64,000 nt of DNA from Candidatus Cloacimonadota bacterium (GTDB taxonomy: Bacteria > Muiribacteriota > UBA6191), in assembly GCA_002402105.1 (NCBI GenBank), contig NVVD01000015.1, forward strand, positions 6,724 through 70,723. Direction: 5' to 3'. This document shows, piece after piece, positions 1 to 64,000 of this stretch. The notes below the pieces were generated by a model, which saw only the letters and a list, made by a program, of their open reading frames with translations, had not been told where the DNA came from and ran no database searches. Each line of letters starts with the position of its first letter. Positions within the stretch are counted from its first letter, which is position 1. The position numbers were made by a program, and so were the translations under genes.

Positions 1-426
1 AATAAAGCAGCTATTGAGATATCTAATAACATAGATAAAAAAGAGTTTTACGAATTATTTCATGCTTACACATTGTTTTTATTAAAATCTCATGGACGAT
101 CAATCTTTTTAGACACAATCCTTCAAGATAAGATTAAACAAGAAAATCTAGATGAAAATGAACTCCTCAAAAATCTATGTATCCAATTTAAAATGTTTGA
201 TTCAAGATTTAGTGACGTTAAAACTCTTTGGGAGATCAAGAGCATAATTTTAAGATCGTTTGAAAAGAATCAATTATTTTTAGAAGAGATAGAAGGCTTG
301 AAATTAGATATTTCAAAAATGAAGGTCAATTTTGCGAAATTAGATCAAAGCTTTCTTAAATTGACAGGGCTATCTAATAATGAAATAGATTGCAGAGACT
401 TTAGGGTTTTGAGAAAAGTAAATTGA
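1..426 (+). CDS. Partial unknown protein (C-terminal part)
   Basis: The reading frame is open from the first base of the window to a TGA at 424-426, so the 5' end lies outside. The visible 141 residues are charged and mostly helical in character, with no motif that I recognise. A TTG at 73 could serve as a start but has no ribosome binding site, and the frame continues upstream, so I treat the gene as truncated by the window edge. It is convergent with the cyclase-like gene at 462-1484 and is probably part of the cargo of the element. Confidence 0.6.
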   Translation, partial: NKAAIEISNNIDKKEFYELFHAYTLFLLKSHGRSIFLDTILQDKIKQENLDENELLKNLCIQFKMFDSRFSDVKTLWEIKSIILRSFEKNQLFLEEIEGLKLDISKMKVNFAKLDQSFLKLTGLSNNEIDCRDFRVLRKVN

Positions 427-461
427 TTATCGTTTATAAGTATATTGTCAGTTTTAGTTAA

Positions 462-1484
462 TTAAGCTGGAGTAAGTGTATTATCTATATCAATTTCTAA
501 ACTTTCATTTATATTAATTACCAAGTTTTCAGTAATTTCTTTTATTTCAGTATTATCTTCATTTTTACTTAGTGTAGAATCTAACTCATCACTTTGATGC
601 AATACATCACTTATTGCTTTATTATATTCATTTTCAAATATTTTTAAATCAGGCTCATTTAATTCGGAATATACATAAGGCACTTCCATATGATCTGAAT
701 GAACTTTTATAAATTCTTTACAGAAGTTAAATAATTGATGTTCATCTTTTGATTTATTTAATAAGCTGTATTTCAATTCTATAAAATATTGATTCTTACC
801 TTCGATTAAATTTATGAAAATAATAGGGTATGGTTGTCCGGCTAAAACTCCTTTTAGTGGAGTCATTTCATCAAAATGAAAGTTGATTTTAATGTCATTT
901 TTTAAGGTGGTATTACTCTTATCGGAATAAAATTGTAACATTACCCATGCTAACTCAACTGAAATTATAAACTTTGTTGGATCAGAAAATTTACCTAGTC
1001 TAAATCCAGTATCAATCTGTGGTCCAATAAAATCTATTGGATTTTTAACAACTATAGAATTTGTTATGGGGAATGAAGCTATCCATGCAGTACCTTTAGA
1101 AGAAAGTTCTGTAATCTCTGGTTTATCTTTTCTTCCTTCTTTATAGTATTTACATGAATCAATAGCCTTTAGAAAAGCATATACGTAAAAAATAGCATGA
1201 GATTCTTTTTGTATTGCTTGTAGGTCGATATAAAATAAAATTTCATCACCTAAGTACTTCCAAATTTTAACAAATTCTTTTGAGATCTTAAATTCTTGTT
1301 TATTTAGAATATTTGTTTTATTTAGAGTATGTATTTCATCATAGAAGTGACTAGGGAAGTCAATATAAAACTGCTTTATAGTTGGTAGCCACTCTCTTGA
1401 CTCGTATTTATTTTTAAATGCTGTAGATCCTACAATATCCACGCTTAAAATTAAGTAAGTGCTTGAGAGTGGAAAAATCTTCAT
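462..1484 (-). CDS. Class III nucleotide cyclase-like protein
   Basis: The 340-residue protein has the layout of a class III nucleotidyl cyclase. The first metal-binding Asp is D16 in SVDIVGST, the second is D80 in KYLGDEILF, and a later block IGPQIDTGFRLG (about 153-164) corresponds to the family G-x-x-V-N-x-A-x-R-L region, with Asp at the usual Asn and R162 kept. About 100 C-terminal residues (after about 235) are acidic and unassigned. There is no membrane segment or receptor domain. Its start overlaps the end of the ImmA/IrrE gene by 4 bases, so the two are probably translated together. Soluble stand-alone cyclases in defence islands include the Pycsar cyclases; membership, and the cyclic nucleotide made, are inference. 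The D-for-N change leaves activity open. Confidence 0.75.
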   Translation of the reverse strand: MKIFPLSSTYLILSVDIVGSTAFKNKYESREWLPTIKQFYIDFPSHFYDEIHTLNKTNILNKQEFKISKEFVKIWKYLGDEILFYIDLQAIQKESHAIFYVYAFLKAIDSCKYYKEGRKDKPEITELSSKGTAWIASFPITNSIVVKNPIDFIGPQIDTGFRLGKFSDPTKFIISVELAWVMLQFYSDKSNTTLKNDIKINFHFDEMTPLKGVLAGQPYPIIFINLIEGKNQYFIELKYSLLNKSKDEHQLFNFCKEFIKVHSDHMEVPYVYSELNEPDLKIFENEYNKAISDVLHQSDELDSTLSKNEDNTEIKEITENLVININESLEIDIDNTLTPA

Positions 1485-1993
1485 AGCCTAAGTGAGTCTA
1501 TTCTAACATTCATTGCGACAATTGAAACATCAAAAATATCAGCTAACTCACATACGCTTTTATCTTGATTAAATAGTTCTTCTAATTCATTTTTAGGCAT
1601 TAAAAGTTCTGCAGCAAATCTATTGGCTTCTTTTTCTATTTGGCTAGTTCCATATCTTCTAGCATGAATCTTTATTTGTCCTGATTTAGAATGTAAAATA
1701 AAGTGTCCTAATTCATGTGCAAGAGTAAAACGGTTTCTAAGGTCATATAATTTATCTTTTAAGAAAATCTTAAAGTCTCTAACACCATCTACATACAAAG
1801 AATCTGTTTCAGCAAATTTAGCATCCCATCCAGCAGTATCAGGATGATGAACTATTCCTCCTAATTTATTAATAATGTCTTTTTCAATATTTCCACCTAC
1901 TTTAAATTTAGTAGAACGGATAAGTATTTCAGCAATTTCTCTGATAAACTCCATAGAGCAATGAAGTGGTTTAGGGTCAATATAATTAGTCAT
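1481..1993 (-). CDS. ImmA/IrrE-family metallopeptidase
   Basis: This 170-residue protein carries the zinc-protease motif HELGH at residues 93-97, followed by FILH and, about 25 residues later, KEANRFAAELLMP, which supplies the third ligand and the family hallmark. It has no N-terminal XRE domain, unlike many relatives. ImmA/IrrE proteins usually cleave or inactivate a repressor, as ImmA does in ICEBs1 and IrrE-dependent DdrO cleavage does in Deinococcus. It is first in a two-gene operon with the downstream cyclase-like gene (4-base overlap), so a cyclic nucleotide could control it or its product could control the cyclase. No XRE substrate gene is adjacent; the nearest XRE genes lie 7-8 kb away. 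Confidence 0.85.
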   Translation of the reverse strand: MTNYIDPKPLHCSMEFIREIAEILIRSTKFKVGGNIEKDIINKLGGIVHHPDTAGWDAKFAETDSLYVDGVRDFKIFLKDKLYDLRNRFTLAHELGHFILHSKSGQIKIHARRYGTSQIEKEANRFAAELLMPKNELEELFNQDKSVCELADIFDVSIVAMNVRIDSLRL

Positions 1994-2178
1994 TTTTACT
2001 CCTTTATATTAAGGTTCAATGATAAATTTCGACTATAAGGTTATAATTTTAACGTTTAGAAAGTATATTTTTAGTAGTGGGTGATATACACTAGTATACT
2101 GGAAATACAACTAATAAGTCAAAAATTTGGTGAAGTATATATTAGAATGTATAAAGTTACAATTGAGTTTTGAAAATT

Positions 2179-2472
2179 ATGAAAGATTTAACAAATAAAT
2201 ATATTGGAAACTTTGAAGAGATACCAAAAGACTTATTTGATTTGGTTAAGACTCCTTTATTAGATTTATATAACAAAGTAGTTGAAGATTTTCCTTTAAA
2301 AGGGAAACTTGAAATAGTTTATTTCTATGCAGAAGATGAGCATATTTTTAATGTTTTTATTAAAACAGGCCTTCCAATTGGTGACTTTCATAAATTTGAT
2401 GAGTTACTTTTTAGTGACTGGTATTTTGACTTCTCACAAGAGAATAACATGATAGGTTATTTTCTTGCCTAG
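2179..2472 (+). CDS. Small acidic protein of unknown function
   Basis: A 97-residue acidic protein starting MKDLTNKYIGNFEE. I choose ATG 2179 over the upstream TTG at 2170; neither has a convincing ribosome binding site. It contains a KGKLEIVYFYAEDEHIFNVF stretch typical of a small alpha/beta fold, but I do not recognise the family. It is transcribed alone between two minus-strand defence-like units, divergent from the ImmA/IrrE gene and convergent with the HEPN-like gene. Immunity or anti-restriction roles are possible but unsupported. Confidence 0.55.
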   Translation: MKDLTNKYIGNFEEIPKDLFDLVKTPLLDLYNKVVEDFPLKGKLEIVYFYAEDEHIFNVFIKTGLPIGDFHKFDELLFSDWYFDFSQENNMIGYFLA

Positions 2473-2482
2473 TATGTATATT

Positions 2483-3208
2483 TTAATTTTGATGATTATT
2501 TACATTTAAAAAATTGATTAGATAGTCAAACTCATCGGTATTAAAAAGATGTTTAAAAATTTCGTTTAAAGTTTTTTTTGCTGAATTAACTAAAGATATT
2601 TCATCAAAGGTATTGAAATCTAAAATATCTGCTTTAAGATGAATTCTATTTCTTAATTCTCGTAAACTATTCACTTCTACTAAAATGGAATCTGGAAATA
2701 GAGTAGTTTTATTTTGAATGATAGATATCATGTCAATAAGTTTTGTTGAGAATATTTGTTCTGGTTTTTTATTTTTGATAAAAACTTCAAGATTTACTTT
2801 GTAGTTTTCTGTAGGCTTTAAGTCACTTGTTTTTGGATGAAGAATTTTAAAAAATTTTAAATTATTTTGGAATAACTCTTGGGAGATGGAACCTCCTTTA
2901 AATTCACAACCTTTTAGTTTATCAATAGGTGTAAACCCCTTTTTTATGTGTAAATCCTTATCTTTGATTATATAATCAAAGATGGCTTCAATTATTATTA
3001 TAATCGTTAAAATATAATATTGATTGTGAACAGTTTGAATTGAAAAATGATTATTATTATAGACCACAGTGTTGAGATATTCTAAATATTGACATTTATA
3101 TCCTATATTAGATGTTAGTCCGTAAATTTCTTCAGAAGAATAGTGTTCATTATTTTTTAAATAAGTGCGTAAAAATTTTCTCCATGTTAAGACATTTGAT
3201 ATGTTCAT
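2483..3208 (-). CDS. HEPN-like protein of unknown function
   Basis: A 241-residue protein with mostly helical composition. Residues 182-191 (LRELRNRIHL) resemble the catalytic helix of HEPN proteins, in which an Arg followed by 4-6 residues and a His forms an RNase site. The spacing here is R183-x6-H190 or R186-x3-H190, so the match is imperfect. The region 66-80 is very Ile-rich and hydrophobic. It lies 80 bases downstream of, and in the same direction as, the ABC-3C ATPase gene and may be a fourth cargo protein of that unit. HEPN assignment is inference; the protein could equally be an unknown regulator. Confidence 0.5.
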   Translation of the reverse strand: MNISNVLTWRKFLRTYLKNNEHYSSEEIYGLTSNIGYKCQYLEYLNTVVYNNNHFSIQTVHNQYYILTIIIIIEAIFDYIIKDKDLHIKKGFTPIDKLKGCEFKGGSISQELFQNNLKFFKILHPKTSDLKPTENYKVNLEVFIKNKKPEQIFSTKLIDMISIIQNKTTLFPDSILVEVNSLRELRNRIHLKADILDFNTFDEISLVNSAKKTLNEIFKHLFNTDEFDYLINFLNVNNHQN

Positions 3209-3288
3209 AATTACATTACTTTCTTCTCAATATAATCCAAAGCCCCTTGTTCAGTAGCTGTGATTTTTTTAGTGGGTATAAATTAATA

Positions 3289-5004
3289 CTAAATCTCTTG
3301 GTAGTGTATGCCTAGAAACTTATTTGTTTTAGTAAGTGATGCTACGGCATAATCGTCTAAATCAAACATTAATTCTTCAAGATTTTTCTCTGATAATTTA
3401 TCACGATTAAGAGTTAGAATGTACTGTTTATCCTGCATTAAATTACTATTTTCGTACAGGTAATTAAGACTCTGTACTAAGGTGTCTTGATCCACATGAA
3501 ATAAGTTATCATGTATCAAAAGTTTAGGGTGAAGTTCTTGCGAATTTGGGGATAATAATAATCCTACATCATATAGGAATACTTGCTCACGATTGATACT
3601 ATGTCCACCATCTTCAAAAGTTCTAAAATCATAAAATACGATTTGTGCTTTGTCTTTAACTTCAACTTTGAGAGATGATTTTTCATTTCCCATAATATAC
3701 TTATGTAGTTTTAATATTTGACTTTCTAAAGAAAGAATATTAGGTTCTGCATCTGTAACTAACAAATCAAATAGAGAGGTTTGATTTGTTTTTTCTATTT
3801 TTTTAGACTTCATATCATCATCAGCTTTAGTATATAGCTCCATAAACCCAGCTAAGAGAGATTGTTCTTCTACTTTAGCTTGATAAGCTGATATGGTTAC
3901 TTTTAGGTTTTTTAATACTCCATGTTTATCTATAATTATCAATTTCTTTTTATACTCTTTATCAAGTGTTTTTAACTGATTTTCAATTGATTTGATTTCT
4001 TTAGATAAGGAGTTTTTTTTATTGTCAAATAAGCTGTTTTTAAACAAGTCAATTTTCTTTTTAAAGGATATAACTTCTTGCAAGTCCTTTTTAATAAAGT
4101 CTCCTAAACCATTTTTAAACTGATTGTAAATTTCTTCAAGTTCATTCTCGTCTATATAGTTATCTCCATCAAAAAAAGAAATTTTGGAAAACTCGTGTTT
4201 AAGTACTTTATTTCTTGAGCGAAGGCATTCAATTTCAGTTTCAAGTTTAATAATGTCGTCTCGAACAATGCTATTACCTTCAAAATTTTCTAATAGATTG
4301 ATTTCATTTTCAATTGCAGTTATTTGTCCTTTTAGATCATTTAATTCAGCACTTGCATTTTCAAAAGTATTCTTTGTTATGCTTTCAATATCCTTTTTTG
4401 CTTTAGATTTAATCTTCTTTAAATCAGAAATTTCTTTATAAATTAGCTTAATTTCGTTATATAGTTTTGTGTCTATTCCAAGAAGATAAAGGTGAGGAGA
4501 ATAATTTTCTGGAATGTTTTTATCTGTATCATAATATTTGATTATCGATTTGAATTCAGACCTTTCATCTCGTGCTAATAATCCAAGCATTTCTCTAAAT
4601 GAAGGTGCTTTACTATAATCTAAAGTACCAAACATTAAGTTTGATAAATATTTATTTGCTTCATCGATGTTATAATCTTCATAAACTACATCATCTATTA
4701 TCATTGTGGGGTTCTTTTGATTTTCAATGGTTCTTTTAATAGTTATATTTTTATTTTTGATAGTAAAGTCTAGACAAACTTCTGTATCTTGAGCAAAAGA
4801 ACTACTAGGTATTTTACTCAATCGACTTTCAGAATACCTCTTTAACAAACAAAAGTTGATAAATTCAATACAAATAGATTTGCCAACACCATTTGTCTTT
4901 TTTGATTCAAAACTTGTTTCTCCAAAGATAATATTTACTCCAGAAGTAAAGCTTATTGGGGTGAAGACTTGGGGGGTGCTGTATAGTTTTAAAATTTTCA
5001 TCAT
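3289..5004 (-). CDS. DUF2326-type ATPase of an ABC-3C system
   Basis: A 571-residue SMC/RecN-like ATPase. The N-terminus has a split P-loop (FGETSFESKKTNGVGKSIC, about 28-46) typical of the DUF2326 family, the middle (about 190-370) is long coiled coil, and the C-terminal half contains LLIHDN as a Walker B-like strand. The start overlaps the stop of the middle-component gene by ATGA at 5004-5001. Three-component ABC systems combine such an ATPase with a small middle component and an effector; they are predicted conflict systems that sense invading nucleoprotein. Here it would be the sensor/motor of the operon 6206-3289. Family assignment is by recognised motif and gene order. Confidence 0.85.
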   Translation of the reverse strand: MMKILKLYSTPQVFTPISFTSGVNIIFGETSFESKKTNGVGKSICIEFINFCLLKRYSESRLSKIPSSSFAQDTEVCLDFTIKNKNITIKRTIENQKNPTMIIDDVVYEDYNIDEANKYLSNLMFGTLDYSKAPSFREMLGLLARDERSEFKSIIKYYDTDKNIPENYSPHLYLLGIDTKLYNEIKLIYKEISDLKKIKSKAKKDIESITKNTFENASAELNDLKGQITAIENEINLLENFEGNSIVRDDIIKLETEIECLRSRNKVLKHEFSKISFFDGDNYIDENELEEIYNQFKNGLGDFIKKDLQEVISFKKKIDLFKNSLFDNKKNSLSKEIKSIENQLKTLDKEYKKKLIIIDKHGVLKNLKVTISAYQAKVEEQSLLAGFMELYTKADDDMKSKKIEKTNQTSLFDLLVTDAEPNILSLESQILKLHKYIMGNEKSSLKVEVKDKAQIVFYDFRTFEDGGHSINREQVFLYDVGLLLSPNSQELHPKLLIHDNLFHVDQDTLVQSLNYLYENSNLMQDKQYILTLNRDKLSEKNLEELMFDLDDYAVASLTKTNKFLGIHYQEI

Positions 5005-5246
5005 TTTTTAATTAGGTAAGATGCTTCAAAATCAATTAAATCAACAGAATATAAAAATATTAATCCGTAATATAGTGAACTTACTGTTAATTTACTGTCA
5101 TTTTTATTGGCTTTTTGTATTTTGGTAATTACATCGAAAATACTAATCTTTGTTATACTTTTATCTTGTATAGCTCTTAATATTTTTGCCCCTATATATG
5201 GAGCAGATTTTAATAAATTCTCATCTTTTGAAAATAGTTTTGCCAT
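5001..5246 (-). CDS. ABC-3C middle component (MC6-like)
   Basis: An 81-residue helical protein placed between the SMEK and ATPase genes, 6 bases after the former and overlapping the latter by 4. Its pattern (MAKLFSKDENLLKSAPYIGA at the start, then a winged-helix-like segment ending in SSLYYGLIFLYSVDLIDFE) fits the short middle components that bridge ATPase and effector in ABC three-component systems. The winged-helix reading comes from the final part, which resembles the 'fall-through' helix and wing of such proteins. Function is inferred from position as much as from sequence. Confidence 0.75.
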   Translation of the reverse strand: MAKLFSKDENLLKSAPYIGAKILRAIQDKSITKISIFDVITKIQKANKNDSKLTVSSLYYGLIFLYSVDLIDFEASYLIKK

Positions 5247-5252
5247 AGTAAA

Positions 5253-6206
5253 TTATACCTTATTAGGGAAAACATTGCACTTTATAATCTCTTCTATTAG
5301 AAAATATTCTATAGCTGTTTTGTCATATTCAAAATTATGATTTGTGATATCAGAAACACATTGATTGACTAAACTATTTAGTGCCTCTTTTGGATTGCCA
5401 TTAAATCTATTTAGAACAAAATCTGTATGAGATTTTAAAAAAGAGGCGACCTTTTTAAGTTGAATTGGTCGAATATCACTTTCATTTAAAATTTGTTTAT
5501 AGATGTATCCGTATATTTCTACTAAATCTAAATATCTTGTGGTTAAATAATTAGAATATTCTTTAAATCTATGGTTGATTTTTCTATCAGGGTCAGGACT
5601 CTCTAAGTAGTTGGCATCATTATCAAAGTCAGCTTCATAATTACTTAAATAGTCAATAATTGCAGTAATTGTGTGAACTTCTTTTGATATTCGCTCATTT
5701 GTATTGTGCTTTAACTCTTTGTTTAAAAAAGAAGATATTTTTTCTAAAAAATGGATATCTTTATGTTTTATTTTTTTAAGAAAAGTGGTTTTATCCCAAA
5801 TGTCATTTTTTGTGTCTATTTGAAATATATTTGATTCACCAATATAGTTATCTTTATGTGAAGATTTTTTTACAATATTGTAAATTATGAGTTTATCATA
5901 GTCTTTATAAAGTTCTTTTTCTATAAACTTGTTAACCGTTTTTTTAGTTTTCTTTAAATTTGAATCTGCTGTGATTTGAAAAGCGATTCTATTAACTTTG
6001 TCTCCTAAATCAATAGAGGCAGTGTTGGATGCAATTTCATTCATATTTTTTAATTCATACCCAAAACATAGGTTTAATAGTTGGCAATAAAAATCTTCTG
6101 CAGCAGTATTTAGATTAAGTAAATTGATTGATCCGCAAAGTTCAATTTTAGTAGTTAATATTGATAATCCAGATGTAATTGACTTCCAATGATCTTCTCT
6201 ATACAT
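5253..6206 (-). CDS. SMEK-domain effector of an ABC-3C system
   Basis: A protein of 317 residues from ATG 6206, which has a GAGGT ribosome binding site; a longer frame reaches 6272 but lacks one. The first 170 residues match the SMEK type: an amphipathic start (YREDHWKSITSGLSIL), then AAEDFYCQLLNLCFGYEL, and ASIDLGDKVNRIAFQIT. The Asp followed by Gln-x-Thr is reminiscent of a PD-(D/E)xK nuclease core with a Q variant, so a nuclease role is plausible but not shown. The C-terminal half (about 170-317) is helical and may contact the middle component. It is the first gene of the ABC-3C operon and the likely effector. Confidence 0.75.
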   Translation of the reverse strand: MYREDHWKSITSGLSILTTKIELCGSINLLNLNTAAEDFYCQLLNLCFGYELKNMNEIASNTASIDLGDKVNRIAFQITADSNLKKTKKTVNKFIEKELYKDYDKLIIYNIVKKSSHKDNYIGESNIFQIDTKNDIWDKTTFLKKIKHKDIHFLEKISSFLNKELKHNTNERISKEVHTITAIIDYLSNYEADFDNDANYLESPDPDRKINHRFKEYSNYLTTRYLDLVEIYGYIYKQILNESDIRPIQLKKVASFLKSHTDFVLNRFNGNPKEALNSLVNQCVSDITNHNFEYDKTAIEYFLIEEIIKCNVFPNKV

Positions 6207-6342
6207 AAATTGACCTCGAATTGGTCTAAGGTGTTTGAAATTATTGATTGTTGGATAACACGTAGCCATCACGACGTTAGATTAGCTTGACTAGACAGCA
6301 AATTAATTAACGGTAGTATATTAACAATATATAAATGAAATA

Positions 6343-6894
6343 TCAAATACTGTCTTTAGTATTTTTATCCTTGTCCAAACCACCAGGAACATAAACCTCT
6401 TCTTTTTGTTGAGATTTGAAATGTTTCTCTAGTTTTTTAACGATTTCTTCGTTTCTAGCATTATTGGCATTCATTTCATCCCAGTCAATATCACTACTAT
6501 GATCGTTCTTGAGTTCTTCAAACTTTTTAGTTTGTTCAGCATCTATTTTACGAAGTTCATTCATACCAAGAGGATCTTTAGAGTTCATTAAAGATTGAAA
6601 CTCTTCCATTTCTTTTTTCCAAGCTAGAAGTTCATTGTTACTTTCTTCAAGGTTTGAAATTTGTTCCATCATAGAGTCTAATTCTTTTTTAAAAATCAAA
6701 CTCCAATCTTGAACTCGATTGGTTTGTTCTTCTGGTTTTTTTTCAGAATTAAGATGTTGGTCAATTTTCTCTAAAAGAGCTTGCCTAGCTAATGTTCCAA
6801 GCCTTAATTTTAATTCATTTGATACTTGTGTAGCTATTTCAAACTCTTTGTCAGTTAAGTTTAAAGCAACTCTTTTACGTCTTTCATTAATCAT
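6343..6894 (-). CDS. RHH-like DNA-binding protein with coiled coil
   Basis: From ATG 6894 (TAAGGT upstream) the protein is 183 residues; a longer frame to 6948 lacks a binding site and overlaps the operator-like repeats. The start INERRKRVALNLTDKEFEIA followed by LGTLARQALLEKI resembles ribbon-helix-helix proteins such as plasmid mobilisation or partition accessory factors. The rest (about 60-165) is a charged coiled coil. It is divergent from a second RHH-like gene at 7028 across a region with four GTTAC repeats, so the two may regulate each other. A relaxosome or segregation role is possible, but no relaxase or ParA is visible. Confidence 0.65.
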   Translation of the reverse strand: MINERRKRVALNLTDKEFEIATQVSNELKLRLGTLARQALLEKIDQHLNSEKKPEEQTNRVQDWSLIFKKELDSMMEQISNLEESNNELLAWKKEMEEFQSLMNSKDPLGMNELRKIDAEQTKKFEELKNDHSSDIDWDEMNANNARNEEIVKKLEKHFKSQQKEEVYVPGGLDKDKNTKDSI

Positions 6895-6941
6895 AATTAT
6901 TACCTTACCATAAAAAAAAGTAAAAATAAATTGCACCAACC

Positions 6942-6995
6942 GTAACAAAAGTGTTACTATATATCGATAGTTACGTTAGGCAACGAAACAGTTAC
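6942..6995. promoter_or_regulatory. GTTAC repeat operator between divergent RHH genes
   Basis: Four copies of GTTAC lie between the divergent RHH-like genes: one inverted (6942-6946) and three direct (6953-6957, 6970-6974, 6991-6995). The first two form an inverted pair around AAAAGT. Short spaced repeats like these are usual operators for ribbon-helix-helix dimers. Autoregulation by the 6343-6894 or 7028-7189 product is inference. Confidence 0.5.
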
Positions 6996-7027
6996 TAATT
7001 TTATCGGTTAAATAAGGAGGTTTTGAT

Positions 7028-7189
7028 ATGAATGAGAAGAAGATATATAGAGTAAGTATGTCATTTAATGAAAAACAGCATGAGGCTTTAAAAGATAAAG
7101 CATTAATAGAGGGTGATTCAACATTAGCAGGTTTTACAAAAAGAAAACTTTTAACAGCATTGGAGATTCAATCATGTCAGATAGTTTAG
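7028..7189 (+). CDS. Small ribbon-helix-helix-like protein
   Basis: A 53-residue basic protein with an excellent ribosome binding site (AAGGAGG at 7014-7020, 7 bases before ATG). A first strand KKIYRVSMSF followed by two helices around EALKDKALIEGD and LAGFTKRKLLTAL fits a minimal RHH regulator. It overlaps the next gene by 16 bases, so the two form an operon. It is divergent from another RHH-like gene over the GTTAC repeats and probably binds them. Confidence 0.65.
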   Translation: MNEKKIYRVSMSFNEKQHEALKDKALIEGDSTLAGFTKRKLLTALEIQSCQIV

Positions 7190-7614
7190 CCAGAATTACA
7201 GAAATGCAAGCTCAAGAAGCAGCAGAAAGAAATCATTTAAGCTTTAGAACAAAAATGAAAGATGAAGATTACAAAGAAAAAGATTTCACACAAATTTTAC
7301 AACAAAGTGCTGTTTATCAAGGAATGGGAGAAAGACCAGCCAAAGATAACTTGGGTGAGAATGAAAGAATTTTATTATTTCTGTTTAGAATAATGGATGA
7401 AATTCAAGTGTTAAATCAGTATGTAGGTCTAAAGCCAGAACTAATAAAAATAGAAGAAGCAAGGCTTTACTATCCCGAAATTCCTTCTCCAATAACTATC
7501 AGAAATTATAGATGCCAGGGTAAAAACTTACCATATATTAAAAAAATCAATGGTTCTTTATGGGTAGACACAAAAAAGTACGAAACCTACAGAAAAACAA
7601 AACTAGCAATATAA
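7174..7614 (+). CDS. Excisionase-like DNA-binding protein
   Basis: A 146-residue protein. The N-terminal 100 residues are unassigned; the C-terminal part (about 98-145), with ARLYYPEIPSPITIRNYRCQ, GKNLPYIKKINGSLWVD and KKYETYRK, resembles the winged-helix DNA-binding domain of MerR/AlpA-type excisionases, where the second block is the wing. In an element with a tyrosine integrase such a protein could be the directionality factor. It is translationally coupled to the upstream RHH-like gene by a 16-base overlap. It could instead be a transcriptional regulator. Confidence 0.55.
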   Translation: MSDSLARITEMQAQEAAERNHLSFRTKMKDEDYKEKDFTQILQQSAVYQGMGERPAKDNLGENERILLFLFRIMDEIQVLNQYVGLKPELIKIEEARLYYPEIPSPITIRNYRCQGKNLPYIKKINGSLWVDTKKYETYRKTKLAI

Positions 7615-7667
7615 AAAAGTAGAAAACACTACAAAAAAACAAGCTGTCATAACAGCAAACGATATTT

Positions 7668-7693
7668 GACAACAGAATAAGATTTGAAGGGGA
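7668..7693. repeat. Left 26-bp inverted repeat of GNAT-ASCH cassette
   Basis: These 26 bases, beginning GACAACAGAATAAG, are the exact reverse complement of 9371-9396. The pair encloses a tiny membrane-peptide gene, the GNAT and ASCH genes and their terminator. No transposase lies between the repeats, so a non-autonomous or recombinase-mobilised cassette is the simplest reading. Confidence 0.85.
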
Positions 7694-7717
7694 TTAACCC
7701 AAAGAAAGGAGATGAGT

Positions 7718-7822
7718 ATGAAAACTATTTCCGACTTTTTAGATGTTATATTTTTAACTCTAAAATTAATTATAGTAATAAAGATATTATTATTTATAAT
7801 TCCTATATGTTTAAACTCATAA
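7718..7822 (+). CDS. 34-residue hydrophobic peptide
   Basis: An ATG at 7718 follows AAAGGAGATGAGT, a good ribosome binding site. The peptide starts MKTISDFLDVIFL and is mostly Ile/Leu/Val with two lysines, one predicted membrane span. It lies inside the inverted-repeat cassette, 56 bases before the GNAT gene. It could be a membrane-acting toxin or a leader peptide; no homologue is recognised. The strong ribosome binding site is the main support. Confidence 0.45.
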   Translation: MKTISDFLDVIFLTLKLIIVIKILLFIIPICLNS

Positions 7823-7878
7823 ATTAATATCTCTAAATTAACGATTAGTAATTTAATCGTAATTAAAGGAGATATTCA

Positions 7879-8955
7879 ATGATTGGTAAAGATGGAATTT
7901 TAGAAGTTAAAAACTTTAGGGATATAAATATAAAAGATTCTTTTTTTGATAGCTTAAAAGAGGACTATGAAGAGTTTGAGTCATGGTTTAAAAAAAAATC
8001 AGATAAGGAAGCTTTTATTTTTGAAAGTGAAAGCGATCTTCTTGCTTTTTTATATTTGAAGGTAGAGTCAGAAGAAGTTACAGATATTGAGCCAAATTTA
8101 CCAAAAAAGAATAGATTAAAGATTGGTACTTTTAAAATAGAGCCTCATGGTACTCGACTTGGTGAAAGATTTATTAAGAAAATGTTTGATTATGCTCTTG
8201 ATAAAGGTCTTGATGAAGCTTATGTAACAATTTTTAAAAAGCATGATTATTTAATTAAGCTATTTGAAAAGTATGGATTTAAACATTGTGGTACTAAAAC
8301 TACTGATAATGGTATTGAAGAAGTATATATTAAATGTTTTTCAGATGAAAATAATGATGTACTTATTGATTATCCTGTTATGCCATTTAAGAAAAATGAA
8401 ACTAATATATATCTAATGCCAATTGACCCACCTTATCACACTAGATTATTTCCAGATTCAATTTTAAATAATGAAGATTCATCGATAGTAGATGATTGCT
8501 CACATACAAATAGTATTCATAAAGTATATATTGCTTTTAGAGATGATATTGGGCTTAAAAGAGGAGACATATTAGCTGTTTATAGAACAAAAAAAGGATT
8601 GGATGGACCAGCAAAATATAAAAGTGTTGTTACATCATTTTGTGTGGTCGAAGAAGTAAAAGAAAAACAAAACTTTGTAAGTGAAACAGATTTTATTGAT
8701 TATTGTAGAAATTATAGTATTTTTACTGTTGAAGAGTTAGAAAAATGGTATAAAACTAAGCAGAGATTTACAGCTATAAAGATGACTTATAATTTAGCTC
8801 TTAAAAAAAGAGTTATTAGAGAGTTTTTATTAGAAGAAGTTGGTATATCTGAAAATGATCGTATTAATTTTTTAAAAATAAGTCCTAATCAATTTTGGCA
8901 AATTAAACTAAAAGGAATGGTTGATGATGAACGTACTGTTATCTATAAAACCTGA
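7879..8955 (+). CDS. GNAT acetyltransferase-like protein
   Basis: A 358-residue protein starting at ATG 7879 after AAAGGAGATATTCA. Residues 1-155 are GNAT-like: the stretch IEPHGTRLGERFIKKMFDYA corresponds to the acetyl-CoA-binding region and AYVTIFKKHDYLIKLFEKYGFKHCG (given here in two blocks, AYVTIFKKHDY and LFEKYGFKHCG) to the typical last strand and helix. The C-terminal half (about 165-358) with FPDSI, IHKVYIAF and LKRGDILAVYR resembles a PUA/EVE-like RNA-binding fold. The ASCH gene overlaps its 3' end by 32 bases. The pair may modify or bind RNA or a translation component; cassette-borne toxin-antitoxin or defence function is possible. Confidence 0.65.
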   Translation: MIGKDGILEVKNFRDINIKDSFFDSLKEDYEEFESWFKKKSDKEAFIFESESDLLAFLYLKVESEEVTDIEPNLPKKNRLKIGTFKIEPHGTRLGERFIKKMFDYALDKGLDEAYVTIFKKHDYLIKLFEKYGFKHCGTKTTDNGIEEVYIKCFSDENNDVLIDYPVMPFKKNETNIYLMPIDPPYHTRLFPDSILNNEDSSIVDDCSHTNSIHKVYIAFRDDIGLKRGDILAVYRTKKGLDGPAKYKSVVTSFCVVEEVKEKQNFVSETDFIDYCRNYSIFTVEELEKWYKTKQRFTAIKMTYNLALKKRVIREFLLEEVGISENDRINFLKISPNQFWQIKLKGMVDDERTVIYKT

Positions 8956-9304
8956 ATATGTTGAAAGAATATTTTCAGGTTCAAAAAAATATGAATATCG
9001 AAAAGCAATTTTTAAAAAACAAAATATAAAAAAAGTAATTGTATATTCAACAATGCCAGTTGGCAAAATTGTTGGAGAGTTTGAAATAGAAAGAATTATT
9101 GAAGATTCTCCCAATAACATTTGGGAACAAACTCAAGAGTATTCAGGAGTTGATAAATCTTTTTTTGATTATTATTTTAATGATCGTGATAAAGGCTATG
9201 CAATTAAAATTTCAAAAGTAAAACTATATGATAAACCTATTGATCCAAAGCTTAAATATGAAAAGTTTACTGCTCCACAATCATTTAAGTATTTAGCAGC
9301 TTAA
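8924..9304 (+). CDS. ASCH/PUA-like domain protein
   Basis: A 126-residue protein whose start, LLSIKPEYVERIFSGSKKYE followed by YRK, is the signature of the ASCH superfamily (a PUA-like fold thought to bind RNA). I choose ATG 8924, 7 bases after AAGGA; ATG 8927 is as possible. It overlaps the GNAT gene by 32 bases and is followed by a strong terminator. Small ASCH proteins include N4-acetylcytidine amidohydrolase YqfB, but I cannot show activity here. The coupling with a GNAT protein suggests opposed or cooperating acetyl chemistry, which is inference. Confidence 0.75.
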   Translation: MMNVLLSIKPEYVERIFSGSKKYEYRKAIFKKQNIKKVIVYSTMPVGKIVGEFEIERIIEDSPNNIWEQTQEYSGVDKSFFDYYFNDRDKGYAIKISKVKLYDKPIDPKLKYEKFTAPQSFKYLAA

Positions 9305-9335
9305 ACAAAATTTATAAATAACAAACCCAAACTTC

Positions 9336-9369
9336 AAATCAGCATCCCCAAAAAGGTGCTGATTTTTTT
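9336..9369 (+). terminator. Terminator of the GNAT-ASCH operon
   Basis: A 9-bp stem (AAATCAGCA at 9336-9344 with its complement at 9357-9365), a 12-base loop and a run of T. It immediately precedes the right 26-bp inverted repeat. Confidence 0.85.
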
Positions 9370-9370
9370 A

Positions 9371-9396
9371 TCCCCTTCAAATCTTATTCTGTTGTC
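9371..9396. repeat. Right 26-bp inverted repeat of GNAT-ASCH cassette
   Basis: Exact reverse complement of 7668-7693, ending TTATTCTGTTGTC. It lies directly after the terminator of the ASCH gene and before the 3' end of the XRE gene, so it defines the right edge of the cassette. Confidence 0.85.
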
Positions 9397-9427
9397 TCTT
9401 AAAGAAGGGATTTAAAATGTATATAGA

Positions 9428-9634
9428 TTATTCATCATCAGGAATGTACTCCATGATGTCGCCAGGTTGGCAATTTAGGGCTTTGCAGATTTTTTCAATG
9501 GTATCGGTTCGGACTTTTTCACCGTTTCTCATTTTGGATAAAACTCTCCATCCTAAGCCACGATCAACTAAATATTTCTTTTGTAAATCAAGCTCTATAA
9601 GCATGATCCATAATTTTTTATAACTAATAGACAT
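9428..9634 (-). CDS. XRE-family regulator, copy 1
   Basis: A 68-residue Cro/C1-type helix-turn-helix protein starting MSISYKKLW, ending in NCQPGDIMEYIPDDE. The recognition region is RTDTIEKICKALNCQPGDI, typical of the small YozG-like XRE group. It is a paralogue of the 10083-10292 protein and, like it, is divergent from a structured leader and a replication-initiator-like gene. It probably represses the promoters in between. The upstream region has an inverted repeat (AATAACTT at 9712-9719 with AAGTTATT nearby) that could be its operator. Confidence 0.85.
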   Translation of the reverse strand: MSISYKKLWIMLIELDLQKKYLVDRGLGWRVLSKMRNGEKVRTDTIEKICKALNCQPGDIMEYIPDDE

Positions 9635-9802
9635 ACTAACTAATCGACTTTTTTAGGTGAAATAATAACAAATAATAGGCTAAAAATCACATCAAATAAA
9701 CAGATAAAGATTAATAACTTGCTTATAGTAAAGTTATTCGTTAATATAATGTCAACACTTTACGATAAGAAAGATAACATTACTTTTTGTAAGAGTTAAA
9801 AA

Positions 9803-9884
9803 GGCACACCATGCAAAATAAAAAAATAAATATTAATAGGAATTTCGACAGGGACAGTGGTGTGCCTCCTGTCGAAGTTCCTAT
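9803..9884 (+). promoter_or_regulatory. Interleaved-helix leader of initiator copy 1
   Basis: Two complementary pairs interleave: A (9803-9811, GGCACACCA) pairs with A' (9858-9866), and B (9836-9852) pairs with B' (9868-9884) over 17 bp with one G-U. The order A-B-A'-B' allows a pseudoknot or two exclusive hairpins. A short ORF (9811-9909) runs through it and overlaps the initiator ATG. B' ends 8 bases before the TTTGGAGAA ribosome binding site, so the structure can control access to it. Confidence 0.7.
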
Positions 9885-9909
9885 TTTTTGTATTTGGAGA
9901 AAATCATGA
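9811..9909 (+). CDS. Leader peptide of initiator copy 1
   Basis: A 32-codon ORF that begins in helix A, reads through helices B, A' and B', and ends with TGA overlapping the initiator ATG (ATGA at 9906-9909). An AAAAAGG sequence precedes its ATG by 6 bases. It ends in IFCIWRKS, the same last residues as the leader of copy 2 (FCIWRKS), although the middle parts differ. This suggests that translation of the leader is coupled to initiator translation, as with RepY-RepZ of IncI plasmids; that parallel is inference. Confidence 0.6.
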   Translation: MQNKKININRNFDRDSGVPPVEVPIFCIWRKS

Positions 9910-10133
9910 GTTCATTTTTAATGATTCCAAAAGATTTTTTTAATAGTCCCATTTGGAAGGGAAAAAGGAAGTTTTCTAAGGCTGAATGTTTGATTGATAT
10001 TCTACATGAAATTAGGTATTCAAAAGAGACTGAAAGAGTGATGATTGCTGAGACTTTCATCAAGTGTGAACAAGGTCAAAGTTTAAATATTGTTAGGAAT
10101 GTATTCCATGATATCACCAGGTTGGCAATTTAA
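9906..10133 (+). pseudogene. Truncated replication-initiator-like gene, copy 1
   Basis: From ATG 9906 the first about 61 residues match the start of the complete protein at 10554 (MSSFLMIPKDFF against MSSFLMISKDFF, then FSKAEC, IDIL, RYS and CEQGQSLN against CKQGQTLN). The homology stops near 10089, and the frame then runs into the antisense XRE gene and ends at 10133. It is thus a tandem-duplication remnant in which the second XRE unit replaces the 3' part. A 75-residue product could still be made; it would keep half of the winged-helix domain and could act as a dominant-negative regulator. Confidence 0.75.
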
Positions 10134-10292
10134 AGCTTCACAGAACTTTTCTATAGTATCTGTACGAATACTTAGCCCTTTTTTCATATTGGCTAATATC
10201 GTACGACTTACGCCAGAAGATGCAACCAAATCATTTTGGTTCATATCTAAATCTATTAATAATTTCCACAGTTTTTTATATGACATACTCAT
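10083..10292 (-). CDS. XRE-family regulator, copy 2
   Basis: A 69-residue helix-turn-helix protein from ATG 10292, the start that aligns with copy 1 (MSMSYKKLW against MSISYKKLW); a longer frame to 10319 has no support. The HTH covers MNQNDLVASSGVSRTILANM and the C-terminus is NCQPGDIMEYIPNNI. It is divergent from the complete initiator gene and its leader. With about half of its residues conserved relative to copy 1, the two repressors probably recognise different operators, giving separate control of the two units. Confidence 0.85.
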   Translation of the reverse strand: MSMSYKKLWKLLIDLDMNQNDLVASSGVSRTILANMKKGLSIRTDTIEKFCEALNCQPGDIMEYIPNNI

Positions 10293-10353
10293 ACTAATAA
10301 TGTCGGAAAAACTGGACAAAAAGTTAATAATTCATCAAAAAAGTAAAAAACTA

Positions 10354-10381
10354 TTGACATTGTGTCGAATAAAAGTAAATA
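10354..10381 (+). promoter_or_regulatory. Promoter of initiator copy 2
   Basis: A perfect TTGACA at 10354-10359 and TAAATA at 10376-10381 are separated by 16 bases. The predicted transcript starts about 50 bases before the leader structure. The divergent XRE start is about 60 bases upstream, so this is the expected repressor target. Confidence 0.6.
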
Positions 10382-10438
10382 ATAATGTTCACAAAGGAAA
10401 TAGTTTTGTGCCTAAAGCACATAATTAATTACCAGAAA

Positions 10439-10532
10439 GCACGACAATGCAAAAAAATAAAAATATAGAAATATCAATTAGTAGGGACTCAATTTGTGTT
10501 TGTCATTGTCGTGCGCACATTTTGAGCCCCTA
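10439..10532 (+). promoter_or_regulatory. Interleaved-helix leader of initiator copy 2
   Basis: Same A-B-A'-B' order as at 9803-9884, with different sequence. A (10439-10449, GCACGACAATG) pairs perfectly over 11 bp with A' (10504-10514). B (10482-10498) pairs in 14 of 17 positions with B' (10516-10532). The helices are kept although the arms differ from copy 1, which amounts to compensatory change and argues that the pairing is functional. Helix A contains the start codon of the leader ORF, and B' ends 11 bases before the initiator GGAG. Confidence 0.72.
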
Positions 10533-10557
10533 TTTTTGTATTTGGAGAAAATCATGA
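10447..10557 (+). CDS. Leader peptide of initiator copy 2
   Basis: A 36-codon ORF whose ATG is the last three bases of helix A and whose TGA overlaps the initiator ATG (ATGA at 10554-10557). It is Cys-rich in the middle (ICVCHC) and ends YFCIWRKS like the copy 1 leader. The conserved end reflects the shared initiator ribosome binding site region, so it need not be peptide-level selection. A ribosome translating it would open A' and B-B'. Coupled translation with the initiator is inferred. Confidence 0.6.
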   Translation: MQKNKNIEISISRDSICVCHCRAHILSPYFCIWRKS

Positions 10558-11489
10558 GTTCATTTTTAATGATATCTAAAGATTTTTTTGATAATCCTGT
10601 TTGGACAGAGAAGCGAAGATTCTCTAAAGCTGAATGTTGGATTGATATTTTAAATCAGATTAGATATTCAGAAAAAGATAAGAACATCTTTATCGGAAAC
10701 AGCCTAATAACCTGTAAACAAGGGCAAACTTTAAACAGTTTAGGCACTTGGTCTAAGCGTTGGGGAATGTCAAAAAGTAGTGTTTGGCGATTGCTCGGAC
10801 TGTTTGCTAACTTGAACATGATAAAAGTTGAAAATGTAGAAAAAACGACACGCTTAACAGTGCTTGAACACAAGTGTTACGCAATTCAACGAAACGCAGA
10901 TGAAACGCACGTGGAACAGTTCAGAAACGGACATGAAACATTTGTGGAAACAAAAGAAGAAGGGAGAAAGAAGGATGAAAGAAAGATAGAAAAAAATAAA
11001 ACAAAAAAAGAAATTCTACCCCTAGCCCCTCAAGGGGAAAATCAATTTGATTCTCTTCCTTCTAAAATTATTTCAATAAATGAAAATAAAAAATTCTCAA
11101 ATCAATCAGATAAAAAATCACTTATCGAAAAAAGAGTTGATGAGATAAAAACTCAATTTGGAACCAATCGAGTAAATCAAGCCTATGAGCTTTTTGAAAA
11201 GTTTTTAGAAATTGGAAAGACTCGGTCAGATCACAAAGAGCTTCAATCCATCAAAAACATTTGTTCGATTCTTAAAAAGAAATTAGCAAGTTTTGAAGAT
11301 TTAAAAAAATCAATCGAAAACTACAAATCTTCTAAATACGAAAAAATTGAAGAGGGCTATATTTTCTCATGTGCCAATTTCTTTGGAAAGTCAGAAGAGT
11401 ACACAAACTACACAAGTGATCTAGCAAACGTTGACCCAATGGCTGAGTTTTACAGGCAAAAGCGAGAGGAGCTTTTAAATGATGGATAA
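10554..11489 (+). CDS. Replication-initiator-like winged-helix protein
   Basis: A 311-residue protein from ATG 10554 (TTTGGAGAAAATC before it). Residues 1-105 fit the winged-helix domain of phage and plasmid replisome organisers: KRRFSKAECWIDIL, CKQGQTLNSLGTWSKRWGMS with KSSVWRLL, and ANLNMIKVE. A charged linker (about 120-190) leads to a helical C-terminal region that may recruit the helicase, as in DnaD-like proteins. It is coupled to the upstream leader ORF by ATGA and overlaps the next gene by 11 bases. Role as the element's replication initiator is inferred; no iterons were identified. Confidence 0.65.
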   Translation: MSSFLMISKDFFDNPVWTEKRRFSKAECWIDILNQIRYSEKDKNIFIGNSLITCKQGQTLNSLGTWSKRWGMSKSSVWRLLGLFANLNMIKVENVEKTTRLTVLEHKCYAIQRNADETHVEQFRNGHETFVETKEEGRKKDERKIEKNKTKKEILPLAPQGENQFDSLPSKIISINENKKFSNQSDKKSLIEKRVDEIKTQFGTNRVNQAYELFEKFLEIGKTRSDHKELQSIKNICSILKKKLASFEDLKKSIENYKSSKYEKIEEGYIFSCANFFGKSEEYTNYTSDLANVDPMAEFYRQKREELLNDG

Positions 11490-12108
11490 ATCTCAAATTG
11501 CTACAGAAGATTGGATAGTAGGCGAAGTCAAATATTTAGCAGATTGTTTTAATACAAAAAATACTCAAGCTAGGTCTCTTGAGTTTGTTAAGCAAATGAA
11601 AAACCTACCAAAGTATCAAGCAAAAAAAATATTTAGAGAATTTATTGAAGTTGGAGAAAAGTTTCCTTTAGTAAAAAATATTATTGAGAGAGTTAATTGT
11701 TACAAAAGCCAAAGTCACGATGAATTTAAAAAACTAGAAGAAAAAAGAAAAGCAAAACCAAAGTATGAAACATCACTTACAAACGAAATGATGATATCAG
11801 CAAGACCAATGAAATTAATGATGAAAAAAGACCGTAAAAAGTTCAATAAAATCAAAGCTGTATTTGATGAGTATTTTCCTAATACTTTGACTCAAGCAAC
11901 AGATGAAAATAGTGCTATTGACAACAAAGATTTAAGAGTAAACAGCTGTTTTTCAATGCTTGATGATTTCTACAAAAACCCTATACAAGTTTTTAAAGAA
12001 GAGATTGAAAAACATACACCAGGAGTTTTAAAAGACAGATATCAAAAAGGATTAGAGATATGTCAAAGTTCAAAAGATTTCTTTACGAATATTGCGAAGA
12101 GTGCTTAG
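11479..12108 (+). CDS. Unknown protein coupled to the initiator gene
   Basis: A 209-residue basic, helical protein with an AGAGGAG ribosome binding site 7 bases before ATG 11479 and an 11-base overlap with the initiator gene. Residues 10-75 (VGEVKYLADCF, YQAKKIFREFIEVGEKFP, IIERVNCY) look like a helical bundle. There is no P-loop, so it is not a DnaC-type ATPase. Its tight coupling to the initiator suggests a helicase-loading or replication-accessory role, but the family is not recognised. Confidence 0.6.
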   Translation: MMDKSQIATEDWIVGEVKYLADCFNTKNTQARSLEFVKQMKNLPKYQAKKIFREFIEVGEKFPLVKNIIERVNCYKSQSHDEFKKLEEKRKAKPKYETSLTNEMMISARPMKLMMKKDRKKFNKIKAVFDEYFPNTLTQATDENSAIDNKDLRVNSCFSMLDDFYKNPIQVFKEEIEKHTPGVLKDRYQKGLEICQSSKDFFTNIAKSA

Positions 12109-12157
12109 TGATAATCAACTTCACAATCATCATAAGAGCATACTTAAGGTATTAATC

Positions 12158-13096
12158 ATGTTAGAAGTAAAAAACTGTAAGCCATTAGATAAAAAAGCCG
12201 TAGCAAGTTTAATTTTAGAGTTTGTAAATAGAAAATCATATTCTAAAGATACAAAAAAGACATATCAAAAGCAGATACAAAAGTTTTTCAAATATAGCTC
12301 TTCTAAAAAGCTACAAAAGCCAAGAAGAAAAGATATTTTAGACTATTTAGATATGTTGATTTATCAGGGTAGAGCAGCAACTTACATTAACAATTTATTA
12401 ACAGCATTAAAAAACTTTTTCAGATATTTAGATTTCATCAAACGGTATGAGGATATAACAAAAATGATAGATAGAATCAAAAGTGATAAGGGACATAAAA
12501 GAGAAGCATTAGATCCAATTCAATTTAAAAGAATCATGAAAGCTATGCCAATGGGTGAGTATGAAGTTTTAAAAAGAAACTACGCAATCTTAAACACTCT
12601 TGGTCGTACAGGCATGAGGAGAAACGGACTTAAAGAGTTAAAAGTAAAACATCTATTCTCAAAACAATCACCAGATGAAACCGTAAATTGGTATTTACTT
12701 ATAAAATTAAAAGGTTATCAAACAGCCGAGCACCAAATTTTACTAACTTCAAATGCATTAAAAGTGATTCAAGATTATTTAGAGCTTAAAAGCCATAAAA
12801 AACCAAATGATTATTTATTCTCAAGACCAGACGGAATCCAATTACACGAAGATTTTATATCAAAACTATTTAAAAAATCAGCAAGAAGAGTAGGAATAGA
12901 TAGACGATCAATCACTTGCCACAGCTTAAGACACATGTTTGCAACTATAGCCAAAGAAAATAATATCCCAATAGAGGATATTTCAGACGTCTTAGGTCAT
13001 GCCGAGTTATCCACAACATCAGACATCTATGTTCATCGTGGAGAAGAAAACAAAAACAAAGCTTTAGAGTCAGTAGATAGGGTATTGTGGGAATGA
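12158..13096 (+). CDS. Tyrosine recombinase of the XerC/XerD type
   Basis: From ATG 12158 (TAAGG upstream) the protein is 312 residues. An N-terminal SAM-like core-binding domain covers about 10-110 (YSKDTKKTYQKQIQKFFKY). The catalytic domain shows the Arg in GRTGMRRNGLKEL, the box CHSLRHMFAT, LGHAELSTT and the nucleophile Tyr in SDIYVH. It is distinct from the integrase at 14966. It may resolve dimers of the element, invert the cassette or act in excision. It is followed by a small membrane/coiled-coil gene with an ATGA overlap. Confidence 0.85.
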   Translation: MLEVKNCKPLDKKAVASLILEFVNRKSYSKDTKKTYQKQIQKFFKYSSSKKLQKPRRKDILDYLDMLIYQGRAATYINNLLTALKNFFRYLDFIKRYEDITKMIDRIKSDKGHKREALDPIQFKRIMKAMPMGEYEVLKRNYAILNTLGRTGMRRNGLKELKVKHLFSKQSPDETVNWYLLIKLKGYQTAEHQILLTSNALKVIQDYLELKSHKKPNDYLFSRPDGIQLHEDFISKLFKKSARRVGIDRRSITCHSLRHMFATIAKENNIPIEDISDVLGHAELSTTSDIYVHRGEENKNKALESVDRVLWE

Positions 13097-13299
13097 TGAA
13101 TATTATTTTAGAAACAGCATTAATCACGATGTCATTTTTCTTTAAAAGAACATATCAATCAGAGCAAAAGTATATAGATTTAGCAAATAGACAAGATACC
13201 CAATCAAAGAAATTAGTTAAACTTTTAAAAGATTTAGATCAAGAAAATCAAAAGAATATATCAAAGTTAAAAAAAATCAAGTCAGATTTAAGTAGTTAG
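13093..13299 (+). CDS. Small membrane-anchored coiled-coil protein
   Basis: A 68-residue protein that starts at ATG 13093, overlapping the recombinase stop (ATGA). The first 17 residues are hydrophobic and the rest is a charged coiled coil (KKLVKLLKDLDQENQKN). It has a damaged paralogue at 13926-14171. This layout recalls phage lysis-accessory or element-maintenance proteins, but the function is unknown. Confidence 0.6.
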   Translation: MMNIILETALITMSFFFKRTYQSEQKYIDLANRQDTQSKKLVKLLKDLDQENQKNISKLKKIKSDLSS

Positions 13300-13306
13300 T
13301 AAAACC

Positions 13307-13394
13307 CAGTAAATAAGCTAAAGTCGGAATTTCCGAATTTATTAAATTATTTCCTTTTTTGAGGGTAATAATAAGCAATCTTTATGCCAGAAAG
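13307..13394. repeat. Leader repeat, copy 1
   Basis: About 88 bases that recur at 13823-13911. Both start CAGTAAATAA, contain a hairpin (TCGGAATTTCCGA here) and CCTTTTTTGAGGGTAAT, which forms a second stem, and end in AGCAATCTT plus CAGAAAG. Here an 8-codon unit, ATG 13384 to TGA 13407, overlaps the next ATG as ATGA, so a very short leader peptide may be coupled to the 13404 gene. Each copy precedes a small gene; a shared cis-regulatory RNA is likely. Confidence 0.65.
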
Positions 13395-13403
13395 GATTAG
13401 AAA

Positions 13404-13610
13404 ATGAATTGTGAGTGTGTAGAAAATATAAACAAAATTGCAGAAAAAGATAATTACATGATTAAGTTAACTATGACTAGGATTAGTGATACTAAAATAG
13501 TCGCTAGAATAATGATTCCATGTATAACGATTGAGAAAAAAAGAGGATTTAGAGCCCCTAATTTTCACATTAGTTATTGTCCTTTTTGTGGTAAGAAAGT
13601 AGACGATTAA
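13404..13610 (+). CDS. Small zinc-ribbon-like protein
   Basis: A 68-residue protein with CxC at the N-terminus (MNCECVE) and CPFCGKKV at the C-terminus, which together could bind zinc. An AAAGGA ribosome binding site lies 9 bases upstream, and an 8-codon leader overlaps the start. The sequence IMIPCITIEKKRGFRAPNF has no recognised family; similar short Cys-pair proteins are common in phages. It is followed after 3 bases by another small gene. Confidence 0.65.
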   Translation: MNCECVENINKIAEKDNYMIKLTMTRISDTKIVARIMIPCITIEKKRGFRAPNFHISYCPFCGKKVDD

Positions 13611-13613
13611 ATC

Positions 13614-13805
13614 ATGAATTGTAACGAAAAAGATAAAATAGTATATAAAATTCAAATAGTACTTAGCTCAGATCATCCAAAAGAAATTAAGATTGAAAAA
13701 CTTAAAGCTCTTGCTCAAGGAATTAGATTTACACCTGATTTATTAAATTTTACAGAAGACTACTTAAAAGAAATTTTAATTGAATTAGAAAGTATTCAAA
13801 AATGA
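13614..13805 (+). CDS. Small unknown helical protein
   Basis: A 63-residue protein starting MNCNEKDKIVYKIQIVLSSD, acidic and helical towards the end (EDYLKEILIELESIQK). It begins 3 bases after the zinc-ribbon-like gene and both start MNC, perhaps by duplication of the start region. No family is recognised and no clear separate ribosome binding site is seen, so coupled translation is likely. Confidence 0.5.
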   Translation: MNCNEKDKIVYKIQIVLSSDHPKEIKIEKLKALAQGIRFTPDLLNFTEDYLKEILIELESIQK

Positions 13806-13822
13806 AAAGTATTTAAAAAAAA

Positions 13823-13911
13823 CAGTAAATAAAGCAAAGTCGGAAAAACCGATTTTATTAAATTGTTACCTTTTTTGAGGGTAATATTAGGCAATCTTAT
13901 TGTCAGAAAGA
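13823..13911. repeat. Leader repeat, copy 2
   Basis: Second copy of the 13307-13394 unit, roughly 80 per cent identical by eye. The hairpin is kept with a changed loop (TCGGAAAAACCGA), and the second stem is stronger (TTACC with GGTAA around TTTTTTGA). In place of the ATG leader there is TTGTCAGAAAGAAGGTGA, whose TGA overlaps a GTG at 13914. It precedes the damaged paralogue at 13926. Confidence 0.65.
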
Positions 13912-13925
13912 AGGTGAGTAAAGTG

Positions 13926-14171
13926 ATGTTATCAGTACTTCAAATCAAGCTAATATTTTTATTAATTATGAGCTTATTTATCTCAGTATGTTTTTTAATA
14001 TACATTTTAATATTAATGCGTAAGTCAGAGTTAAAACTAATAGATTTATCATAAAAACAGGAAGAACAAGGAAGTAGAGTATTTAAAATGTTAAAGGATT
14101 ATCAAGAAGAAAATAAAGAGTATTTATTAATAATAAATAGCATTAAAAAACTCATAATTAAGCAGTTATAA
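13926..14171 (+). pseudogene. Damaged paralogue of the 13093 membrane/coiled-coil gene
   Basis: The frame from ATG 13926 encodes a membrane segment (LIFLLIMSLFISVCFLIYIL) and ELKLIDLS, and then stops at TAA 14052-14054. The same frame continues without frameshift as KQEEQG, MLKDYQEENKEYLL and KKLIIKQL to a stop at 14169-14171, which aligns with IDLANRQ, LLKDLDQENQ and KKIKSDL of the 13093 gene. A premature stop in an otherwise intact paralogue is the simplest reading. A functional 42-residue membrane peptide plus a second ORF from ATG 14088 is the alternative. Confidence 0.6.
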
Positions 14172-14195
14172 ACAAGAGAATTAAAAGGAATATTT

Positions 14196-14519
14196 ATGAA
14201 TGTCGGGGAATGTAGAAATGTTGTTGATTTTGTTGGTAATGAAATGAGTATTGGTGGGGGTTTGGGTATTGAATGTCGGGAAACATGTATTTCCCGTCAA
14301 AAGAGTGAAAATCCGATAAAAAAATACAGGTCAGCAAGACTCAATTTTGTACTGCTTTTGAGAGAAGGAGATTCATTAAAAATATTAGAATTTTTAAACC
14401 CTCCAGAGATTAGAAACTCAATCCAATCAGAAATTAGTTCAATGAGAAATAATGCCTTTGGAAATGTTGAAACTTATTATCAAAAACTAAAAAAGAGAGT
14501 AGCTGAATATGGATATTAA
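14196..14519 (+). CDS. Unknown element protein
   Basis: A 107-residue protein with AAAAGGAATATTT before ATG 14196. The N-terminal 50 residues are rich in Gly and Cys (IGGGLGIECRETC), and the C-terminal half is helical (PPEIRNSIQSEISSMRNN, YYQKLKKRVAEYGY). The gene contains a perfect hairpin at 14277-14296 (CGGGAAA, 6-base loop, TTTCCCG). It overlaps the next small gene by 11 bases. No family recognised. Confidence 0.55.
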   Translation: MNVGECRNVVDFVGNEMSIGGGLGIECRETCISRQKSENPIKKYRSARLNFVLLLREGDSLKILEFLNPPEIRNSIQSEISSMRNNAFGNVETYYQKLKKRVAEYGY

Positions 14520-14637
14520 AAAATTAGGTGAAGTAACAAATTACTACACAGGTAAAAGATGGTTTTTAGTAGATTTTGGTAAAGGTGAAAAATATATAAG
14601 TGAAGCAAAATATCATGAGCTTCAATCAAAGAAGTAG
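14509..14637 (+). CDS. 42-residue unknown protein
   Basis: A short ORF from ATG 14509 overlapping the previous gene by 11 bases. The sequence includes KKLGEVTNYYTGKRWFLVDF and GEKYISEAKYHEL, a compact beta-rich pattern of an SH3-like or phage-type small protein. Codon use matches its neighbours and the overlap suggests translational coupling. No separate ribosome binding site is clear. Confidence 0.45.
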   Translation: MDIKKLGEVTNYYTGKRWFLVDFGKGEKYISEAKYHELQSKK

Positions 14638-14641
14638 AATT

Positions 14642-14671
14642 TTGTTTTCTCTTTTATATATATGATATAAT
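14642..14671 (+). promoter_or_regulatory. Promoter opposing the toxin-like ORF
   Basis: TTGTTT at 14642-14647 and a perfect TATAAT at 14666-14671, 18 bases apart. Transcription would start near 14679 and run antisense through the whole toxin-like ORF at 14808-14737. It is the likely source of an antitoxin RNA. Confidence 0.5.
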
Positions 14672-14677
14672 AGAAGT

Positions 14678-14803
14678 GAAAACTAGAAGGTGACGACCAA
14701 AGGAAGCCCCAGAAATGGGACTCCCAATTCATAATGTTAGTGTATTGGTTTGACAAACATCATGAATAAAACGACATAGAGCAACGCTCTAATAAGTTTT
14801 TTT
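14678..14803 (+). ncRNA. Candidate antisense RNA to the toxin-like ORF
   Basis: The predicted RNA would begin after the TATAAT at 14666 and cover the complement of the toxin-like mRNA. A hairpin AGAGC-AAC-GCTCT at 14778-14790 followed after six bases by a run of T (14797-14803) could end it. No protein of notable length is encoded on this strand. Length and ends are estimates from sequence only. Confidence 0.4.
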
Positions 14804-14808
14804 CGCAT
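14737..14808 (-). CDS. Candidate type I toxin, 23-residue membrane peptide
   Basis: On the minus strand AGGAGGTGACT directly precedes ATG 14808, one of the best ribosome binding sites in the window. The peptide starts MRKKLIRALLYVV, continues with a hydrophobic run (LFMMF) and ends VKPIH, the usual composition of membrane-acting type I toxins. The ribosome binding region (14827-14810) can pair with the 3' side of the same RNA (14694-14678; GAAAACTAGAAGGTGAC is a near copy), so the site could be masked. The 5' leader has two more hairpins (14830-14849 and 14859-14891). An opposing promoter supports an antisense antitoxin. No homologue is recognised. Confidence 0.55.
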   Translation of the reverse strand: MRKKLIRALLYVVLFMMFVKPIH

Positions 14809-14965
14809 AGTCACCTCCTAGGTTTTCATCCTCGTAAACCACAACGAGGAACCTAATAGGTCTATCTATTTTTTCTATCTATCGGTAGACCATCCAACTA
14901 CATATATAAAGTTTAGACAAACAGTTTTACAAAATCAGTAATCAAGCAGTATTAAGGCATTTTCT

Positions 14966-15991
14966 ATGTCTGAAAGTCTAATCAAAATGGCAAACATAAC
15001 AAAAGTTAAAATATCGAATAAAAAAGTTAGTTACAGAGTCAGAGTAAGAATGTCTGGTAAGAGCATAAATAAAACATTTAGAACAATGGGAGAAGCAAGA
15101 AACTATGTTTTAGCAATAGAGAATGAACTTGAATCTGGTAAGTATGCTGATTATAAAAGTAATATGTTAATTGATGATTTATTTGAAAAATATATAAGTG
15201 AAGTTTTACCACTATTAAAGCAGCCAGAAAAATATATTTATCCTTTTAAATTGTTTTCTGAAAAGATAGGGTTTTTAGAGTTAAAAGATGTTACTCTTCC
15301 TTTATTGTTAGATGTAAGACAAAAAATGATGGTAGAAAATACAATCAGCTTTTCAACAATCAATAGATATTTTGCAACAGTTGGTCGTAGTTTTAGTATG
15401 GCTGTAGAATGGGAGTTTCTTAATAAAAATATTTTTCTAAAATTAACTAAATTAAAAGAACCAAAAGGAAGAGTTCGTTTCTTATCAGATGAAGAAAGAG
15501 AAAGACTACTATTTGAATGTAAAAAAACAGACTATCTATATTTATTAGTAATCTTAGCTTTAACAACTGGAGCAAGAAAAAATGAGATAATGTCTTTAAA
15601 ATGGGAGCAAGTAATATTTCGTGAAAATATTATTGTATTAGAAGATACTAAAAACGGAGAACGTAGATCCTTACCCTTGTGTGACTCATCAAAGGCATTA
15701 TTATTGGAGTGGAAATCTAAAGAAATTGATAAAGTAAAAGTGTTTCACATTAAATCAGCTAGAGGTGCATGGAGAACAGCAATTAAAAAAGCAGAGATAG
15801 AAAACTTTAAGTTTCATGATCTAAGGCATTGTTGTGCTTCATACTTGGCAATGCAAGGAGTTTCATTACTTGCAATTGCCGATATCTTGGGGCATAAAAG
15901 CTTAGATATGGTTAAAAGATATGCACATCTATCTAATGACTATAAAAGTAAAATCATACATACATTAGGTGACTATTTATTTCCTAAGTAG
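14966..15991 (+). CDS. Tyrosine integrase of the element
   Basis: A 341-residue phage-type integrase. Residues 12-60 form an arm-binding-like start (KVSYRVRVRMSGKSINKTFR), 60-160 the core-binding domain and 165-341 the catalytic domain: Arg in TTGARKNEIMSLKW, then FHDLRHCCASYL, ILGHKS and the nucleophile Tyr in VKRYAHLS. The first ATG is kept (AAGG 8 bases upstream); an alternative ATG lies 21 bases downstream. It is followed by a terminator and, 340 bases on, by the tRNA 3' half, the expected attachment site. It should catalyse insertion of the element and, with a directionality factor, excision. Confidence 0.93.
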   Translation: MSESLIKMANITKVKISNKKVSYRVRVRMSGKSINKTFRTMGEARNYVLAIENELESGKYADYKSNMLIDDLFEKYISEVLPLLKQPEKYIYPFKLFSEKIGFLELKDVTLPLLLDVRQKMMVENTISFSTINRYFATVGRSFSMAVEWEFLNKNIFLKLTKLKEPKGRVRFLSDEERERLLFECKKTDYLYLLVILALTTGARKNEIMSLKWEQVIFRENIIVLEDTKNGERRSLPLCDSSKALLLEWKSKEIDKVKVFHIKSARGAWRTAIKKAEIENFKFHDLRHCCASYLAMQGVSLLAIADILGHKSLDMVKRYAHLSNDYKSKIIHTLGDYLFPK

Positions 15992-16016
15992 TAAAGAATA
16001 ATATATAAATTGTAAG

Positions 16017-16056
16017 ACTCTTAAATTATTAATACAAATATAATTTAGGAGTTTTT
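16017..16056 (+). terminator. Terminator of the integrase gene
   Basis: A 13-bp stem (16017-16029 with 16040-16052, one G-U) followed by TTTTT. The loop is 10 bases. The 270 bases from here to the tRNA fragment hold no gene that I can support. Confidence 0.8.
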
Positions 16057-16327
16057 TGCTATTTCATGTATATTGAGTGTGGAGAAAGTTAGACGAAATA
16101 GTCTTTTGTTAAAAATAGAATTATAAATCTTGATATAAATTAAGAAATTGATCAAAATAAAATTGACAAATTATTGACACTAAATTTCACTTTTTTCCCA
16201 AAACTCCAAATTTTAGCCACAATTGGAGTAGATGAATTTTTGTAAATAAACCTCTTAAGCTTTTACCAAAGCTAAAACTTAAGAAAATAGATAAAAATAA
16301 ATACCCTCAAATATGTATAAAATCTGC

Positions 16328-16369
16328 TTCCTAAACAGGGGGTAGTAGGTTCGAGTCCTATCGAGAGTA
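16328..16369 (+). other. Attachment site: 3' half of a tRNA gene (possibly Arg-CCU)
   Basis: TTCCTAA (16328-16334) is a normal anticodon loop with CCT as anticodon, followed by ACAGG, a 5-base variable loop, a T-arm (GTAGG, loop TTCGAGT, CCTAT at 16345-16361), an acceptor strand CGAGAGT and discriminator A. CCA is not encoded. No D-arm or matching acceptor strand lies upstream, so the tRNA is not complete here. The 5' arm of the anticodon stem (TCTGC) also mismatches. This is what recombination in the anticodon loop leaves at one end of an element. The intact tRNA should be at the far left end. Confidence 0.85.
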
Positions 16370-16375
16370 TTATTC

Positions 16376-16419
16376 AAACCCTTTGGTGGTCTTGATTTAC
16401 GAGATTTCATAGGGTTTTT
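16376..16419 (+). terminator. Possible terminator after the tRNA fragment
   Basis: AAACCCT at 16376-16382 pairs with AGGGTTT at 16411-16417, which runs into a T-rich stretch. The 28-base loop is large. It may be the native terminator of the original tRNA gene. Between here and 16688 (about 270 bases) I see only a hairpin ACAGAC-AGC-GTCTGT at 16486-16500 and no gene. Confidence 0.5.
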
Positions 16420-16688
16420 CTTTTTTCTAAAGCACTTAAAAAATGCCAAATTTTTACCACTACTTATAAAAGTTATATAAATAAAACAGACAGCGTCTGT
16501 TGAATTGAAATTTTAATTTCATAGGTTTTTGTATAAGACTATTATCAAAATAAAAGAAAAAGTAATTACTTTTGTTTGTTGGTCTAAAAATAATGAAATG
16601 CTTTACTTAAATTGATTTGCTATGGCAGAAGAAATGACGATACTGCTTAAACAAATAATACCTTTACTTAAGTAAAAACGGAGCTCTT

Positions 16689-19151
16689 ATGAAGATGTTT
16701 TTGGTGATTTTTTTTAATTTATTTTTAATGTGTTCTTTTGCTATTTCTATGGGTTCAGAAAACCTTGGAATATTACAATTAAAACAAGAGCTTGAAGCGA
16801 AATCTTTATTAAAAGCAGAAAGCTCAAAAGAAGAAGTTGCTGCTTCACAGGGTTTTGAAAAAAAAATAATCATTATTGAGGATGTTGGTGAGTTTCCTAG
16901 CATTACACATATAAAAAAAATATCTCCAAATTTGTTAGATGGTTTTGTAGATAAAAAAATATCCTATTTTGGACATCGTTTGTTTAAGAAGTTAAATTTG
17001 GAGTTATCTAAATTTAGTCTTGAAACTTCTAATGTGCCAGATGATTATAAAATAGGTGTTGGAGATCGTTTTAGTATCCATGTTTGGAATCAAACCCAAG
17101 ATCAAATTGTTCCAGTCAGCGTGAACTCATCAGGTATGATAAAGTTTCCACTAGCAGGAGAAATATTTGTAAAAGGAATAAAAAAAGAAGAGTTAAAATC
17201 CTTTTTACTAAAAAGACTATCTAGATTTTATAAAACCTTAAATTTGTCATTTGAGTTTATTAAGTTACGTCAATTTCCAATATATATTACAGGTGAGGTT
17301 CGCTCACCTGGAGTTTATATGGCAAATGCTATATCAACCCCATTACAGTTAATTATCGCAGCAGGTGGGCCAACTTTTGAGGGTAGTTTAAGAGAAGTTG
17401 AATTAATTCAAGGAAATAAATCTTTTAAAAAAATAGATTTTTATCAATACTTATTAACGGGTAAGTTTGATAGAAATTTTTATTTAAAGTCTGGAAATTC
17501 AATACATGTTCCATTAACAAAAAAAACTATAGCAGTATTGGGGGAAGTCAAACGTGTAGGAGTATTTGAACTAAAATCGTGGGAAAAACTATCCCATCTT
17601 ATTTCATATGCTGGAGGAGTTTTGTCGAATGCAAATACTAGTTCTTTTCAGGTTGTACATTTTAATAAAGATGGGAGATCTGTATTAAAAGATATAGACT
17701 TTAGTAAATCTCAAAAGGTTTTATTGGCGGATGGAGACGTATTGATGGTTCATCCAAGACTAGAAGAAATTAAAAATAAAGTATTAATTAGAGGAAATGT
17801 ATATAGAACAGGGCTGTTTGAGTGGAAAAATGGTTTAACGCTAAAAAAACTGATTAAAAAAGCTCAAGGAATAAAAGAAGATACATATTTAGAAAGAGTC
17901 GAAATCTATAGATTAAAAAGAGATAAAAATACTTTTACAGAGGTATCTGGTTTAAAGGTTATAACAAATAAAGAGCTAATTATAAAGAGTTTGTCTCTTG
18001 ATGATAAAGAAGAGAGCTTTTACTTGCAAGCAGGAGACGAGGTAAAAGTATTTCACTTATCAGAAGTCCAAAATAGTCCTAGTGTAAGTATTTCAGGGGA
18101 AGTTGTAAACGCAAAAGATTTTCCACTAAATTGGAATACAAAAGTAAAAGATATTTTAATATTAGCAAAATTAACTAAAAATGCTCATATGAAAAGTGGA
18201 GAAATCTACCGTGAAGCCAAAAATGGAATAAAAATAATAAAGTTTCATATTAGAAGAGCTTTAGAAAACTCTATTGTTCATAATATGAAATTAGAAAATC
18301 ACGATAAAATAACAATTTTTAAAGATCCAAACAGAGTAAATCAAGGGGTTATTGCTTTAAAAGGAGAGATTGCTTTTCCTGGTAAATATACATTTAAAAT
18401 GGGAGATACCTTAGTAAGTCTTTTAAAAAGAGCAGGAGGTTTAACAAAATACTCTTATTTGCCCGCAAGTAAATTTTATAGAAAATCAGTAGCTCAAAGA
18501 CAAGCAAAAATGAAAGAGAGATTTGTAAAAAGAGAAAAACAAAATATTTCAAATATGCAAACTCAATTGTTAAGCAGTAAAGTGGATGATAAAGAAAAAC
18601 AAGTTCAAATCCAATCTTTAGAACAAGTAGAAAAAACAATAGATAAGTTAGCGGGTGTATTAACGTCGGGTAGGATATTATTATCTTTAGAAAATAATAA
18701 GCAAAGGAAGATACTGAAAGGTTCTATTAATGATATAGCATTAGAAGATGGAGATGTATTTGTAGTTCCTTTAAAACCAACTGAAGTATCAGTATCGGGG
18801 CAGGTATACTCTCCATTAACTGAACTGTATAGAAAAAATGCCAATTTAGAAGATTATATTAGAGATGCTGGAGGTTTTACTGAACATGCTTATAAAGAAA
18901 GGGTTTATATTATTAAAGCAAGTGGAAGAGCTATTCCAGCAAGTGTATTGAAAAATACTATTTCTAGCAATAGGTACATTGGAAAAATTAATAAAAAATC
19001 TTTTTTTGTAAATAAAGGGACTTTATCACCAGGAGATTTTATTGTAGTACCAACAAAAATAAAATTTCGAAAAAATAGAATGAAAGATATTTTGGATAGT
19101 GTCTATAAAATGGCTATAACAGTAGGTGCATTGGGTGGGCTGTTTAAGTAA
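16689..19151 (+). CDS. Wza-type polysaccharide export protein with six SLBB domains
   Basis: An 820-residue exported protein. Residues 1-20 are a signal peptide (MKMFLVIFFNLFLMCSFAIS). The Poly_export domain starts near 115 (DYKIGVGDRFSIHVWN), followed by six SLBB domains recognisable by GEVRSPGVY, GEVKRVGVFE, GNVYRTGLFE, GEVVNAKDFP, GEIAFPGKYT and GQVYSPLTEL. A coiled-coil insert (about 605-655) separates the fifth and sixth. The family forms outer-membrane channels for capsule or exopolysaccharide. E. coli Wza has about 380 residues and fewer SLBB units, so this is an extended form. No other export or polysaccharide synthesis gene is adjacent. GGAGCTCTT precedes the start. Confidence 0.88.
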   Translation: MKMFLVIFFNLFLMCSFAISMGSENLGILQLKQELEAKSLLKAESSKEEVAASQGFEKKIIIIEDVGEFPSITHIKKISPNLLDGFVDKKISYFGHRLFKKLNLELSKFSLETSNVPDDYKIGVGDRFSIHVWNQTQDQIVPVSVNSSGMIKFPLAGEIFVKGIKKEELKSFLLKRLSRFYKTLNLSFEFIKLRQFPIYITGEVRSPGVYMANAISTPLQLIIAAGGPTFEGSLREVELIQGNKSFKKIDFYQYLLTGKFDRNFYLKSGNSIHVPLTKKTIAVLGEVKRVGVFELKSWEKLSHLISYAGGVLSNANTSSFQVVHFNKDGRSVLKDIDFSKSQKVLLADGDVLMVHPRLEEIKNKVLIRGNVYRTGLFEWKNGLTLKKLIKKAQGIKEDTYLERVEIYRLKRDKNTFTEVSGLKVITNKELIIKSLSLDDKEESFYLQAGDEVKVFHLSEVQNSPSVSISGEVVNAKDFPLNWNTKVKDILILAKLTKNAHMKSGEIYREAKNGIKIIKFHIRRALENSIVHNMKLENHDKITIFKDPNRVNQGVIALKGEIAFPGKYTFKMGDTLVSLLKRAGGLTKYSYLPASKFYRKSVAQRQAKMKERFVKREKQNISNMQTQLLSSKVDDKEKQVQIQSLEQVEKTIDKLAGVLTSGRILLSLENNKQRKILKGSINDIALEDGDVFVVPLKPTEVSVSGQVYSPLTELYRKNANLEDYIRDAGGFTEHAYKERVYIIKASGRAIPASVLKNTISSNRYIGKINKKSFFVNKGTLSPGDFIVVPTKIKFRKNRMKDILDSVYKMAITVGALGGLFK

Positions 19152-19241
19152 ATTTACAAAGTTACTCTTACTTGTTCTTTTTTTTGAATTGATGTATCTT
19201 GTTTTGGTAGGATAAATATCAATTTTTTAGACTGAAAATAT

Positions 19242-19496
19242 ATGCAAATAACAGAAGAATTAATAAGACAATTGGTTATAGAAGTGGTTGAAAAACTAGA
19301 GGCTATGAAAGAGTCGAACTCTATAGTTTCAAATAAGTCAATTGAAAATTTTCATGGAAAACTATTGACGGGTGAAGACATCGAATATTGTTTTAAAAGA
19401 AAAGTTGATACTCTATTAGTCCCTAAAAAAACAATTATTACACCTCTTGGTAGAGAAAGATCTAACGATTTGGGTGTAAAAATTGAAATCATTTAA
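19242..19496 (+). CDS. Small microcompartment-associated protein
   Basis: An 84-residue protein. Residues 1-19 (MQITEELIRQLVIEVVEKL) form an amphipathic helix like the encapsulation peptides that target enzymes into microcompartments. The C-terminal half, LLTGEDIEYCFKRKVDTLLV followed by PKKTIITPLGRERSNDLGVKI, resembles the short TP-x-(A/G)-R segment found at the ends of several BMC-associated proteins such as EutT. It stands alone 7.6 kb before the BMC operon. Function unknown; a core linker or scaffold role is inference. Confidence 0.6.
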   Translation: MQITEELIRQLVIEVVEKLEAMKESNSIVSNKSIENFHGKLLTGEDIEYCFKRKVDTLLVPKKTIITPLGRERSNDLGVKIEII

Positions 19497-19536
19497 ATAT
19501 GGACTTATCCAAATTTGAGTATGGTCATCTTTTTTT

Positions 19537-20673
19537 ATGAATGAAACTACCGAAAAAATTGGCTTATATATTCATGTACCATTTTGTATTAAACGCTGTT
19601 CTTATTGCGATTTTGCAACAAATTTAGAACGTAAAAATGATAGAAACAATTATCTTTTTTTGTTAAAAAAAGAAATTTTATCTTATTCAAATAAAAAATT
19701 TCAAATTGAAAGTATCTATTTTGGTGGAGGAACCCCTTCCCTTTTAACTTCTTTAGAGATTAAAGAAATTTTATCGTGGATTAAAGACTTATTTACTTTA
19801 AATAAAATATGTGAAATAACTTTAGAGGGCAATCCAGACTCGCTTACCCCAGTTAAAATAAAGGCTTTTATAGAAGTAGGGATTAACCGGTTTTCAGTTG
19901 GTATACAAACTTTAAATGAAGAAGAATTAATTTTTTTAGGTCGAGGACATTTAGTAGAAGAAAATTATAAAACAATTGAAGCTCTTTGCATGGAACAAGT
20001 TGCCTTTAATATCGATTTAATGCTAGGAATCCCTAAGCAGACCTTAAACTCCTTTGAAAAGACTTTGTCTTTATTGCCTATTGATAAAATTTCTCACGTA
20101 AGTGCTTACATTTTATCTGTTGAAGAAGAAGCACCTTGGTATGACAAAATAAAAAGAGGAGAAATAGTATTGCCCCCAGAAGAAGTAGAAGCAGAGGCCT
20201 ACTTTTTATTGAAAGATTATTTAGAAGGGCATGGTATATTTCAGTATGAAATATCTGCTTACGCTAGAAAAGGAAGTGAATCTTTACACAACTTAAAATA
20301 TTGGGAGAATCAAAACTATATTGGAGTGGGGCCATCTGCTGGAAGTTTTTTTAATAAAGTGAGATGGCAAAATCAAAAAAGTCTAAAGTTATGGGAAATG
20401 CAGCTAAATGATGAGATAGGAAAGTTACATTATGAGGAATATAGTCCAAAAAGTGCCATTTTAGAGACAATTATGTTAGAATTTCGCAAAATTTGTGGAA
20501 TAGAAGAACAAAAATTATTAAATTGGGATAGAAATTACCCAGATTTAAACTTAAAAGAGAAGATAGAAAGACTTTTAAAGAAAAAACATATCGAGAAAAA
20601 AAACGGCTATCTAAAGATATCTCGAAATTCTCTTTTGTTTGCTAATGAGGTTTTTTTGGAATTTATAGAATAA
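19537..20673 (+). CDS. hemW: HemW-like radical SAM protein
   Basis: A 378-residue radical SAM enzyme with the cluster motif C17-x3-C21-x2-C24 in HVPFCIKRCSYCDF, then YFGGGTPSLL, EGNPDSL and INRFSVGIQTL, and a C-terminal winged HemW domain. The length is normal for HemW. HemW proteins are related to oxygen-independent coproporphyrinogen oxidase HemN, but E. coli and Lactococcus HemW act as haem chaperones; I therefore use HemW rather than HemN. The next gene starts on the last base of its stop codon, so the two are co-transcribed. Confidence 0.88.
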   Translation: MNETTEKIGLYIHVPFCIKRCSYCDFATNLERKNDRNNYLFLLKKEILSYSNKKFQIESIYFGGGTPSLLTSLEIKEILSWIKDLFTLNKICEITLEGNPDSLTPVKIKAFIEVGINRFSVGIQTLNEEELIFLGRGHLVEENYKTIEALCMEQVAFNIDLMLGIPKQTLNSFEKTLSLLPIDKISHVSAYILSVEEEAPWYDKIKRGEIVLPPEEVEAEAYFLLKDYLEGHGIFQYEISAYARKGSESLHNLKYWENQNYIGVGPSAGSFFNKVRWQNQKSLKLWEMQLNDEIGKLHYEEYSPKSAILETIMLEFRKICGIEEQKLLNWDRNYPDLNLKEKIERLLKKKHIEKKNGYLKISRNSLLFANEVFLEFIE

Positions 20674-23126
20674 TGGATCCATTTGCAATTGCGACAGAAA
20701 CAATAGAAGAATCTCCTAGTTTAGAAAAAAACTGGGAAAATTCGCCTACCTTAGCATGGGCTTTATCCTTTTTTATTTGGGGGGCTGGGCAGCTTTATAA
20801 CAAAGAACCTAGAAAGTCTGCAATTTTTTTCTCAGGCCAACTAGTTTCTTTATTATATTTTTGGGACTTTTTAATAAAAGGTGTTGTTTATCAAGTAGTT
20901 ATTAGCCATACAGGTATTTTTTTATATAGCTTTTTTATTTTTTGTTTCAGTCTATTTTCTTTATTTATTTGGTTGTTTAATATTTTTGATGCCCATCGAG
21001 TGGCCTCTTTTTTAGAATTAGTATTTTATAGAACTGGCACTTTGAATTATTCAAAAGAGGCGGAATGGGGAGTCTCTGGCACAAGTAAATATGAAAGACC
21101 CTTTCCTTGGGGAAGTGCATTTTTATACATACTAGTAGTAATGGTATTAATGAAATATATTGTTACAGGTACAAAAAATGAGTTTCAAAGTTTAGTTTTG
21201 GCTATAGAAAGAGACCCAAGTAATATGTCTTATCGTCAAAATCTGGCTAATTTTTGGCAAAAAAAAGGCAAAGTTAGACGTGCGGTTTTAGAGCTTGAAG
21301 AATATTCAGAGTTATACGCTTATACATTAAGTGATGAAAAAAAGTTAGAATTAAAAAGTTATTTAAATTTCATTAAAAAGAAGCAATTTAAAAAGAACTT
21401 TCAAGTAGATAAAGTATTTCAAAATAAAGAGAAGCAAGTCAATTTTAGTGAACTTCGTAAAAGTTTGAATTGGGTTTCTTTTGAAATTAGAGCATCTAAA
21501 TATTTAGAAAATCATAAGTTATCAAAAGAGCTAGAAGATATACTTCTTTATGAGTACTTTCAAAGAGAAGACTGGAAAAAAGCACGTTGGTTAGTGGCTA
21601 AAGCTATGCGTTCAAGACCTCATGACCCAGATTTAATTAGAAGCCTAGCAACGATCGAAAACTCAATCATAGAACAGAAGAATCAAAAAATAATAATAAC
21701 ATCTCAAGAGCAATTACTATTTTTAGCAATTAATAAATTTAAAGAAAAAAACTATGAGAAGGTACAGAAATTAATTGAAGAATATATTGACTTGGGTGGA
21801 GTTGATAAAGATGCTTACATATTGCTGATTAGTGCCTATCAAAAGCAGAAAAAATATCGACCAGGTATTCTGGTTTTAAATAGGGCAATCAGTTTGTTTC
21901 CAGATGATATAAATCTAAAATTGTCTTTAGCTAAATTTTATTACTTTTTAGACGATTACAGCCTATCATTAAAAAGATTAGATCAGGTTTTTAAACAAGA
22001 AAAATTTAATGTTGAGGCAAGTAAAATTGTTGGAATGATTTATCGAAAACAAGGCAACTATAAACAAGCGAGTAAGTATTTTGAAAGAGTTTTAAATCAA
22101 GAAAAGAGCAATGAAAAAATAATGTTTTTATTAGCTTACTCTTATTACAAACAAAATAAATATATTTCCTCATTGAGAGTTTATCAAAAAATTTATAAAC
22201 AAAATCCTAATTACCAAGGAATTAAATTTTATTTAGGATTGATAAAAGAAAAAGTAGGAGACCATACTACTGCTCTTCGTTATTTAAGGCGTGTTTCAAA
22301 AAGTTCAGTATTTTATGAAAAAGCTCAATCTATTATCACAAGTATAATTCAAAAAAAGGGTGTGCCAAAGCGAAATAAACCAATAAATATAGTTGAAGAA
22401 GCTGTTGTTAAAAAATCTTCAGAAAAGATTGATGACCGTATAGACCAATTAGCTTTTTTGTTAAAAAATGCTGAGCAAGACTATTTGAATGAAGATTGGT
22501 CTTTAGCAATAGAGTCTTATCATAAAGTACTTGAATTTGACCCTCAAAATAAAAGAGCTTTAAAACAAATGGGAAGAATTTATTTAGAAAGAGAGGGAGA
22601 TTTTAAAAAAGCAAAATCATATTTGATTTTATTTTATGAGATGAGCCCTAGAGATACGTGGGTGAACAATGCGTTAGGTGTAATTTCAAAATCAGTGTCA
22701 AATAATGGTGAGGCAGCTAAATATTTTGAAAGAGCGTTAGAAAGCAGTCCAGAAAACCTAAATGCGAGCTTTAATTTAGCATTACTATATGAAGATTTAA
22801 ATAGAATAGAAGAAGCAAAATATTACTATCGACAAGTTATTAAATTTCATAGAAATCATCAATTAGCCTATAACTATTTAGGCGATATTTTGTTTAATGA
22901 AGGTGAGTTTGTAAAAGCAGAAGAATATTATAGAGGCCTTTTGAAATTGGCACCAGACAATACAGGTGTTTTTTTTAAGATGTGCTTATGTTTAGAAAAT
23001 CAAGCTCTTTATTCTTTGGCTTTACAGGAGTTACAACTATTACTAGAAAACTCAGAGGGCGAAGAGTTGATTGTAGATGAAATAGAAGTAGCAATTTCAA
23101 GAGTTAAAAGAAAACAGTCTGAATAA
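20673..23126 (+). CDS. TPR-repeat membrane protein
   Basis: An 817-residue protein. The first 190 residues hold four or five membrane segments, with WALSFFIWGAGQLYNKEPRK resembling the TM2/DUF5683 'GxGQxYNG' signature. The rest (about 195-800) is tetratricopeptide repeats, for example KYFERVLNQE, ALRYLRRV, WSLAIESYHKVLEFDPQNKRA (first twenty residues read as WSLAIESYHKVLEFDPQNKR) and AEEYYRGLLKLAPDN. A linker at about 565-590 divides the repeats into two blocks. It overlaps hemW by one base. Partner proteins are unknown; such proteins often scaffold envelope or secretion complexes. Confidence 0.8.
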   Translation: MDPFAIATETIEESPSLEKNWENSPTLAWALSFFIWGAGQLYNKEPRKSAIFFSGQLVSLLYFWDFLIKGVVYQVVISHTGIFLYSFFIFCFSLFSLFIWLFNIFDAHRVASFLELVFYRTGTLNYSKEAEWGVSGTSKYERPFPWGSAFLYILVVMVLMKYIVTGTKNEFQSLVLAIERDPSNMSYRQNLANFWQKKGKVRRAVLELEEYSELYAYTLSDEKKLELKSYLNFIKKKQFKKNFQVDKVFQNKEKQVNFSELRKSLNWVSFEIRASKYLENHKLSKELEDILLYEYFQREDWKKARWLVAKAMRSRPHDPDLIRSLATIENSIIEQKNQKIIITSQEQLLFLAINKFKEKNYEKVQKLIEEYIDLGGVDKDAYILLISAYQKQKKYRPGILVLNRAISLFPDDINLKLSLAKFYYFLDDYSLSLKRLDQVFKQEKFNVEASKIVGMIYRKQGNYKQASKYFERVLNQEKSNEKIMFLLAYSYYKQNKYISSLRVYQKIYKQNPNYQGIKFYLGLIKEKVGDHTTALRYLRRVSKSSVFYEKAQSIITSIIQKKGVPKRNKPINIVEEAVVKKSSEKIDDRIDQLAFLLKNAEQDYLNEDWSLAIESYHKVLEFDPQNKRALKQMGRIYLEREGDFKKAKSYLILFYEMSPRDTWVNNALGVISKSVSNNGEAAKYFERALESSPENLNASFNLALLYEDLNRIEEAKYYYRQVIKFHRNHQLAYNYLGDILFNEGEFVKAEEYYRGLLKLAPDNTGVFFKMCLCLENQALYSLALQELQLLLENSEGEELIVDEIEVAISRVKRKQSE

Positions 23127-23269
23127 AAAACTTGTTAGCTTTATTTTTAAAAATTCTAGAAAACTCTTTTCTGAAAAGCTTTGCTATGATAATATTCAGT
23201 TAATAGATGAATAGAAAATTGAGTCGCATTTTCTATTTTAAACAAGGTTTTTCTTAAAAGTAGAGAGTG

Positions 23270-23713
23270 ATGAAAATAATACTAGGTTCAGATCATGGTG
23301 GAAGTGACTACCTTAAAGAGATTAGTAAGCTTTTAGAAACAATGAAAATAGAGATCTCTACTCCTTGTGGCTTTCCTTTTGAATCTATTGATTACCCAGA
23401 TGTAGTAAAAAGATGTGTAGAAGATTATAATAAATTAAAAGCAGATTTTATTATACTGGTTTGTGGCTCTGGTGTTGGTGTTTCAATTGCAGCAAATCGA
23501 TACGAAAACATTCGTGCTGTTTTAACCTCAAATCCATATCAAGCACAATTGGCTCGTGAGCATAATCATGCAAACTGTTTATGTTTTGGGCAAAGATTGT
23601 ACGGAATAGACCAAGTTAAAGAGGTTATTAAGATATTTATTAATACTATAGGTTCAGAAGATATGCGTCATTTAAGACGGATTGAAAAATTAGGAGACTT
23701 AGATAATGGCTAA
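23270..23713 (+). CDS. rpiB: Ribose 5-phosphate isomerase B
   Basis: A 147-residue RpiB/LacA/LacB protein. Diagnostic blocks are LGSDHGG at the start, the active-site segment [14 protein letters not shown] with the catalytic Cys present, and [14 protein letters not shown] with the His pair. It interconverts ribose 5-phosphate and ribulose 5-phosphate. I use ATG 23270; a GTG three bases upstream is the alternative. It overlaps upp by 8 bases and forms an operon with upp and metK. A second RpiB-like protein with a different active site sits in the BMC operon at 29171, so this copy is probably the housekeeping enzyme. Confidence 0.9.
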
Positions 23714-24335
23714 ACTAACTGTTTATGATCACCCACTGATAAAACATAAGATTACTAGATTACGAGATAAAAATGTAGACTCAAAACTTTTTCGAGAGTT
23801 AGTAAATGAAGTGGCTTCATTAATGATATATGAGGTGACAAGAGAGTTGCCTGTTATTGATGTTGAGGTTGAAACTCCTTTGATGACTTGTAAAGGTTAT
23901 CAGGTGAGTGGAGACTCAATTGCTGTTGTACCTGTTTTAAGAGCAGGGCTTGGTATGATGGATGGGATAATGAATGTTATTCCAATGGCAAGAGTAGGTC
24001 ATATTGGCTTGTATAGAGACCCAAAATCTTTGAAACCAGTTGAGTATTATTGTAAACTTCCAGGCTCTTTAGAAGAAAAGTTTGTTATACTAGCAGATCC
24101 TATGTTAGCAACAGGCTTTTCTGCAGCAGCAGCAATTGATTTATTAAAGAAAAATGGAGCAAAAAAAATAGTTTTTGCCTGTATTTTAGCTGCACCAGAA
24201 GGTGTGAAAGCTTTAAGTGAATTACATCCAGATGTAGATGTGTATACAGCAGCATATGATGAAAAATTAAATGAAAATGGATATATCGTCCCAGGTCTAG
24301 GAGACGCTGGAGACAGAATTTTTGGAACAAAGTAA
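23706..24335 (+). CDS. upp: Uracil phosphoribosyltransferase
   Basis: A 209-residue Upp of normal length. It shows [44 protein letters not shown], the PRPP loop [14 protein letters not shown] and the uracil-binding C-terminus with [16 protein letters not shown]. It converts uracil and PRPP to UMP. The 8-base overlap with rpiB links pentose phosphate supply to PRPP-dependent salvage. The PRPP loop has F where most relatives have G (ATGFSA against ATGGSA), a mild variation. Confidence 0.95.
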
Positions 24336-24347
24336 GTGGAGCAATTT

Positions 24348-25529
24348 ATGACAAAGAAAAGATACTTCTCATCCGAATCAGTAACAGAAGGCCATCCAGA
24401 TAAAATGGCAGATCAGATATCAGATGCAGTTTTAGATGCAATTATGGCAAATGATCCTAATGGACGTGTTGCTTGTGAAACAGCATTAACCACTGGAATG
24501 GTAATGGTTATGGGTGAGATTACTACAGATTGTTATGTAGATGTACCAAAAATAGTTAGAGATGTTGTTAAAGATATCGGTTATACAAATGCAGATTATG
24601 GCTTAGACTATAAGTCTTGTGCTGTACTTGTGACTATTGATGAACAATCTCCAGATATTTCTCAGGGTGTTACAGAGTCTCTTGAATTTAGAGGAGATGC
24701 TTCTGATAAATACGATGAAGTTGGTGCTGGAGATCAAGGTATGATGTTTGGTTATGCCTGTAAAGAAACAGAAGAGTTAATGCCTTTGCCAATTACTTTG
24801 GCTCATAAACTAACAAATAAATTGGCAGAAGTTAGAAAACGTGGTTCGTTAAAATATTTAAGACCAGATGGAAAAGCTCAAGTGACAGTTGAATATGATG
24901 GTTTTATTCCAAAAAGAATTGAAGCTGTTGTAATTTCAACACAGCATGATGAAGACATTACGCTTGAAGCTTTAACAGAAGATGTGAAAGCTCAAGTCAT
25001 TATGTCAGTATTGCCTTCTGATTTGGTAGATGCTGATACTAAAGTTTATGTTAATCCAACTGGTAGGTTTGTAATTGGTGGGCCACACGGAGATGCTGGT
25101 TTAACTGGTAGAAAAATTATTGTAGATACTTATGGTGGCATGGGTCGTCATGGTGGTGGAGCATTTTCTGGTAAAGATTGTACAAAAGTAGATAGATCAG
25201 CAGCTTATGCTTGTAGATATATTGCTAAAAACTTAGTTGCTGCTGGATTTGCAGATAGACTAGAAATTCAAGTTGCTTATGCAATTGGTGTTTCTAGACC
25301 AATGTCAGTACTTGTAGATACTTTTGGTACAGGTACAATGGATGAAGATAAAATTGAAGATGTAGTTTCAAAAGTTTTTGATCTTAGGCCTGGCGCTATT
25401 ATTGATCATTTACGTCTTAGAAGACCGATTTATCGACAAACTGCTGCATATGGTCATTTTGGAAGAAATGATTTAGACCTTCCTTGGGAGCAGTTAGATA
25501 AGGTTGATGAATTAAAAAAATATTTATAA
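24348..25529 (+). CDS. metK: S-adenosylmethionine synthetase
   Basis: A 393-residue MetK. Motifs: [20 protein letters not shown] at the start, [12 protein letters not shown] with the adenine-binding loop, [20 protein letters not shown] and [17 protein letters not shown] with the phosphate-binding Lys. It makes SAM from methionine and ATP. I choose ATG 24348, 7 bases after GTGGAG; a GTG at 24336 in frame is less likely. It is third in the rpiB-upp-metK operon and ends at a strong terminator. No SAM riboswitch is seen upstream. Confidence 0.96.
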
Positions 25530-25550
25530 TTCTTTTACTTATATATTTTT

Positions 25551-25588
25551 AAAATCCTTTCTATCTTTTGATAGGAAGGATTTTTTTT
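25551..25588 (+). terminator. Terminator of the rpiB-upp-metK operon
   Basis: A 15-bp perfect stem (25551-25565, AAAATCCTTTCTATC, with its complement after TTTT) followed by a run of T. It could serve both directions. Confidence 0.9.
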
Positions 25589-25741
25589 GTAAAAATAGAT
25601 ATTTAATTACAAAAAAGAAGAGATATAAGAACTTTTGTATAACTATAAAAAAAATGAAAAATTGAGCTATAAGTCTATCTTGAATTGAAATGTAAAAAGG
25701 ACGAGAAATGTAAAAGTATATTGGTAAATATTGGAGATGAA

Positions 25742-26404
25742 ATGAAGTACTTTTTACTTATATCTATATTATTGGTTTCAAATACATTTGGACATAATAC
25801 TTGGTTTGGTCCTACTGGTTTAATTATGATGCCAACAACTACTTTAGTTCGGCCTCAAGAGACTGCCGTATCTACATTTTTTTCGTTTGGAAGTGGAGAT
25901 AATTATCAAGGTATTAATGCTAGTTTTAGTTTTAGTGAAAAACTAGAAATAAGTTTAGCTGATATGGGTGGTAGACGTGATAGAAGGGGTTCTTCTTCAA
26001 TCTTTTCATTCAAGTATTCTCCCTATGCAAATTTAGCTGTAGGAGCAATGTTTGATAATCATAGTAATCACCAAAATACAGTATATTCTGTGATTGGCTC
26101 GCCAGAAAACTCAGTTTACCTTGGTATTGGTGCTAACTTTGGAAGTGGAAGAAGAGCTTTACTGGGTAATTATTCAACAAGTAAAAATGACATGGAAACA
26201 TTTTTCTTTATGGCAGGGGCAAGGGTAGACTTATCAGAGATTTACCCCTCTTTAGAGGCTCTTCTTGAATTTAATGGAGATACAATGTCAGTTGGATTGG
26301 GCTATGTTCCAAAAACAAATTGGGACTTTCAAATTGATTATATGAGTTCGGGTGACTTACAAAAAGATGATAAATATACTTTATCACTTGGTTCACGATT
26401 TTAA
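25742..26404 (+). CDS. YjbH-like outer-membrane barrel protein
   Basis: A 220-residue exported protein from ATG 25742, which has GGAGATGAA directly upstream; a longer frame from 25685 is unlikely. The signal peptide is MKYFLLISILLVSNTFG. The mature start, WFGPTGLIMMPTT, is the GxxGLixxPT motif seen in YjbH and related barrels. The rest alternates in beta-strand fashion (SFSFSEKLEISLADMG) and ends in the aromatic YTLSLGSRF typical of barrel C-termini. It is followed 13 bases on by another exported-protein gene. Ligand unknown. Confidence 0.7.
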   Translation: MKYFLLISILLVSNTFGHNTWFGPTGLIMMPTTTLVRPQETAVSTFFSFGSGDNYQGINASFSFSEKLEISLADMGGRRDRRGSSSIFSFKYSPYANLAVGAMFDNHSNHQNTVYSVIGSPENSVYLGIGANFGSGRRALLGNYSTSKNDMETFFFMAGARVDLSEIYPSLEALLEFNGDTMSVGLGYVPKTNWDFQIDYMSSGDLQKDDKYTLSLGSRF

Positions 26405-26417
26405 TTTAGGAGTAGAA

Positions 26418-26894
26418 ATGAAAATAAATTTATTAATAATATTGGTGTTAGCAAGTTTTCAGTCTGTAGATGCATATAATTTTAGATATAAAGCAAGTAG
26501 AAGTAATGCTCAAAACAGTAGGGACCAAAAGACTCTATCAAATAAAAGGGGCATTAAAAAATATAATAACTCTAACTTTTCTCGTCAAAAACCTACTTCT
26601 TCTTTTGGTTTTGAGGTTTTTAATGAAACAGAAAAAAAGCTAAAAGCTCCAAAATATACAAGTCAAACAAGGAGAATGGGAAGAGGTCCTCAAAAAAGGA
26701 TAAACCCTAAAAATATTTTAAAAAGAGAGAAAAAAAGAAATACTCGTTCAAAAAGAAAAATAGAAAATATTAAAGCTGTTGGGTATACAGGGGAGTTTTA
26801 TGGTGGAGGAAACTCTTTGTTTGAAGTTGATCCTGGACTTGTTAATCGTTGGAATAAACCAGGTTTAATTTTAAGTAAAACTAAAAAGTGGTAA
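26418..26894 (+). CDS. Small basic exported protein
   Basis: A 158-residue protein from ATG 26418 (TTAGGAGTAGAA upstream). The signal peptide is MKINLLIILVLASFQSVDA. The mature part is strongly basic (KREKKRNTRSKRKIENIK), low in hydrophobic residues and probably disordered. It lies 13 bases after the barrel gene and is likely co-transcribed. It could bind nucleic acid, lipopolysaccharide or polysaccharide in the periplasm, but I have no family match. Confidence 0.65.
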   Translation: MKINLLIILVLASFQSVDAYNFRYKASRSNAQNSRDQKTLSNKRGIKKYNNSNFSRQKPTSSFGFEVFNETEKKLKAPKYTSQTRRMGRGPQKRINPKNILKREKKRNTRSKRKIENIKAVGYTGEFYGGGNSLFEVDPGLVNRWNKPGLILSKTKKW

Positions 26895-26903
26895 TTATAT
26901 ACT

Positions 26904-26931
26904 TTGATTCATTAATTGTGTGTGTTAAACT
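26904..26931 (+). promoter_or_regulatory. Promoter of the structured RNA before the BMC operon
   Basis: TTGATT at 26904-26909 and TAAACT at 26926-26931 with a 16-base spacer. Transcription would start near 26937, a few bases before the first arm of the long closing stem. Confidence 0.5.
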
Positions 26932-26936
26932 ATTTT

Positions 26937-27081
26937 TCACCTGTGGTATGCGTAATGAAATTCTGTTTTGAGGCCTACATAATTTTGCAAGGAAAGTTGA
27001 TTTCGAACTTGTTTGAGTCGCTTATCTGCCTGTTTTTAAACAGGCCTGCAAAACCTTTTCATACGGTATTACGGGTTTTTT
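26937..27081 (+). ncRNA. Structured RNA upstream of the BMC operon
   Basis: A long closing stem pairs 26939-26960 with 27057-27076 (about 20 pairs with G-U and small bulges). Inside it, 26965-26976 (GTTTTGAGGCCT) pairs with 27042-27054 through one bulge. The right arm of the closing stem is followed by TTTTTT, a terminator-like end 57 bases before the shell gene start. An alternative hairpin, GCCTGTTT-TT-AAACAGGC at 27028-27045, competes with the inner stem. The rod shape and promoter suit a free RNA of about 145 nt, such as a 6S-like RNA; the position suits a riboswitch or attenuator of the BMC operon. No known riboswitch motif was recognised. Confidence 0.6.
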
Positions 27082-27137
27082 AAATTATAATAGCTATAAA
27101 TGAGCTAAAAACTAAAATATATTTGTGGAGGAATGCA

Positions 27138-27428
27138 ATGCAAGTAGGCGAAGCTTTAGGAATGATTGAGACTAAAGGGTTAGTAGGGTTAATTGAGGCA
27201 TCTGATGCTATGTGTAAGGCTGCTAATGTTACTTTAGTTTCTTGGGAAAAAGTCGGTGGTGGAATGGTAACTGCTCTTATTCGTGGTGATGTTGCTGCTG
27301 TAAAAGCTGCTACTGATGCTGGGGCTGCTGCGGCCAATAAAGTGGGCGAGTTAATTTCTGTTCATGTTATTCCAAGACCACATTCTGATCTTGAAGATGT
27401 TTTTGCTTTATCTCAAAAGAAAAAATAG
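27138..27428 (+). CDS. BMC-H shell protein
   Basis: A 96-residue hexameric shell protein (Pfam BMC domain type). [20 protein letters not shown] and [20 protein letters not shown] are diagnostic, and [10 protein letters not shown] is the typical end. I use ATG 27138, 6 bases after GGAGG. Hexamers tile the facets of a microcompartment. It is the first gene of a six-gene operon and is preceded by a structured RNA. Only one BMC-H gene is present here and no BMC-T, so other shell genes should exist elsewhere in the genome. Confidence 0.95.
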
Positions 27429-27431
27429 AAA

Positions 27432-27701
27432 ATGAAACTAGGTAGAATTGAAGGTACTGTAGTTTGTACTATTAAAGATGAAAGACTTTTGGGTCTAAAA
27501 CTATTAATAGTGCATGAATGTGATGTCCATCTAAAAGCTATTAATGCTTATCATGTGGCAGCAGATACAGTACAAGCAGGGCCTGGAGATTTAGTAATGT
27601 TTGCCTCTGGAAGCTCTGCTAGACAAACTGAATTAACACAAAAAAAAGCCATCGACTGTGCTATTGTCGCTATCGTTGATAGTGTAAACCTAATACAATA
27701 G
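27432..27701 (+). CDS. BMC-P vertex protein (EutN/CcmL family), first copy
   Basis: An 89-residue EutN/CcmL protein: MKLGRIEGTVVCTIKDERLL at the start, then LIVHECD, DTVQAGPGDLVMFASGSSAR and CAIVAIVDSVN. Pentamers of this family cap microcompartment vertices. It starts 3 bases after the BMC-H stop. A second, divergent BMC-P lies at 29620 in the same operon; two or three pentamer paralogues per locus is usual. Confidence 0.93.
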   Translation: MKLGRIEGTVVCTIKDERLLGLKLLIVHECDVHLKAINAYHVAADTVQAGPGDLVMFASGSSARQTELTQKKAIDCAIVAIVDSVNLIQ

Positions 27702-27755
27702 CATTCAATATATCAAAAGAAATTAAAATGATGGCTTTTCTCTTAGGAGAGAAAA

Positions 27756-29171
27756 ATGGATTATTCTTCTGATGATATAGCACGAATTGTATCTCGAGTA
27801 GTAGAGCAATTGGATAGAAACTCAAATGTTTCAAGTACACCAGGTGTGAGTCTTGGAGACAATGGGCTTTTAGGATGCTATCAATCAATTGATGAGTGCG
27901 TAGAAAAAGCTTCTCTAGCTTATCAATCTTTCAAGGCTTATTCTTTATCTCAAAGAGAGCGATTTATTTTTGAAATAAGAAAAATCTGTATGGATAATTT
28001 AGAAGCTTTAGCTCGTATGGCTTTTGAAGAAACTTCTTTAGGACGTTTTGAAGATAAAGTTGAAAAAAATAGATTAGTTATCGAAAAAACCCCAGGAACA
28101 GAAGACTTACAGCCGATTGCTTACTCGGGAGATAATGGTTTGACCTTAGTAGAAAGCTCTGCTTACGGAGTGATTGGTGCTATTACCCCAACAACAAATC
28201 CAACAGAAACAATCATAAATAATTCTATTGGGATGATAGCTGCTGGTAATTCAGTGGTATTTAATCCTCATCCTCGCGCTAGAAGATCCTGTGCTTATGC
28301 CGTTCATTTAATCAATGAAGCAATTATATCGTGTGGAGGTCCAAGAGACTTGGCTACTATCATGGAGCATCCATCAATGGAGTCAGGCCAAGAGTTAATG
28401 GAACACGATGGTATTCGTATACTAGTTGTTACAGGTGGGCCAGGCTTGGTTAAAGCAGCGGCAAAATCAGGAAAAAAGGTGATTGGCGCAGGCCCGGGAA
28501 ATCCTCCTTGTATTGTTGATGAAACAGCAGATTTGGATGCAGCAGCAAGATATTTGGTTCAAGGAGCAACTTTAGATAATAATATTTTGTGTATTGCTGA
28601 AAAAGAAGTATTTGTAGTTGAATCTGTTGCAGATGAGTTTATGCAAGCTTTAAAAAGAAACAATGCTTATCATGTAATTGGAGCAAATATTTCAAAATTA
28701 GAAAATCTGATTTATCAAGATAATCATATGAATGCTGATTTTATTGGAAAAGATGCTTCCTTTATTTTGTCTCATGTAGGTATTCATACTGATTCAAATA
28801 TTCGTTTAGCTTTTATGGAAGTGTCAAATGATCACTTTTTAGTGCATACAGAGCAAATGATGCCAGTTATGCCAATTGTACGTTGTAAAGATGTAAAAGA
28901 AGCTATTGATAGAGCTATTGTAGCTGAAAAAGGTTGCTTACATACGGCTACAATGCATTCAAAAAATTTAGATAACTTACATGAAATGGCTGTGAGATCT
29001 GAAGTCAGTATTTTTGTTAAAAATGGGCCTTCATGTGCTGGCCTTGGTTTTGGGGGAGAAGGGTTTTCTACCATGACAATTGCTGGGCATACTGGTGAAG
29101 GTTTAACCTCTGCAAGAACATACACTCGTTCAAGAAGATGTGTATTAAAAGGTCACTTTAGGATTGTGTAA
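27756..29171 (+). CDS. CoA-acylating aldehyde dehydrogenase (PduP/EutE type)
   Basis: A 471-residue enzyme that oxidises an aldehyde to acyl-CoA with NAD. The N-terminal MDYSSDDIARIVSRVVEQL is an amphipathic encapsulation-type helix separated by a linker from the catalytic part. ITPTTNPTET, HPRARRS and NNILCIAEKEVFV, with the catalytic Cys, are the PduP/EutE signatures. AGGAGAG precedes the ATG. It should be the signature lumen enzyme of this microcompartment, with acetaldehyde or propionaldehyde as substrate. The aldolase or lyase that makes the aldehyde and the phosphotransacylase PduL are not in the window. Confidence 0.93.
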   Translation: MDYSSDDIARIVSRVVEQLDRNSNVSSTPGVSLGDNGLLGCYQSIDECVEKASLAYQSFKAYSLSQRERFIFEIRKICMDNLEALARMAFEETSLGRFEDKVEKNRLVIEKTPGTEDLQPIAYSGDNGLTLVESSAYGVIGAITPTTNPTETIINNSIGMIAAGNSVVFNPHPRARRSCAYAVHLINEAIISCGGPRDLATIMEHPSMESGQELMEHDGIRILVVTGGPGLVKAAAKSGKKVIGAGPGNPPCIVDETADLDAAARYLVQGATLDNNILCIAEKEVFVVESVADEFMQALKRNNAYHVIGANISKLENLIYQDNHMNADFIGKDASFILSHVGIHTDSNIRLAFMEVSNDHFLVHTEQMMPVMPIVRCKDVKEAIDRAIVAEKGCLHTATMHSKNLDNLHEMAVRSEVSIFVKNGPSCAGLGFGGEGFSTMTIAGHTGEGLTSARTYTRSRRCVLKGHFRIV

Positions 29172-29623
29172 TGTATAAAATATCTATTGCTTCTGATCAT
29201 GGTGGTTATCGATTAAAAAATGTTTTGGTCAAATATTTAAAAGAAGATTTGGCCTATGAAATAGTAGATGATTTAGGACCATTTGATTCAGCAAGTGTAA
29301 ACTATCCAGAGTATGCTTTAATGGTGGCTAGGTCAGTAGCTATGGGTCATTATGATATTGGTATCATGCTTGATGGTGTGGGTATTGGTTCTACTATGCT
29401 TGCTAATAAAGTAGATGGGGTTCGTTGTGCTATGTGTTATGACGACTTTACTACAAACAATGCAAGAGAGCACAATCATGCTAATATGTTATGTATTGGT
29501 GGGCAAACAATCGGTGATACTCTGGCAAAGGCTATAGTTAAAAAATTTTTAAATACCATACCAGCTTTAGGTAGGCATGCAGATAGGGTTCAAATGATTA
29601 TGGATGTAGAGTTGATGTCATGA
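29171..29623 (+). CDS. RpiB-like sugar-phosphate isomerase of the BMC operon
   Basis: A 150-residue RpiB/LacA/LacB-family protein with ASDHGGYRLK, and REHNHANMLCIGG. The active-site segment is LDGVGIGSTMLANK, so Asp stands where the 23270 copy has the catalytic Cys in VCGSGVGVS. It therefore cannot use Cys chemistry. RpiB-like proteins with this DG-x-GIGS form are recurrent in sugar-phosphate-type BMC loci. It overlaps the dehydrogenase stop by one base and the second BMC-P gene by four. Its substrate may be a different sugar phosphate, such as a deoxy sugar. No N-terminal targeting peptide is present. Confidence 0.88.
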   Translation: MYKISIASDHGGYRLKNVLVKYLKEDLAYEIVDDLGPFDSASVNYPEYALMVARSVAMGHYDIGIMLDGVGIGSTMLANKVDGVRCAMCYDDFTTNNAREHNHANMLCIGGQTIGDTLAKAIVKKFLNTIPALGRHADRVQMIMDVELMS

Positions 29624-29880
29624 TTTTGGCTCGTGTTTGTGGAAACATAGTAGCCTCTCATGCTGAATCTGGTTTTCATGCTCAACCATTGCGTTTAGTG
29701 CAAAAATTAGACAAAGATTTAAAAGCTTATGGTGCTATTTCTTCTGCTATTGATAGAATAGGAGTAGGAAATGGTGAGATTGTGTTATTAGAAACGTCTT
29801 TAGAGTCTAGTTTGGGTTTGCTTAATATGTGTGCATCAGATCAAGCAATTATTGCAATTGTTGATAAGTTAGTTGGTTAA
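29620..29880 (+). CDS. BMC-P vertex protein (EutN/CcmL family), second copy
   Basis: An 86-residue EutN/CcmL protein: MILARVCGNIVASHAE at the start, then GVGNGEIVLLETS and DQAIIAIVDKLV. ATG overlaps the isomerase stop (ATGA at 29620-29623). It differs from the first BMC-P in the loop AESGFHAQPLRLVQKLDKDL. Heterogeneous vertices may give different pores or interactions. Confidence 0.9.
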   Translation: MILARVCGNIVASHAESGFHAQPLRLVQKLDKDLKAYGAISSAIDRIGVGNGEIVLLETSLESSLGLLNMCASDQAIIAIVDKLVG

Positions 29881-29881
29881 A

Positions 29882-30319
29882 ATGCCTAGAATTCGTGTAA
29901 GTGGTTTATTAAAAAGAAACGGTCAATTACTTTTAATTGAACATAAAAAAGAAGATCAAATTTATTATCTTTTACCTGGTGGTGGAGCAGAAAAAGAAGA
30001 AAACCTTGAAATTTCGCTTCAAAGAGAGTTTCAAGAAGAACTTGGAATGGAAATAGAAGTTGGGAAAATTTTGAAGGTTGTTCAGACCATATCACCTGAT
30101 AAAAAAAGAAATATTTTACATATAATTTTTGAAGTTCATTCAAATTGTGAAGCAAAAATGACAAATATTGATGAAAGAGTCAATGGTTTTAAGTGGTTAG
30201 ATACAAAAAAGCCTTCTGATTGTTTATTTTATCCTGATATCTTAGAGGATATACTTGAACTAGCCAAACAATCACAATATAATGGCATAGAAGTTAATTA
30301 TCCAAAATGGAAAAACTAA
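29882..30319 (+). CDS. Nudix hydrolase
   Basis: A 145-residue protein with a complete Nudix box, GGGAEKEENLEISLQREF continuing QEELGMEIE: the REFQEE core and the flanking Gly and Glu are all present. I use ATG 29882, 1 base after the BMC-P stop; a TTG at 29873 is possible. The family removes nucleoside diphosphates linked to another group, for example ADP-ribose or sugar nucleotides. Its place at the end of a sugar-phosphate-type BMC operon suggests housekeeping of NAD- or CoA-derived by-products, but specificity is unknown. Confidence 0.85.
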   Translation: MPRIRVSGLLKRNGQLLLIEHKKEDQIYYLLPGGGAEKEENLEISLQREFQEELGMEIEVGKILKVVQTISPDKKRNILHIIFEVHSNCEAKMTNIDERVNGFKWLDTKKPSDCLFYPDILEDILELAKQSQYNGIEVNYPKWKN

Positions 30320-30345
30320 TTTACGTCTTTAAATAGAATGTAAAT

Positions 30346-30361
30346 AATAACTTAAGTTATT
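30346..30361. promoter_or_regulatory. 16-bp perfect palindrome before the MBL gene
   Basis: AATAACTTAAGTTATT is a perfect palindrome 20 bases before the TTG start at 30381. It sits where an operator would be expected. No regulator can be named; chance is possible in AT-rich DNA. Confidence 0.35.
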
Positions 30362-30380
30362 CGGACGCAAGGGTTAAGAT

Positions 30381-31331
30381 TTGAAAGTTAAATTCTGGGG
30401 AGTTAGTGGCTCCATTGCATCGCCATGTACATCACAAATGATTCGAGCAAAAACTGAGCAAGTTCTTTTAGATGCATCAGCTGATGATATTAAGGATGAG
30501 AGTTCGATAAAAAAATATTTGGACTCTCGACCATTTCATCAAGTTGGTACATATAAAGGTAGTACAAGTTGTGTTCAGGTGATTCCTGATAGTGGTGATA
30601 CCTTAATTTTTGACTGCGGAACAGGTGGAAGAGCATTAGGTTTAGCTTTAATGGGTACTCCTTTAGGTAGAGGACAGGGTACTGCTCATATCTTTTTTAC
30701 CCATTTACATTGGGACCATATCTCTGGTTTTCCATTTTTTACTCCAGCTTATATTCCGGGTAATAAATTAAATATTTATGGAGTCACAAAAAGTTTAATA
30801 GAGTCGTTTCCAAAACAAATGCAGTATCCATTTTTCCCTGTATTGTTTGAGCAATTAGGTGCTGAAATAAACTTCAAAGAATTACAAGAAAAAGAAGTGG
30901 TAAAAATTGGTGATATAACAATAGGGAACGAAAGGTTATATCATCCTCAAGTTTCTCATGCCTATTCAGTAGTTGAAAACGGAAAAAAAATAGTATATAT
31001 GACAGATTCAGAGTTTAACTTTGAGAATTTAGATTTAATTCAAAAAGCGATTGAATTTTGTAAAGATGCAGATGTATTTATTTTTGATTGTCAGTTCACT
31101 TTTGCTGATACAATTTCAAAGATGGATTGGGGACATAGCTCTGTTTTTACAGGGATAGACATTGCTACCGCAGCAGGAGCAAAAACTTTGGTATTGTTCC
31201 ACCATGAACCTTCATATGACGATACAAAAATTGGCAAAATAATTGAAGAAGGAATAATATACAAAAATAAGGTTGGAAACAAAGACCTTAATATTGTAGG
31301 TGGTTACGAAGGTCTAGAGCTAGAATTTTAA
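30381..31331 (+). CDS. Metallo-beta-lactamase-fold hydrolase
   Basis: A 316-residue MBL-fold protein with the zinc motif THLHWDHISG, FDCGTGGRALG before it, a later TDSEFN and a final FHHEPSYDD. It resembles the PhnP/RNase Z-like hydrolases, often phosphodiesterases. A TTG start at 30381 with CAAGGG upstream is used; no ATG is nearby. It follows the BMC operon after 60 bases that contain a palindrome and is probably transcribed separately. The insert of about 30 residues near the start (DDIKDESSIKKYLDS) is characteristic of a sub-family seen with regulators. Substrate unknown. Confidence 0.85.
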   Translation: MKVKFWGVSGSIASPCTSQMIRAKTEQVLLDASADDIKDESSIKKYLDSRPFHQVGTYKGSTSCVQVIPDSGDTLIFDCGTGGRALGLALMGTPLGRGQGTAHIFFTHLHWDHISGFPFFTPAYIPGNKLNIYGVTKSLIESFPKQMQYPFFPVLFEQLGAEINFKELQEKEVVKIGDITIGNERLYHPQVSHAYSVVENGKKIVYMTDSEFNFENLDLIQKAIEFCKDADVFIFDCQFTFADTISKMDWGHSSVFTGIDIATAAGAKTLVLFHHEPSYDDTKIGKIIEEGIIYKNKVGNKDLNIVGGYEGLELEF

Positions 31332-31345
31332 AATTTTTAATAAAA

Positions 31346-31376
31346 GAAAAAGCCTCAAAATTCTTGAGGCTTTTTT
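31346..31376. terminator. Bidirectional terminator between convergent genes
   Basis: AAAAAGCCTCAA and TTGAGGCTTTTTT form an 11-bp stem with a 5-base loop (AATTC region) and A and T runs on both sides. It serves the MBL gene and the STAS gene. Confidence 0.9.
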
Positions 31377-31387
31377 ATAGTTTGTTC

Positions 31388-31738
31388 TTAGAAATCGCTG
31401 GCAGCTTCTTCATCATTAGGGTATATATTTAATATACTAGTTAGCTGAAGAAGATCAAATATACCATAAACCTCTTCTGTAAGAGAAGAAAACTTAAGGT
31501 CTCCATCATTTGCTTGTGTATCTTTATAGCTAGACATTATAACCCCTAGATGGGTAGAAACTATAAAAAATACTTCTGCCATATTTAGTACGATTTTATA
31601 GTTTTTTTCATTAAATTCGTGAGTAAAAACCTCTTTGAAGGGGTCTAATGATGTCATATCTAAGCGCCCTTTTAAATGAATAGTAACTACTCCAGTTTCA
31701 TCATTTTTTTCTCTTTTTACAATAAGAGGGTTTGTCAT
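31388..31738 (-). CDS. STAS-domain anti-sigma factor antagonist-like protein
   Basis: A 116-residue single STAS domain: VVTIHLKGRLDMTSLDPFKE, KIVLNMAEVFFIVSTHLGVI and then the long helix. The family phospho-site, usually (D/S)SSGLG, is here VSTHLG, so Ser or Thr is available. Such proteins bind or release anti-sigma factors of the RsbW/SpoIIAB type, or act in other partner switches. No kinase or phosphatase gene is adjacent, so the pathway is unknown. It is convergent with the MBL gene over a shared terminator. Confidence 0.85.
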   Translation of the reverse strand: MTNPLIVKREKNDETGVVTIHLKGRLDMTSLDPFKEVFTHEFNEKNYKIVLNMAEVFFIVSTHLGVIMSSYKDTQANDGDLKFSSLTEEVYGIFDLLQLTSILNIYPNDEEAASDF

Positions 31739-31917
31739 TTTATTTCCTTCGTTTGATTAATTTAAAATCTATGATTTGTTTTTTTCAATTTATCTTAAAT
31801 ATTACCATAGAGATTCATTGAAAAAAAGAAAGAGCAATACTTTTATACCGAAACGACTGATATTTGAGTATACTCTAAAAATTGGTGAGAACTTACAAGG
31901 TTTAAAAAGGTTTTTTA

Positions 31918-32832
31918 ATGAAACAGGTTATTATATTGGTATTAGGCGTAGTAATAGGCTATGCAGCAAGCTTTTATTTTATAAAGCCTGTCACTTCAAA
32001 GCCAAAAGAAAATACAAGGATTAAAAGTAAAAAGAGTTTGTATCAAAGGTTATTTATTATTGAAGAGCAATATCATGAATTTATAGAAAAGAAAAAAAAA
32101 GAAGTTATAGATGTTTATAACTCTAAGAATGTTCAAAAACTAAGAAGGGGTCCATTAAGAAAGTCATACTCTTTTGAAGCAAAGTCAGATAGTAAGGAGT
32201 CAACCATTCGATTTTCTTTTTATACGGTAAAACAAAATAAAAATAAATTAGAAATGCGAGCGGTATTTGATGACTTTAGATCAAAGTTAATTTGGGATAG
32301 ACTTTTAAAGGTCATGGCTAAAGAAGCATTGAAATCAAATAAAGAAGAGGTTAAGCAGAGTAATGATAAAATGAGTTCGATGATTTCAATGGTGATGAAG
32401 GGCAGTGGTTTATCACAGATTAAAAATAGATCACAATTTCATCATCTTCAATTTATGGGAGATGATGTTTTAATTTTTTGGGACTCTATCTATAAAAAAT
32501 GCTCTCAGAAAAAAAGAAAGCTATTTGGTATTAAAAAATGTGTAAAAGGAATTTTTATCGGAGAGATTGACCTAAGAAATACAGTTAGAGATTTTTATAG
32601 AGATGAAATAAATAATAAAAATATAGGGTGGGCTCAATATCGTAAAAATAAAAAGAGTATTTATTTATCTAATTTATTTCCTTCTGATGAACAAAACAAT
32701 GTAATTTTATATGAAAAGCTTAAAGAGTCTTATAAAATGGGAGTGCCACTAACCTTTAAAATAAAAGAAAATAAATTTTTGGTATACCCATCACAAAAGC
32801 AGTCTGGTTCAATTATTTATCTTAAAGAATGA
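31918..32832 (+). CDS. Membrane-anchored unknown protein
   Basis: A 304-residue protein with one N-terminal membrane segment (QVIILVLGVVIGYAASFYFI), a coiled-coil stretch at about 45-75 and a basic globular remainder. AAAAAGG lies upstream of ATG 31918. Blocks such as LQFMGDDVLIFWDSIYKKC and GIFIGEIDLRNTVRDFY may form a beta sandwich, but I recognise no family. It is likely exposed on the periplasmic side. It is convergent with the exported coiled-coil protein gene at 32859. Confidence 0.6.
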   Translation: MKQVIILVLGVVIGYAASFYFIKPVTSKPKENTRIKSKKSLYQRLFIIEEQYHEFIEKKKKEVIDVYNSKNVQKLRRGPLRKSYSFEAKSDSKESTIRFSFYTVKQNKNKLEMRAVFDDFRSKLIWDRLLKVMAKEALKSNKEEVKQSNDKMSSMISMVMKGSGLSQIKNRSQFHHLQFMGDDVLIFWDSIYKKCSQKKRKLFGIKKCVKGIFIGEIDLRNTVRDFYRDEINNKNIGWAQYRKNKKSIYLSNLFPSDEQNNVILYEKLKESYKMGVPLTFKIKENKFLVYPSQKQSGSIIYLKE

Positions 32833-32858
32833 AAGCCTGTAAATATGTTATAAGCTAC

Positions 32859-33890
32859 TCATATCCAATCAGGTAGTACTTCTTTCTTTTTAATGCTGTG
32901 ATTAAAAAATAGATGATGAGAGAGGGGATTGAGTCTTAATTCGATAGGGCTTAATCGTTGGCTTGATAATATTTGTTTTTGAATCATTTTAAGTTCAATA
33001 GTTTCTTTTTCATTTAATATGGATAATTGGTATCTAAAACTTTTTTGTCTTCTTTTTAATTTATTCAGTTGAATACTAGTCATTTTTTTACTAAATGGAA
33101 AGGACTTCTTTTTAAGTTTTGTTTTATCTACAATTATTTCTTGCTCTGCATAAGTAAAATGATCTTTTATATTTTTAAACTTTTTAGCAATTAAGGGTAC
33201 TTCTTTATGAATTTTATTGATTAATTTTTTATTGTCTTTAAGAAGCAAATGATGAGATGATTTTTTCCAATTGTTTTGTTCTGTAAGTAAGGCTAAATTT
33301 AACCATGAATTTACTTTATAAAGAATGTCTTCTAAGTGTAATATTTCTCTTTGATTAATTTCTGATAAAAAAGATAAATAAGAGTTTTGGTAAAATTTTA
33401 AGCTTTGTAACTCATAATGTAATCTAGAGTATGATTGAGTATCGATTAGTTCTAAAGCTATGGTTTTATGTTCGTCAATATGTTTTTTAATAGTAGATTG
33501 ACTTCTGTTGATAGATGACTTAATTATAATTGCGGAGTCTAATACTCGTTGTAGAAAATTTTTAAGTTGATGTGTTCTTACTTTGAAGGCATTTAAGGGG
33601 TGGCTATTTTTATTTTTTAAAAACTCTAAATATTGCTTGAATAATTTAACAGAAGTTTTATAATTGGCATGTAATACAAAGAGATAATGTTCACAAAGTG
33701 GGTCTATATAATTTCTAGTATTTTTAGCTTTTGTGACTTTTATTAATCGAGGCTTTGGTTTTGAATAATCTTTTTTGAGGTAATTTTGATATTTTTGTAG
33801 TCGAGAAGATAAAGGCTTATTATTATTTTGGCAGAAAACATTGTTGTAAATAAAGAAAATATAGAAGTATAAAAGTTTTGATTTTTTCAT
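32859..33890 (-). CDS. Exported coiled-coil protein
   Basis: A 343-residue protein with a signal peptide (KLLYFYIFFIYNNVFC) and a mature part that is almost all helical, rich in Lys, Gln, Ser and Leu. A Cys at the end of the signal could be lipidated. The segments YLKKDYSKPKPRLIKVTKAK and KKMTSIQLNKLKRRQKS are very basic. No family is recognised. It is divergent from secG across 335 bases of non-coding DNA. Confidence 0.55.
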   Translation of the reverse strand: MKKSKLLYFYIFFIYNNVFCQNNNKPLSSRLQKYQNYLKKDYSKPKPRLIKVTKAKNTRNYIDPLCEHYLFVLHANYKTSVKLFKQYLEFLKNKNSHPLNAFKVRTHQLKNFLQRVLDSAIIIKSSINRSQSTIKKHIDEHKTIALELIDTQSYSRLHYELQSLKFYQNSYLSFLSEINQREILHLEDILYKVNSWLNLALLTEQNNWKKSSHHLLLKDNKKLINKIHKEVPLIAKKFKNIKDHFTYAEQEIIVDKTKLKKKSFPFSKKMTSIQLNKLKRRQKSFRYQLSILNEKETIELKMIQKQILSSQRLSPIELRLNPLSHHLFFNHSIKKKEVLPDWI

Positions 33891-34225
33891 GAGTGTTTTT
33901 TATTATTATAAAGAATGTTATTTTTTATCTTTTTCGTAATATAATGACTAATTATTAACCTTTTTGCATGAAATTGTTTAAATTTGTTCAGTAAGTTTGT
34001 ATCCTTGCTTTTATATGTAGTTCATTCTTGATTTAATTTGAAAAAGCTAGATAAATATGGTTTAATTTCACCCCCTAGGTAGAATGTATTTTATTTTTGT
34101 TAAATAATCTTTACTTAGAGCAAACTATTTTTAAGTGAATATTGCTAGATATAGAAAAAATCAAGCCCTGATTATTTTCTAACAATTAGTCTAGTGATTG
34201 TTAATTGGGCACTTTGGGAGTAATT
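33891..34225. other. Non-coding region before secG
   Basis: 335 bases with no credible ORF. Near its end GCCC (34165-34168) pairs with GGGC (34207-34210) around AACAAT (34181-34186) and ATTGTT (34197-34202), a possible nested hairpin in the secG leader. CACCCCCTAGGT near 34070 is the only GC-rich patch. Promoters for both flanking genes must be here, but none is clear. Confidence 0.4.
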
Positions 34226-34522
34226 ATGTATACCTTAGTTCAAGGAATCCATGTCGTAGCAGCAATTTTATTAATTATGATTGTTTTGTTTCAATCAGAA
34301 GAAGGATCAGGGTTTTCTGGTGCATTTGGTGCTTCAATGGGCTCTGGAAATAGCGGAAAAATGTTTGGAAAAAAAGGTGCTGCGGGAGTCGTTGTTCGAT
34401 TTACGGCTATATTAGTAAGTATTTTTTTACTAACCTCTTTCTCCCTAACTTTTATGGTAAGCAAAGGGTTAGTTGAATCAGATGGTTTTAATGCTCCTAT
34501 AAGCTCTCCTATTTCAAAATAA
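34226..34522 (+). CDS. secG: Preprotein translocase subunit SecG
   Basis: A 98-residue SecG from ATG 34226 (TTTGGGAGTAATT upstream), with two membrane spans and the family loop LFQSEEGSGFSGAFG between them, followed by GKKGAAGVVVRFTAILVSIF. SecG assists the SecYEG channel and SecA cycling. A longer frame from 34205 has no support. It is monocistronic, ending in a strong terminator. Confidence 0.93.
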   Translation: MYTLVQGIHVVAAILLIMIVLFQSEEGSGFSGAFGASMGSGNSGKMFGKKGAAGVVVRFTAILVSIFLLTSFSLTFMVSKGLVESDGFNAPISSPISK

Positions 34523-34541
34523 TTCAAATTATATTTTTACA

Positions 34542-34572
34542 AAAAAATCTTTCGGTTTTGAAAGATTTTTTT
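34542..34572 (+). terminator. Terminator of secG
   Basis: AAAAAATCTTTC (34542-34553) and its complement (34560-34571) form a 12-bp stem with a 6-base loop and flanking A and T runs. Confidence 0.88.
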
Positions 34573-34714
34573 GCGTTCAAGTGTTTTTATTCAAAAGGTA
34601 TAGAATTTACATAGTTCTTTTATTCAATGATGATTTTGTTTAACTCTTAAAAGTTATTCAAAAAATAAAATATTTTACTATTTGATTTGATATATATATG
34701 TTCGAGGACTAACT

Positions 34715-35194
34715 ATGTTAAAGAAAATACTTTATGTTTTATTGATTGTAATGGGAAATACTTATTTATTTTCTGAAGCCTTACCTATACAGCTAGTTTA
34801 TATTAAATCTAATAAAGGGTTTGAGGCGACTTTAAACAGTAGTTTAAAATCTTTTGGGTATAAACTGATTCAACAAAAAAATATCCCAAAAGACTACATA
34901 AAGAGAAACATGATTCGTTTAGAAATTCATATCTTTTTAAGCGCATTGCCTATATTTCGTGATACAGAGTTTGGGATGATGGGTAATAGAAGCCATAACC
35001 CTTTTGAGATTGAATTAAATATTAATTTATCGGGCAAGAATCAGCGTGGAAAAAAGATAAACGAACATCTTATTTTATCTCAAACAGATTATACGGGAGT
35101 TAAAACAGTTCAACAAATATATAACGATGTGATTCAAGAACTAATCAATGAAATTACAAAAATTCAATTTAAAAAAAGTATAATACTTAATTGA
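34715..35194 (+). CDS. Exported unknown protein
   Basis: A 159-residue protein with a signal peptide (MLKKILYVLLIVMGNTYLFS) after CGAGGACTAACT. The mature part, PIQLVYIKSNKGFEATLNSS and later FEIELNINLSGKNQRGKKI, alternates beta strands with two helices at the end (QQIYNDVIQELINEITKI), similar in build to small periplasmic lipoprotein-like folds such as LptE or DUF4136, but without Cys. No sure family. It is convergent with the PilT-like gene. Confidence 0.55.
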   Translation: MLKKILYVLLIVMGNTYLFSEALPIQLVYIKSNKGFEATLNSSLKSFGYKLIQQKNIPKDYIKRNMIRLEIHIFLSALPIFRDTEFGMMGNRSHNPFEIELNINLSGKNQRGKKINEHLILSQTDYTGVKTVQQIYNDVIQELINEITKIQFKKSIILN

Positions 35195-35221
35195 AATTGA
35201 ATAGATTGTAACTTAGTAGTT

Positions 35222-37936
35222 TTAATGTTTAATAATACGGCTAGTTTGGGTTAAAAATGTTTTTTGATCAATAACATGTGGCCATGCTTCTTCTAGTGAA
35301 ACTCTACCAGAATTAACAAGATGCTTTAAGGCTTGATCTAAAGATATCATACCATCTTTTTTAGAGGTTTCTATCATAGTTGGAAGCTGTTCTGTTTTAC
35401 CATCTCGAATAATATTTTTAACAGCAGAGGTATTTGTCATAACCTCACAAACGGGTATTCTGTGTGTGCCATTAATATTTCTTAGCAATCTTTGAGAGAT
35501 AATAGCATTTAAATTAAAGGATATTTGTTTTCTGATATGGTGTTGATGTTCTTGACTGAAAAAATCCATTAATTGTTCTACAGCGGTAGTACAAGTGGGT
35601 GCATGAAGAGTAGTTAATACTAAATGCCCTGTACCAGCTAAGGTCAAGGCAGTTTCAACACTTTCTGAATCTCTCAGCTCTCCAATTAAGATAATATCTG
35701 GGTCTTCTCTAAGGGTAGCTTTGATTCCAGCTGAAAATGATGGAACATCTTTAAGAACTTCTCTTTGAGAGATAAAACATAATTGAGATTGATGGATATA
35801 TTCAACTGGGTCTTCAATACAAATAATATGCTTGTGATTGAGTCGATTAATATAATTAATCATAGCAGCAAGTGTAGATGTTTTTCCAGAGCCTGTTGGA
35901 CCGGTTAAAATAACTAAGCCATGTTCGACTAATGAGAGTTTTTGCATAATAGCGGTTGGCAGCTGGAGGTTTTCAAAGGTTGGAATCTGGTCTGAAATAA
36001 AACGACCAGCTATTTCGTATCCCATATAGGTTTTGAAAACATTTATTCTTAGTCTAATGTTTTGTGAAGTTTGATAAGAGGCATCTACTTGTTGATTGAG
36101 CTCAAGTCTTGCAACAAGGTTTTGAGGTAAAATCTCCTTGATGAATATAATAATTTGCTCTGGAGTAACAATAGGCATCTTTAGAGGTACTAGTTTTGAT
36201 CGAGTACGAATAATGGGAGGATGATTTACTTTAATGTGTATATCTGATGCAGAAAGGTTAATACTTTGTTGAAGTATTTCTTCAAGATTAGTTGCATAAC
36301 TTTTGACATTACTAACATCTGGTAATAATGCTATGGTGTCTAAAAATGTTTGCTGATTTGGATGATAATTATTGTTTTCTTGAGGGACTTTAGCGCTTTG
36401 TTTGTTGATTTGTTTTGGAACTTGCTCTTCAATTTCTATTAAGATAGGGTTTGCTTTTTTGAGGGCTTTTTCTAAAATTTGATGTGGAACTAATCTAAGA
36501 TTTTTAATGATTATATGGGGGTTAGAGTCAGGCTTTTCATAAATTTGTTCAAGGAGGTTTTTATATCCTTTTAATTTCATGGTTTCAAGAGTTTTTTGAC
36601 TCCAAAATAAAATATTTTGGTTTTTAGAAATAGAACCTTTAAGGAGTAGTGGAATTGGGAAGTGTTTTAACTTTGGGTATAATTCAGAGGATTTTTGTCG
36701 AACCTCCCATAAAGGATTGTCAAAAGCTTCTAAGAGGTATTCTCCACTATCTTCTGCTTGTATATTTAGAATTGTATATAAGGAGAGCATTCTGATATCT
36801 TTTGATGCTGTATTTAATAAAGCAGCAATTGCAGGGATAGTAGATGCTTCTTTGAGATGGCTTAAACTTTTTAAAGACCAAAAGACCAAATCTTCAGTTT
36901 CATTTTGTAAGGAGTCTAAAAGTGGGCCAATAGCATAAGTTTTAAGAGCGGTAATTTTATCCATAGCAAGTTTACGTATAGACCATTTTTCATCAGAAAA
37001 TAGTTGAATAAGTATTTCGGCTGTTTTTTGATCTTGAAAGTTACCTAAATGTGAAACGGCCAAATATCTAGTTTGGTAATCGCTTGATTGAAATAGTTTT
37101 TGAAGATTTGTTAGGCAAGAAGCATCGGATGATATTTCAACAACTCTAAGAAGCATTTCAGAGATGCGTTTGTCTTTATTTTTGAGTAAAACTGTGAATA
37201 TTTCTTCTTGGAAGTGGCTATATAATTTTGTTAATGATCTAAAAACTTCCTCTGATATTAGAAATGAGTCTGTTTTTAAAAAGTTTAATAAGGTATGAAT
37301 TACTTTTGTATCTATGATTTCACCTAAATTGGATACAGCAAAAGTCTGTAACTGCTCATCATTTGGATTACTTTTGATAAACTTAGAAAAATACTTAATT
37401 GCTTCGCTGTTTAAAATATGGGCGAGTATTCTAAAACTCCAAAATCTTTGGTGTGAATTAGCTGTATCAAAAGCTTGCTCGATGTATTTTACGGCTTGTT
37501 CTTTGTGTACCAAAAGAAGTTTGGAGGCTTTTTCTCTAACGTCCCAAAGTTCACTTCCGATGCATTGATATAAAAAAGGAATTCTTTCATCATAGATGTG
37601 TTCTTTTAGGTGACTCAGAATATGGAGTTTGATTTGCTCGTCTCCAGCATTATATAAAAAATAGGCTTTTTGAATATTTTTTGGATTTAATTGAAAAAGA
37701 AGTATAGTACCCCAATAGCAATAGGTATTTAACTTTTTTTGGTTTTTTTCGTTTAGAATGGTTTGGCTTAAAAAATCTAATGCTTTATCTTCTAATTTGA
37801 GGAGTAGTTCAGAAGCTTTTTTTCTTTCATTCCATTTTTCATGATTTAAAAAAGGAACTATTTTGTCAAAAGACTCTTGGGGGTTTGATTGACTAAGTAT
37901 TGCAATCTCTTCTTGAATTTCTATAGATAGATCCAT
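35222..37936 (-). CDS. PilT-like ATPase with N-terminal HEAT repeats
   Basis: A 904-residue fusion. Residues 1-470 are HEAT repeats (for example WDVREKASKLL, WSIRKLAMDKI, WEVRQKSSELY). From about 540 the protein is PilT-like: LQQSINLSASDIHIKVNHPP, Walker A GPTGSGKTST, the Asp box REDPDIILIGELRD, and GHLVLTTLHAPT. PilT is the hexameric motor for type IV pilus retraction and normally has about 350 residues. The HEAT half may bind a pilus or signalling partner. No other pilus gene is adjacent. Two other HEAT proteins lie at 53876 and 55673, so HEAT expansion seems characteristic of this genome. Confidence 0.88.
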   Translation of the reverse strand: MDLSIEIQEEIAILSQSNPQESFDKIVPFLNHEKWNERKKASELLLKLEDKALDFLSQTILNEKNQKKLNTYCYWGTILLFQLNPKNIQKAYFLYNAGDEQIKLHILSHLKEHIYDERIPFLYQCIGSELWDVREKASKLLLVHKEQAVKYIEQAFDTANSHQRFWSFRILAHILNSEAIKYFSKFIKSNPNDEQLQTFAVSNLGEIIDTKVIHTLLNFLKTDSFLISEEVFRSLTKLYSHFQEEIFTVLLKNKDKRISEMLLRVVEISSDASCLTNLQKLFQSSDYQTRYLAVSHLGNFQDQKTAEILIQLFSDEKWSIRKLAMDKITALKTYAIGPLLDSLQNETEDLVFWSLKSLSHLKEASTIPAIAALLNTASKDIRMLSLYTILNIQAEDSGEYLLEAFDNPLWEVRQKSSELYPKLKHFPIPLLLKGSISKNQNILFWSQKTLETMKLKGYKNLLEQIYEKPDSNPHIIIKNLRLVPHQILEKALKKANPILIEIEEQVPKQINKQSAKVPQENNNYHPNQQTFLDTIALLPDVSNVKSYATNLEEILQQSINLSASDIHIKVNHPPIIRTRSKLVPLKMPIVTPEQIIIFIKEILPQNLVARLELNQQVDASYQTSQNIRLRINVFKTYMGYEIAGRFISDQIPTFENLQLPTAIMQKLSLVEHGLVILTGPTGSGKTSTLAAMINYINRLNHKHIICIEDPVEYIHQSQLCFISQREVLKDVPSFSAGIKATLREDPDIILIGELRDSESVETALTLAGTGHLVLTTLHAPTCTTAVEQLMDFFSQEHQHHIRKQISFNLNAIISQRLLRNINGTHRIPVCEVMTNTSAVKNIIRDGKTEQLPTMIETSKKDGMISLDQALKHLVNSGRVSLEEAWPHVIDQKTFLTQTSRIIKH

Positions 37937-38152
37937 GTGGAGTTTTCCTGATTTTTCAATATGATAGAATTTTTAAAGTAATTCTGGATGTTTAATACTA
38001 TCATTTAGGGAATTACTTCAAAAGTAATTTGTCTGACTTTTGATGAAAACTTGCTCGATTTTGAAAAGGTTTCAATTTATTTGTGCAATAGAGTATATCT
38101 TGTATCAAAATTTAATAAAAATAGTTATTAAATTGTAATTTAGGAGATAGGT

Positions 38153-38995
38153 TTGAATAAAAAATGTAAAATAGGAATGATAAACTTTTTAAATGGGTTG
38201 ATTCCAGACTATCATTTTGAAAATACTTTGTTTACTAAGACTTATGGCTTGCCAGCAGAACTCAATAAATTATTAAGAGAAGGGGATTTAGATATCTCTC
38301 CAGTATCTTCAATGGAGTATATATTAAACTCCTCAAATTATAGTATTTTACCTGGACTTTGTATTTCTGCTTTTAAAGAGGTTCAAACAGTAGGGGTATT
38401 TAGTAATTTAGCTCCAACAGAATGGGATAGAAAAAAAATCTACTTAAGTGGGGCTTCTTTGACCTCTAAATATTTACTGAAAGTAATTTGTAAAAAATAT
38501 TTGAAAGTTGATCCTATTTTTATTGAACAAAAGATTGAAATTGCAGATAAAGAATCTTTTGAACAGATCATTAAAAAATATGATGGAGTTTTATTGATTG
38601 GAGATCGAGTTTTTGAATTTAAAAATAATTTTCAATGGCAGTTTTATGATTTGGCTAGAATGTGGTTTGAAGCGACAGAGTTACCCTTTGTTTTTGCTCT
38701 ATGGTTGGTTAGAAATAATTTCATAGAAAATAATTGTGAAATAATTTCTAAAGTGCATTATTTACAACTAGAAGCAATTATAGAAGGCTTATCTCATTTA
38801 GAAGAAGTCTATGAAAAAAACTCTAAAAATTTAACTTTTAAAGAGTTTAGTAACTTTTTAGAAAATATAATGAACTATCAATTGAGCCCATTTGAACTTT
38901 TGGGACTGAAAAAATTTAGTGAAGATTTAATAGAACTTCGAATGATTAGTGATTTTGAAGGTTTTCATTTTTTTGATTCAAAATTACAGCCATAA
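38153..38995 (+). CDS. mqnA: Chorismate dehydratase MqnA
   Basis: A 280-residue periplasmic-binding-fold enzyme of the futalosine menaquinone pathway. KIGMINFLNGLIPDYHF, LREGDLDISPVSSMEYILNS and YSILPGLCISAFKEVQTVGV are the MqnA pattern. It dehydrates chorismate to 3-enolpyruvylbenzoate. TTG 38153 follows AGGAGATAGG and is the only sensible start. Other mqn genes are not in the window. The glycosyltransferase gene overlaps its stop codon. Confidence 0.85.
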   Translation: MNKKCKIGMINFLNGLIPDYHFENTLFTKTYGLPAELNKLLREGDLDISPVSSMEYILNSSNYSILPGLCISAFKEVQTVGVFSNLAPTEWDRKKIYLSGASLTSKYLLKVICKKYLKVDPIFIEQKIEIADKESFEQIIKKYDGVLLIGDRVFEFKNNFQWQFYDLARMWFEATELPFVFALWLVRNNFIENNCEIISKVHYLQLEAIIEGLSHLEEVYEKNSKNLTFKEFSNFLENIMNYQLSPFELLGLKKFSEDLIELRMISDFEGFHFFDSKLQP

Positions 38996-40065
38996 GTAGA
39001 GAAGTAATTATCGATTATTATTTAAACTATATTTCTGCTTTTTGTTTTATAGGATTTTTATATCCAAGTTATATTTATCCATTTTTATTAAGCTTTATAC
39101 CAAGTAAAAGTCTAAATATTGATGATGTAGACTTTTATAAATTAAAAAAAATACTTTTATTAATCGTATTTAAAGATGAAGAAAGCTTTTTGATTCATTA
39201 TAAAAATCAGTACCTAGACTTATTAGAGCTTTTAGAAAACTTAGAAATAGTTTGTATTAGTGATGGATCTTGTGATGAAACTCAAAACTTGTTAAGTAGC
39301 TTGATGCATAAAAGACTTGAAATAATTTCGTACAAAGAAAGCCTGGGTAAAAACGTAAGAATACGTAATTACTTAAAAAAGAAAGAAATTAAAAACTATT
39401 TCATTAGTTTTGCTGACGGAAACACCCAATTAACTCCAGAATCTATGATTCAAATGATAAATGCTTTTCAAGATGAAAAAGTGGGCTGTAGTAGCTCGGT
39501 TTTAGAATATAGTGATGGATTTCGATTTGAAGGCACTTATTGGAATAGTGAAAATAGAATAAAATTACAAGAAAGTATGATTTTACAGCAGGTTGGAGCT
39601 AGTGGAGCTTTATTTTCTATTAGAGAAAATATATATGAAGAACAAAGTGATAGTTTTCCGATTGACTTAGCCTTTTCTTTAAGAGCTTTACTACTAGGTT
39701 ATTCTTCAATTTCTGTGCATAAATCTAGAGTTTTTGAAGAAATAGGAGATAAAGACTTTGCAAAGAGAAAGCATCGTACTTTATTAAGGGGTATGAGATG
39801 TGCTTTTTTTTATTTTCCTAAGCTTTTAAAAAACTATAGATTTTTAAGCGTTTTTTGTTTGTTTTCGCATAAAATTATTCGTTGGATTAGTCCATTCTTT
39901 ATTTTATTTATTTTACTAAATCATAGCTTTTTTTCATTTTCTTTATTGCTTTTAATTTTATTGATATTTTTCCCGTACTCCCCTTTGTATTTGATTAAAA
40001 TATTTTGGTCATCAATAAAAGCTTTTTTTCATTTTATTCTTGGGCGAACTATTAAAAGATGGTGA
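38992..40065 (+). CDS. Family 2 glycosyltransferase without a canonical start
   Basis: The frame is open from 38977 to 40065. It includes a membrane segment (YISAFCFIGFLYPSYIYPFL) and the GT2 first strand KKILLLIVFKDEESF, before CISDGSCDETQNLL and SFADGNTQLT. No ATG, GTG or TTG exists before TTG 39190, which would remove that first strand. The reading probably starts at ATA 38992, whose bases overlap the mqnA stop as ATAA, or at ATT 38983. The C-terminus has two or three membrane spans. The DxD equivalent is ADG. It should be a membrane glycosyltransferase; a start-less pseudogene is the alternative. The HtrA gene follows after 3 bases. Confidence 0.65.
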   Translation: MSREVIIDYYLNYISAFCFIGFLYPSYIYPFLLSFIPSKSLNIDDVDFYKLKKILLLIVFKDEESFLIHYKNQYLDLLELLENLEIVCISDGSCDETQNLLSSLMHKRLEIISYKESLGKNVRIRNYLKKKEIKNYFISFADGNTQLTPESMIQMINAFQDEKVGCSSSVLEYSDGFRFEGTYWNSENRIKLQESMILQQVGASGALFSIRENIYEEQSDSFPIDLAFSLRALLLGYSSISVHKSRVFEEIGDKDFAKRKHRTLLRGMRCAFFYFPKLLKNYRFLSVFCLFSHKIIRWISPFFILFILLNHSFFSFSLLLLILLIFFPYSPLYLIKIFWSSIKAFFHFILGRTIKRW

Positions 40066-40068
40066 TAT

Positions 40069-41406
40069 ATGTATAAATTATTTGGACTGTTTTTATTTTG
40101 TATTTTTAATGCTAACTCATTTATTTCTTTTAAAGATAATACCATTGCAGATATTGTAGAAAAAGTTGGCCCTTGTGTAGTGAATATCGTTGCTAAGTCA
40201 AGTACTACTAAACATATTAACTCTTATGATGAAAGTATTTATGAATTGTTTTTTGGTCGCCCAAATAATGTTTTGCCAAAAAAACAAGGAGAAGGTAGTG
40301 GCTTTATCTATAATGAAGAAGGTTTTATTTTAACAAACCACCATGTTATTTCGGGTGCTGATATTTTAGAAGTGACTTTACATAGTGGAAAAAAATATCG
40401 AGCTAAATATATAGGTGGAGATCCTTTAAAAGATATAGCAATCATAAAAATAAATGATAAAAACTTTAATGGTTTATTTTCAAAAAAACTAGTTTGTAAA
40501 CTTGGAAACTCTACAAAGTTAAGAGTAGGAGAATGGGCTATTGCTATTGGCTCTCCCTTTAGTTTAGACAGAACAGTCACCCTTGGTATTATATCTGCAA
40601 AAGGTAGGAGTTTATCTATTTCTGATGAAGTTAGTTATGATAATTTAATTCAAACAGATGCATCGATTAATCCTGGAAATAGTGGGGGACCTTTATTAAA
40701 TGTTAATGGAGAAGTTATAGGAATCAATACAGCTATTAATTCTATAGGTCAAGGCTTGAGCTTTGCGATTCCAATTGATTTGGTTAAAAGGATTACCAAT
40801 GATATTGAAAACTTTGGAAGAGTCAGGCAAAGTTTACTTGGAGTAGCTTTAGAACCTTTAACAAAACTTCATCTAAAGAAGTATAAATTAAATTCAAATA
40901 GAGGGGTTATGATTGCAAGAGTCTTTCCAAAAACTCCTGCTTTTAAATATGGTTTAAAGTCCAAAGATATTATCATTGGAATCAATGGAACTTCGATTGA
41001 AAATTTGTCAATTTTAAAAGAAAAACTACAAGAAATTCCTGTAGGAGAAATTGCACGAATAACTCTTATTAGAGATTTTAAGAAGAAATTAGTTTCTGTA
41101 AAACTAGATGAGTACTCAGAAGCTGCTTTTATTAGTTCAAGTAAAAACTCTTTAAATGCTAGAAGCCTAACAGCTAATGATAAAAGAAGAATGAGGTTAG
41201 ATGAAAGCTTAGAAGGAGTAATTATTTTAAAGAATAATGAAAAGTTAGGACTTTATATTGGTGATGTAATTGTCCAAATGAATCGTTATAAAATATCGAA
41301 CTTAAAAAGTTTTAGAAAACATTTATCTAAACTAAGAAAAGGAAACTCTTTTTTATTAATTGTTATAAGAGAGGGTTTTTTAACTTATATAGAGGCAGTT
41401 AGATAG
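40069..41406 (+). CDS. HtrA/DegP-type serine protease
   Basis: A 445-residue periplasmic protease. After a signal peptide, the trypsin-like domain has the His in LTNHHVISGAD, the Asp in KDIAIIKI and the Ser in NPGNSGGPLL. Two PDZ domains follow (GVMIARVFPKTPAFKYGLKS, and EGVIILKNNEKLGLYIGD near the C-terminus). It degrades misfolded envelope proteins. The arrangement is standard for DegP/DegQ. It is third in the operon with mqnA and the glycosyltransferase. Confidence 0.93.
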   Translation: MYKLFGLFLFCIFNANSFISFKDNTIADIVEKVGPCVVNIVAKSSTTKHINSYDESIYELFFGRPNNVLPKKQGEGSGFIYNEEGFILTNHHVISGADILEVTLHSGKKYRAKYIGGDPLKDIAIIKINDKNFNGLFSKKLVCKLGNSTKLRVGEWAIAIGSPFSLDRTVTLGIISAKGRSLSISDEVSYDNLIQTDASINPGNSGGPLLNVNGEVIGINTAINSIGQGLSFAIPIDLVKRITNDIENFGRVRQSLLGVALEPLTKLHLKKYKLNSNRGVMIARVFPKTPAFKYGLKSKDIIIGINGTSIENLSILKEKLQEIPVGEIARITLIRDFKKKLVSVKLDEYSEAAFISSSKNSLNARSLTANDKRRMRLDESLEGVIILKNNEKLGLYIGDVIVQMNRYKISNLKSFRKHLSKLRKGNSFLLIVIREGFLTYIEAVR

Positions 41407-41409
41407 CTT

Positions 41410-44043
41410 TTAAAAATTTGGATGGTTATTAAGGCTTTCATGTAGGGCTTCTAGTATTTGTTCTTTGGTAAAGGGTTTATGTATAAAGTGTAGTACTCCA
41501 AGCTTTTTAAACTCTTGAATGGAGTCAGGGGTTAACTTGCCAGAGACTGCAATAATTTTTGGTCTTTTCTCTTGAGGAATTCTATAGATAAGTTTTGCTA
41601 AAGCAAGCCCATCAAGCGGTGGCATATGGACATCAGTAAAAATAATATGTGGTGGGTTTTTGGCGTGTTCTAGTGCTTCTACGACACTTGATCCATTACT
41701 ATATCTTGATACTCTTGGAAAATTAGCCTCTTTTAAAATAGATTCAAGGTGGTCTAAGATAAAGCTTTCATCATCTACAATATAGATGTTGGCTTTTGAA
41801 CTTTTATTATCTATTTTAATCTCTGGAAGTTTCTTTCGGACTCTTCTTTGTTCAAGTGGAATTTTTAAGGTAAAAGTTGTTCCAGTAGTAAGATCATCTC
41901 TAAAACTATCTCTGACATTTTGTATAGTTTCTTGAGTAATTGTATCAATTGTTACTTTTCCTCCATGGTTTTGAACAACAGAAAAGACCATAGCTAAACC
42001 AAGACCTGTACCTTTTTTAGAATCTCTATTTTTAGTGGTAAAAAATGGGTCAAAGATTTTAGGTAATATTTCTTTTGCTATTCCTGTTCCACTATCTTTA
42101 AATTTAAGTATAATATTACGATCAAGAAATGATGAACTAATTTTCATTTCCATATCATTTAAAGAGCTGTTGTTTGTTTTACAAAGTTCTTGCATAGAGT
42201 GCATAGAGTTTGTAATTAAGTTTACAATAACATCTCTAATTTGGACTTTATCCATACGACTTGAAGGTATACTTGGGTCTAAATCAAGAGTTAATTTTAT
42301 TTTCTTTTGTATTAATTGGTCGTGGATAATTGAAAGAGCATCACGAATGATTTCATCAATAGCAATCATTTCTAATTTAGAGCCATCAGATTTACCAAGA
42401 GAAAAAAGTCTTGAGGTTAAGTCACTGGCTTTACTTACATTATCTTGTATTTGATTTAACTTTTGTTTTAGTATTTTGTTGTTTGTACTATTTTGTTCTT
42501 TGTCTAATAATAATAAAGAGATATCTGTAGAGAAATTGATAGCAGTTAAGATATTATTAAAATCATGTGCAATGCCAGCAGCAAGGGTTCCTAAGCCAGC
42601 AATTTTTTCGGCTTGGATTAACTCATCTTGTGTTTCTTGTAGTTTTTCTTCTGTGACTTGTTTGGAGGTAATATCTCTAATAATACCTATCGTTCCTAAA
42701 AATTTTTGTCTAAACCTGTGATCTTTAATCCAAAAGCCACCTGCATTTACTTCGGCATAAAAAATATTATTTGATTTATTAAGGGGAGTGATTAGGGTTG
42801 TTCTTTTTCCTGAGCGTATTCTGACTCGACTTTTTTTAGTAGCTCTATCTCCTTGCCTTCTTTCATCAAATAGGCCTGGGGCTCCTTTATCTCCTGTTAC
42901 AACGCCAACATAATTAGGGAGAACATGATCTCTTGAAACTTTAAAATAATCTTCTTCATGTAGGAGATTGCTATAGTGTTTACCAAGAAGGTCTTCTTGG
43001 TGATAGCCCCATTTACTGACTTCTTCAGTAATAAATGTAAAGCATCCTTCTTCATCTAATTTGTAAACAACATCGGGCATATTTTCTAAGATGGAGTCAA
43101 GCTCTATTTTGGATGAAAAGTGTGAGCAAATCATAGAATATAAAGAAATATGACTAGATAAAGTATCTGCCACAACTTGAATGGCTTGTAAATCAAGATC
43201 ACCAAAGCCTTGAGGAGATTTTTTATTGAGGATTTGTAAAACACCTAAAACTTCTTGATCACGAAAAATAGGAGAAACTAAAATGGATTTTGTTTTGTAA
43301 CCACTTTGTTCATCTATTTTTTTTTCAAAAGACTTGTTTTCATAGGGATGATTGGTGAATAAGGGTTTTCTTTGGGCATAACAAGACCCAACTAAGCCTT
43401 CTCCTGGTTTTAAGTTAATATCTAGGGTTCTGCCAAGACCTTCTGCCCATAAATCTTCTAGTGTATTGTTTTCTTCATTGTATATATAAAAAGTAGTTCT
43501 TTCTGCGTTTAAAAACTCGCTAACTAAGGGGCAACTTTTTTCTATAAAATCAAGCTCTTTACTTGGGTTGATTGATTTGATTAAATCATTTAACTTTTTT
43601 TGTGCATTGAGAGTATTAGTTTCGTTTTGTAAAGATAAATATAAAGTTTGATTCTCTAAAGCTTTGAGTAGTAGCTCTAAAAAAGAAAGTGTATCAGGAC
43701 AGATTTTTTCAGAAAAAGATAAGGCTAAAGTTAATTTTGAATCTGGAGTTTTTAGAGGAATAAAGTAAAAAGTAAGAGGGCCATATTCGCTTTTTAGTGT
43801 CATTTCTTTTTTAGATGAATCAAATTGTGCAATGAGTTGTTTAGCATCGTAATAATCCATGCCAATGGCATCAATTAATTGAAAGGGTGACTTTGTATCA
43901 AAACAAATAAGAAAATCAGACTGAGATGAATCATAAATTTTAGAAAATAGCCCTAATAAATATCCTTGAAAATTTAAGGGAAGCTTTTTAAGAGATAACA
44001 CCTCTTGTTGAAGTAGAATTAATTTAGAAAAAATATTTGTCAT
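41410..44043 (-). CDS. Hybrid histidine kinase (GAF-PAS-HK-REC)
   Basis: An 877-residue soluble kinase. Residues 1-140 are unassigned, 150-300 form a GAF domain (NAERTTFYIYNEENNTLEDL), 305-450 a PAS region (LENMPDVVYKLDEEGCFTF). The dimerisation box is GIAHDFNNILTAI with the phospho-acceptor His near 493. The ATPase domain has DSGTGIAKEILPKIFDPFF and GTGLGLAMVFSVVQNHGG. A C-terminal receiver (about 755-877) has its Asp in FTDVHMPP and Lys in HKPF. It is the last gene of an operon with the B12-domain protein. Signal and target are unknown. Confidence 0.9.
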   Translation of the reverse strand: MTNIFSKLILLQQEVLSLKKLPLNFQGYLLGLFSKIYDSSQSDFLICFDTKSPFQLIDAIGMDYYDAKQLIAQFDSSKKEMTLKSEYGPLTFYFIPLKTPDSKLTLALSFSEKICPDTLSFLELLLKALENQTLYLSLQNETNTLNAQKKLNDLIKSINPSKELDFIEKSCPLVSEFLNAERTTFYIYNEENNTLEDLWAEGLGRTLDINLKPGEGLVGSCYAQRKPLFTNHPYENKSFEKKIDEQSGYKTKSILVSPIFRDQEVLGVLQILNKKSPQGFGDLDLQAIQVVADTLSSHISLYSMICSHFSSKIELDSILENMPDVVYKLDEEGCFTFITEEVSKWGYHQEDLLGKHYSNLLHEEDYFKVSRDHVLPNYVGVVTGDKGAPGLFDERRQGDRATKKSRVRIRSGKRTTLITPLNKSNNIFYAEVNAGGFWIKDHRFRQKFLGTIGIIRDITSKQVTEEKLQETQDELIQAEKIAGLGTLAAGIAHDFNNILTAINFSTDISLLLLDKEQNSTNNKILKQKLNQIQDNVSKASDLTSRLFSLGKSDGSKLEMIAIDEIIRDALSIIHDQLIQKKIKLTLDLDPSIPSSRMDKVQIRDVIVNLITNSMHSMQELCKTNNSSLNDMEMKISSSFLDRNIILKFKDSGTGIAKEILPKIFDPFFTTKNRDSKKGTGLGLAMVFSVVQNHGGKVTIDTITQETIQNVRDSFRDDLTTGTTFTLKIPLEQRRVRKKLPEIKIDNKSSKANIYIVDDESFILDHLESILKEANFPRVSRYSNGSSVVEALEHAKNPPHIIFTDVHMPPLDGLALAKLIYRIPQEKRPKIIAVSGKLTPDSIQEFKKLGVLHFIHKPFTKEQILEALHESLNNHPNF

Positions 44044-44047
44044 AAAA

Positions 44048-44872
44048 CTATCCTGAACTTCTCATTTGAAATGCAACTTTAACAGAACGCATTAACTCCG
44101 AAAAAGATTTTACTCGTAAAAGAGCCTTAAAAACGTAATTTGGTCTATAATAAAACTCTAGATATGCTTGTTTACAATAAGCTTGGATTTCTTCATCGGG
44201 CATAGTGCATCCTGGCCTTTGAATGGCAATTTGTGATTTAGGGTTTTTAACAAACTCTCGCCAATAATCATGTTGAAATTCTTTTAAATAGAGTGCATAT
44301 AGTTGTGTAGCAGGTAAATGTGCATTATCAACATTCATTAATACAGGAGAGCTTTTTGTTTTATATGTTTTCTCTTCTTTTCTGTATATAATACCAGGAA
44401 CTTTAGAAAAAGCTTCATAGTCCATGACATCACATTCTCCAATAAATCCTACATCAATTTCTTTGTGCCTCATGGTTTCTTCGGGGTAAATTCCCATATG
44501 AACACCACCAACAACAACTGAGCAAGGGTAGCTTTTTTTAAGTTCGATCAACCAATCGAGATTTTCTTTTAATTGATAAGTTGTAATGGTATAAAAAATA
44601 TAATCAGGTTGATAATGTTTTAATTGATTAAGAACCTCATCTTTTGAAATTAAAGTGGCATTGACATCTAAAAACAAAACGTCGTGGCCAGCTCCTTTTG
44701 CACATCCAGCAACATAAAGTAGACTTAATGATGGAAAAATACCATAATTATCTTTGACTACCTTTAGCCCAGGTTCGTTGTCTATGCTTCCGTAGGGGGG
44801 ATAGATGATAGCAATTTTTTTTGGAGATTTTGTACGAAAAGTACTGATCTCTTCTTTTTTAATATTTATCAT
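44048..44872 (-). CDS. B12-binding-domain protein lacking the radical SAM core
   Basis: A 274-residue protein. Residues 15-170 match the N-terminal cobalamin-binding domain of B12-dependent radical SAM enzymes (KIAIIYPPYGS, GHDVLFLDVNAT, VVVGGVHMGIYPEETM, DVGFIGECD). Past LMNVDNAHLPATQLY the Cys-x3-Cys-x2-Cys core is missing, and the chain passes to segments usual for the C-terminal end (HDYWREFVKNP, AYLEFYYRPNYVFK). About 180-200 residues appear to be deleted in frame; single Cys residues remain at CTMPDE and YCKQAY. It may be a degenerate enzyme or a B12-based sensor. It overlaps the glycosyltransferase gene by 14 bases and ends 4 bases before the kinase. Confidence 0.65.
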   Translation of the reverse strand: MINIKKEEISTFRTKSPKKIAIIYPPYGSIDNEPGLKVVKDNYGIFPSLSLLYVAGCAKGAGHDVLFLDVNATLISKDEVLNQLKHYQPDYIFYTITTYQLKENLDWLIELKKSYPCSVVVGGVHMGIYPEETMRHKEIDVGFIGECDVMDYEAFSKVPGIIYRKEEKTYKTKSSPVLMNVDNAHLPATQLYALYLKEFQHDYWREFVKNPKSQIAIQRPGCTMPDEEIQAYCKQAYLEFYYRPNYVFKALLRVKSFSELMRSVKVAFQMRSSG

Positions 44873-45710
44873 AATAGCTCGACGGATAAGTAATACAGTA
44901 ATAACAACGATTTATGGCTGAAAATCCATTAAAAAACAAACAGGCTAAAGATAGTTTTAAAGACTTATGTTTTAAAAATGATGAAAAAGCACTAATAAAA
45001 ATCCATAAAAAGCTAAAACTCAAATAGCTCTGTGGTTCAATTTTATGAAAAAAATGGGCTTTTATAAAGTGTTTGTTGTGATTATTTATCATTTTAAGCA
45101 TAGAAGTTATATTATCGTTTCTAAGATGATGCACTTTTAGCTCATAAGAATAATAAATTTTTTCATTTTTTTTATATCTTAAAGAAAACTCTATGTCTTC
45201 GCCAAAATTACCAAAACTTTGATTGAATCCCCCAATTTTTAAGAAACTTTTCTTTTTTCCAGCAAAACAAATACCCATTAAAAAGGGGGCATTTGATAAA
45301 TTATTTTGTCCATGGCTTTGTTTCCAAAAAAGTGAGCGAAATTGATTTGTGAATCCATTGCTTGGACTAGAAAACTCTTGTCCAGCAATTATGTCCTCTT
45401 TATTGAGTGCTTCATCTAAGACTTTAAAAAAATCGGGGTAGATAACGGCATCTGCATCTAAAAATAAAATATAATTATTAGAAGCTTTTTGTAGTAATTT
45501 ATTTCTTGAATAACTTAAGCCTTTATTTTTTATGTTATAAACTATTTTTGGTTTAATTATCTTGAAAGAGGGCAGTTTTGGGGATTTGCAACCATCACAT
45601 AATAGTATGACTTCATGGAAAGTGTTAGAGTGTTTATCTATTGATAGAAGTACCTCAGAAATTGAGTCTTCTTTTTTAAAATATGGAATTAAAATAGAAA
45701 TATTTTTCAT
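44859..45710 (-). CDS. Family 2 glycosyltransferase
   Basis: A 283-residue GT-A-fold enzyme from ATG 45710. ISILIPYFKKEDSISEVLLS, then LLCDGC, KGLSYSRNKLLQKA and the metal-binding FLDADAVIYPDF (DxD) and FGEDIEFSLRYK are all present. A C-terminal hydrophobic segment (about 225-265) suggests membrane association. It probably adds sugars to an envelope polysaccharide. It is coupled to the B12-domain gene by a 14-base overlap. A TTG at 45728 is a less likely start. Confidence 0.85.
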   Translation of the reverse strand: MKNISILIPYFKKEDSISEVLLSIDKHSNTFHEVILLCDGCKSPKLPSFKIIKPKIVYNIKNKGLSYSRNKLLQKASNNYILFLDADAVIYPDFFKVLDEALNKEDIIAGQEFSSPSNGFTNQFRSLFWKQSHGQNNLSNAPFLMGICFAGKKKSFLKIGGFNQSFGNFGEDIEFSLRYKKNEKIYYSYELKVHHLRNDNITSMLKMINNHNKHFIKAHFFHKIEPQSYLSFSFLWIFISAFSSFLKHKSLKLSLACLFFNGFSAINRCYYCITYPSSYYDKY

Positions 45711-45753
45711 TTTAAATGGGTGTTGCAATAGATGAAAAACACTTTATCACTCT

Positions 45754-46257
45754 TTAAGAAAGGGCTATAGAGAGAGCTGTTGTAAGCTTTAGTACATCAG
45801 TGTTGGTTTTAGAGAGACGCTCTGCAATAATACCAGCTAAATTGTATAAAAAAATAACTCCGATTTTTGGGTCTTCTTTCACAATTTGAGAAAGATCTTT
45901 TTTAGATAGCTTTAAAAAAGAAGAGTCCTCAATTGCTGTAACGGTTGCAATTCTTTTTCCGCTAGAGAGTAGACCATTTTCTCCGAAACATGGGTGGTGG
46001 TCTGCATTTAAGGTAATAAGAGTTTTATCTCGTATTTCTGTAGCCATTTTTTCAGATAAAAGAGGTAATTTTTGTGAAATTTTAACAGAGCCTTTAGTAA
46101 GAAAAAAAAGCTCTTCACCAGTTGAACCCTCAACAAATAAGTCAATACCTTGCTTAACTTTTGCGGTAGTGAGCTTTTTTGAGAAGGACTCAAGTTGTTT
46201 TTCGTTGAGCCCTTTTAATATATCAAAGTTACTAAGAGAGATGTCTTTATGTCGCAT
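45754..46257 (-). CDS. Cyclic-nucleotide-binding domain protein
   Basis: A 167-residue single cNMP-binding domain: LNEKQLESFSKKLTTAKVKQ, GSTGEELFFLTKGSVKISQK and the phosphate cassette-like CFGENGLLSSGKRIATVTA. The usual cassette is FGE-(L/I)-(A/G)-L-x5-R-A-x-V; R at KRIATV is kept. There is no DNA-binding domain. It begins 15 bases after the potassium channel gene and probably modulates that channel or a downstream partner. I choose ATG 46257 over TTG 46269. Confidence 0.85.
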   Translation of the reverse strand: MRHKDISLSNFDILKGLNEKQLESFSKKLTTAKVKQGIDLFVEGSTGEELFFLTKGSVKISQKLPLLSEKMATEIRDKTLITLNADHHPCFGENGLLSSGKRIATVTAIEDSSFLKLSKKDLSQIVKEDPKIGVIFLYNLAGIIAERLSKTNTDVLKLTTALSIALS

Positions 46258-46272
46258 AGTTTTGACCAATAC

Positions 46273-47421
46273 TTAGTTTGTAATTAAAATTGCGTAATCG
46301 TTTTCACCAACAATAGTATCATCGTCGGGGTTTAAAACGGTGCTTTTTTGCTTGTGAGTTGCATCAGGAATTTCTTTCTTAGATTGTTCAAAGGCCATTT
46401 TGATGAAAGCATCAATGGCTGAGCTATCAGAATTTAGTATTTCTTGAAGTCCTATATTTTTTGCTTCTGTACAAAGTCCAATAACAATTGCTTTGTGTTC
46501 TTTTCTAAAATATAAAGAGACATCTAAAAAAGTTTTATCATGTAAAAATGAAGGAACTTTAATTTTAGAGAAATTTGCTCCAGTTTCAGAAGTACCCATC
46601 AATTCTCTTAAGATGTCTGACATTCCTTGATCGCAAGTAGCCGAAGATAAAAGAAATGGGTTAAACTCACCATTTAAAATAATTTCATCAACTTGGGCTC
46701 TTTTTAAATGGGCAACATTTTCAGAGCTATTTAATTCAGCAATGACTTTAATTTTATTATTTAGAGATTTAATAGCTAAAGTTTTTAATATAGTATGATC
46801 ATCGCTAAGTTTAACGCTTTCTTTATCATCAGATAAAATGACTACCATTCTGCAATGAAGAGTATTAGTACGCTTTAAAATAACTTCTTTTGAAATATCT
46901 CCTTTAACAAAGAAAAATTTAAGATCTTTAAACCTATCATAGATTTCAGCTAATTGAGTTTCTGAGTAAGAACCGTTTAATACTATACTTGTAGAGTTGT
47001 TAAATGTGTTGTCTTTTCTTAGAGTTTCTAAAAGGCCTATTCCATGGCTATTCCAACCACTAATAATTAGGTGTCTCTTACAGTTTACGGTTTCAAGTCC
47101 TTTATTCACGTTAATCCTTCTTTCAATCATAATAGATGAAATGGTTGCTGTAAAAACAGAGGTTAAACCAATTCCTCCAAACATTACAAACACACCTAAT
47201 ATTTTACCAACTGGGGTTACTGGTGAGATGTCCCCATAACCTACAGTTGTTATGGTTACAAATGCCCACCAAACAGCATCAAAAAAAGTGTTAATCCCAC
47301 TAGCATTAGAGTTTTTTTCAGCTATTAATACTAAAAAACCAGCTAAAAAAGCAAAAGTAATAATAACTTTTAATAATAGAGGAAGTTTTTCTTTTTGTAT
47401 TAAGGTTAAGATCTCTTTCAT
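46273..47421 (-). CDS. Potassium channel with RCK/TrkA-N domain
   Basis: A 382-residue two-span channel. TM1 is VIITFAFLAGFLVLIA, the pore and selectivity filter are FVTITTVGYGDIS, and TM2 is VFVMFGGIGLTSVFTATISS. From about 105 a Rossmann RCK domain follows (HLIISGWNSHGIGLLETLRK, LSDDKES) and a C-terminal part. This is the architecture of MthK/Kch-like channels, gated by cytoplasmic ligands. It is the first gene of a five-gene operon whose second gene encodes a free cNMP-binding domain, suggesting a split, ligand-regulated channel; that link is inference. Confidence 0.93.
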   Translation of the reverse strand: MKEILTLIQKEKLPLLLKVIITFAFLAGFLVLIAEKNSNASGINTFFDAVWWAFVTITTVGYGDISPVTPVGKILGVFVMFGGIGLTSVFTATISSIMIERRINVNKGLETVNCKRHLIISGWNSHGIGLLETLRKDNTFNNSTSIVLNGSYSETQLAEIYDRFKDLKFFFVKGDISKEVILKRTNTLHCRMVVILSDDKESVKLSDDHTILKTLAIKSLNNKIKVIAELNSSENVAHLKRAQVDEIILNGEFNPFLLSSATCDQGMSDILRELMGTSETGANFSKIKVPSFLHDKTFLDVSLYFRKEHKAIVIGLCTEAKNIGLQEILNSDSSAIDAFIKMAFEQSKKEIPDATHKQKSTVLNPDDDTIVGENDYAILITN

Positions 47422-47622
47422 GAGGGCTAATATAGAAAATAAAGGGTTGAATACATGTTTTTATTCTACTACTAACTGATGCAAAGTACATATTAAATTA
47501 TAAAAATGATTTATTTCTTTATTAAATACCTATAGTTAAAACCTCATATTTAGACAAAACTTATATAAATACCTTTAAAAATGTCTATTAATTGTAAATA
47601 AAGTATAGATAAACACCGAATT

Positions 47623-48876
47623 ATGATTTGTATGATTAGGATATTTTTATTATTTATAGTGCTATTTTTGTGTAATCCTCATTCTTTTGCCTTTTTAATT
47701 AAGGGAAAGGTTGAGGTAGTAAAGGGTCGTGCCCATATATATAGACAGGGCAGAATATTACAGCTTGTTGATGACATGAATATTTATACAGGCGACGTTA
47801 TTGAAAGTTCATCAAATAGCTCTGTTTTAGTCGAAATTATGGATATGGGTTTACTAAAAATTAAAGCAAAAACCCAAGTAACTTTTCCTGAGGGTGATGA
47901 TGCTCAAATACAGTCAAGTCGATTAAACTTGATGTATGGTGAGCTTTGGCTGAAGATAAAAAAGCTAGTGCCAGGAGAGACTTTTGCTGTAAAAACTTCA
48001 AATAGTGTTGCTTTAGTGTCTAACTCTATAGCTGTAGTTACTTATCAAAAGAGAAGCAGAAAAGCGACCTACTCTGTTATTGAAGGAAATATAGAAGTCC
48101 ATATAAAAGAAAATCACTATTTTTTAATGAGTGGAGAAAAGTTGATTTTAGATGATCGTAGAAACTCTATGGCAAGACATAGAAAAGTTGATGCTTATAA
48201 ATTAAATCAAGAGTGGAAAAAAATTATAACGATTCGAGAAAAACTTAAAAGAAAGGTTAGAGAAAGCAAACATATTCCAAGTAAAGATGGAAAAGTAGAT
48301 TCTCAAATACCTTTGGTTCATATTGTATCTCCAATTGAGGGTGTTCCTCATAAAAAAAGAAGAATGAGATTAAGAGCGACTATTTTTGAAGAACATTTAG
48401 ATCGTTTAATTTTAACTGTTAATAAAAAAGTAGTTAGAGATATACAGACAAATTTAAAAAACTTCGATTACGATATTTTATTAAACCCAGGCAAAAATGA
48501 GATAGAACTAAAAGCTATAGATCAATTTGGAAATGTTGGACGAGATATTAAAACAATTCAATTGTTAGAGCACGCACCATCAATAAGTGTGTTTTTTCCA
48601 TTAGACAATCAAGAGCTTGATAGCAGGTTTATTGACTTACAGGGTGTTGTTGATGATGTTGATGTAAAAGAAGTTGAAATTTTTGTAAATGGTAGACCAA
48701 TTGCAAGAGATAGAGCGATTCCAACTTTTCATATACCCCTAATTTTAGATATTGGGCAAAACGTAATTAGGGTTGAGGCTACTAATAGTGTTGGTTTAAA
48801 AGGTGAAAATGAAATTATAGTTTGGACAAGTACAAAGTCTAAAATTATTATTGAGTTTGAAAGATTTTTTGAGTAA
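47623..48876 (+). CDS. FecR-domain exported protein
   Basis: A 417-residue exported protein. After the signal peptide (IRIFLLFIVLFLCNPHSFAF) comes a FecR domain (about 25-175: IKGKVEVVKGRAHIYRQGRI, TGDVIESSSNSSVLVEIMDM, FAVKTSNSVALV). Two Ig-like beta domains follow (IVSPIEGVPHKKRRMRLRAT, and FPLDNQELDSRFIDLQGVVD). Stand-alone FecR proteins with Ig domains lie in the periplasm and bind partners rather than regulate sigma factors. Its stop overlaps the barrel gene start (TAATG), so the two probably form one envelope complex. Confidence 0.82.
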   Translation: MICMIRIFLLFIVLFLCNPHSFAFLIKGKVEVVKGRAHIYRQGRILQLVDDMNIYTGDVIESSSNSSVLVEIMDMGLLKIKAKTQVTFPEGDDAQIQSSRLNLMYGELWLKIKKLVPGETFAVKTSNSVALVSNSIAVVTYQKRSRKATYSVIEGNIEVHIKENHYFLMSGEKLILDDRRNSMARHRKVDAYKLNQEWKKIITIREKLKRKVRESKHIPSKDGKVDSQIPLVHIVSPIEGVPHKKRRMRLRATIFEEHLDRLILTVNKKVVRDIQTNLKNFDYDILLNPGKNEIELKAIDQFGNVGRDIKTIQLLEHAPSISVFFPLDNQELDSRFIDLQGVVDDVDVKEVEIFVNGRPIARDRAIPTFHIPLILDIGQNVIRVEATNSVGLKGENEIIVWTSTKSKIIIEFERFFE

Positions 48877-50624
48877 TGATGTATAAACTATCATACATAT
48901 TTATCTTTTTATCTCTAACTTGTATGAGCTTTTCTGATGTAAACATTCAATTAGAAGAAGTTTTAAAAAGTGTTGAGGGATCGGAGTTATTTTCTATTGA
49001 TGAAAGAAGCTTTATTGACTCTTTGATAAAAGATGCAAGTAATGATGACTCTATATTAGATACTTTATTAAGTTCAGAAATGATATCAGATAAAAATAAA
49101 GCTTTTGCAAAAGAGTACTTTAAAACAGGCCAAAGACCGAGAAAAATTAGATATTTTGATAAAAACTTTGATAGAAAACTAGAGGTAAAAGTTCCTAAAT
49201 TACAAATTCATGGTGATTTAGATATGAGGCTTAGAAATGTTGAGACAGCTAATGACGTTTCTAATGTATTTTCTTTAGAAAATGCAACTTATGATCCTTC
49301 TATTGCTTATTTATTAAAAGGTAAAATTAGATATGAAAAAGAAAATTCTAAAGATAAAAAAGTTTTTGGATATTTAGATTTAGACTTGCAATCTTTGGAT
49401 GGTCAGCAAGAAAAAATCAACTTTCATTTTCAAAACAAAGATAGCTTTATTGAACTTGGTACTTTCTTATCTCCATATTTCTCAGAGTTTGGTTTAAGAA
49501 ATACAGAATTTAGTGGAGTATATACACATCTTAAAAAAGATAAGTGGTCACTTGATTTTGTTAGAGGTGATACGGTTGAAGATTATATTAAAGGTTTAGA
49601 TAAACTGTCTATTGGTGGATTAGTCGTAAAAAGATCTTTAGAAAAAGATGATAGAAACTTTTTGGGGCTTAGTTATTATGATATGTCTCAATCTCATTAT
49701 TTAGGGGCTCAAGCTCAAAGTTTTTTTATTAATAATGAGTTGCGTGTTTCTATAGAGTTTATGCATAAAGATTCACCTGGAGTTGGCACTGATGGAAATG
49801 CATTTGAATTTGAACTTGATTATGATGGTTCTAAATTGATGCTAAAAAATGAAGTACAAAAAATGAGTAAGTTTTTTTCATCGAGTTTAAATCCAGAGTA
49901 TGCCAACTTTACAAAAACTGCTTTTGAAAGAGATGTATCAGAACATGCTATAACTTATCGTTTTGACCCGTACGTTACAAGTTCTTTTGTAGCAACAAGA
50001 AGAAGTGATTTACCAAACAACGGAAACCCCAGATTAGATCGTTTTGATATGTCTTGGGTTTTAATTACTCAAAAGCCAGATCGACCAAAGTATATGTTTT
50101 TGATAAAAGGTGTAGAAAAAGATGATAACTCTTTTACAACAAAAGAGTCTCAATTACTTGCAATGGCAAGAACAACTTTTAGAGCTAAAGATATTGTTAC
50201 AGATGTAGATTTAAGACATACAAACTTTGAAAATGAGCTTAAAATTGGAGAGTCTTACTCTTTAAACTCTTATAGTGTTAAAATTTCAAGACCATTTTTA
50301 AAGAAATTAAGAGTGAGTGAGAGAATTAGTTTTTTAGATCAAAACTATACAAATGATGCTTTCTCTAATGAATCACAAAGTCACCTTTTTGAAGCAAGAT
50401 ATCAGTTTAATCGAGCGGACTCAATTAGAGGCTCACATCGTTATAAAAGAGTGGCAAGAAAATCTTTATCAAATAAATATAAAACAATTTACTCTATGGA
50501 GTTTCAAAGAAGAATTGATCAAAACTTAGCTTATAAGTTGCGACTTGATTCATATAATTATAATGAATTTTCTCGTGGGTATGATGCAGGTTTAGTTTCT
50601 ATTGGAGCTGACGTTTCTTTTTAA
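48876..50624 (+). CDS. Outer-membrane beta-barrel protein
   Basis: A 582-residue exported protein with signal peptide (LSYIFIFLSLTCMSFS), a helical N-terminal part of about 100 residues and then repeated amphipathic strands (KLQIHGDLDMRLRNVE, WSLDFVRGDTVEDYIKGL, AYKLRLDSYNYNEF) ending GLVSIGADVSF, the usual C-terminal aromatic of barrels. No porin family can be named. It is coupled to the FecR-domain gene by a one-base overlap. Confidence 0.75.
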   Translation: MMYKLSYIFIFLSLTCMSFSDVNIQLEEVLKSVEGSELFSIDERSFIDSLIKDASNDDSILDTLLSSEMISDKNKAFAKEYFKTGQRPRKIRYFDKNFDRKLEVKVPKLQIHGDLDMRLRNVETANDVSNVFSLENATYDPSIAYLLKGKIRYEKENSKDKKVFGYLDLDLQSLDGQQEKINFHFQNKDSFIELGTFLSPYFSEFGLRNTEFSGVYTHLKKDKWSLDFVRGDTVEDYIKGLDKLSIGGLVVKRSLEKDDRNFLGLSYYDMSQSHYLGAQAQSFFINNELRVSIEFMHKDSPGVGTDGNAFEFELDYDGSKLMLKNEVQKMSKFFSSSLNPEYANFTKTAFERDVSEHAITYRFDPYVTSSFVATRRSDLPNNGNPRLDRFDMSWVLITQKPDRPKYMFLIKGVEKDDNSFTTKESQLLAMARTTFRAKDIVTDVDLRHTNFENELKIGESYSLNSYSVKISRPFLKKLRVSERISFLDQNYTNDAFSNESQSHLFEARYQFNRADSIRGSHRYKRVARKSLSNKYKTIYSMEFQRRIDQNLAYKLRLDSYNYNEFSRGYDAGLVSIGADVSF

Positions 50625-50660
50625 AAAGATAGTTTTATCTCAAATAATCTTTAGTTAAGG

Positions 50661-50708
50661 CTTACAGACTCTTATTTTCTATGTAATAATAGATTGTAGG
50701 GGTTTTTT
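50661..50708 (+). terminator. Terminator after the barrel gene
   Basis: CTTACA (50661-50666) pairs with TGTAGG (50695-50700) around inner TCTTATT and AATAATAGA arms, followed by a T run at 50703-50708. Confidence 0.6.
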
Positions 50709-50728
50709 GTTTTATGAAATGAGGAAAA

Positions 50729-51232
50729 ATGTTAAAAATTAAAGAAAATAAATATTTAAATAATTTATTAATATTAGGTTTTTTATGTTATTGGATGGAT
50801 ATTATAGGGGTATTTCTTCGTAATCAAACATCTAACTGGGCATATTTTTGGTTGCTAAAACTTCAGGCAATTGGTTCAAGTAGTGGTATATATGATTTTA
50901 AGTCGGGCATACTATTGAGACTTGTGTATGATTACCATTATTTAATATTTTTAATTTTATCTTTTGCTTGGTTTTATATAATTTTAAATGTTGTACGTAA
51001 AAGTCCTAGATTAATGACTTGGTGTATTGGAGTCGCTTTCATATTTGGGCATGGCCAAAGTGTTTTAAGAAATTTTGGTTGGACTCCCTATTTTTGGGGG
51101 ATTAAGGTAAGTAATGTAGTAGAATACGTAGGTTATAATTTGATAATTATTACTTTTTTAGTATTTAGTATAGATTGGCTAATAAATTTACTTACTATTA
51201 TTAGAGAGAAAAAAAATAAAATAGAGCAATAA
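50729..51232 (+). CDS. Four-span membrane protein of unknown function
   Basis: A 167-residue integral membrane protein after GAGGAAAA. The four spans are about 12-28, 67-90, 97-112 and 133-157. Motifs include FIFGHGQSVLRNFGWTPYFW, which contains His and Trp residues that could bind a cofactor. It has no recognised family. The end of the gene overlaps the terminator of the SRP RNA gene on the other strand. Confidence 0.6.
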   Translation: MLKIKENKYLNNLLILGFLCYWMDIIGVFLRNQTSNWAYFWLLKLQAIGSSSGIYDFKSGILLRLVYDYHYLIFLILSFAWFYIILNVVRKSPRLMTWCIGVAFIFGHGQSVLRNFGWTPYFWGIKVSNVVEYVGYNLIIITFLVFSIDWLINLLTIIREKKNKIEQ

Positions 51233-51360
51233 AAAAAGAAGGCTCCCCTGACTTTAGCCCCAAATACACCCAAAAGGATTCCCTGCCGTTGCTTCCATCA
51301 CAGATCTGGCGGAGTTCGGGATCTTTTGCTGTTTCTGAGAATCAGGATCAACACCTTCCA
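51231..51360 (-). ncRNA. ffs: Signal recognition particle RNA (4.5S type)
   Basis: On the minus strand GAACTCCGCCAGATCTGTGA is followed at once by TGGAAGCAACGGCAGG. This matches the SRP domain IV pattern: CCAG with a GNRA-like loop (GTGA) and the conserved GGAAGCA asymmetric-loop strand, as in E. coli CAGGTCC-GGAA-GGAAGCAGC. The flanks pair: GGAAGG (51359-51354) and CCTGATT towards the 5' end with AAGTCAGG and CCTTC towards the 3' end. A T run (51237-51231) ends it. No Alu domain is seen, so it is the short Gram-negative form of about 125 nt. Confidence 0.85.
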
Positions 51361-51421
51361 AGAATGATTTTAAATACTTAGTCAGATAAGTTCAAGCTTC
51401 TATTGATTTGGAACTTGAACT

Positions 51422-52522
51422 TTACTGATTTAAAAGTTCTTTAATTTGCTGTGATAGTTTTTTTCGTTCTTTTATTTTTCTATAAACAGAATTATAATTA
51501 CTGGTTGAAACCTGAAATAAAGTATCAGCAATAGGATAAGAGATAATTTTAGCTAAGGCAGGGGGATAAAAAGTGCCTGCAAAAATAATTTTAGCTAATA
51601 AAGTAAGCTGTTGTGTAGGCCCCATTAAATTAGCTAGGGGAAGATTTACCCATATTTTTTGTGCTTCATTTTCATTTAAAGGTAAAAAATCCATTCCTTT
51701 TTGTAAAATGAGATTTCTTTGTTTTAGTTCTTCTGAGACTGTATAGGACATATGAAGTGCTATTTTACTTTTAAAGTTATTTGTAAGAAGAGCTTTTTCT
51801 ACAGTACTAAGAATACAAATAGTATTTGTTGTATGAATTTCATTGATAAGTTCAAGTTTAATTTGATGCCATTGAGGATCAAAAGATAAAATAGGTAGAA
51901 AGTATTGTTTGAGATGTTTTGAAAATAAAGCGTTTGAATCTTTTGTGAGGATTTGATTGATTTGTTTTAAAGTACTTTTTTTTGCCGAGTTCATTATCAT
52001 CAAGTTGGTGGTGGTTGTAGTAGAGTATTTAATTTGTGTGAAATTTTCAAGAAACTGAGCTAGTCGATAAATCGATGTAAAATATTGAACCGACTTTAGT
52101 GGATTACTTTGATGATATTTTTTAGCTTTTAATAGTAAAAGATCTTTTACTAAATTAAAATTTCTATAGTTAAAAAGAGCTTTCATATTGGCAATATTAT
52201 GTTTAGATTTGTTCATTGGGTTGATACTTTTACTTGCCCATAAGATTTCTATTAATGGATTTATTTTTTTGTCTATAGCGGGCTCATTTAAATGTTTGAG
52301 ACTGATTTTTTTGAGTGAAAGTATATTTGGTATTAGTTTAAAGTATTTAGGGAAAACTTGTTTATCATACTTATCTAGATTTATATGATAATTTTTATAC
52401 TTAAGAAGAAAAGATTTTGGAGGAGAAAAATCATAAAAAGTAAAATAAATAAAATTAAAAACTATTGAGTAACAAATAAGGATAAAAAGAAAAAAAAGAA
52501 TAGTTTTAAAAACTTTAAACAT
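51422..52522 (-). CDS. Membrane-anchored unknown protein
   Basis: A 366-residue protein with one N-terminal membrane segment (FKTILFFLFILICYSIVFNF) and a helical remainder. LASLKAKK-like heptads and long stretches such as KYHQSNPLKSVQYFTSIYRL suggest a TPR-like superhelix, but no consensus repeat is clear. AGGAACC precedes ATG 52522. It is divergent from dnaN and lies downstream of nothing else on its strand; the SRP RNA gene follows. The family is not recognised. Confidence 0.55.
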   Translation of the reverse strand: MFKVFKTILFFLFILICYSIVFNFIYFTFYDFSPPKSFLLKYKNYHINLDKYDKQVFPKYFKLIPNILSLKKISLKHLNEPAIDKKINPLIEILWASKSINPMNKSKHNIANMKALFNYRNFNLVKDLLLLKAKKYHQSNPLKSVQYFTSIYRLAQFLENFTQIKYSTTTTTNLMIMNSAKKSTLKQINQILTKDSNALFSKHLKQYFLPILSFDPQWHQIKLELINEIHTTNTICILSTVEKALLTNNFKSKIALHMSYTVSEELKQRNLILQKGMDFLPLNENEAQKIWVNLPLANLMGPTQQLTLLAKIIFAGTFYPPALAKIISYPIADTLFQVSTSNYNSVYRKIKERKKLSQQIKELLNQ

Positions 52523-52682
52523 ATTTGGTTCCTGGCTGTTTAAATTTGGATAAACCTGATTGTTATGATTTGTATTATAAAAATTTTATCAAAAAAAATC
52601 ATTAATCGCAATTGATTTACTCTTGCAAAATAAGAGAGTTCTTTATAAACTCTCGTTTTATATTTAAACTATCCATGTACAT

Positions 52683-52713
52683 TTGGATATAAAGATATTA
52701 CTCACATTATAAT
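52683..52713 (+). promoter_or_regulatory. Possible dnaN promoter
   Basis: TTGGAT (52683-52688) and a perfect TATAAT (52708-52713) are 19 bases apart, with ATG only 15 bases after. The spacing is long and the leader would be very short. A hairpin GAGAGTT-ctttata-AACTCTC at 52634-52654 lies upstream. No DnaA boxes that I can support are present. Confidence 0.35.
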
Positions 52714-52728
52714 TTGAGTGGAGACACA

Positions 52729-53856
52729 ATGAAAATATATTGCCAAAAAGATGATTTATTAAAAGGTTTACAGGTCGTTTCAAGAGCTTTACCTGCAACT
52801 ACTGCTATACCTGAGCTTACCCATTTTTACTTTAAAGCTAAAGAGGGTGTTTTATCAGTTTGTGCAACAAATATGAAGACTTATATTTCAACAATAATAC
52901 CAGCAGAAATTCTAAGAGAAGGAGAAATCTTAGTTCAAGGGAAGTTTTTTTTAGAACTAGTCCAGTCTTTAAATAGTTTTGGAAATAAACACGCTGTTGT
53001 TGATGTAAACGAAGAAAATAATCGAGTTTTATTTACTTTAGAGGGTGAGCGCTTAAAGTATGAACTAACAGGTCGTGGAAGAGAAGAGTATCCAGAGGTA
53101 GAATTAATAGAAGCAGAAACAGAATTTAAAATAGATGGAAAAATGTTGAAAGATTTATTTAAATTTGGTTCTATTGCTTCTGCTGCTACTGAAACTTCTG
53201 TTCAAGGCTTTAGAGGTGTTTGTATGGAGATTAAAGATTCTAAATTGACGATAGCTTCAATGGATGGAAACAGGCTTGCCATGATATCTCGAATTTTACC
53301 AAGGTTTGAAGGAATGAGTTTTCGATGGTTATTATCTTTAGAGGTTGTTTCAGAACTTTTAAAAATTCTTCCAGATGAAGAGGTTTTAGTACAACAAAGA
53401 GATAATAAAGTTTTACTGAGGTTTTCAAACATTATATTTCAAACAATGCTGAGTGAAGGTGACTTCGTTGATTATGAAGACTTCATTCCCGATGATTTAG
53501 AGGGTGGAATAGAACTTTCAAGAACTGAATTTTTAAGTAATCTCAAAGGCTTACAACCAGTTTCAAGAGAAAGTGGGGATCGTATTGCGATTGATATTTC
53601 TGAGGATGTATTTGGTTTGAGCTCTTTTAATGAAAAATTTGGTGAAGCTTATCGTGAAATTAAAATAGAGGGCTCAAACGAAGAAATGAACTTAGCTTTT
53701 AATGCTAGATATATCATAGATTTTTTAAACTCTTCTAGCGATCAAACTATTTTAATGCAATGTGATGGCGAAGGAATGCCGGCATACTTTTGGTCCAAAG
53801 AGAATATTCAAGAAGCTAGTGATCTTTGTGTAATTATGTCATTAACTGTTCAATAA
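52729..53856 (+). CDS. dnaN: DNA polymerase III beta clamp
   Basis: A 375-residue beta clamp from ATG 52729 (GTGGAGACACA upstream). MKIYCQKDDLLKGLQVVSRA is the usual start, the three domains follow, and the C-terminus QEASDLCVIMSLTVQ replaces the standard MP-(M/V)-RL end. It forms the sliding clamp of the replicative polymerase. dnaA and recF, its usual neighbours, are absent, so this is not an obvious oriC. It is followed after 19 bases by the HEAT-APRT gene. Confidence 0.93.
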   Translation: MKIYCQKDDLLKGLQVVSRALPATTAIPELTHFYFKAKEGVLSVCATNMKTYISTIIPAEILREGEILVQGKFFLELVQSLNSFGNKHAVVDVNEENNRVLFTLEGERLKYELTGRGREEYPEVELIEAETEFKIDGKMLKDLFKFGSIASAATETSVQGFRGVCMEIKDSKLTIASMDGNRLAMISRILPRFEGMSFRWLLSLEVVSELLKILPDEEVLVQQRDNKVLLRFSNIIFQTMLSEGDFVDYEDFIPDDLEGGIELSRTEFLSNLKGLQPVSRESGDRIAIDISEDVFGLSSFNEKFGEAYREIKIEGSNEEMNLAFNARYIIDFLNSSSDQTILMQCDGEGMPAYFWSKENIQEASDLCVIMSLTVQ

Positions 53857-53875
53857 AACCTTAGGTGGAGATGAA

Positions 53876-55585
53876 ATGAAAGAAATATTAGAATCTTTAA
53901 AAAGTGATCAAGCTGAGATTAGAAAAGACGCAATTTTGTCACTAAAGGATAAAAAAGATGAGGAGTTTATTCTTTTATTAATTGAATCATTAGAGGATGA
54001 ATCAAAACAAGTAGCTGACGCGGCTTTAAGTGTTTTAAAAATGCAGGGTGATACAATTTTTGTAAACTTGATGAAAGCTTTACAACATTCTTCACCAAAA
54101 ATACGAAAAAAAATCTCCAAAATTTTATTAAACTTGGGTAATGACTTTATTTCAAATTTGATTGAACTGGCAAAGTCAAACACAGAAGATATTCAATTTT
54201 GGATTAGTGAAATATTGCCTCATTTTAAAGAGGTTTCTTTGCCTAGTTTAGTAGAGCTATCAGACTCTAAATCAATGCCTGAAAGATTATGCGCAATTAA
54301 AGCTTTGGGTAAAATAAATCATTTTGATGCTGTATCTCCTTTGATTAAGCATTTAAGTGATGAAGAATGGATTATAAGAAAAGAATCCGCTTGTTCTTTG
54401 CTTGCTCTTGAAGAGCATTCTTTGAACGATGTTTTAAAACTATCTAAAAACAGTGAGTTTGACTTACAATTTTGGGCTATTCAGATTTTAGGAAAACTAG
54501 ATAAAAAAGAGTCTAAAAATGCGTTGATAGAAATGGCTCTTGATAAAGATACAAAGGTTGGTCATAAACAGGCTTTGATTAATATCTTTAAGGCTTTTGA
54601 CTCGGTTGATTTTGTTGCTCCATTGATTAAAATGTTTTCTGATGAAAACTGGTTTATACGAAAACAAGCAGCAGAAGCAATTTGGGAAATTGGACCAGAC
54701 TCTGAAAATGAATTAGTTAAATCCTTAGAGAGTGGAGATAAAAATATTAGATATTGGTCAGTTCGAGTTTTAGGAGATTTACAGTCTCAATACCAAAGTG
54801 AAAAATTGAGTAAGATTTTAAAATCAGATAAGTCTTGGTCTGTACGTGCAGCCGCAGCTCAAGCACTTGGAGAGATTGGGCAAGATTTTGCGAGTGAGGC
54901 CTTAATGAATGCTTTACAAGATACATCAGAATACGTTAGAAAAAACTCTTCATTGGCATTAAATAAAATAAGAGAAGTTCAAGAAGTTAGAGAAGAATCA
55001 ACAGATAAGTGGATAAATGCCTACACTTATGAGGTATTTTCAAATTTAAAATCAAAAAGGAAAAACTCCATGCTAAATCGTGTAAAATCATTAATAACAG
55101 ATGTTCCAGATTTCCCAAAACCAGGTATAATATTTAAAGATATTTCTCCTTTGTTAGCTTCGAGTCATGGCTTAAGTGATGCTACAAAACTATTTGCATC
55201 ATCCATTAAAGATTTAGAGATTGATTTAATTTTAGGCGTTGAATCAAGAGGTTTTATTTTTGGTTCGGCTTTAGCTCAAGAGTTAAACGTTGGATTTGTT
55301 CCAGTTAGAAAAAAAGGAAAACTACCTGGTGAGTTATTGGCTGAAAGCTATGATTTAGAGTATGGCTCTGCTACGTTAGAGCTACAAAAAGGCCATACTA
55401 CGGGTAAAAAAGTAATCATAATTGATGATGTTTTGGCAACTGGTGGTACAGCAGAAGCTGTTGTAAATCTTGTTAAAAAAGATGGAGCAGAAATTTTGGC
55501 TTTACTATTTTTATTAGAAATAGACTTTTTAAAAGGTTCTGAAAGATTAAATGAAAATAGAATTGAATCTTTAATACATGTTTAA
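53876..55585 (+). CDS. apt: HEAT-repeat / adenine phosphoribosyltransferase fusion
   Basis: A 569-residue protein. Residues 1-395 are HEAT repeats (WIIRKESACSLLALEE, WFIRKQAAEAIWEIG, WSVRAAAAQALGEIG). From 399 it is a full APRT: RVKSLITDVPDFPKPGIIFK, ILGVESRGFIFGSALA and the PRPP loop IIIDDVLATGGTAEAVV. An internal ATG at 55070, 9 bases after AAAAGG, falls exactly at the APRT start, so a free enzyme of about 170 residues may also be made. APRT salvages adenine to AMP. The fusion is unusual. Confidence 0.85.
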   Translation: MKEILESLKSDQAEIRKDAILSLKDKKDEEFILLLIESLEDESKQVADAALSVLKMQGDTIFVNLMKALQHSSPKIRKKISKILLNLGNDFISNLIELAKSNTEDIQFWISEILPHFKEVSLPSLVELSDSKSMPERLCAIKALGKINHFDAVSPLIKHLSDEEWIIRKESACSLLALEEHSLNDVLKLSKNSEFDLQFWAIQILGKLDKKESKNALIEMALDKDTKVGHKQALINIFKAFDSVDFVAPLIKMFSDENWFIRKQAAEAIWEIGPDSENELVKSLESGDKNIRYWSVRVLGDLQSQYQSEKLSKILKSDKSWSVRAAAAQALGEIGQDFASEALMNALQDTSEYVRKNSSLALNKIREVQEVREESTDKWINAYTYEVFSNLKSKRKNSMLNRVKSLITDVPDFPKPGIIFKDISPLLASSHGLSDATKLFASSIKDLEIDLILGVESRGFIFGSALAQELNVGFVPVRKKGKLPGELLAESYDLEYGSATLELQKGHTTGKKVIIIDDVLATGGTAEAVVNLVKKDGAEILALLFLLEIDFLKGSERLNENRIESLIHV

Positions 55586-55611
55586 TTTGAGCTTTTGTAT
55601 TTGCTTTGCTC

Positions 55612-55640
55612 TAGACACTTTGTTAAAGGCTAAGTATAAT
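55612..55640 (+). promoter_or_regulatory. Promoter of the HEAT-repeat gene
   Basis: TAGACA at 55612-55617 and TATAAT at 55635-55640 with an optimal 17-base spacer. The start codon lies 33 bases downstream. This is one of the best sigma-70-type matches in the window. Confidence 0.65.
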
Positions 55641-55672
55641 ACTATGCAATAGTCTTTAATGAAGGAGTAAGT

Positions 55673-56671
55673 GTGTATAAAATGAAAAGCAGTAATTTAG
55701 ATTATTCAGATTCTACTTATGATGAAAACTACTTAGGTGAAGATGATGATTGGGAATCTCGTTTTTCAGACTTGAAATCTCTTTGTTCTTCTGAGATTGA
55801 TATAGATGAAAAAATAACTTTTTTAAAAGAAGCATTAAATGATAACCATAGGGCTGTACGTTATACGTCTGTTACCTTTTTAAAAGACCTAGAGCATGAA
55901 CAGGTAGAAGAGCTATTAATTTACGCACTTTGTGACTCTGATGAATGGGTAAGAGTTAGAGCGGTTGAGGGTTTATCTCGCCTAGACTCTCCAGATGTAG
56001 CAGAAATATTTGTTAAATATTTGGACCAAGAAGAAAATCCAAAGGTAAAGGCTACTTTAGTCAAACATTTGGGCTTATTTCAAGAAGATGGCTTAATACC
56101 AACAATTGCTTGTTATTTAGAAGATGAAGATGCTCGTGTACGTGCAAATGCTGTAGAAGGTTTAGGATTTTATCCAAGTGAAAGAGTTTTACATATTATT
56201 AAGCCTTTTTTAGAAGATGATAACCCCAGAATCAGAGCAAACGTCGCTTTAATTTTATCAAAAACAAGTGATACTAAAGCACAATTAACTATTGATGAGA
56301 TGTTAGATTCAAAAAACTCTTATCAAATAGTAGGAGCAATTTTTTCATTAGGTGAGCTTAAAGATGAAAAATATATTCCAAAACTATTTGAATATTTAAA
56401 CCATCCTTCTGCTTTAATTCAAAGAAATGTTAGAGATGCTTTAATTAAGTTTGGTATAAAAATACAAGGACTTTTATTAAAAGAGATTCGTTCAAGGGGT
56501 GGAGATTTTTTTGTAATTGGAGCTATTCAAGTTTTGGGGTTTATTGGAGATAAAAAAGCAATAAAAACTTTAATAAATTTAATGGAATCAGGAGAAGGTG
56601 AAGTGCGCTCTTTTGCAGAAGAGTCTATTGATAAAATTTATCAAAGAGCAGAAAATAAAGAGAATTATTAG
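55673..56671 (+). CDS. HEAT-repeat protein
   Basis: A 332-residue protein made of seven or eight HEAT/PBS-lyase-like repeats (NHRAVRYTSVTFLKDLEH, DEWVRVRAVEGLSRLD, DARVRANAVEGLGFYP, NPRIRANVALILSK) after an acidic N-terminal 40 residues. GTG 55673, 5 bases after AGGAG, is preferred; ATG 55682 is the alternative. Such scaffolds bind protein partners; the partner is unknown. It resembles the repeat half of the HEAT-APRT fusion upstream and may be its paralogue. Confidence 0.85.
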   Translation: MYKMKSSNLDYSDSTYDENYLGEDDDWESRFSDLKSLCSSEIDIDEKITFLKEALNDNHRAVRYTSVTFLKDLEHEQVEELLIYALCDSDEWVRVRAVEGLSRLDSPDVAEIFVKYLDQEENPKVKATLVKHLGLFQEDGLIPTIACYLEDEDARVRANAVEGLGFYPSERVLHIIKPFLEDDNPRIRANVALILSKTSDTKAQLTIDEMLDSKNSYQIVGAIFSLGELKDEKYIPKLFEYLNHPSALIQRNVRDALIKFGIKIQGLLLKEIRSRGGDFFVIGAIQVLGFIGDKKAIKTLINLMESGEGEVRSFAEESIDKIYQRAENKENY

Positions 56672-56856
56672 GTAACCTTGTAGTTTTCTTTATTAAAGTT
56701 CAGAAAGAAAGACAAAATATCTCATGTACCTCCTCTTTTTGTTTGCCTTTTATTTTCTCTTCCAATAATATTGTTTATGACTTTTTGTTGCTTTTAATAT
56801 ATAATCACTTAAACTTGTTTGTTTTTGTCAAAATACTTATCTTGGAGCTTTTTAGC

Positions 56857-58827
56857 TTGAAAAACTATCCGTTCATATATATTTTTGTTTTTGCTTTATT
56901 TTTAAATACTTCTGTATTTTCACAAAAACTACACTTTAGTGCATCTTATCAAGAGTATAATCAAAAATTAGGTTTAATTGTACTAAAAGATCAGGCCTCC
57001 ATAGTTGGAGCAGATTTTCAAATTGAAGCTGATAATTTACAATATAATTTAGTAACGGGTGATACTTATGCTCGTGGTAATGTAAAGCTTTTCAAAGAAG
57101 AAGATGTAGTTAGAGCTGATAGTCTTAAATATAATATACGAACCCAAGAGGGTTCAATGGAAGATTTTAAGACCATAACATTAAATACTTTTATTTCAGG
57201 ACAATCAGCAATAATGCTTCCTCAAAAAATGAAACTAAGTGGAGCTCATGCTACTACTTGTGATCATATGCATCATCATTATCATATTACTGCTAAAGAA
57301 ATGATTTTGATTCCAAATAAAAAACTTTTTTTAAAGAAAGCCTCCTTTTACCTCGGAAACAGAAAAATATTAACCGTACCTGCTTATAAGTTTGATTTAA
57401 CTGGTGGTAGAGCAGATGCTCCTTTAGTGATTATTCCAGGATATGATCAATCTCGAGGGATATATACTAAAATTAAATGGGATTATTACTTTAATGAAGA
57501 CTTTTATGGAGAAGTAAAAGTAACTCCAAGCTCTCGGCAAAAAGTAGATTATGAAGTTAGTGCAGAAATAAATGATACAAAAAGGTCTCCTAGCCAAGTA
57601 ACAATCTCTCGAAATAATGATGACTTTACAGGTAATACTTCAAATAGAGTTGCCTTTGTTCAAAGTTACTCTCATGAAACGGCAGGAGACGCTAACTTAA
57701 GAGTTAATTATTTAGTAGATTCATCACGTTTTTTTTCAGATAACAAAGAGTTAGATTACTTTTTAGACTACAGAAAAAGTTTAGATAAGGGTTTTGTTGC
57801 AAGATTAGAGGTACAAGGTAGAGAAGACCCTGATAAAAACTCTTATCTTCAAGATAGTTTAGTACAAAGCTTGGGTAAAAAACCTTCTATATTTTTAGAC
57901 TCACCAACTCGTAGAATTAGTGGAGGGCCATTTCAATATCGTTATCAATTAGGTTATACAAAATATAAAGAGCAATCATTTACAAAAACTGTAGATTCAG
58001 CAGTTAAAGATATTGTATTGCATGGTTATCACGATACAATTAATACATTGGGCGGAAAACTAAGAACAAACACTATGTTCAAAAAAAGTTATTATAGTGG
58101 TGGTTCAGATAGAGATTATTTTCGTTTAAATACGAGTTTAAATCATAAACTAGGTAAAGATTTTTCATCTTTCTTTCAGTATAACTGGCATGATGTAGAT
58201 GGAATAAACCCGTTTGTTAGCTTTGACAAATTAAATGATCGAGAGCTTTTAACTCATCGTTTGGCCTATCATTCAAAAAGAATATCTAGTACTTTGTTTC
58301 AATCTACATTTGATTTAAAAAGAAGCTCGTTTGGCTCTTTATCTTCAAATATAAGATATAGAGGTGTAAGCCAAATAAGACCTTGGTCTATAAATTTTAG
58401 AGCAGCTTATCAAAATGGTCGTAAAAAATCATCCTTGAGTGGTCTGAAATTATCTTCACTTTTTACAAATTATAGCGTAAGAAGACCAGATATTTGGGAG
58501 CTTGACTTCAGAGCTCAATATTCAAATCTAAACTCTAGGTGGGAGAGTTTTACCCAAAGTACAGAGTATATTTTAAACAGAAAAAATCGAATAGAAATGT
58601 ATAGTCATTATAATTCTGTTACAAATGAGCTAACTCGTTTAAGTCTTGGGGTTACAAAAGATTTTCACTGCTGGGAAGGTAAATTAGACTGGGATTTCAA
58701 ACAAAAAGAGATTTCAATTCAGTTTTATTTAAAGCAAGGGTCTAATCAAGGTCTTGGACTAAGACTAAACTATGAAGAAGCTCTAAGAATCACTCCAGAC
58801 TTACCAGAAATAAATGAAGCAGTTTAA
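56857..58827 (+). CDS. LptD/OstA-like outer-membrane protein
   Basis: A 656-residue protein from TTG 56857, 9 bases after GGAG, which gives a clean signal peptide (MKNYPFIYIFVFALFLNTSVFS); a longer frame from 56743 is unlikely. Residues about 35-130 are an OstA/LptA-like beta jelly roll (FQIEADNLQYNLVTGDTYAR, GNVKLFKEEDVVRADSLKYN). The rest is a beta barrel (ELDFRAQYSNLNSRWESF). LptD inserts lipopolysaccharide into the outer membrane. A cluster of His (CDHMHHHYH) near 150 is odd. LptD is usually about 780 residues, so this is short and may be a relative. Confidence 0.72.
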   Translation: MKNYPFIYIFVFALFLNTSVFSQKLHFSASYQEYNQKLGLIVLKDQASIVGADFQIEADNLQYNLVTGDTYARGNVKLFKEEDVVRADSLKYNIRTQEGSMEDFKTITLNTFISGQSAIMLPQKMKLSGAHATTCDHMHHHYHITAKEMILIPNKKLFLKKASFYLGNRKILTVPAYKFDLTGGRADAPLVIIPGYDQSRGIYTKIKWDYYFNEDFYGEVKVTPSSRQKVDYEVSAEINDTKRSPSQVTISRNNDDFTGNTSNRVAFVQSYSHETAGDANLRVNYLVDSSRFFSDNKELDYFLDYRKSLDKGFVARLEVQGREDPDKNSYLQDSLVQSLGKKPSIFLDSPTRRISGGPFQYRYQLGYTKYKEQSFTKTVDSAVKDIVLHGYHDTINTLGGKLRTNTMFKKSYYSGGSDRDYFRLNTSLNHKLGKDFSSFFQYNWHDVDGINPFVSFDKLNDRELLTHRLAYHSKRISSTLFQSTFDLKRSSFGSLSSNIRYRGVSQIRPWSINFRAAYQNGRKKSSLSGLKLSSLFTNYSVRRPDIWELDFRAQYSNLNSRWESFTQSTEYILNRKNRIEMYSHYNSVTNELTRLSLGVTKDFHCWEGKLDWDFKQKEISIQFYLKQGSNQGLGLRLNYEEALRITPDLPEINEAV

Positions 58828-58847
58828 ATTAAATAAAGGTAAAACTT

Positions 58848-59861
58848 ATGTCAACTAAAAGCAAGGAAATGAACTCACGTAATAAAATTGCGATTTTTTT
58901 AATGTTTTTAGGGCCTGACTTATCTCGTGAAATAGTTAAATTACTCTCAGAAGAAGAGATGGAGACAATAGCAGTTGAGATAGCACGTATCAGAAGAGTA
59001 GATCAAGAAGATCGTGATGCTGTTGTAGAAGACTTCTATAATATGGTCAAAGCACAAGAGTTTATAACGTCTGGTGGTGTTTCAGCAGCGAGAGACTTTT
59101 TAAGGGCAGCAGTTGGTGATGAAAGTGCTGAAAACATTATTTCAAAATTAACATCTTCATTAGAGGTACAGCCATTTGATTTAATTAGAGCGGCTGATCC
59201 AGAGCATTTGAAAAATTTTATTTCAGGAGAACATCCACAAACAATAGCATTAATTTTGGCTTATTTAGCTTCTGATAAAGCAGCTATAATATTGTCTTCA
59301 TTTAATGCAGAGACTCAAGTAGAGGTAGCAAAACGACTAGCTATGATGGACAGAACAAGCCCTGAAATTGTTAGAGACGTTGAGTCTATTTTAGAGAAAA
59401 AACTATCAAGTGTCTCTCAAACAGATTATGCATCTGTTGGTGGGGTAGACTCTTTAGTAGATATTATCAATCAAGTCGATCGTGGAACTGAAAAAGCTAT
59501 TATTGAAAACCTTGAGATTCAAAATCCCGATTTAGCAGAAGAAATTAAAAAACGTATGTTTGTATTTGAAGATTTGAATATGCTTGATGATAGAGGTATG
59601 CAAAGGGTTTTAAAAGAGGTTGATAGTAAAGATTTAGGCCTTGCTTTAAAGTCAGCTTCAGAAGATGTTAAAAAGAAATTTTTAAAGAATATGTCTAAAA
59701 GAGCTTCTCAGATGTTACAAGACGAGATGGCTTTCATGGGGCCTGTACGTATTAAAGACGTAGAAGAAGCCCAACAGAAGATTGTAAATGTTGTTAGAGG
59801 GCTTGAAGAGAATGGTGAGATTGTTGTATCTCGAGGTGGCGAAGACGAACTAGTAACATAA
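58848..59861 (+). CDS. fliG: Flagellar motor switch protein FliG
   Basis: A 337-residue FliG of normal length. It has KIAIFLMFLGPDLSREIVKL at the start, the family motif GEHPQTIALILAYL, and the C-terminal charged region (FVFEDLNMLDDRGMQRVLKE) that contacts the MotA stator, including the conserved D and R residues. FliG couples stator and rotor of the flagellar motor. It stands alone here; other flagellar genes are not in the window, so it either belongs to a dispersed set or serves another rotary system. Confidence 0.92.
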   Translation: MSTKSKEMNSRNKIAIFLMFLGPDLSREIVKLLSEEEMETIAVEIARIRRVDQEDRDAVVEDFYNMVKAQEFITSGGVSAARDFLRAAVGDESAENIISKLTSSLEVQPFDLIRAADPEHLKNFISGEHPQTIALILAYLASDKAAIILSSFNAETQVEVAKRLAMMDRTSPEIVRDVESILEKKLSSVSQTDYASVGGVDSLVDIINQVDRGTEKAIIENLEIQNPDLAEEIKKRMFVFEDLNMLDDRGMQRVLKEVDSKDLGLALKSASEDVKKKFLKNMSKRASQMLQDEMAFMGPVRIKDVEEAQQKIVNVVRGLEENGEIVVSRGGEDELVT

Positions 59862-59949
59862 TAATTATTCAAAAAAATTGACATTTTAGGGCAGTCCTGA
59901 TATTGTCGTCCAAAATATCTATACTTATTAAATTTGAAAAAGGCTAAAA

Positions 59950-60168
59950 ATGGCAAAAACGGATACAATAGAGGTAGAAGGAACTGTACTTGAAGCTCTT
60001 CCTAATGCCATGTTTAATGTAAAACTTGAAAATGGACATGAGCTTTTAGCTCACATATCTGGAAAAATGAGAAAGTTTTATATCAGAATTATTCCAGGAG
60101 ATAAAGTCAAAATAGAAATGTCTCCATACGATTTAACCCGTGGAAGAATCACATATCGATCTAAGTAA
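59950..60168 (+). CDS. infA: Translation initiation factor IF-1
   Basis: A 72-residue S1-fold protein: [20 protein letters not shown] at the start, [20 protein letters not shown], then [20 protein letters not shown] and GRITYRSK. It is essentially the standard IF-1, which blocks the A site during initiation. tilS starts 29 bases before its end. AAAAAGG precedes the ATG. Confidence 0.97.
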
Positions 60169-61120
60169 GATTTTTAATCAACTTAAAGACGAAACTTTTA
60201 GTAAAGCTTTTCCAATTGATGGGAAAGTTTTTCTTTTATCCCTGTCAGGTGGGGCAGACTCTGTTTTTTTATTTCATTTTCTTTGCTTTTTAAAAGAGAA
60301 TCATGACTTCACTTTTGAAGCTATACACTTTAATCATAATTTAAGAGATAAGGAGTCTGATCAAGATGAGGCTTTTTGTAGAAAGCTTTGTAATGATTTT
60401 TTTGTACCTCTATATGTAAAGCACTTTACTTTTGATAAAATAAAAAATCTCCAAGATAGTGCTAGAAAAGCACGTTATAAATCTTTGAAAAAATACTTAA
60501 GTCAAAAAGAAAATGCTTTTTTATTAACAGCTCATCATTTAGATGACTCGTTAGAGTCTTTTCTAATTGGTTTGCATCAAGGTAGACTAGATAGCAGAAT
60601 TTTATCACTAAATAAGTTACAATTAAGTCATAAAATTTTACGACCGTTGGTTTCATTAAAAAAAGAAATGATAGTAAGTTATTTAAATGAAAGCAATTTA
60701 ATCTATAGAACTGATTCTTCTAATTTGGATATTAAATATTTGAGAAACTTTTATAGAGAGTCTTCAATCATGAAATATTCAGACGACTTATTTAAGATTC
60801 AAAATTATTTAACTGAAGTTGAAGAAAGTAAGAAGAACTTATTTTTAGCAATGCTATCTGGTAAGACTATAAATGATAGTAATTTTAAAATAAAAAAAGA
60901 AGATATTAAAAGTTATAGTATAACTTTTAAAAAAGAGTTTTTTTATTATATAATTCAGAAAAACTTCGTGAAATTTATGGCAAAGTTAGATGTTAAGCGA
61001 ATAGAACAGCTTTTTAATATCAATAGATTTGGTAAGAAAACTTTTATCCTATCTAAATATGAAAATAAAAAACTTTGCGTCATTGAATATAGTAAAAAGT
61101 ATGAAATATTAGTTGATTAG
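60140..61120 (+). CDS. tilS: tRNA(Ile)-lysidine synthetase TilS
   Basis: A 326-residue N-type ATP-pyrophosphatase. The PP-loop is [16 protein letters not shown], followed by [31 protein letters not shown] and [13 protein letters not shown]. It modifies the CAU anticodon of tRNA-Ile to lysidine. The GTG at 60140 lies inside infA (29-base overlap); no later start is suitable. The C-terminal domain is short compared with E. coli TilS (about 430), similar to short forms in other bacteria. Confidence 0.92.
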
Positions 61121-61125
61121 GATAA

Positions 61126-63156
61126 ATGATGATAGAAGATGCATTTTCGGATAATTTTACTTTATTTGTTCTAGCTGTATCTATTGTACTTAGTTTTGTA
61201 CTTAGAAGACTTATTGATGAGATTCAATTAATAAAAGAGTCTTATTCAAAAGATTTAATTTTATTTACTGAAAAAATTGTAGAAGAGCATCCTTCTTTAG
61301 AGCACTTTTATCAATTAGCTTTATTGTTTTATAAAAATAAAAACTATACAAAAACAGATGAGTATTTAAAAAAGTTAATCGGAGAAGGGGTTTTTGAAAG
61401 AGAAGCTAAATTTTATTTAATTTTAACTTTGGTTGAATTAGGCAAACAAGAAGAAGCCAAAAACTATTTTTCTTCTTTAGATTTGAGTTTATATTCAAAA
61501 AGAGAGGTTTTAGAGTTAAAAAAATCTCTTATTAAGACCAGAAATATTTTAGAGTTAAAAGAGTGGTTATTGAATGTTTTATTAACTAGGGTTCCCCTTC
61601 AGTTATCTTACTCAAAAGACTTGTCCTTTAGTAAAGAGATTAAAATTATTGCTGCTTTACCAACTAGATATACAAAAACAACTTTAAAATTTCAAAATAT
61701 AGATTCATATATTTTTGAAACAAAAGATCAACATTTAAACCGTAATGTAGAGCTTTGGGTGTTTAAATCAGAAGACTTAAATAAAGATGAAAACATTTTT
61801 TTAGAATTGCCTAAAACTTTAGCAAACTTACATTCAAGGTCTTTTCCTGAGGTTTATGACTTACAGCAGGGTAGTTTGGTTTTTTATAGTAAAGAAAAGT
61901 TTGAAGGAGATCATTTTTTTGAATACATTAATAAGCTAGAAACAAAAAAGAAGTTTGCAGAGTGCTTTTCACTATGGATTTCATTATTTACTCAACTAGA
62001 GTTTTTGTATTTAAATCAATTGACTCTAAAAAAAATGGATTATACTCAAATAGGTTTTCATTCAAGAAAAGAATGTATCTTTATTTTTCAAAGTTTAGTT
62101 ATATATGAAGAAGAAGCTAGTTTAGGTATTTTATCGAAAATACAAGAATCTTTTATATTATATATACAAAAACTTTTAGAAAAGTTTTCTTTAGATTTTG
62201 AAGTAATAGAGATGTTTTTAAGAAGTTTTGAGTTTAATCATTGTTCTTTAAAAGAAAGTATTCATTTAATAGAAAACCTATTGCAAGAATATCTTAAAGA
62301 GTCTCGTTTAGATATAAATGATTTATTAAAACAATTGGACTTATTAGAAGAGATTCATCGTTCATGTATTCATGGTTTAAAGGGGAAGTTTTCGGTTTAT
62401 CAACGCTATTTATATGATCAAAAAAAATTATTAAAAACTTTTTTTAGAGATTTAAACATAGATGATGTTAATGTTAAAATGAAATATTTAGTGAAAAAAA
62501 AAGAAGATTTAATGAGCTTGCCAAAATTGCAGGTTTTTTCATTAACAGAAGAGATATTGGCTGTTGACTTTGAAAAAGTTTTATTAAAGATGTTTCAATA
62601 TAAAAATGAATTAGGTAGTTTAGATGGGGATAAAAATGCAGAATTTTTTTTACAGACTCAATCTTCTTTTTTTACAAAATTAAGTAACTCTTGTTCAAAG
62701 TTTTTAAAAGACCATGAATATGATTTAGAAGAGGGTATTTTGTCTTTTATTAAATCAAATACAGAGAAAGATAATATTGATATAAGTATTGACTCACAGT
62801 TAATTTCAAAAAAAATACGTGTTGTACATAAAGCACAATTTGAAAAAGAAATTTATTTATTATTTGAAAATGCAGTTAATAACTCATTTGAGGCAGGTTC
62901 AAAAAGTGTTTCATTTTTTTTGTTGAAAAAGTCATCACAAGAAATTAGGCTTGAAATTATAGATGATGGCCCAGGGATTAGTGAAAATATATTAAAAGAA
63001 TTAAATCAAGGGTTTTCACATGGATTGAGTATAGGTGGTACCGGTTTAATGGCGATGAAAAACTCTTGTAATATAATTGGTGCACAACTAGAATTAAAAA
63101 ATCTAGAAGAAAGCGGTTTTTCATTATCTATTGATTTACCATCTTTTAGAAATTAG
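61126..63156 (+). CDS. Atypical sensor histidine kinase with TPR-like region
   Basis: A 676-residue protein with one N-terminal membrane segment (LFVLAVSIVLSFVLRRLI), a TPR-like part (about 45-130), a long middle region and a C-terminal ATPase. IHRSCIHGLKGKFSVYQRYL contains the candidate phospho-acceptor His near 416 in an H-x-L-K context. The ATPase shows LFENAVNNSFEAG, DDGPGIS and GTGLMAMKNSC. No periplasmic sensor is visible. It directly precedes a sigma-54 response regulator, its likely partner. Confidence 0.8.
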   Translation: MMIEDAFSDNFTLFVLAVSIVLSFVLRRLIDEIQLIKESYSKDLILFTEKIVEEHPSLEHFYQLALLFYKNKNYTKTDEYLKKLIGEGVFEREAKFYLILTLVELGKQEEAKNYFSSLDLSLYSKREVLELKKSLIKTRNILELKEWLLNVLLTRVPLQLSYSKDLSFSKEIKIIAALPTRYTKTTLKFQNIDSYIFETKDQHLNRNVELWVFKSEDLNKDENIFLELPKTLANLHSRSFPEVYDLQQGSLVFYSKEKFEGDHFFEYINKLETKKKFAECFSLWISLFTQLEFLYLNQLTLKKMDYTQIGFHSRKECIFIFQSLVIYEEEASLGILSKIQESFILYIQKLLEKFSLDFEVIEMFLRSFEFNHCSLKESIHLIENLLQEYLKESRLDINDLLKQLDLLEEIHRSCIHGLKGKFSVYQRYLYDQKKLLKTFFRDLNIDDVNVKMKYLVKKKEDLMSLPKLQVFSLTEEILAVDFEKVLLKMFQYKNELGSLDGDKNAEFFLQTQSSFFTKLSNSCSKFLKDHEYDLEEGILSFIKSNTEKDNIDISIDSQLISKKIRVVHKAQFEKEIYLLFENAVNNSFEAGSKSVSFFLLKKSSQEIRLEIIDDGPGISENILKELNQGFSHGLSIGGTGLMAMKNSCNIIGAQLELKNLEESGFSLSIDLPSFRN

Positions 63157-63174
63157 AAATTATTTGGGGAAATT

Positions 63175-64000
63175 ATGATACAAGTTTTAGTTGTTGAAGA
63201 TGATGAAAATTATAGTTACGAAATCTCAGAAGAACTCGAAGAAAAATTTAAAAATATATGCAATTTTTCATATGCAAAAAACTTAGATGAAGCAAAAGAA
63301 ATCATTAAATTTAAAAGTATAAACTTAATGATTATGGATATTATATTTCCATTACATTCAGGAGATATTAGTGAGGTTGATTATAAAGCAGGTGTTAAGC
63401 TATTAGACTTTAGTATAGAAAATAGTTTTAAAGGTAGCATATTGGTTTTATCATCACAAAATAAATCATTTGCCGTAGATTTATTGATTAAATATAAAAA
63501 TGTAAAAGATTATGCTTTTAAGGACTCTCCTTGGATAGAAATTTTTTATAAGGTGCAAAAGCAAATTGATTTCATACAAGAAAAACAGGTATTATTATCT
63601 CAGGTTGCAGAGAGGTTTCCTTTTATTGGTAAATCAAAGGCTTTAGACAAAATAAAATTAATAGCTAAAAAAACGGCAAACTTAGATTCGACAATTTTAA
63701 TTACAGGGCCATCTGGTGTTGGTAAAGAAGTTACTGCTAGACATTTTCATAGTGTATCTAATCGCTCTTTAGGAGCTTTTATTGTTGTAAATTGTGCTGC
63801 TGTTCCTGAAAACTTATTTGAGAGTATTTTGTTTGGACATAAAAAGGGTTCATTTACAGGTGCAAGCGAAGATCAGATAGGTCAATTTGAGGCAGCTGAT
63901 AAAGGAACAATTTTTTTAGATGAAATTGGTGAGTTGCCTTTGATGATGCAAGCAAAACTTTTACGAGTTTTACAAGAAAAAAGAGTGACTAAAGTCGGAG
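63175..64000 (+). CDS. Sigma-54-dependent response regulator (partial)
   Basis: The first 275 residues of an NtrC-like regulator, cut by the window edge. The receiver (1-125) has VVEDDENY, the phospho-acceptor Asp in LMIMDIIFP and Lys in FKDSP. The AAA+ domain has Walker A GPSGVGKE, HKKGSFTGAS as the sigma-54-contacting loop (Ser in place of Ala of the usual GAFTGA), and FLDEIGELP. GGGGAAATT precedes ATG 63175. It activates sigma-54 promoters, probably under control of the kinase just upstream. The C-terminal DNA-binding part is not visible. Confidence 0.92.
   Translation, partial: MIQVLVVEDDENYSYEISEELEEKFKNICNFSYAKNLDEAKEIIKFKSINLMIMDIIFPLHSGDISEVDYKAGVKLLDFSIENSFKGSILVLSSQNKSFAVDLLIKYKNVKDYAFKDSPWIEIFYKVQKQIDFIQEKQVLLSQVAERFPFIGKSKALDKIKLIAKKTANLDSTILITGPSGVGKEVTARHFHSVSNRSLGAFIVVNCAAVPENLFESILFGHKKGSFTGASEDQIGQFEAADKGTIFLDEIGELPLMMQAKLLRVLQEKRVTKVG

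What the first reader, a model, noticed from the sequence alone, without database searches (positions are those of the whole stretch)
462..1993. ImmA/IrrE protease coupled to a class III cyclase-like protein
The two genes overlap by 4 bases. The cyclase keeps both metal-binding Asp residues (D16 and D80), but has Asp in place of the usual transition-state Asn (IDTGFRL). The protease has an intact HELGH. Soluble stand-alone cyclases in defence islands make signals that activate an effector (Pycsar, CBASS-like logic). Here the partner is a repressor-cleaving-type protease instead of a membrane or TIR effector, so a signal-controlled protease defence module is possible.
Basis: partly seen in the sequence, partly recalled or inferred. 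Interest (0 to 1): 0.75.

Follow-up and report, generated by a model that had tools for sequence, protein, structure and literature searches.

The report
Protease-paired Pycsar-like cyclase gene module
This two-gene unit, a small zinc protease next to an enzyme of the family that makes cyclic nucleotide signals, recurs in bacteria of at least eight phyla and in their viruses and plasmids, and probably works as a signal-linked virus-defence switch, which has not been tested.

Summary
ORFs 462-1484(-) and 1481-1993(-) overlap by 4 nt. The first has a confidently predicted class III cyclase fold, although no Pfam, NCBIfam or PADLOC model matches it. The second is a minimal M78 (ImmA/IrrE) protease with intact HELGH.

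In an 80%-non-redundant set of 119 cyclases, 82 have the M78 gene directly upstream, in at least eight phyla plus phages and plasmids. Most unpaired members are two chromosomal alphaproteobacterial clades, both lacking the paired proteins' distal C-terminal tail.

The Asp replacing the transition-state Asn is the family rule. It does not suggest inactivity, since three cyclases beside the Pycsar effector gene PycTM also carry Asp there.

The main new result is that PycTM itself lies beside the M78-cyclase pair in 7 of the 82, in at least three lineages, far above chance. The window copy has no PycTM and sits in a prophage between lysis genes and an integrase.

Best reading: a mobile Pycsar-like variant in which a protease lacking the GAF sensor domain of PprI/CapP is coupled to a cyclase. 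Whether the protease is the effector or the regulator is not shown. Anti-phage activity is inferred.

The parts
462..1484 (-). Class III cyclase-fold protein (CHD), 340 aa; residues 1-230 cyclase fold, 230-340 helical C-terminal part with low-confidence distal tail
1481..1993 (-). Minimal M78 (ImmA/IrrE) zinc protease, 170 aa, upstream partner gene
   Evidence: PF06114 3.8e-20; PADLOC capP 8.6e-24; PDB matches CapP 7t5t and IrrE/PprI 8slm
1481..1484 (-). 4-nt overlap (ATGA) of the two genes, consistent with translational coupling
   Evidence: median spacing in 82 pairs is -4 nt
1437..1439 (-). codon of metal-binding Asp D16
   Evidence: invariant in 70 of 70
1245..1247 (-). codon of metal-binding Asp D80 (GDE motif)
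   Evidence: invariant in 70 of 70
1011..1013 (-). codon of D158, in place of the transition-state Asn
999..1001 (-). codon of R162, conserved transition-state Arg position
   Evidence: invariant
1703..1717 (-). HELGH zinc-binding motif of the M78 protease
   Evidence: His/Glu kept in 81 of 82 partners
462..701 (-). C-terminal region of the CHD (residues ~262-340, plus stop codon); its distal tail is present in M78-paired members and shorter or absent in solo ones
   Evidence: pLDDT falls below 50 at 331-340

Best explanation
A mobile two-gene signalling module, most likely anti-phage. Shown: gene pairing; a predicted class III cyclase fold with metal Asps, Lys, Arg and phosphate-Lys positions conserved; [quoted passage not shown] prophage, plasmid and defence-gene settings; PycTM beside some pairs. 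Inferred: the two proteins form a complex in which the cyclase domain does the nucleotide sensing or signalling that the GAF-like domain does in PprI/CapP. On infection the cyclase binds or makes a nucleotide signal, which switches the protease on to cleave a cell or phage protein. Where PycTM is present, the same signal also opens a membrane effector.
For: 82 of 119 non-redundant cyclases have M78 directly upstream on the same strand, median spacing -4 nt. M78 and CHD distances correlate (rho 0.52; best of 2000 permutations 0.19), as expected if they travel together. Both active sites are conserved. M78 is the only constant partner; in most loci no other gene recurs beside the pair, which fits M78 as the executing partner. 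PycTM, the Pycsar membrane effector family, lies 16-64 bp from or overlapping the pair in 7 of 82, all over the Pfam cut-off, while only 26 of 398, 3 of 299 and 9 of 95 sampled genomes carry one at all. NUDIX domains are fused to the CHD in L087, L107 and L120, pointing to nucleotide chemistry. In PprI, removing the GAF-like domain keeps basal cleavage but abolishes ssDNA stimulation (PMC10904395), so a partner supplying control is plausible. A fused M78-CHD prediction gave pTM 0.68, suggestive only.
Against: No cyclic-nucleotide-binding domain is recognised in the M78 protein. No natural M78-CHD fusion was found. 75 of 82 pairs, the window included, have no PycTM beside them. The protease target is unknown. 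No activity of any kind is demonstrated. PF18967 (PycTM) also occurs in settings that do not look like Pycsar, so its presence is not proof of cyclic-nucleotide signalling.
Confidence: 0.42

Rival explanations
1. Protease-controlled cyclase: M78 is the regulator. On stress or infection it clips the cyclase (probably its C-terminal tail), switching cyclase activity on or off; the cyclic nucleotide then acts on PycTM where present or on an unlinked effector.
For: Known M78 proteases cleave a partner encoded next to them (ImmR, CapH, DdrO; PMC2701414, PMC13373217, PMC10904395). M78 is the first gene, as a regulator often is. M78-paired cyclases have longer, variable, often acidic C-terminal tails (median 120 residues after the YP motif, versus 84 in unpaired ones). 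PycTM in some loci is a separate effector, so the protease need not be one.
Against: Most loci encode no other effector nearby. The tail comparison rests mainly on two unpaired clades, so it is phylogenetically weak. No conserved cleavage-site motif was seen in the tails.
Confidence: 0.32
2. Toxin-antitoxin-like or prophage-regulatory pair without immune signalling: the CHD senses nucleotide levels and M78 controls lysogeny or a toxin.
For: Pairs are common in prophages. In LE1 and in a Treponema group repressor-like genes lie nearby. COG2856 proteases were predicted as parts of toxin-antitoxin-like circuits, with phiC2 and a Leptospira biflexa temperate phage named (PMC2701414).
Against: In phiCD27 the repressor has its own adjacent metalloprotease (gp43/gp44), while the pair is a separate unit between integrase and endolysin. 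Few pairs have an HTH neighbour. Loci on plasmids and in cellular genomes show no common repressor. Strict conservation of the cyclase active site and the PycTM neighbours are not expected.
Confidence: 0.17
3. Chance neighbours, or a degenerate cyclase with no working partnership.
For: The transition-state Asn is lost; no library recognises the CHD.
Against: Same order in 82 of 119 non-redundant relatives across at least eight phyla; invariant metal Asps, Arg and GDE motif; Asp at the same position in PycTM-linked cyclases L220, L244, L247, and EaPycC has Ser there.
Confidence: 0.03

Closest known systems
Pycsar (PycC cyclase with PycTM or PycTIR effector)
   Same: Class III cyclase fold with the two metal Asps in a small stand-alone soluble cyclase; PycTM neighbour in 7 of 82 pairs; Asp at the transition-state Asn position, as in PycTM-linked cyclases L220, L244 and L247
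   Different: Constant partner is an M78 protease; most loci lack PycTM or PycTIR; Arg kept where those three PycC-like neighbours have Lys; Ser at the D-2 pocket position where EaPycC and AnPycC have Phe (PMC11224242); no PADLOC model hits it
CapP/CapH and PprI(IrrE)/DdrO protease switches
   Same: M78 zinc protease working with an adjacently encoded protein; CapP is the best PADLOC hit and CapP/PprI the PDB hits
   Different: Partner is a cyclase and not an HTH repressor; [quoted passage not shown]
Canonical class III adenylate cyclases (CyaB, Rv1900c, CyaC)
   Same: Fold (Z about 15-16) and positions of metal Asps, Lys/Asp purine pair (K76, D151), Arg and phosphate Lys (K211)
   Different: Asp replaces the transition-state Asn; sequence too divergent for any class III profile

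Membership tests
Class III nucleotide cyclases | class III catalytic-domain fold | tested here: met
   pLDDT 84, pTM 0.82; Z 16.5 to 3r5g, 186 residues at 2.8 A
Class III nucleotide cyclases | two metal-binding Asp | tested here: met
   D16 and D80 invariant in 70 of 70; position by motif and fold
Class III nucleotide cyclases | transition-state Asn and Arg | tested here: inconclusive
   Asn replaced by Asp throughout, Arg kept; PycC-type cyclases also vary at this Asn
Class III nucleotide cyclases | cyclase activity on an NTP | not testable with these tools
   needs purified protein
Pycsar | cyclase is a member of PycC clades A-E | tested here: inconclusive
   no PADLOC match; no profile match to solved PycC sequences; no tree with PycC clades was built
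Pycsar | adjacent PycTM or PycTIR effector | tested here: not met
   not met at the window locus, and no PF18967 match in its genome; met in 7 of 82 relatives
Pycsar | makes cCMP or cUMP and protects from phage | not testable with these tools
   experiment needed
ImmA/IrrE (M78) peptidases | PF06114 domain with HExxH and third ligand Glu | tested here: met
   72.4 bits against cut-off 22; H93, E94, H97, E120
CapP/PprI ssDNA-activated proteases | C-terminal GAF-like domain needed for ssDNA activation | tested here: not met
   170 aa; matched stretches end before chain residue 170 of the 291-aa chains; most partners are 164-205 aa
CapP/CapH type regulators | adjacent HTH repressor as substrate | tested here: not met
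   none recognised beside the window pair; rare near other pairs

The most novel reading that the evidence does not exclude
A new branch of cyclic-mononucleotide immunity in which a class III cyclase replaces the sensor domain of an M78 protease, giving a nucleotide-gated protease as effector, sometimes combined with the Pycsar pore PycTM.
Probability: 0.3. Interest if true: 0.85.

Novelty: new variant of a known kind. Interest (0 to 1): 0.62.

Why it matters
The cyclase family has no name in Pfam, NCBIfam or PADLOC, yet about one in twenty sampled Pseudomonadota genomes carries a member. Outside two chromosomal clades, most members are paired with a protease. If it works as proposed, Pycsar-like signalling would gain a proteolytic arm and M78 proteases a non-HTH partner. 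The prediction is directly testable with two small soluble proteins.

Tried and rejected
Chance pairing was rejected by recurrence. Catalytic death because of the Asn-to-Asp change was rejected as an argument. D158 invariance in the set fetched by pattern is partly circular because the search pattern contained that Asp, so it was rechecked in profile-found genomes, where it holds in every recognised motif; the motif was not recognised in a few weak or divergent hits. Natural M78-CHD fusions as Rosetta-stone evidence: none in the held loci. Other shared third genes besides PycTM: none recurring across lineages. AlphaFold2 on a read-through M78-CHD product (L024): pTM 0.68, no interface data, inconclusive. 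Literature: no paper found that joins ImmA/IrrE proteases with Pycsar-type cyclases (open-access library only; the original Pycsar paper is not held). PycC structures were not among the 50 rows shown in the structural comparison; this is not evidence against kinship.

Full report
What is there. ORF 462-1484(-) (340 aa) and ORF 1481-1993(-) (170 aa) overlap by four bases, M78 first. The M78 protein is a PF06114 peptidase, 72 bits against a cut-off of 22; its best PADLOC match is CapP and its solved relatives are CapP 7t5t and the IrrE/PprI ortholog 8slm. The 340-aa protein has no credible match in Pfam, NCBIfam, PADLOC or by profile in the PDB, only two PHROG families of unknown function. AlphaFold2 on 70 relatives gave pLDDT 84 and pTM 0.82. 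Residues 1-230 match class III cyclases: CyaB Z 16.5, Cya2 16.1, Rv1900c 15.7.

Active site. In 70 relatives S14, D16, K24, W32, W75, GDE 79-81, G154, D158, GFR 160-162, G212 and P220 are invariant, and K76, K130, D151, K211 and Y219 nearly so. By motif and fold, D16 and D80 are the metal Asps, K76 and D151 the purine Lys/Asp pair of canonical adenylate cyclases (established knowledge of mammalian adenylate cyclase), R162 the transition-state Arg and K211 the phosphate Lys. D158 takes the place of the transition-state Asn. G154, D158, G160 and F161 were part of the search pattern used to fetch these loci, so their invariance there is partly by construction. It was rechecked in nine members found by tblastn or single-protein search and in genomes found by profile alone: Asp in every recognised motif. 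Three cyclases that lie beside PycTM genes (L220, L244, L247) also have Asp there, with Lys for Arg, and the cytidylate cyclase 8jsf aligns Ser at that place. The Asp therefore does not argue against activity. Substrate choice stays open: the Lys/Asp pair looks adenine-like, while S14 occupies a position where EaPycC and AnPycC have Phe (PMC11224242).

Recurrence. One genome scan gave 155 confirmed relatives, of which the best 80 were kept, and a viral scan 53; plasmids and phages gave 14 records. In an 80% non-redundant set of 119, 82 have M78 directly upstream, median spacing -4 nt, 64 of 82 within 30 nt (some larger overlaps come from start-codon choice). A few loci counted as unpaired (L036, L196, L207) do have an M78 gene just outside the thresholds. 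Hosts include Pseudomonadota, Spirochaetota, Verrucomicrobiota, Planctomycetota, Actinomycetota, Fibrobacterota, Bacillota and a record titled Candidatus Cloacimonadota. M78 and CHD pairwise distances correlate, rho 0.52 against a permutation maximum of 0.19. In evenly drawn genomes the profile matches 25 of 398 Pseudomonadota at E below 0.001, about 20 of them strongly, and 14 of 296 in the phylum of L041.

Unpaired members. Most form two chromosomal clades nested in the tree: one in Caulobacterales near genes recognisable by eye as spoT, pyrE and pdxJ, one in sphingomonads and Phenylobacterium near a PP2C phosphatase gene. Both have shorter C-termini: tails after the YP motif have a median of 84 residues in unpaired and 120 in paired proteins. 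Since this rests mainly on two clades, the rank-test p-value is not a fair measure. The paired tails are variable and often acidic. I infer that the distal tail serves the protease partnership.

PycTM. A Pfam scan of 109 neighbouring ORFs found PycTM, the Pycsar effector family, three times (PADLOC agrees). A profile then found it beside the pair in L010 (phiCD27), L030, L039, L087, L107, L109 and L120, each over the Pfam cut-off. On the tree these fall in at least three separate places. PF18967 is present over cut-off in 26 of 398, 3 of 299 and 9 of 95 sampled genomes, so direct adjacency in 7 of 82 is far above chance; with one copy per roughly 10 to 100 genomes and two flanking slots among thousands of genes, far fewer than one would be expected (my estimate). 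Caution: PF18967 also occurs in settings that do not look like Pycsar. The same clade that carries PycTM in L087, L107 and L120 also has NUDIX domains fused to the CHD, and one member of the first alignment, by sequence the phiCD27 protein, shows a weak NUDIX match.

Setting of the window copy. The flanking contig holds an endolysin and a holin just before the pair, and a phage-type integrase lies at window 14966-15991, followed by what looks like a polysaccharide-export gene. The pair thus sits in prophage cargo, next to an ABC-3C system (SMEK, MC6, DUF2326). In the sister prophage of L011/L002 the ABC-3C proteins are 79-90% identical and the endolysin 77%, but M78 and CHD only 41% and 36%. 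This points to allele replacement or fast change of the pair, as is common for conflict genes.

How it may work. M78 proteases of known function cleave an adjacently encoded partner (ImmR, CapH, DdrO; PMC2701414, PMC13373217). [quoted passage not shown] The protease here lacks it: most partners are 164-205 aa against 291 aa. I infer that the CHD supplies control in trans. Two directions remain: the nucleotide state of the CHD gates the protease (0.42), or the protease gates the cyclase (0.32). For the first: M78 is the only constant partner and most loci have no other effector. For the second: known M78 biology, the tail, and PycTM as a separate effector. The fused AlphaFold2 model (pTM 0.68) fits contact between the two but does not show it. 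Toxin-antitoxin-like or lysogeny control is possible (0.17), but phiCD27 carries a separate repressor-metalloprotease pair of its own.

Verdict. Real, widespread, and not described in the libraries or papers available here. Closest kind: Pycsar, from which it differs by its constant protease and, at the window locus, by having no PycTM. I file it as a new variant of a known kind and do not call the window locus a Pycsar system. Immune function is inferred from context.

Noticed in passing
window 3289-6272: ABC-three-component system next to the pair: SMEK-domain protein, MC6, DUF2326 ATPase-like protein; conserved at 79-90% in the sister prophage L011
   Followed up: partly
window 7879-8955: GNAT-like protein strongly matching PADLOC candidate PDC-M11A (1.1e-134), in the same prophage cargo
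   Followed up: no
L144 5878-7149 (its 3' end is window 1-426): Pentapeptide-repeat-like protein convergent to the CHD gene, kept at 61% identity in L011/L002; a possible third component
   Followed up: partly
L025, L045, L047, L057, L078, L083 and relatives: Solo members of the same cyclase family without M78, beside spoT- and pyrE-like genes in Caulobacterales; apparently domesticated
   Followed up: partly
L219-L226: PF18967 (PycTM) proteins in settings unlike Pycsar, for example beside RecD-like or histidine kinase genes; the family may be broader than Pycsar
   Followed up: no
L191, L193, L194: Broken or truncated copies of the cyclase gene without M78
   Followed up: no
window 16689-19151: Large protein that looks like a polysaccharide-export component, marking the likely chromosomal side of the prophage
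   Followed up: no

Follow-up and report, generated by a model that had tools for sequence, protein, structure and literature searches.

The locus described here raised the question of how a replication-type gene is controlled when it is preceded, in two tandem versions, by a short leader ORF and two interleaved pairs of complementary sequences. The locus lies on a mobile DNA element in an uncultured bacterium; the window, i.e. the whole stretch of DNA analysed, comprised 64 kb. Two tandem units were found at 9417-11489, each composed of an XRE gene (minus strand), an intergenic promoter region, a leader ORF and the start of a DnaD-like gene. We give an even chance to the reading that each unit is a cis-acting RNA switch, which would combine antitermination dependent on leader translation with ATGA coupling, the start of the leader being gated by one of the two helices (A-A').

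Genes of the two units

The genes and the promoter candidate of the units were positioned as follows:

9428-9634, minus strand: XRE1, small Cro/C1-type (HTH_26) regulator of unit 1 (PF13443, E=1.2e-16)
9811-9909, plus strand: leader ORF 1, 32 aa, MQNKKININRNFDRDSGVPPVEVPIFCIWRKS, the only open frame of three
9906-10133, plus strand: initiator of unit 1, truncated; its codons 1-63 are homologous to those of the intact gene (59% identity)
10083-10286, minus strand: XRE2, the HTH_26 regulator belonging to unit 2 and oriented divergently from leader 2 (PF13443, E=1.1e-18)
10354-10383, plus strand: sigma-70-like promoter of unit 2 from the promoter scan, TTGACA-18-AATAAT (11/12)
10447-10557, plus strand: leader ORF 2, 36 aa, MQKNKNIEISISRDSICVCHCRAHILSPYFCIWRKS, the only open frame of three
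10554-11489, plus strand: intact initiator-like gene, 311 aa, N-terminal half resembling DnaD-like phage helicase loaders

The N-terminal winged-helix part of the intact gene product is, judging from its profile matches, DnaD-like (replication helicase-loader): PHROG 2514 was matched over residues 4-156 (E=3.8e-12) and PHROG 186 with E=1.1e-6, and distant phage replisome organizers were matched as well. 'Initiator' is a fair label, with a probable role in starting replication. No match to the IncFII/RepZ (RepA) family was obtained in the Pfam/NCBIfam search, nor any between the N-terminal profile and solved structures, and the fold prediction (mean pLDDT 48) was of too low confidence to add support. 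Related initiators (L002, L004, L006, L007) displayed exchangeable N-terminal domains and a conserved C-terminal half.

Both units had been expected, in the sequence-only reading, to control initiators. Only unit 2 drives an intact gene, whereas unit 1 heads a 63-codon remnant, whose frame runs after codon 63 into the antisense of the XRE2 3' end, in frame. A transcript of unit 1 would continue across XRE2, in antisense, and enter leader 2.

A divergent XRE gene was indeed present beside each leader, and this layout suggests repression. XRE1 and XRE2 were 58% identical, with near-identical C-termini and a divergent recognition-helix region, so that the units probably differ in operator as well as in their RNA arms; no operator was identified. 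Sigma-70-like promoter matches were not enriched over shuffles, and the minus-strand promoter scan likewise displayed no enrichment, with one weak match at 10070-10041.

The stop codon of the leader overlapped the next ATG as ATGA in both copies (9906-9909 and 10554-10557), as had been proposed. Leader length differed by 12 nt between copies, in frame. The chance of an open leader frame being about 0.15 per copy, translation of the leader is modestly supported. At the junction, one stretch was shared entirely by the units:

9885-9925, plus strand: 41-nt block identical in both units, with the U-tract, the GGAGA SD, the ATGA overlap and the first six codons

All 41 nt of this block were identical, whereas the DNA of initiator codons 8-63 was 67% identical. 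This points either to the U-tract, the SD and the start being under strong constraint or to a local gene conversion; the latter counts against the switch.

Interleaved helices

Two interleaved helices were distinguished in each leader by sequence and helix scans:

9802-9812, plus strand: helix A of copy 1, covering the SD (AGG) and the first two bases of the leader AUG
9835-9852, plus strand: helix B of copy 1
9857-9867, plus strand: helix A' of copy 1, inside the B-B' loop
9868-9885, plus strand: helix B' of copy 1, terminator-like, with the U-tract directly 3'
10439-10449, plus strand: helix A of copy 2, including the leader AUG
10482-10498, plus strand: helix B of copy 2, pairing with B' at 14 of 17 positions
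10504-10514, plus strand: helix A' of copy 2, inside the B-B' loop, A-A' having 11 pairs
10516-10532, plus strand: helix B' of copy 2, terminator-like, followed by U5

The A-B-A'-B' order and the common design built from different sequences had been recognised correctly. Pair counts were as claimed for copy 2 (11, and 14 of 17), but copy 1 displayed 11 and 18 pairs instead of the claimed 9 and 17, the last pair of A-A' and one pair of B-B' being G.U; the energy of its B-B' helix was about -26.4 to -27.2 kcal/mol. The leader start had been placed at the end of helix A, which holds fully for copy 2, where the whole AUG lies inside A, and only partly for copy 1. In both copies A' makes up most of the exposed B-B' hairpin loop; its partner, the leader start, lies 44-54 nt 5' of A'.

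None of 2000 dinucleotide shuffles of each leader reached the observed helices. Under strict settings copy 1 was the only interleaved motif on both strands of the window, and shuffled windows contained none. Counting against the switch, copy 2 has an imperfect B stem (three mismatches), and its folding was only z=-1.75 below shuffles.

The arms were said to differ between copies while remaining complementary, and this proved correct, self-pairing being far above cross-pairing. Duplex energies for the A arms were -19.1 and -16.8 kcal/mol (self) against -5.1 and -8.2 kcal/mol (cross), and for the B arms -27.2 and -18.2 against -5.0 and -10.0. The A arms differed at about half of their positions and remained fully complementary, as read from the sequence. 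Comparison of the B arms between copies revealed five pairs changed on both sides, one changed on one side and three broken; 14 of 500 shuffles were as good in double changes. The two units were mutually orthogonal in both arms.

Repeats of this kind could also act at the DNA level, as protein-binding or replication-origin repeats whose RNA folding would be incidental. Origins often lie near replication-type genes, and the gene encodes a replication-type protein. The repeats are, however, not iterons; their arms share no sequence between units and their spacing varies, whereas the leader frame and the placement of the SD and U-tract are kept, and we consider a DNA-level role very improbable.

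Terminator-like character of B-B'

Helix B-B' had been thought to adjoin the RBS of the initiator. This was not the case: B' stops 21-22 nt short of the ATG and about 9 nt short of the SD, which is therefore not masked. B-B' is instead directly followed by U6 (copy 1) or U5 (copy 2), ahead of the regulated gene, and together with this U-tract it looks like an intrinsic terminator. Control of transcription is accordingly at least as likely as control of translation, and transcription would be expected to terminate at the U-tract. For a terminator, the B-B' loop is long (15-17 nt), which counts against this assignment; it is also why a simple terminator scan (loops up to 8) omitted B-B'.

A covariance search for co-varying homologues had been put forward as a check. 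With a model of B-B' and its tail, 40 genomes of the phylum yielded, besides the two copies, weak matches only; of seven inspected, about five were ordinary intrinsic terminators, and there was no third homologue among them.

The same stretch might be read as a purely translational switch, in which B-B' and its A-rich/U-rich extension would lower translation of the initiator until translation of the leader opens them, with no premature termination. An ATGA overlap is what one typically sees in translational coupling. Behind the leader start lies an A-rich stretch with 80-92% complementarity to the U-tract; the closed fold thereby extends as far as the border of the initiator SD, and the initiator start was predicted to be partly paired in this fold. 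Against this stand the distance between B' and the ATG, the prediction that the SD is mostly unpaired (0.55-0.68), and the U-tract right after the stem, which is a terminator feature; a switch without termination is thus rated as rather unlikely.

Folding order and proposed mechanism

Folding of the growing transcript, computed with assumed start sites, followed the same order in both copies. Before A' was made, the leader start was partly open in both. Once A' was out, A-A' formed with a probability of 0.96-0.99, and B-B' took over, with 0.98 (copy 1) and 0.81 (copy 2), when B' and the bases behind it had been added; the leader AUG was shut most tightly in copy 2. In nested-structure prediction B-B' displaced A-A', a calculation that is unable to represent a pseudoknot with both helices. 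A pseudoknot check (Dirks-Pierce style sum) favoured the presence of both helices (-44.5 vs -36.9 and -33.2 vs -28.0 kcal/mol). Short joints (4-5 nt and 0-1 nt) make this pseudoknot tight, so that coexistence and alternation of A-A' and B-B' are both possible.

Under the antitermination reading, the initiator would be held behind three locks. The divergent XRE protein would repress the promoter, as the gene layout suggests. Thermodynamic prediction then indicates that the RBS of the leader may be free only until A' emerges, after which A-A' would shut it. A timely ribosome would run through B, A' and B', no B-B' hairpin would be present while the polymerase passes the U-tract, and the ribosome, ending at the ATGA overlap, could reinitiate on the initiator. 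Should no ribosome arrive, A-A' would form and then B-B', in succession or joined in a pseudoknot; transcription would stop at U5-6 and no initiator would be made. The net output would be a low, leader-dependent synthesis of the initiator. The earlier proposal that reading the leader switches the helices is hence supported as a general idea, but not in its detail that the initiator RBS would be unmasked.

The position of A' in a hairpin loop, complementary to the leader start, equally invites a trans-acting RNA in the style of P4 and P1 immunity: A', exposed on a hairpin RNA released by termination or processing, would silence the leader start of other transcripts, and the units would represent copy-number or immunity groups. 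In its favour, the units are mutually orthogonal with respect to both arms, their XRE recognition helices are different, and P4 has a circuit of this type, as does Gifsy-1 in related form (PMC4825925). A and A' are, however, carried by one molecule, so that pairing in cis should prevail; neither a promoter of its own nor a processing site was established for the small RNA, which is putative. Such an RNA is judged decidedly unlikely.

We also regard as quite improbable the broader view of a self-contained modular cassette for immunity or copy number. The loop of the terminator hairpin would there be antisense to its own leader start, and ended transcripts would silence new ones. The two tandem versions, orthogonal in RNA arms and XRE specificity, would serve one to drive the initiator and the other as decoy or second input, and they would have been acquired with the candidate-defence cassette described below.

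A riboswitch was rejected: no conserved unpaired core was present and Rfam was negative. At gathering score, 6S RNA was the only Rfam match in the window, with nothing credible at 9600-10700.

If the cis-acting switch is right, a leader ORF was coupled to a replication gene through crossed helices independently of the enterobacterial plasmids and outside them, and this coupling was combined with a terminator and a phage-type repressor. Two natural orthogonal versions lie side by side, and the roles of pairing, leader translation and repressor are separable by simple swaps.

Comparison with known systems

By analogy, the units appear to work like RepY-RepZ, IsrK or the P4 immunity RNA, while being members of none of these; this suggests a new combination within a known general type of translation-controlled on/off switch.

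In RepY-RepZ, the initiator RBS is activated when a hairpin loop pairs with a site directly 5' of it. The parallel drawn earlier with this system applies at the functional level only, the pairing partner of the loop being here the leader's own start and not a site by the initiator RBS. Leader-coupled control of the initiator is documented for I-complex plasmids (PMC10286972, PMC10724649). RepY-RepZ and RepB-RepA (I-complex, IncL/M) share with the proposed mechanism a leader ORF translated to permit expression of the initiator, a hairpin loop engaged in long-range pairing, and coupling by start-stop overlap. They differ in that their copy number is set by an antisense RNA (RNAI), of which no sign was found here beyond one weak minus-strand promoter match. 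The units, for their part, have a loop whose partner is the start of the leader, a hairpin with a U-tract behind it, a DnaD-like initiator and a divergent XRE gene. Since the units lack defining features of the I-complex (family of the initiator, place of the loop's partner), they were set apart from this group.

Translation of the leader governs a terminator hairpin in leader-peptide attenuators (tna, tet(M)-type, trp), as would be the case here; in contrast to these, no stall codons or ligand logic were recognised, and there is an extra helix, A-A', over the start of the leader itself. Differing but self-complementary versions, comparable to those of the two units, occur in P1/P7 c4-icd-ant. 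There and in the P4 CI RNA (P4 seqA/CI; PMC4825925), complementary leader segments decide on continuation into lytic or replication genes, as may hold here, but through a separate processed RNA acting in trans, whereas both partners lie in one leader in the units. In Gifsy-1 IsrK-orf45-anrP (PMC4825925), too, the leader transcript contains a terminator, the regulated gene is coupled to a small ORF upstream of it, and alternative structures close this ORF. The IsrK terminator, however, precedes the leader ORF, short IsrK regulates in trans, the target is an antirepressor and the sequences are unrelated.

Distribution of the module

Viral contigs were searched with the initiator, with its N-terminal alignment and with the exact 23-nt pattern of the conserved block, and displayed no homologue. 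Among bacterial genomes only the sister species was recovered, without the module, and DNA and pattern searches of the genome itself and its close relatives detected no third copy. With no third homologue in the collections searched, the covariation rests on two copies, and the evidence base is these two copies from one genome. The neighbourhoods of 42 related XRE genes in viral contigs and of five DnaD-like genes were also scanned for interleaved helices, and nothing comparable adjoined these genes.

Interleaved hits on four contigs (L019, L036, L039, L014) were located elsewhere, away from the XRE gene, and were of a different design. Three viral-labelled contigs (L019, L036 and L039; minus strand, at about 8086, 4387 and 5269, respectively) carried a leader-like stretch with interleaved helices, GCCGGATG / CATCCGGC around GTTACGAAA / TTTCGTAAC, in which the first arm ends in ATG and T-runs come after. 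This stretch was unrelated in sequence to the units and is possibly an attenuator.

Element and neighbourhood

A syntenic element, with the same gene order as the element of the window, was present in a MAG of a sister species (Candidatus Cloacimonadota, JAGSHD01; L008/L090). It carried, in this order, M78 peptidase, DUF2326, SMEK, a small putative DNA-binding gene, a gene called here 'MSDSLA' and the initiator, followed by gene 2, a tyrosine recombinase and a second integrase. The 'MSDSLA' gene stood directly before the initiator, an adjacency common to the other three relatives too (L002, L006, L007). In the window the two genes are separated by 2.9 kb, comprising PDC-M11A, PDC-M11B, a terminator and both units:

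7879-9304: PDC-M11A and PDC-M11B, two overlapping genes of PADLOC candidate defence families (E=1e-134 and E=5e-51)
9336-9365, plus strand: intrinsic terminator (terminator scan) at the end of the inserted candidate-defence cassette and 5' of both units

PDC-M11B carried an ASCH domain. Among the elements compared, PDC-M11A/B were found between the 'MSDSLA' gene and the initiator only in that of the window. Judging from this gene order, the candidate-defence cassette interrupts the usual operon of the element. From the layout, a cargo insertion would have separated the initiator from the promoter it normally uses; the units would have come in together with this cargo or later, and may supply a new promoter.

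The orthologous element of the sister species lacked the XRE-leader unit, and unit 1 heads no more than 63 initiator codons; unit 1, or perhaps both units, could then be a functionless, decaying leftover of recombination. This is extremely unlikely, as copy 1 has the better-paired helices and a 75-codon frame free of stops, and self-complementarity was kept despite deep divergence.

A second likely defence cluster was located at 462-6272 (minus strand), with genes for an M78-type peptidase, DUF2326 (PDC-M68B) and SMEK-domain proteins. It was also present in the sister element, where DUF2326 and SMEK were 80-90% identical.

One end of the element displayed two tyrosine recombinases (12158-13096 and 14966-15991). 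Both were kept in three elements of sister genomes, and the first one in a fourth relative, whose contig ends there. Further to the right, one RNA gene was recognised:

26935-27081: 6S RNA gene (Rfam match)

The sequence right of the element is hence probably chromosomal. Downstream of a tyrosine recombinase, between small ORFs, a 94-nt direct repeat (13301-13394 and 13817-13910, 83% identical) included short inverted repeats and may be a terminator or a recombination site.

Follow-up and report, generated by a model that had tools for sequence, protein, structure and literature searches.

A probable 6S RNA gene precedes a microcompartment operon in a conserved gene order

Organization of the locus

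The window analysed here, a stretch of DNA of 64 kb, contains a structured RNA element that is followed on the same strand by an operon for microcompartment proteins, which belong to a metabolic compartment enclosed by a protein shell. The RNA and its parts are located as follows.

26904..26931, + strand: likely 6S promoter, TTGATT-16-TAAACT, 8/12 consensus, with an extended -10 element TGTTAAACT at 26923-26931; consensus match only
26935..27081, + strand: probable 6S RNA (ssrS); RF00013, 50.5 bits (gathering score 46.4), complete model 1-187
26939-26960 with 27057-27076, + strand: closing stem, 20 pairs with two 1-nt bulges; predicted fold
26965-26976 with 27042-27054, + strand: helix P2, 12 pairs; predicted fold
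26977..26990, + strand: 5' side of the central bubble, presumed pRNA template, from its position in the RF00013 alignment and the fold
26991..27026, + strand: short apical arm, from alignments of class and phylum sequences; shorter than in relatives of families f2, f3 and f7
27028..27045, + strand: 3'-central-bubble hairpin, 7 pairs; 27042-27045 are common to its 3' arm and P2
27076..27081, + strand: T run closing the 6S RNA, which could act as no more than a weak terminator particular to this lineage

The operon comprises the following genes.

27138..27428, + strand: BMC-H shell gene, first after the 6S RNA (PF00936, 1e-29)
27432..27701, + strand: EutN/CcmL-type pentamer shell gene (PF03319)
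27756..29171, + strand: aldehyde dehydrogenase gene (PF00171)
29171..29623, + strand: RpiB/LacAB-type isomerase gene (PF02502)
29620..29880, + strand: second EutN/CcmL-type shell gene (PF03319)

The ATG of the first shell gene is at 27138, leaving 56 nt between it and the 6S end. This agrees with a sequence-only reading of the window that preceded our analysis, which had the microcompartment operon starting 57 bases on. A Pfam scan of the operon (27138-29880) recovers BMC-H, the two EutN-type genes, aldehyde dehydrogenase and RpiB, and no signature substrate enzyme. Elsewhere in the window's own genome (G000) there is a BMC-domain pair on contig C17 and a DeoC-family gene on contig C46.

Fold of the RNA

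The minimum free energy computed for 26937-27081 is -43.2 kcal/mol (z -4.2), a value equalled by 1 of 200 dinucleotide shuffles. The sequence-only reading had described a rod with two long helices of about 20 and 12 bp, and the computed fold reproduces this with 20 and 12 pairs. The same reading had pointed to a hairpin at 27028-27045 in competition with the inner helix. Both elements are recovered, and because the hairpin and helix P2 both use 27042-27045 they compete. Forcing the hairpin gives a best fold of -40.0 kcal/mol, against -43.2 kcal/mol unforced; the hairpin fold and the P2 fold are mutually exclusive and lie 3.2 kcal/mol apart.

Identification as a 6S RNA

6S RNA is a small RNA that turns RNA polymerase down at nutrient exhaustion. 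It binds the polymerase holoenzyme, templates the synthesis of pRNA and accumulates in stationary phase. The sequence-only reading had offered a '6S-like RNA' as one identity for the element and had suggested an Rfam search. RF00013 is the sole Rfam match at the gathering threshold within the whole 64-kb window, with a score excess over the cut-off of just 4 bits, and no riboswitch family appears even at a relaxed E-value. A whole-genome search found one 6S copy in the window's own genome.

The architecture is that of a 6S RNA, with a closing stem, a central bubble and an apical stem that carry compensatory changes. The bubble is flanked on both sides by G-C pairs: pairs 40-163, 41-162 and 57-143 of the class alignment (A1) are G-C in 7/7 distinct sequences. 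A 3'-bubble hairpin that competes with P2, the release feature of E. coli-type 6S RNAs, is present by layout. The RNA is 147 nt long, against the roughly 185-200 nt that are typical, although not defining, of 6S RNAs, and the apical arm is the part most reduced; in a different family of this phylum, the 6S RNAs of relatives measure about 200 nt. According to the available text of PMC8876501, truncated B. subtilis 6S-1 RNAs that have two short arms remain able to complete the 6S cycle in vitro. The length of 147 nt is therefore no objection, and a short RNA of this kind can be functional.

The available text of the Ms1 paper (PMC9130861) describes Ms1, which is structurally related to 6S RNA, and the element could in principle be an RNA of that type, binding core polymerase, rather than a 6S RNA. 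However, it scores above the 6S gathering threshold and matches no other family at that level, and we consider an Ms1-type identity extremely improbable. Taking the Rfam match together with the covariation described below, we conclude that 26935-27081 on the + strand very probably encodes 6S RNA, as the sequence-only reading had correctly suspected.

Conservation and covariation in relatives

We searched for 6S RNA in the window's own genome and those of its relatives. RF00013 matches at E <= 0.001 were found in 35 of 56 genomes, 11 of them above the cut-off. The search missed G001, a genome of the same genus, in which blastn recovers the 6S RNA at 85% identity.

The 6S homologues of all eight genomes of the window's class (8 sequences, 7 of them distinct, from 3 families) adopt the same fold, and the closing stem, P2 and the apical arm all show compensatory changes. 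Over the 7 distinct sequences, 95.4% of cells are paired and 19 of 37 pairs show changes on both sides. None of 500 shuffles reaches this pairing level. Sliding the partners brings pairing down to about 40%, a comparison that favours the structure over its slid versions, as the structure came from the same alignment plus a manual extension of P2. Covariation in homologues, which the sequence-only reading had named as a check on the element, thus came out in its favour. In the same 7 sequences, paired cells and pairs with both-side changes amount to 98.3% and 7/17 for the closing stem, 92.9% and 5/10 for P2, and 91.1% and 6/8 for the apical helix. The hairpin at 27028-27045 pairs in all 7, with both-side changes at 2/7 pairs.

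The phylum alignment (A2) contains 23 of 25 sequences, G003 and G004 having been omitted because they nearly duplicate G002 and G005, and has both-side changes at 23 of 44 predicted pairs. A covariance model built from these 23 sequences (R1) detects 6S RNA in 30 of 39 phylum genomes, including G009, G013, G024, G032 and G037 outside its training set. R1 finds no 6S RNA in G008, G010, G012, G015 and G017 (families f4, f6 and f8) or in G027, G028, G035 and G036 (f7). Microcompartment genes are present in G028, G035, G036 and the genomes named from f4, f6 and f8; the 6S RNA there may have been lost, be too divergent for R1 or be missing from incomplete assemblies.

Conserved linkage to microcompartment genes

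The sequence-only reading had tied the RNA to the microcompartment operon, and comparison across genomes shows this link to be conserved. All eight class genomes carry a BMC-H gene 3' of the 6S RNA on the same strand, 81-100% identical to the copy in the window, and the distance from the 6S 3' end to the BMC-H start codon is 31-118 nt. In family f7 the 6S RNA lies 1.9-3.3 kb upstream of BMC-H, again on the same strand, in 11 of the 14 genomes that have both. In G011, whose operon is the sole f7 operon that we scanned with Pfam, BMC-H is preceded by two genes, one of which encodes a phosphate propanoyltransferase. The first gene of the f7 operon (L153:1002-2093, about 360 aa) sits between the 6S RNA and the phosphate propanoyltransferase gene and has a weak TIM match of 34 residues (9.8e-5).

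Across the phylum, 24 genomes have both 6S RNA and shell gene; the two are linked in 19 and lie on different contigs in the remaining 5. This count leaves out G029, in which the 6S RNA is at a contig end and the sole BMC match, a weak one, is on a different contig. The linked genomes are related and so count as a single arrangement passed on by descent rather than as 19 separate events. The gene upstream of the 6S RNA varies within the window's family, being asparagine synthase in G002 and a gene of no Pfam family in G000 and G001, while the order of 6S RNA and shell gene is kept.

We found no paper connecting 6S RNA with microcompartments in a literature set that omitted most subscription journals. 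In the available portions of texts that mention both 6S RNA or ssrS and a microcompartment, the terms are unconnected and mostly in reference lists.

Promoters and terminators

The sequence-only reading had placed a promoter before the RNA and a T run after it. The candidate promoter matches 8 of 12 consensus positions, a modest score under the 9-of-12 threshold of our scan; an extended -10 element occurs at this place upstream of the 6S RNA in all eight class genomes (TGnTAnnnT, a pattern written after the sequences had been viewed). The T run is indeed present at 27076-27081, but relatives do not keep it: f2 lacks it, and in g2 it is weak.

A terminator scan found no terminator-like site at 26700-27300, and no intrinsic terminator lies between the 6S RNA and the shell gene in any of the 8 class genomes. 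In f7, 11 of 17 6S genes examined have an intrinsic terminator of their own after the 6S RNA. A first, stricter rule had given 7/17 in f7 and 0/8 in the class and missed hairpins whose stem enters the T tract; widening the rule to such stems gave 11/17 and 0/8. The 17 are drawn from 20 f7 6S genes, with G024, G032 and G037 outside the count.

These results bear on a proposal of the sequence-only reading that did not find support, namely that the element is a new attenuator or riboswitch for the operon. In that case the T run would be where the rod terminates transcription, and read-through into the microcompartment genes would be switched by the hairpin at 27028-27045. In favour of this stand two mutually exclusive folds separated by just 3.2 kcal/mol, a T run at the end of the RNA and a location before the shell gene that is conserved. 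However, the full-length match is to 6S RNA with no riboswitch family beside it, the T run is not conserved and no terminator was found ahead of the operon in any of the class genomes. The hairpin itself matches a known 6S release element; parts of this kind are familiar from 6S RNAs, and it does not point to a riboswitch. Moreover, 6S RNA occurs without a microcompartment gene or on another contig in G014, G026, G037, G009, G013, G024, G025, G030, G032 and G034; G009 and G013 (family f5) carry the 6S RNA and the shell gene on different contigs, and G024, G025, G030, G032 and G034 have no BMC match. The operon therefore does not maintain the 6S structure. We reject regulation in cis by an attenuator or riboswitch, which we regard as very unlikely.

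Probable co-transcription with the operon

With the RNA identified as 6S, the remaining alternative concerns the co-transcription step and leaves that identity untouched. The proximity could be devoid of transcriptional meaning, with the 6S RNA ending at the T run, a gap promoter serving the operon and a gene order merely passed down from a common ancestor. Several results lean this way: an f7 6S gene with its own terminator means that the link there need not imply co-transcription, and the two genes are unlinked in 5 of the 24 genomes with both. In the gap between 6S RNA and shell gene there is one promoter-like site at 8/12 in G006 and there are several at 8-9/12 in the AT-rich G000 and G001; given these weak matches, a separate promoter may serve the operon in the window's genus. 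However, the gap holds no promoter-like site of at least 8/12 in G002, G003, G004, G005 and G007, and in G002 and G003 it measures just 31 nt; proximity of no consequence also fits less well with an upstream gene that changes within the family while the 6S-shell order stays. We treat mere proximity as a serious but somewhat doubtful explanation.

Adjacency on the same strand with no intervening intrinsic terminator, found in 8/8 class genomes, makes a 6S-microcompartment dicistron comparable to E. coli ssrS-ygfA the likeliest reading of the sequences, and we lean towards co-transcription of 6S RNA and shell genes in the window's class. The 6S gene would then be the promoter-proximal unit of the microcompartment operon: transcription from the 6S promoter would probably continue into the shell genes in this class, and the 6S RNA would be cleaved out of this longer transcript, or leaky termination would define its end, by analogy with ssrS-ygfA in E. 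coli.

The available text of PMC7641849 describes the E. coli ssrS-ygfA dicistronic transcript as processed to 6S RNA, and that of PMC4064990 describes 6S within the 5' UTR of ygfA as a conserved linkage. The dicistron of E. coli and other proteobacteria resembles the present arrangement in that 6S RNA leads a protein operon (PMC7641849, available text). It differs in its partner genes and lineage, and co-transcription here is something that we infer. The available part of the Ms1 paper states that no 6S gene-order pattern is valid for all bacteria (PMC9130861).

Proposed 6S cycle and role of the hairpin

By analogy with known 6S RNAs, this RNA would mimic an open promoter and, under nutrient shortage, bind the housekeeping RNA polymerase holoenzyme. 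The polymerase would use the 5' side of the bubble as template for a short pRNA, upon which the 6S RNA would be released. P2 is the helix expected to be unwound by pRNA synthesis; its freed 3' strand could fold into the hairpin at 27028-27045 and aid ejection as in E. coli-type 6S RNAs. Polymerase binding, pRNA synthesis and the role of the hairpin are all carried over from these better-known RNAs.

In E. coli-type 6S RNA, the unwinding of P2 by pRNA synthesis leads to a 9-bp hairpin formed from the 3' bubble and the P2 3' strand, which aids release, whereas in B. subtilis 6S-1 the 3'-bubble hairpin is smaller and is already present in the free RNA (PMC8876501, available text). The hairpin in the window has the E. 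coli-type 3'-central-bubble layout, and its position and overlap with P2 suggest the release role. The RNA shares with E. coli-type 6S (RF00013) the closing stem, central bubble and apical arm, a 3'-central-bubble hairpin drawn partly from the P2 3' strand (PMC8876501, available text) and a gene placed ahead of a protein operon; it differs in being 147 nt long with a strongly shortened apical arm, and in that the operon downstream encodes microcompartment proteins and not ygfA. Its overall rod and small 3'-bubble hairpin are also like those of B. subtilis 6S-1, but the overlap of the hairpin with P2 is as in E. coli.

We regard the identity of the element as settled: it is, by layout, a short natural 6S RNA with an E. 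coli-type release hairpin. It is a further instance of a known RNA, and the conserved 6S-microcompartment order is the noteworthy part, with a 6S partner operon in this phylum other than ygfA. Co-transcription of the two, if it occurs, would tie expression of the microcompartment to the growth-arrest switch of the cell. As a speculative and rather unlikely extension, the phylum may possess one starvation unit, in which 6S RNA and shell operon are both expressed from a single transcript, the compartment, a catabolic one, is made during global throttling of transcription, and the P2/hairpin switch and 6S 3' processing set how much shell mRNA survives.

Flanking genes

Similar isomerase genes flank the locus. 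One is the RpiB/LacAB-type gene at 29171-29623; the other, at 23267-23713, looks alike by eye and adjoins a uracil phosphoribosyltransferase gene, a hint that nucleosides or pentoses may be used. The MetK encoded at 24351-25529 is 65-69% identical to MetK of Lachnospiraceae and Clostridium, to which nearly all of the best 80 loci listed in a peptide-pattern search belong, and its gene was possibly acquired.
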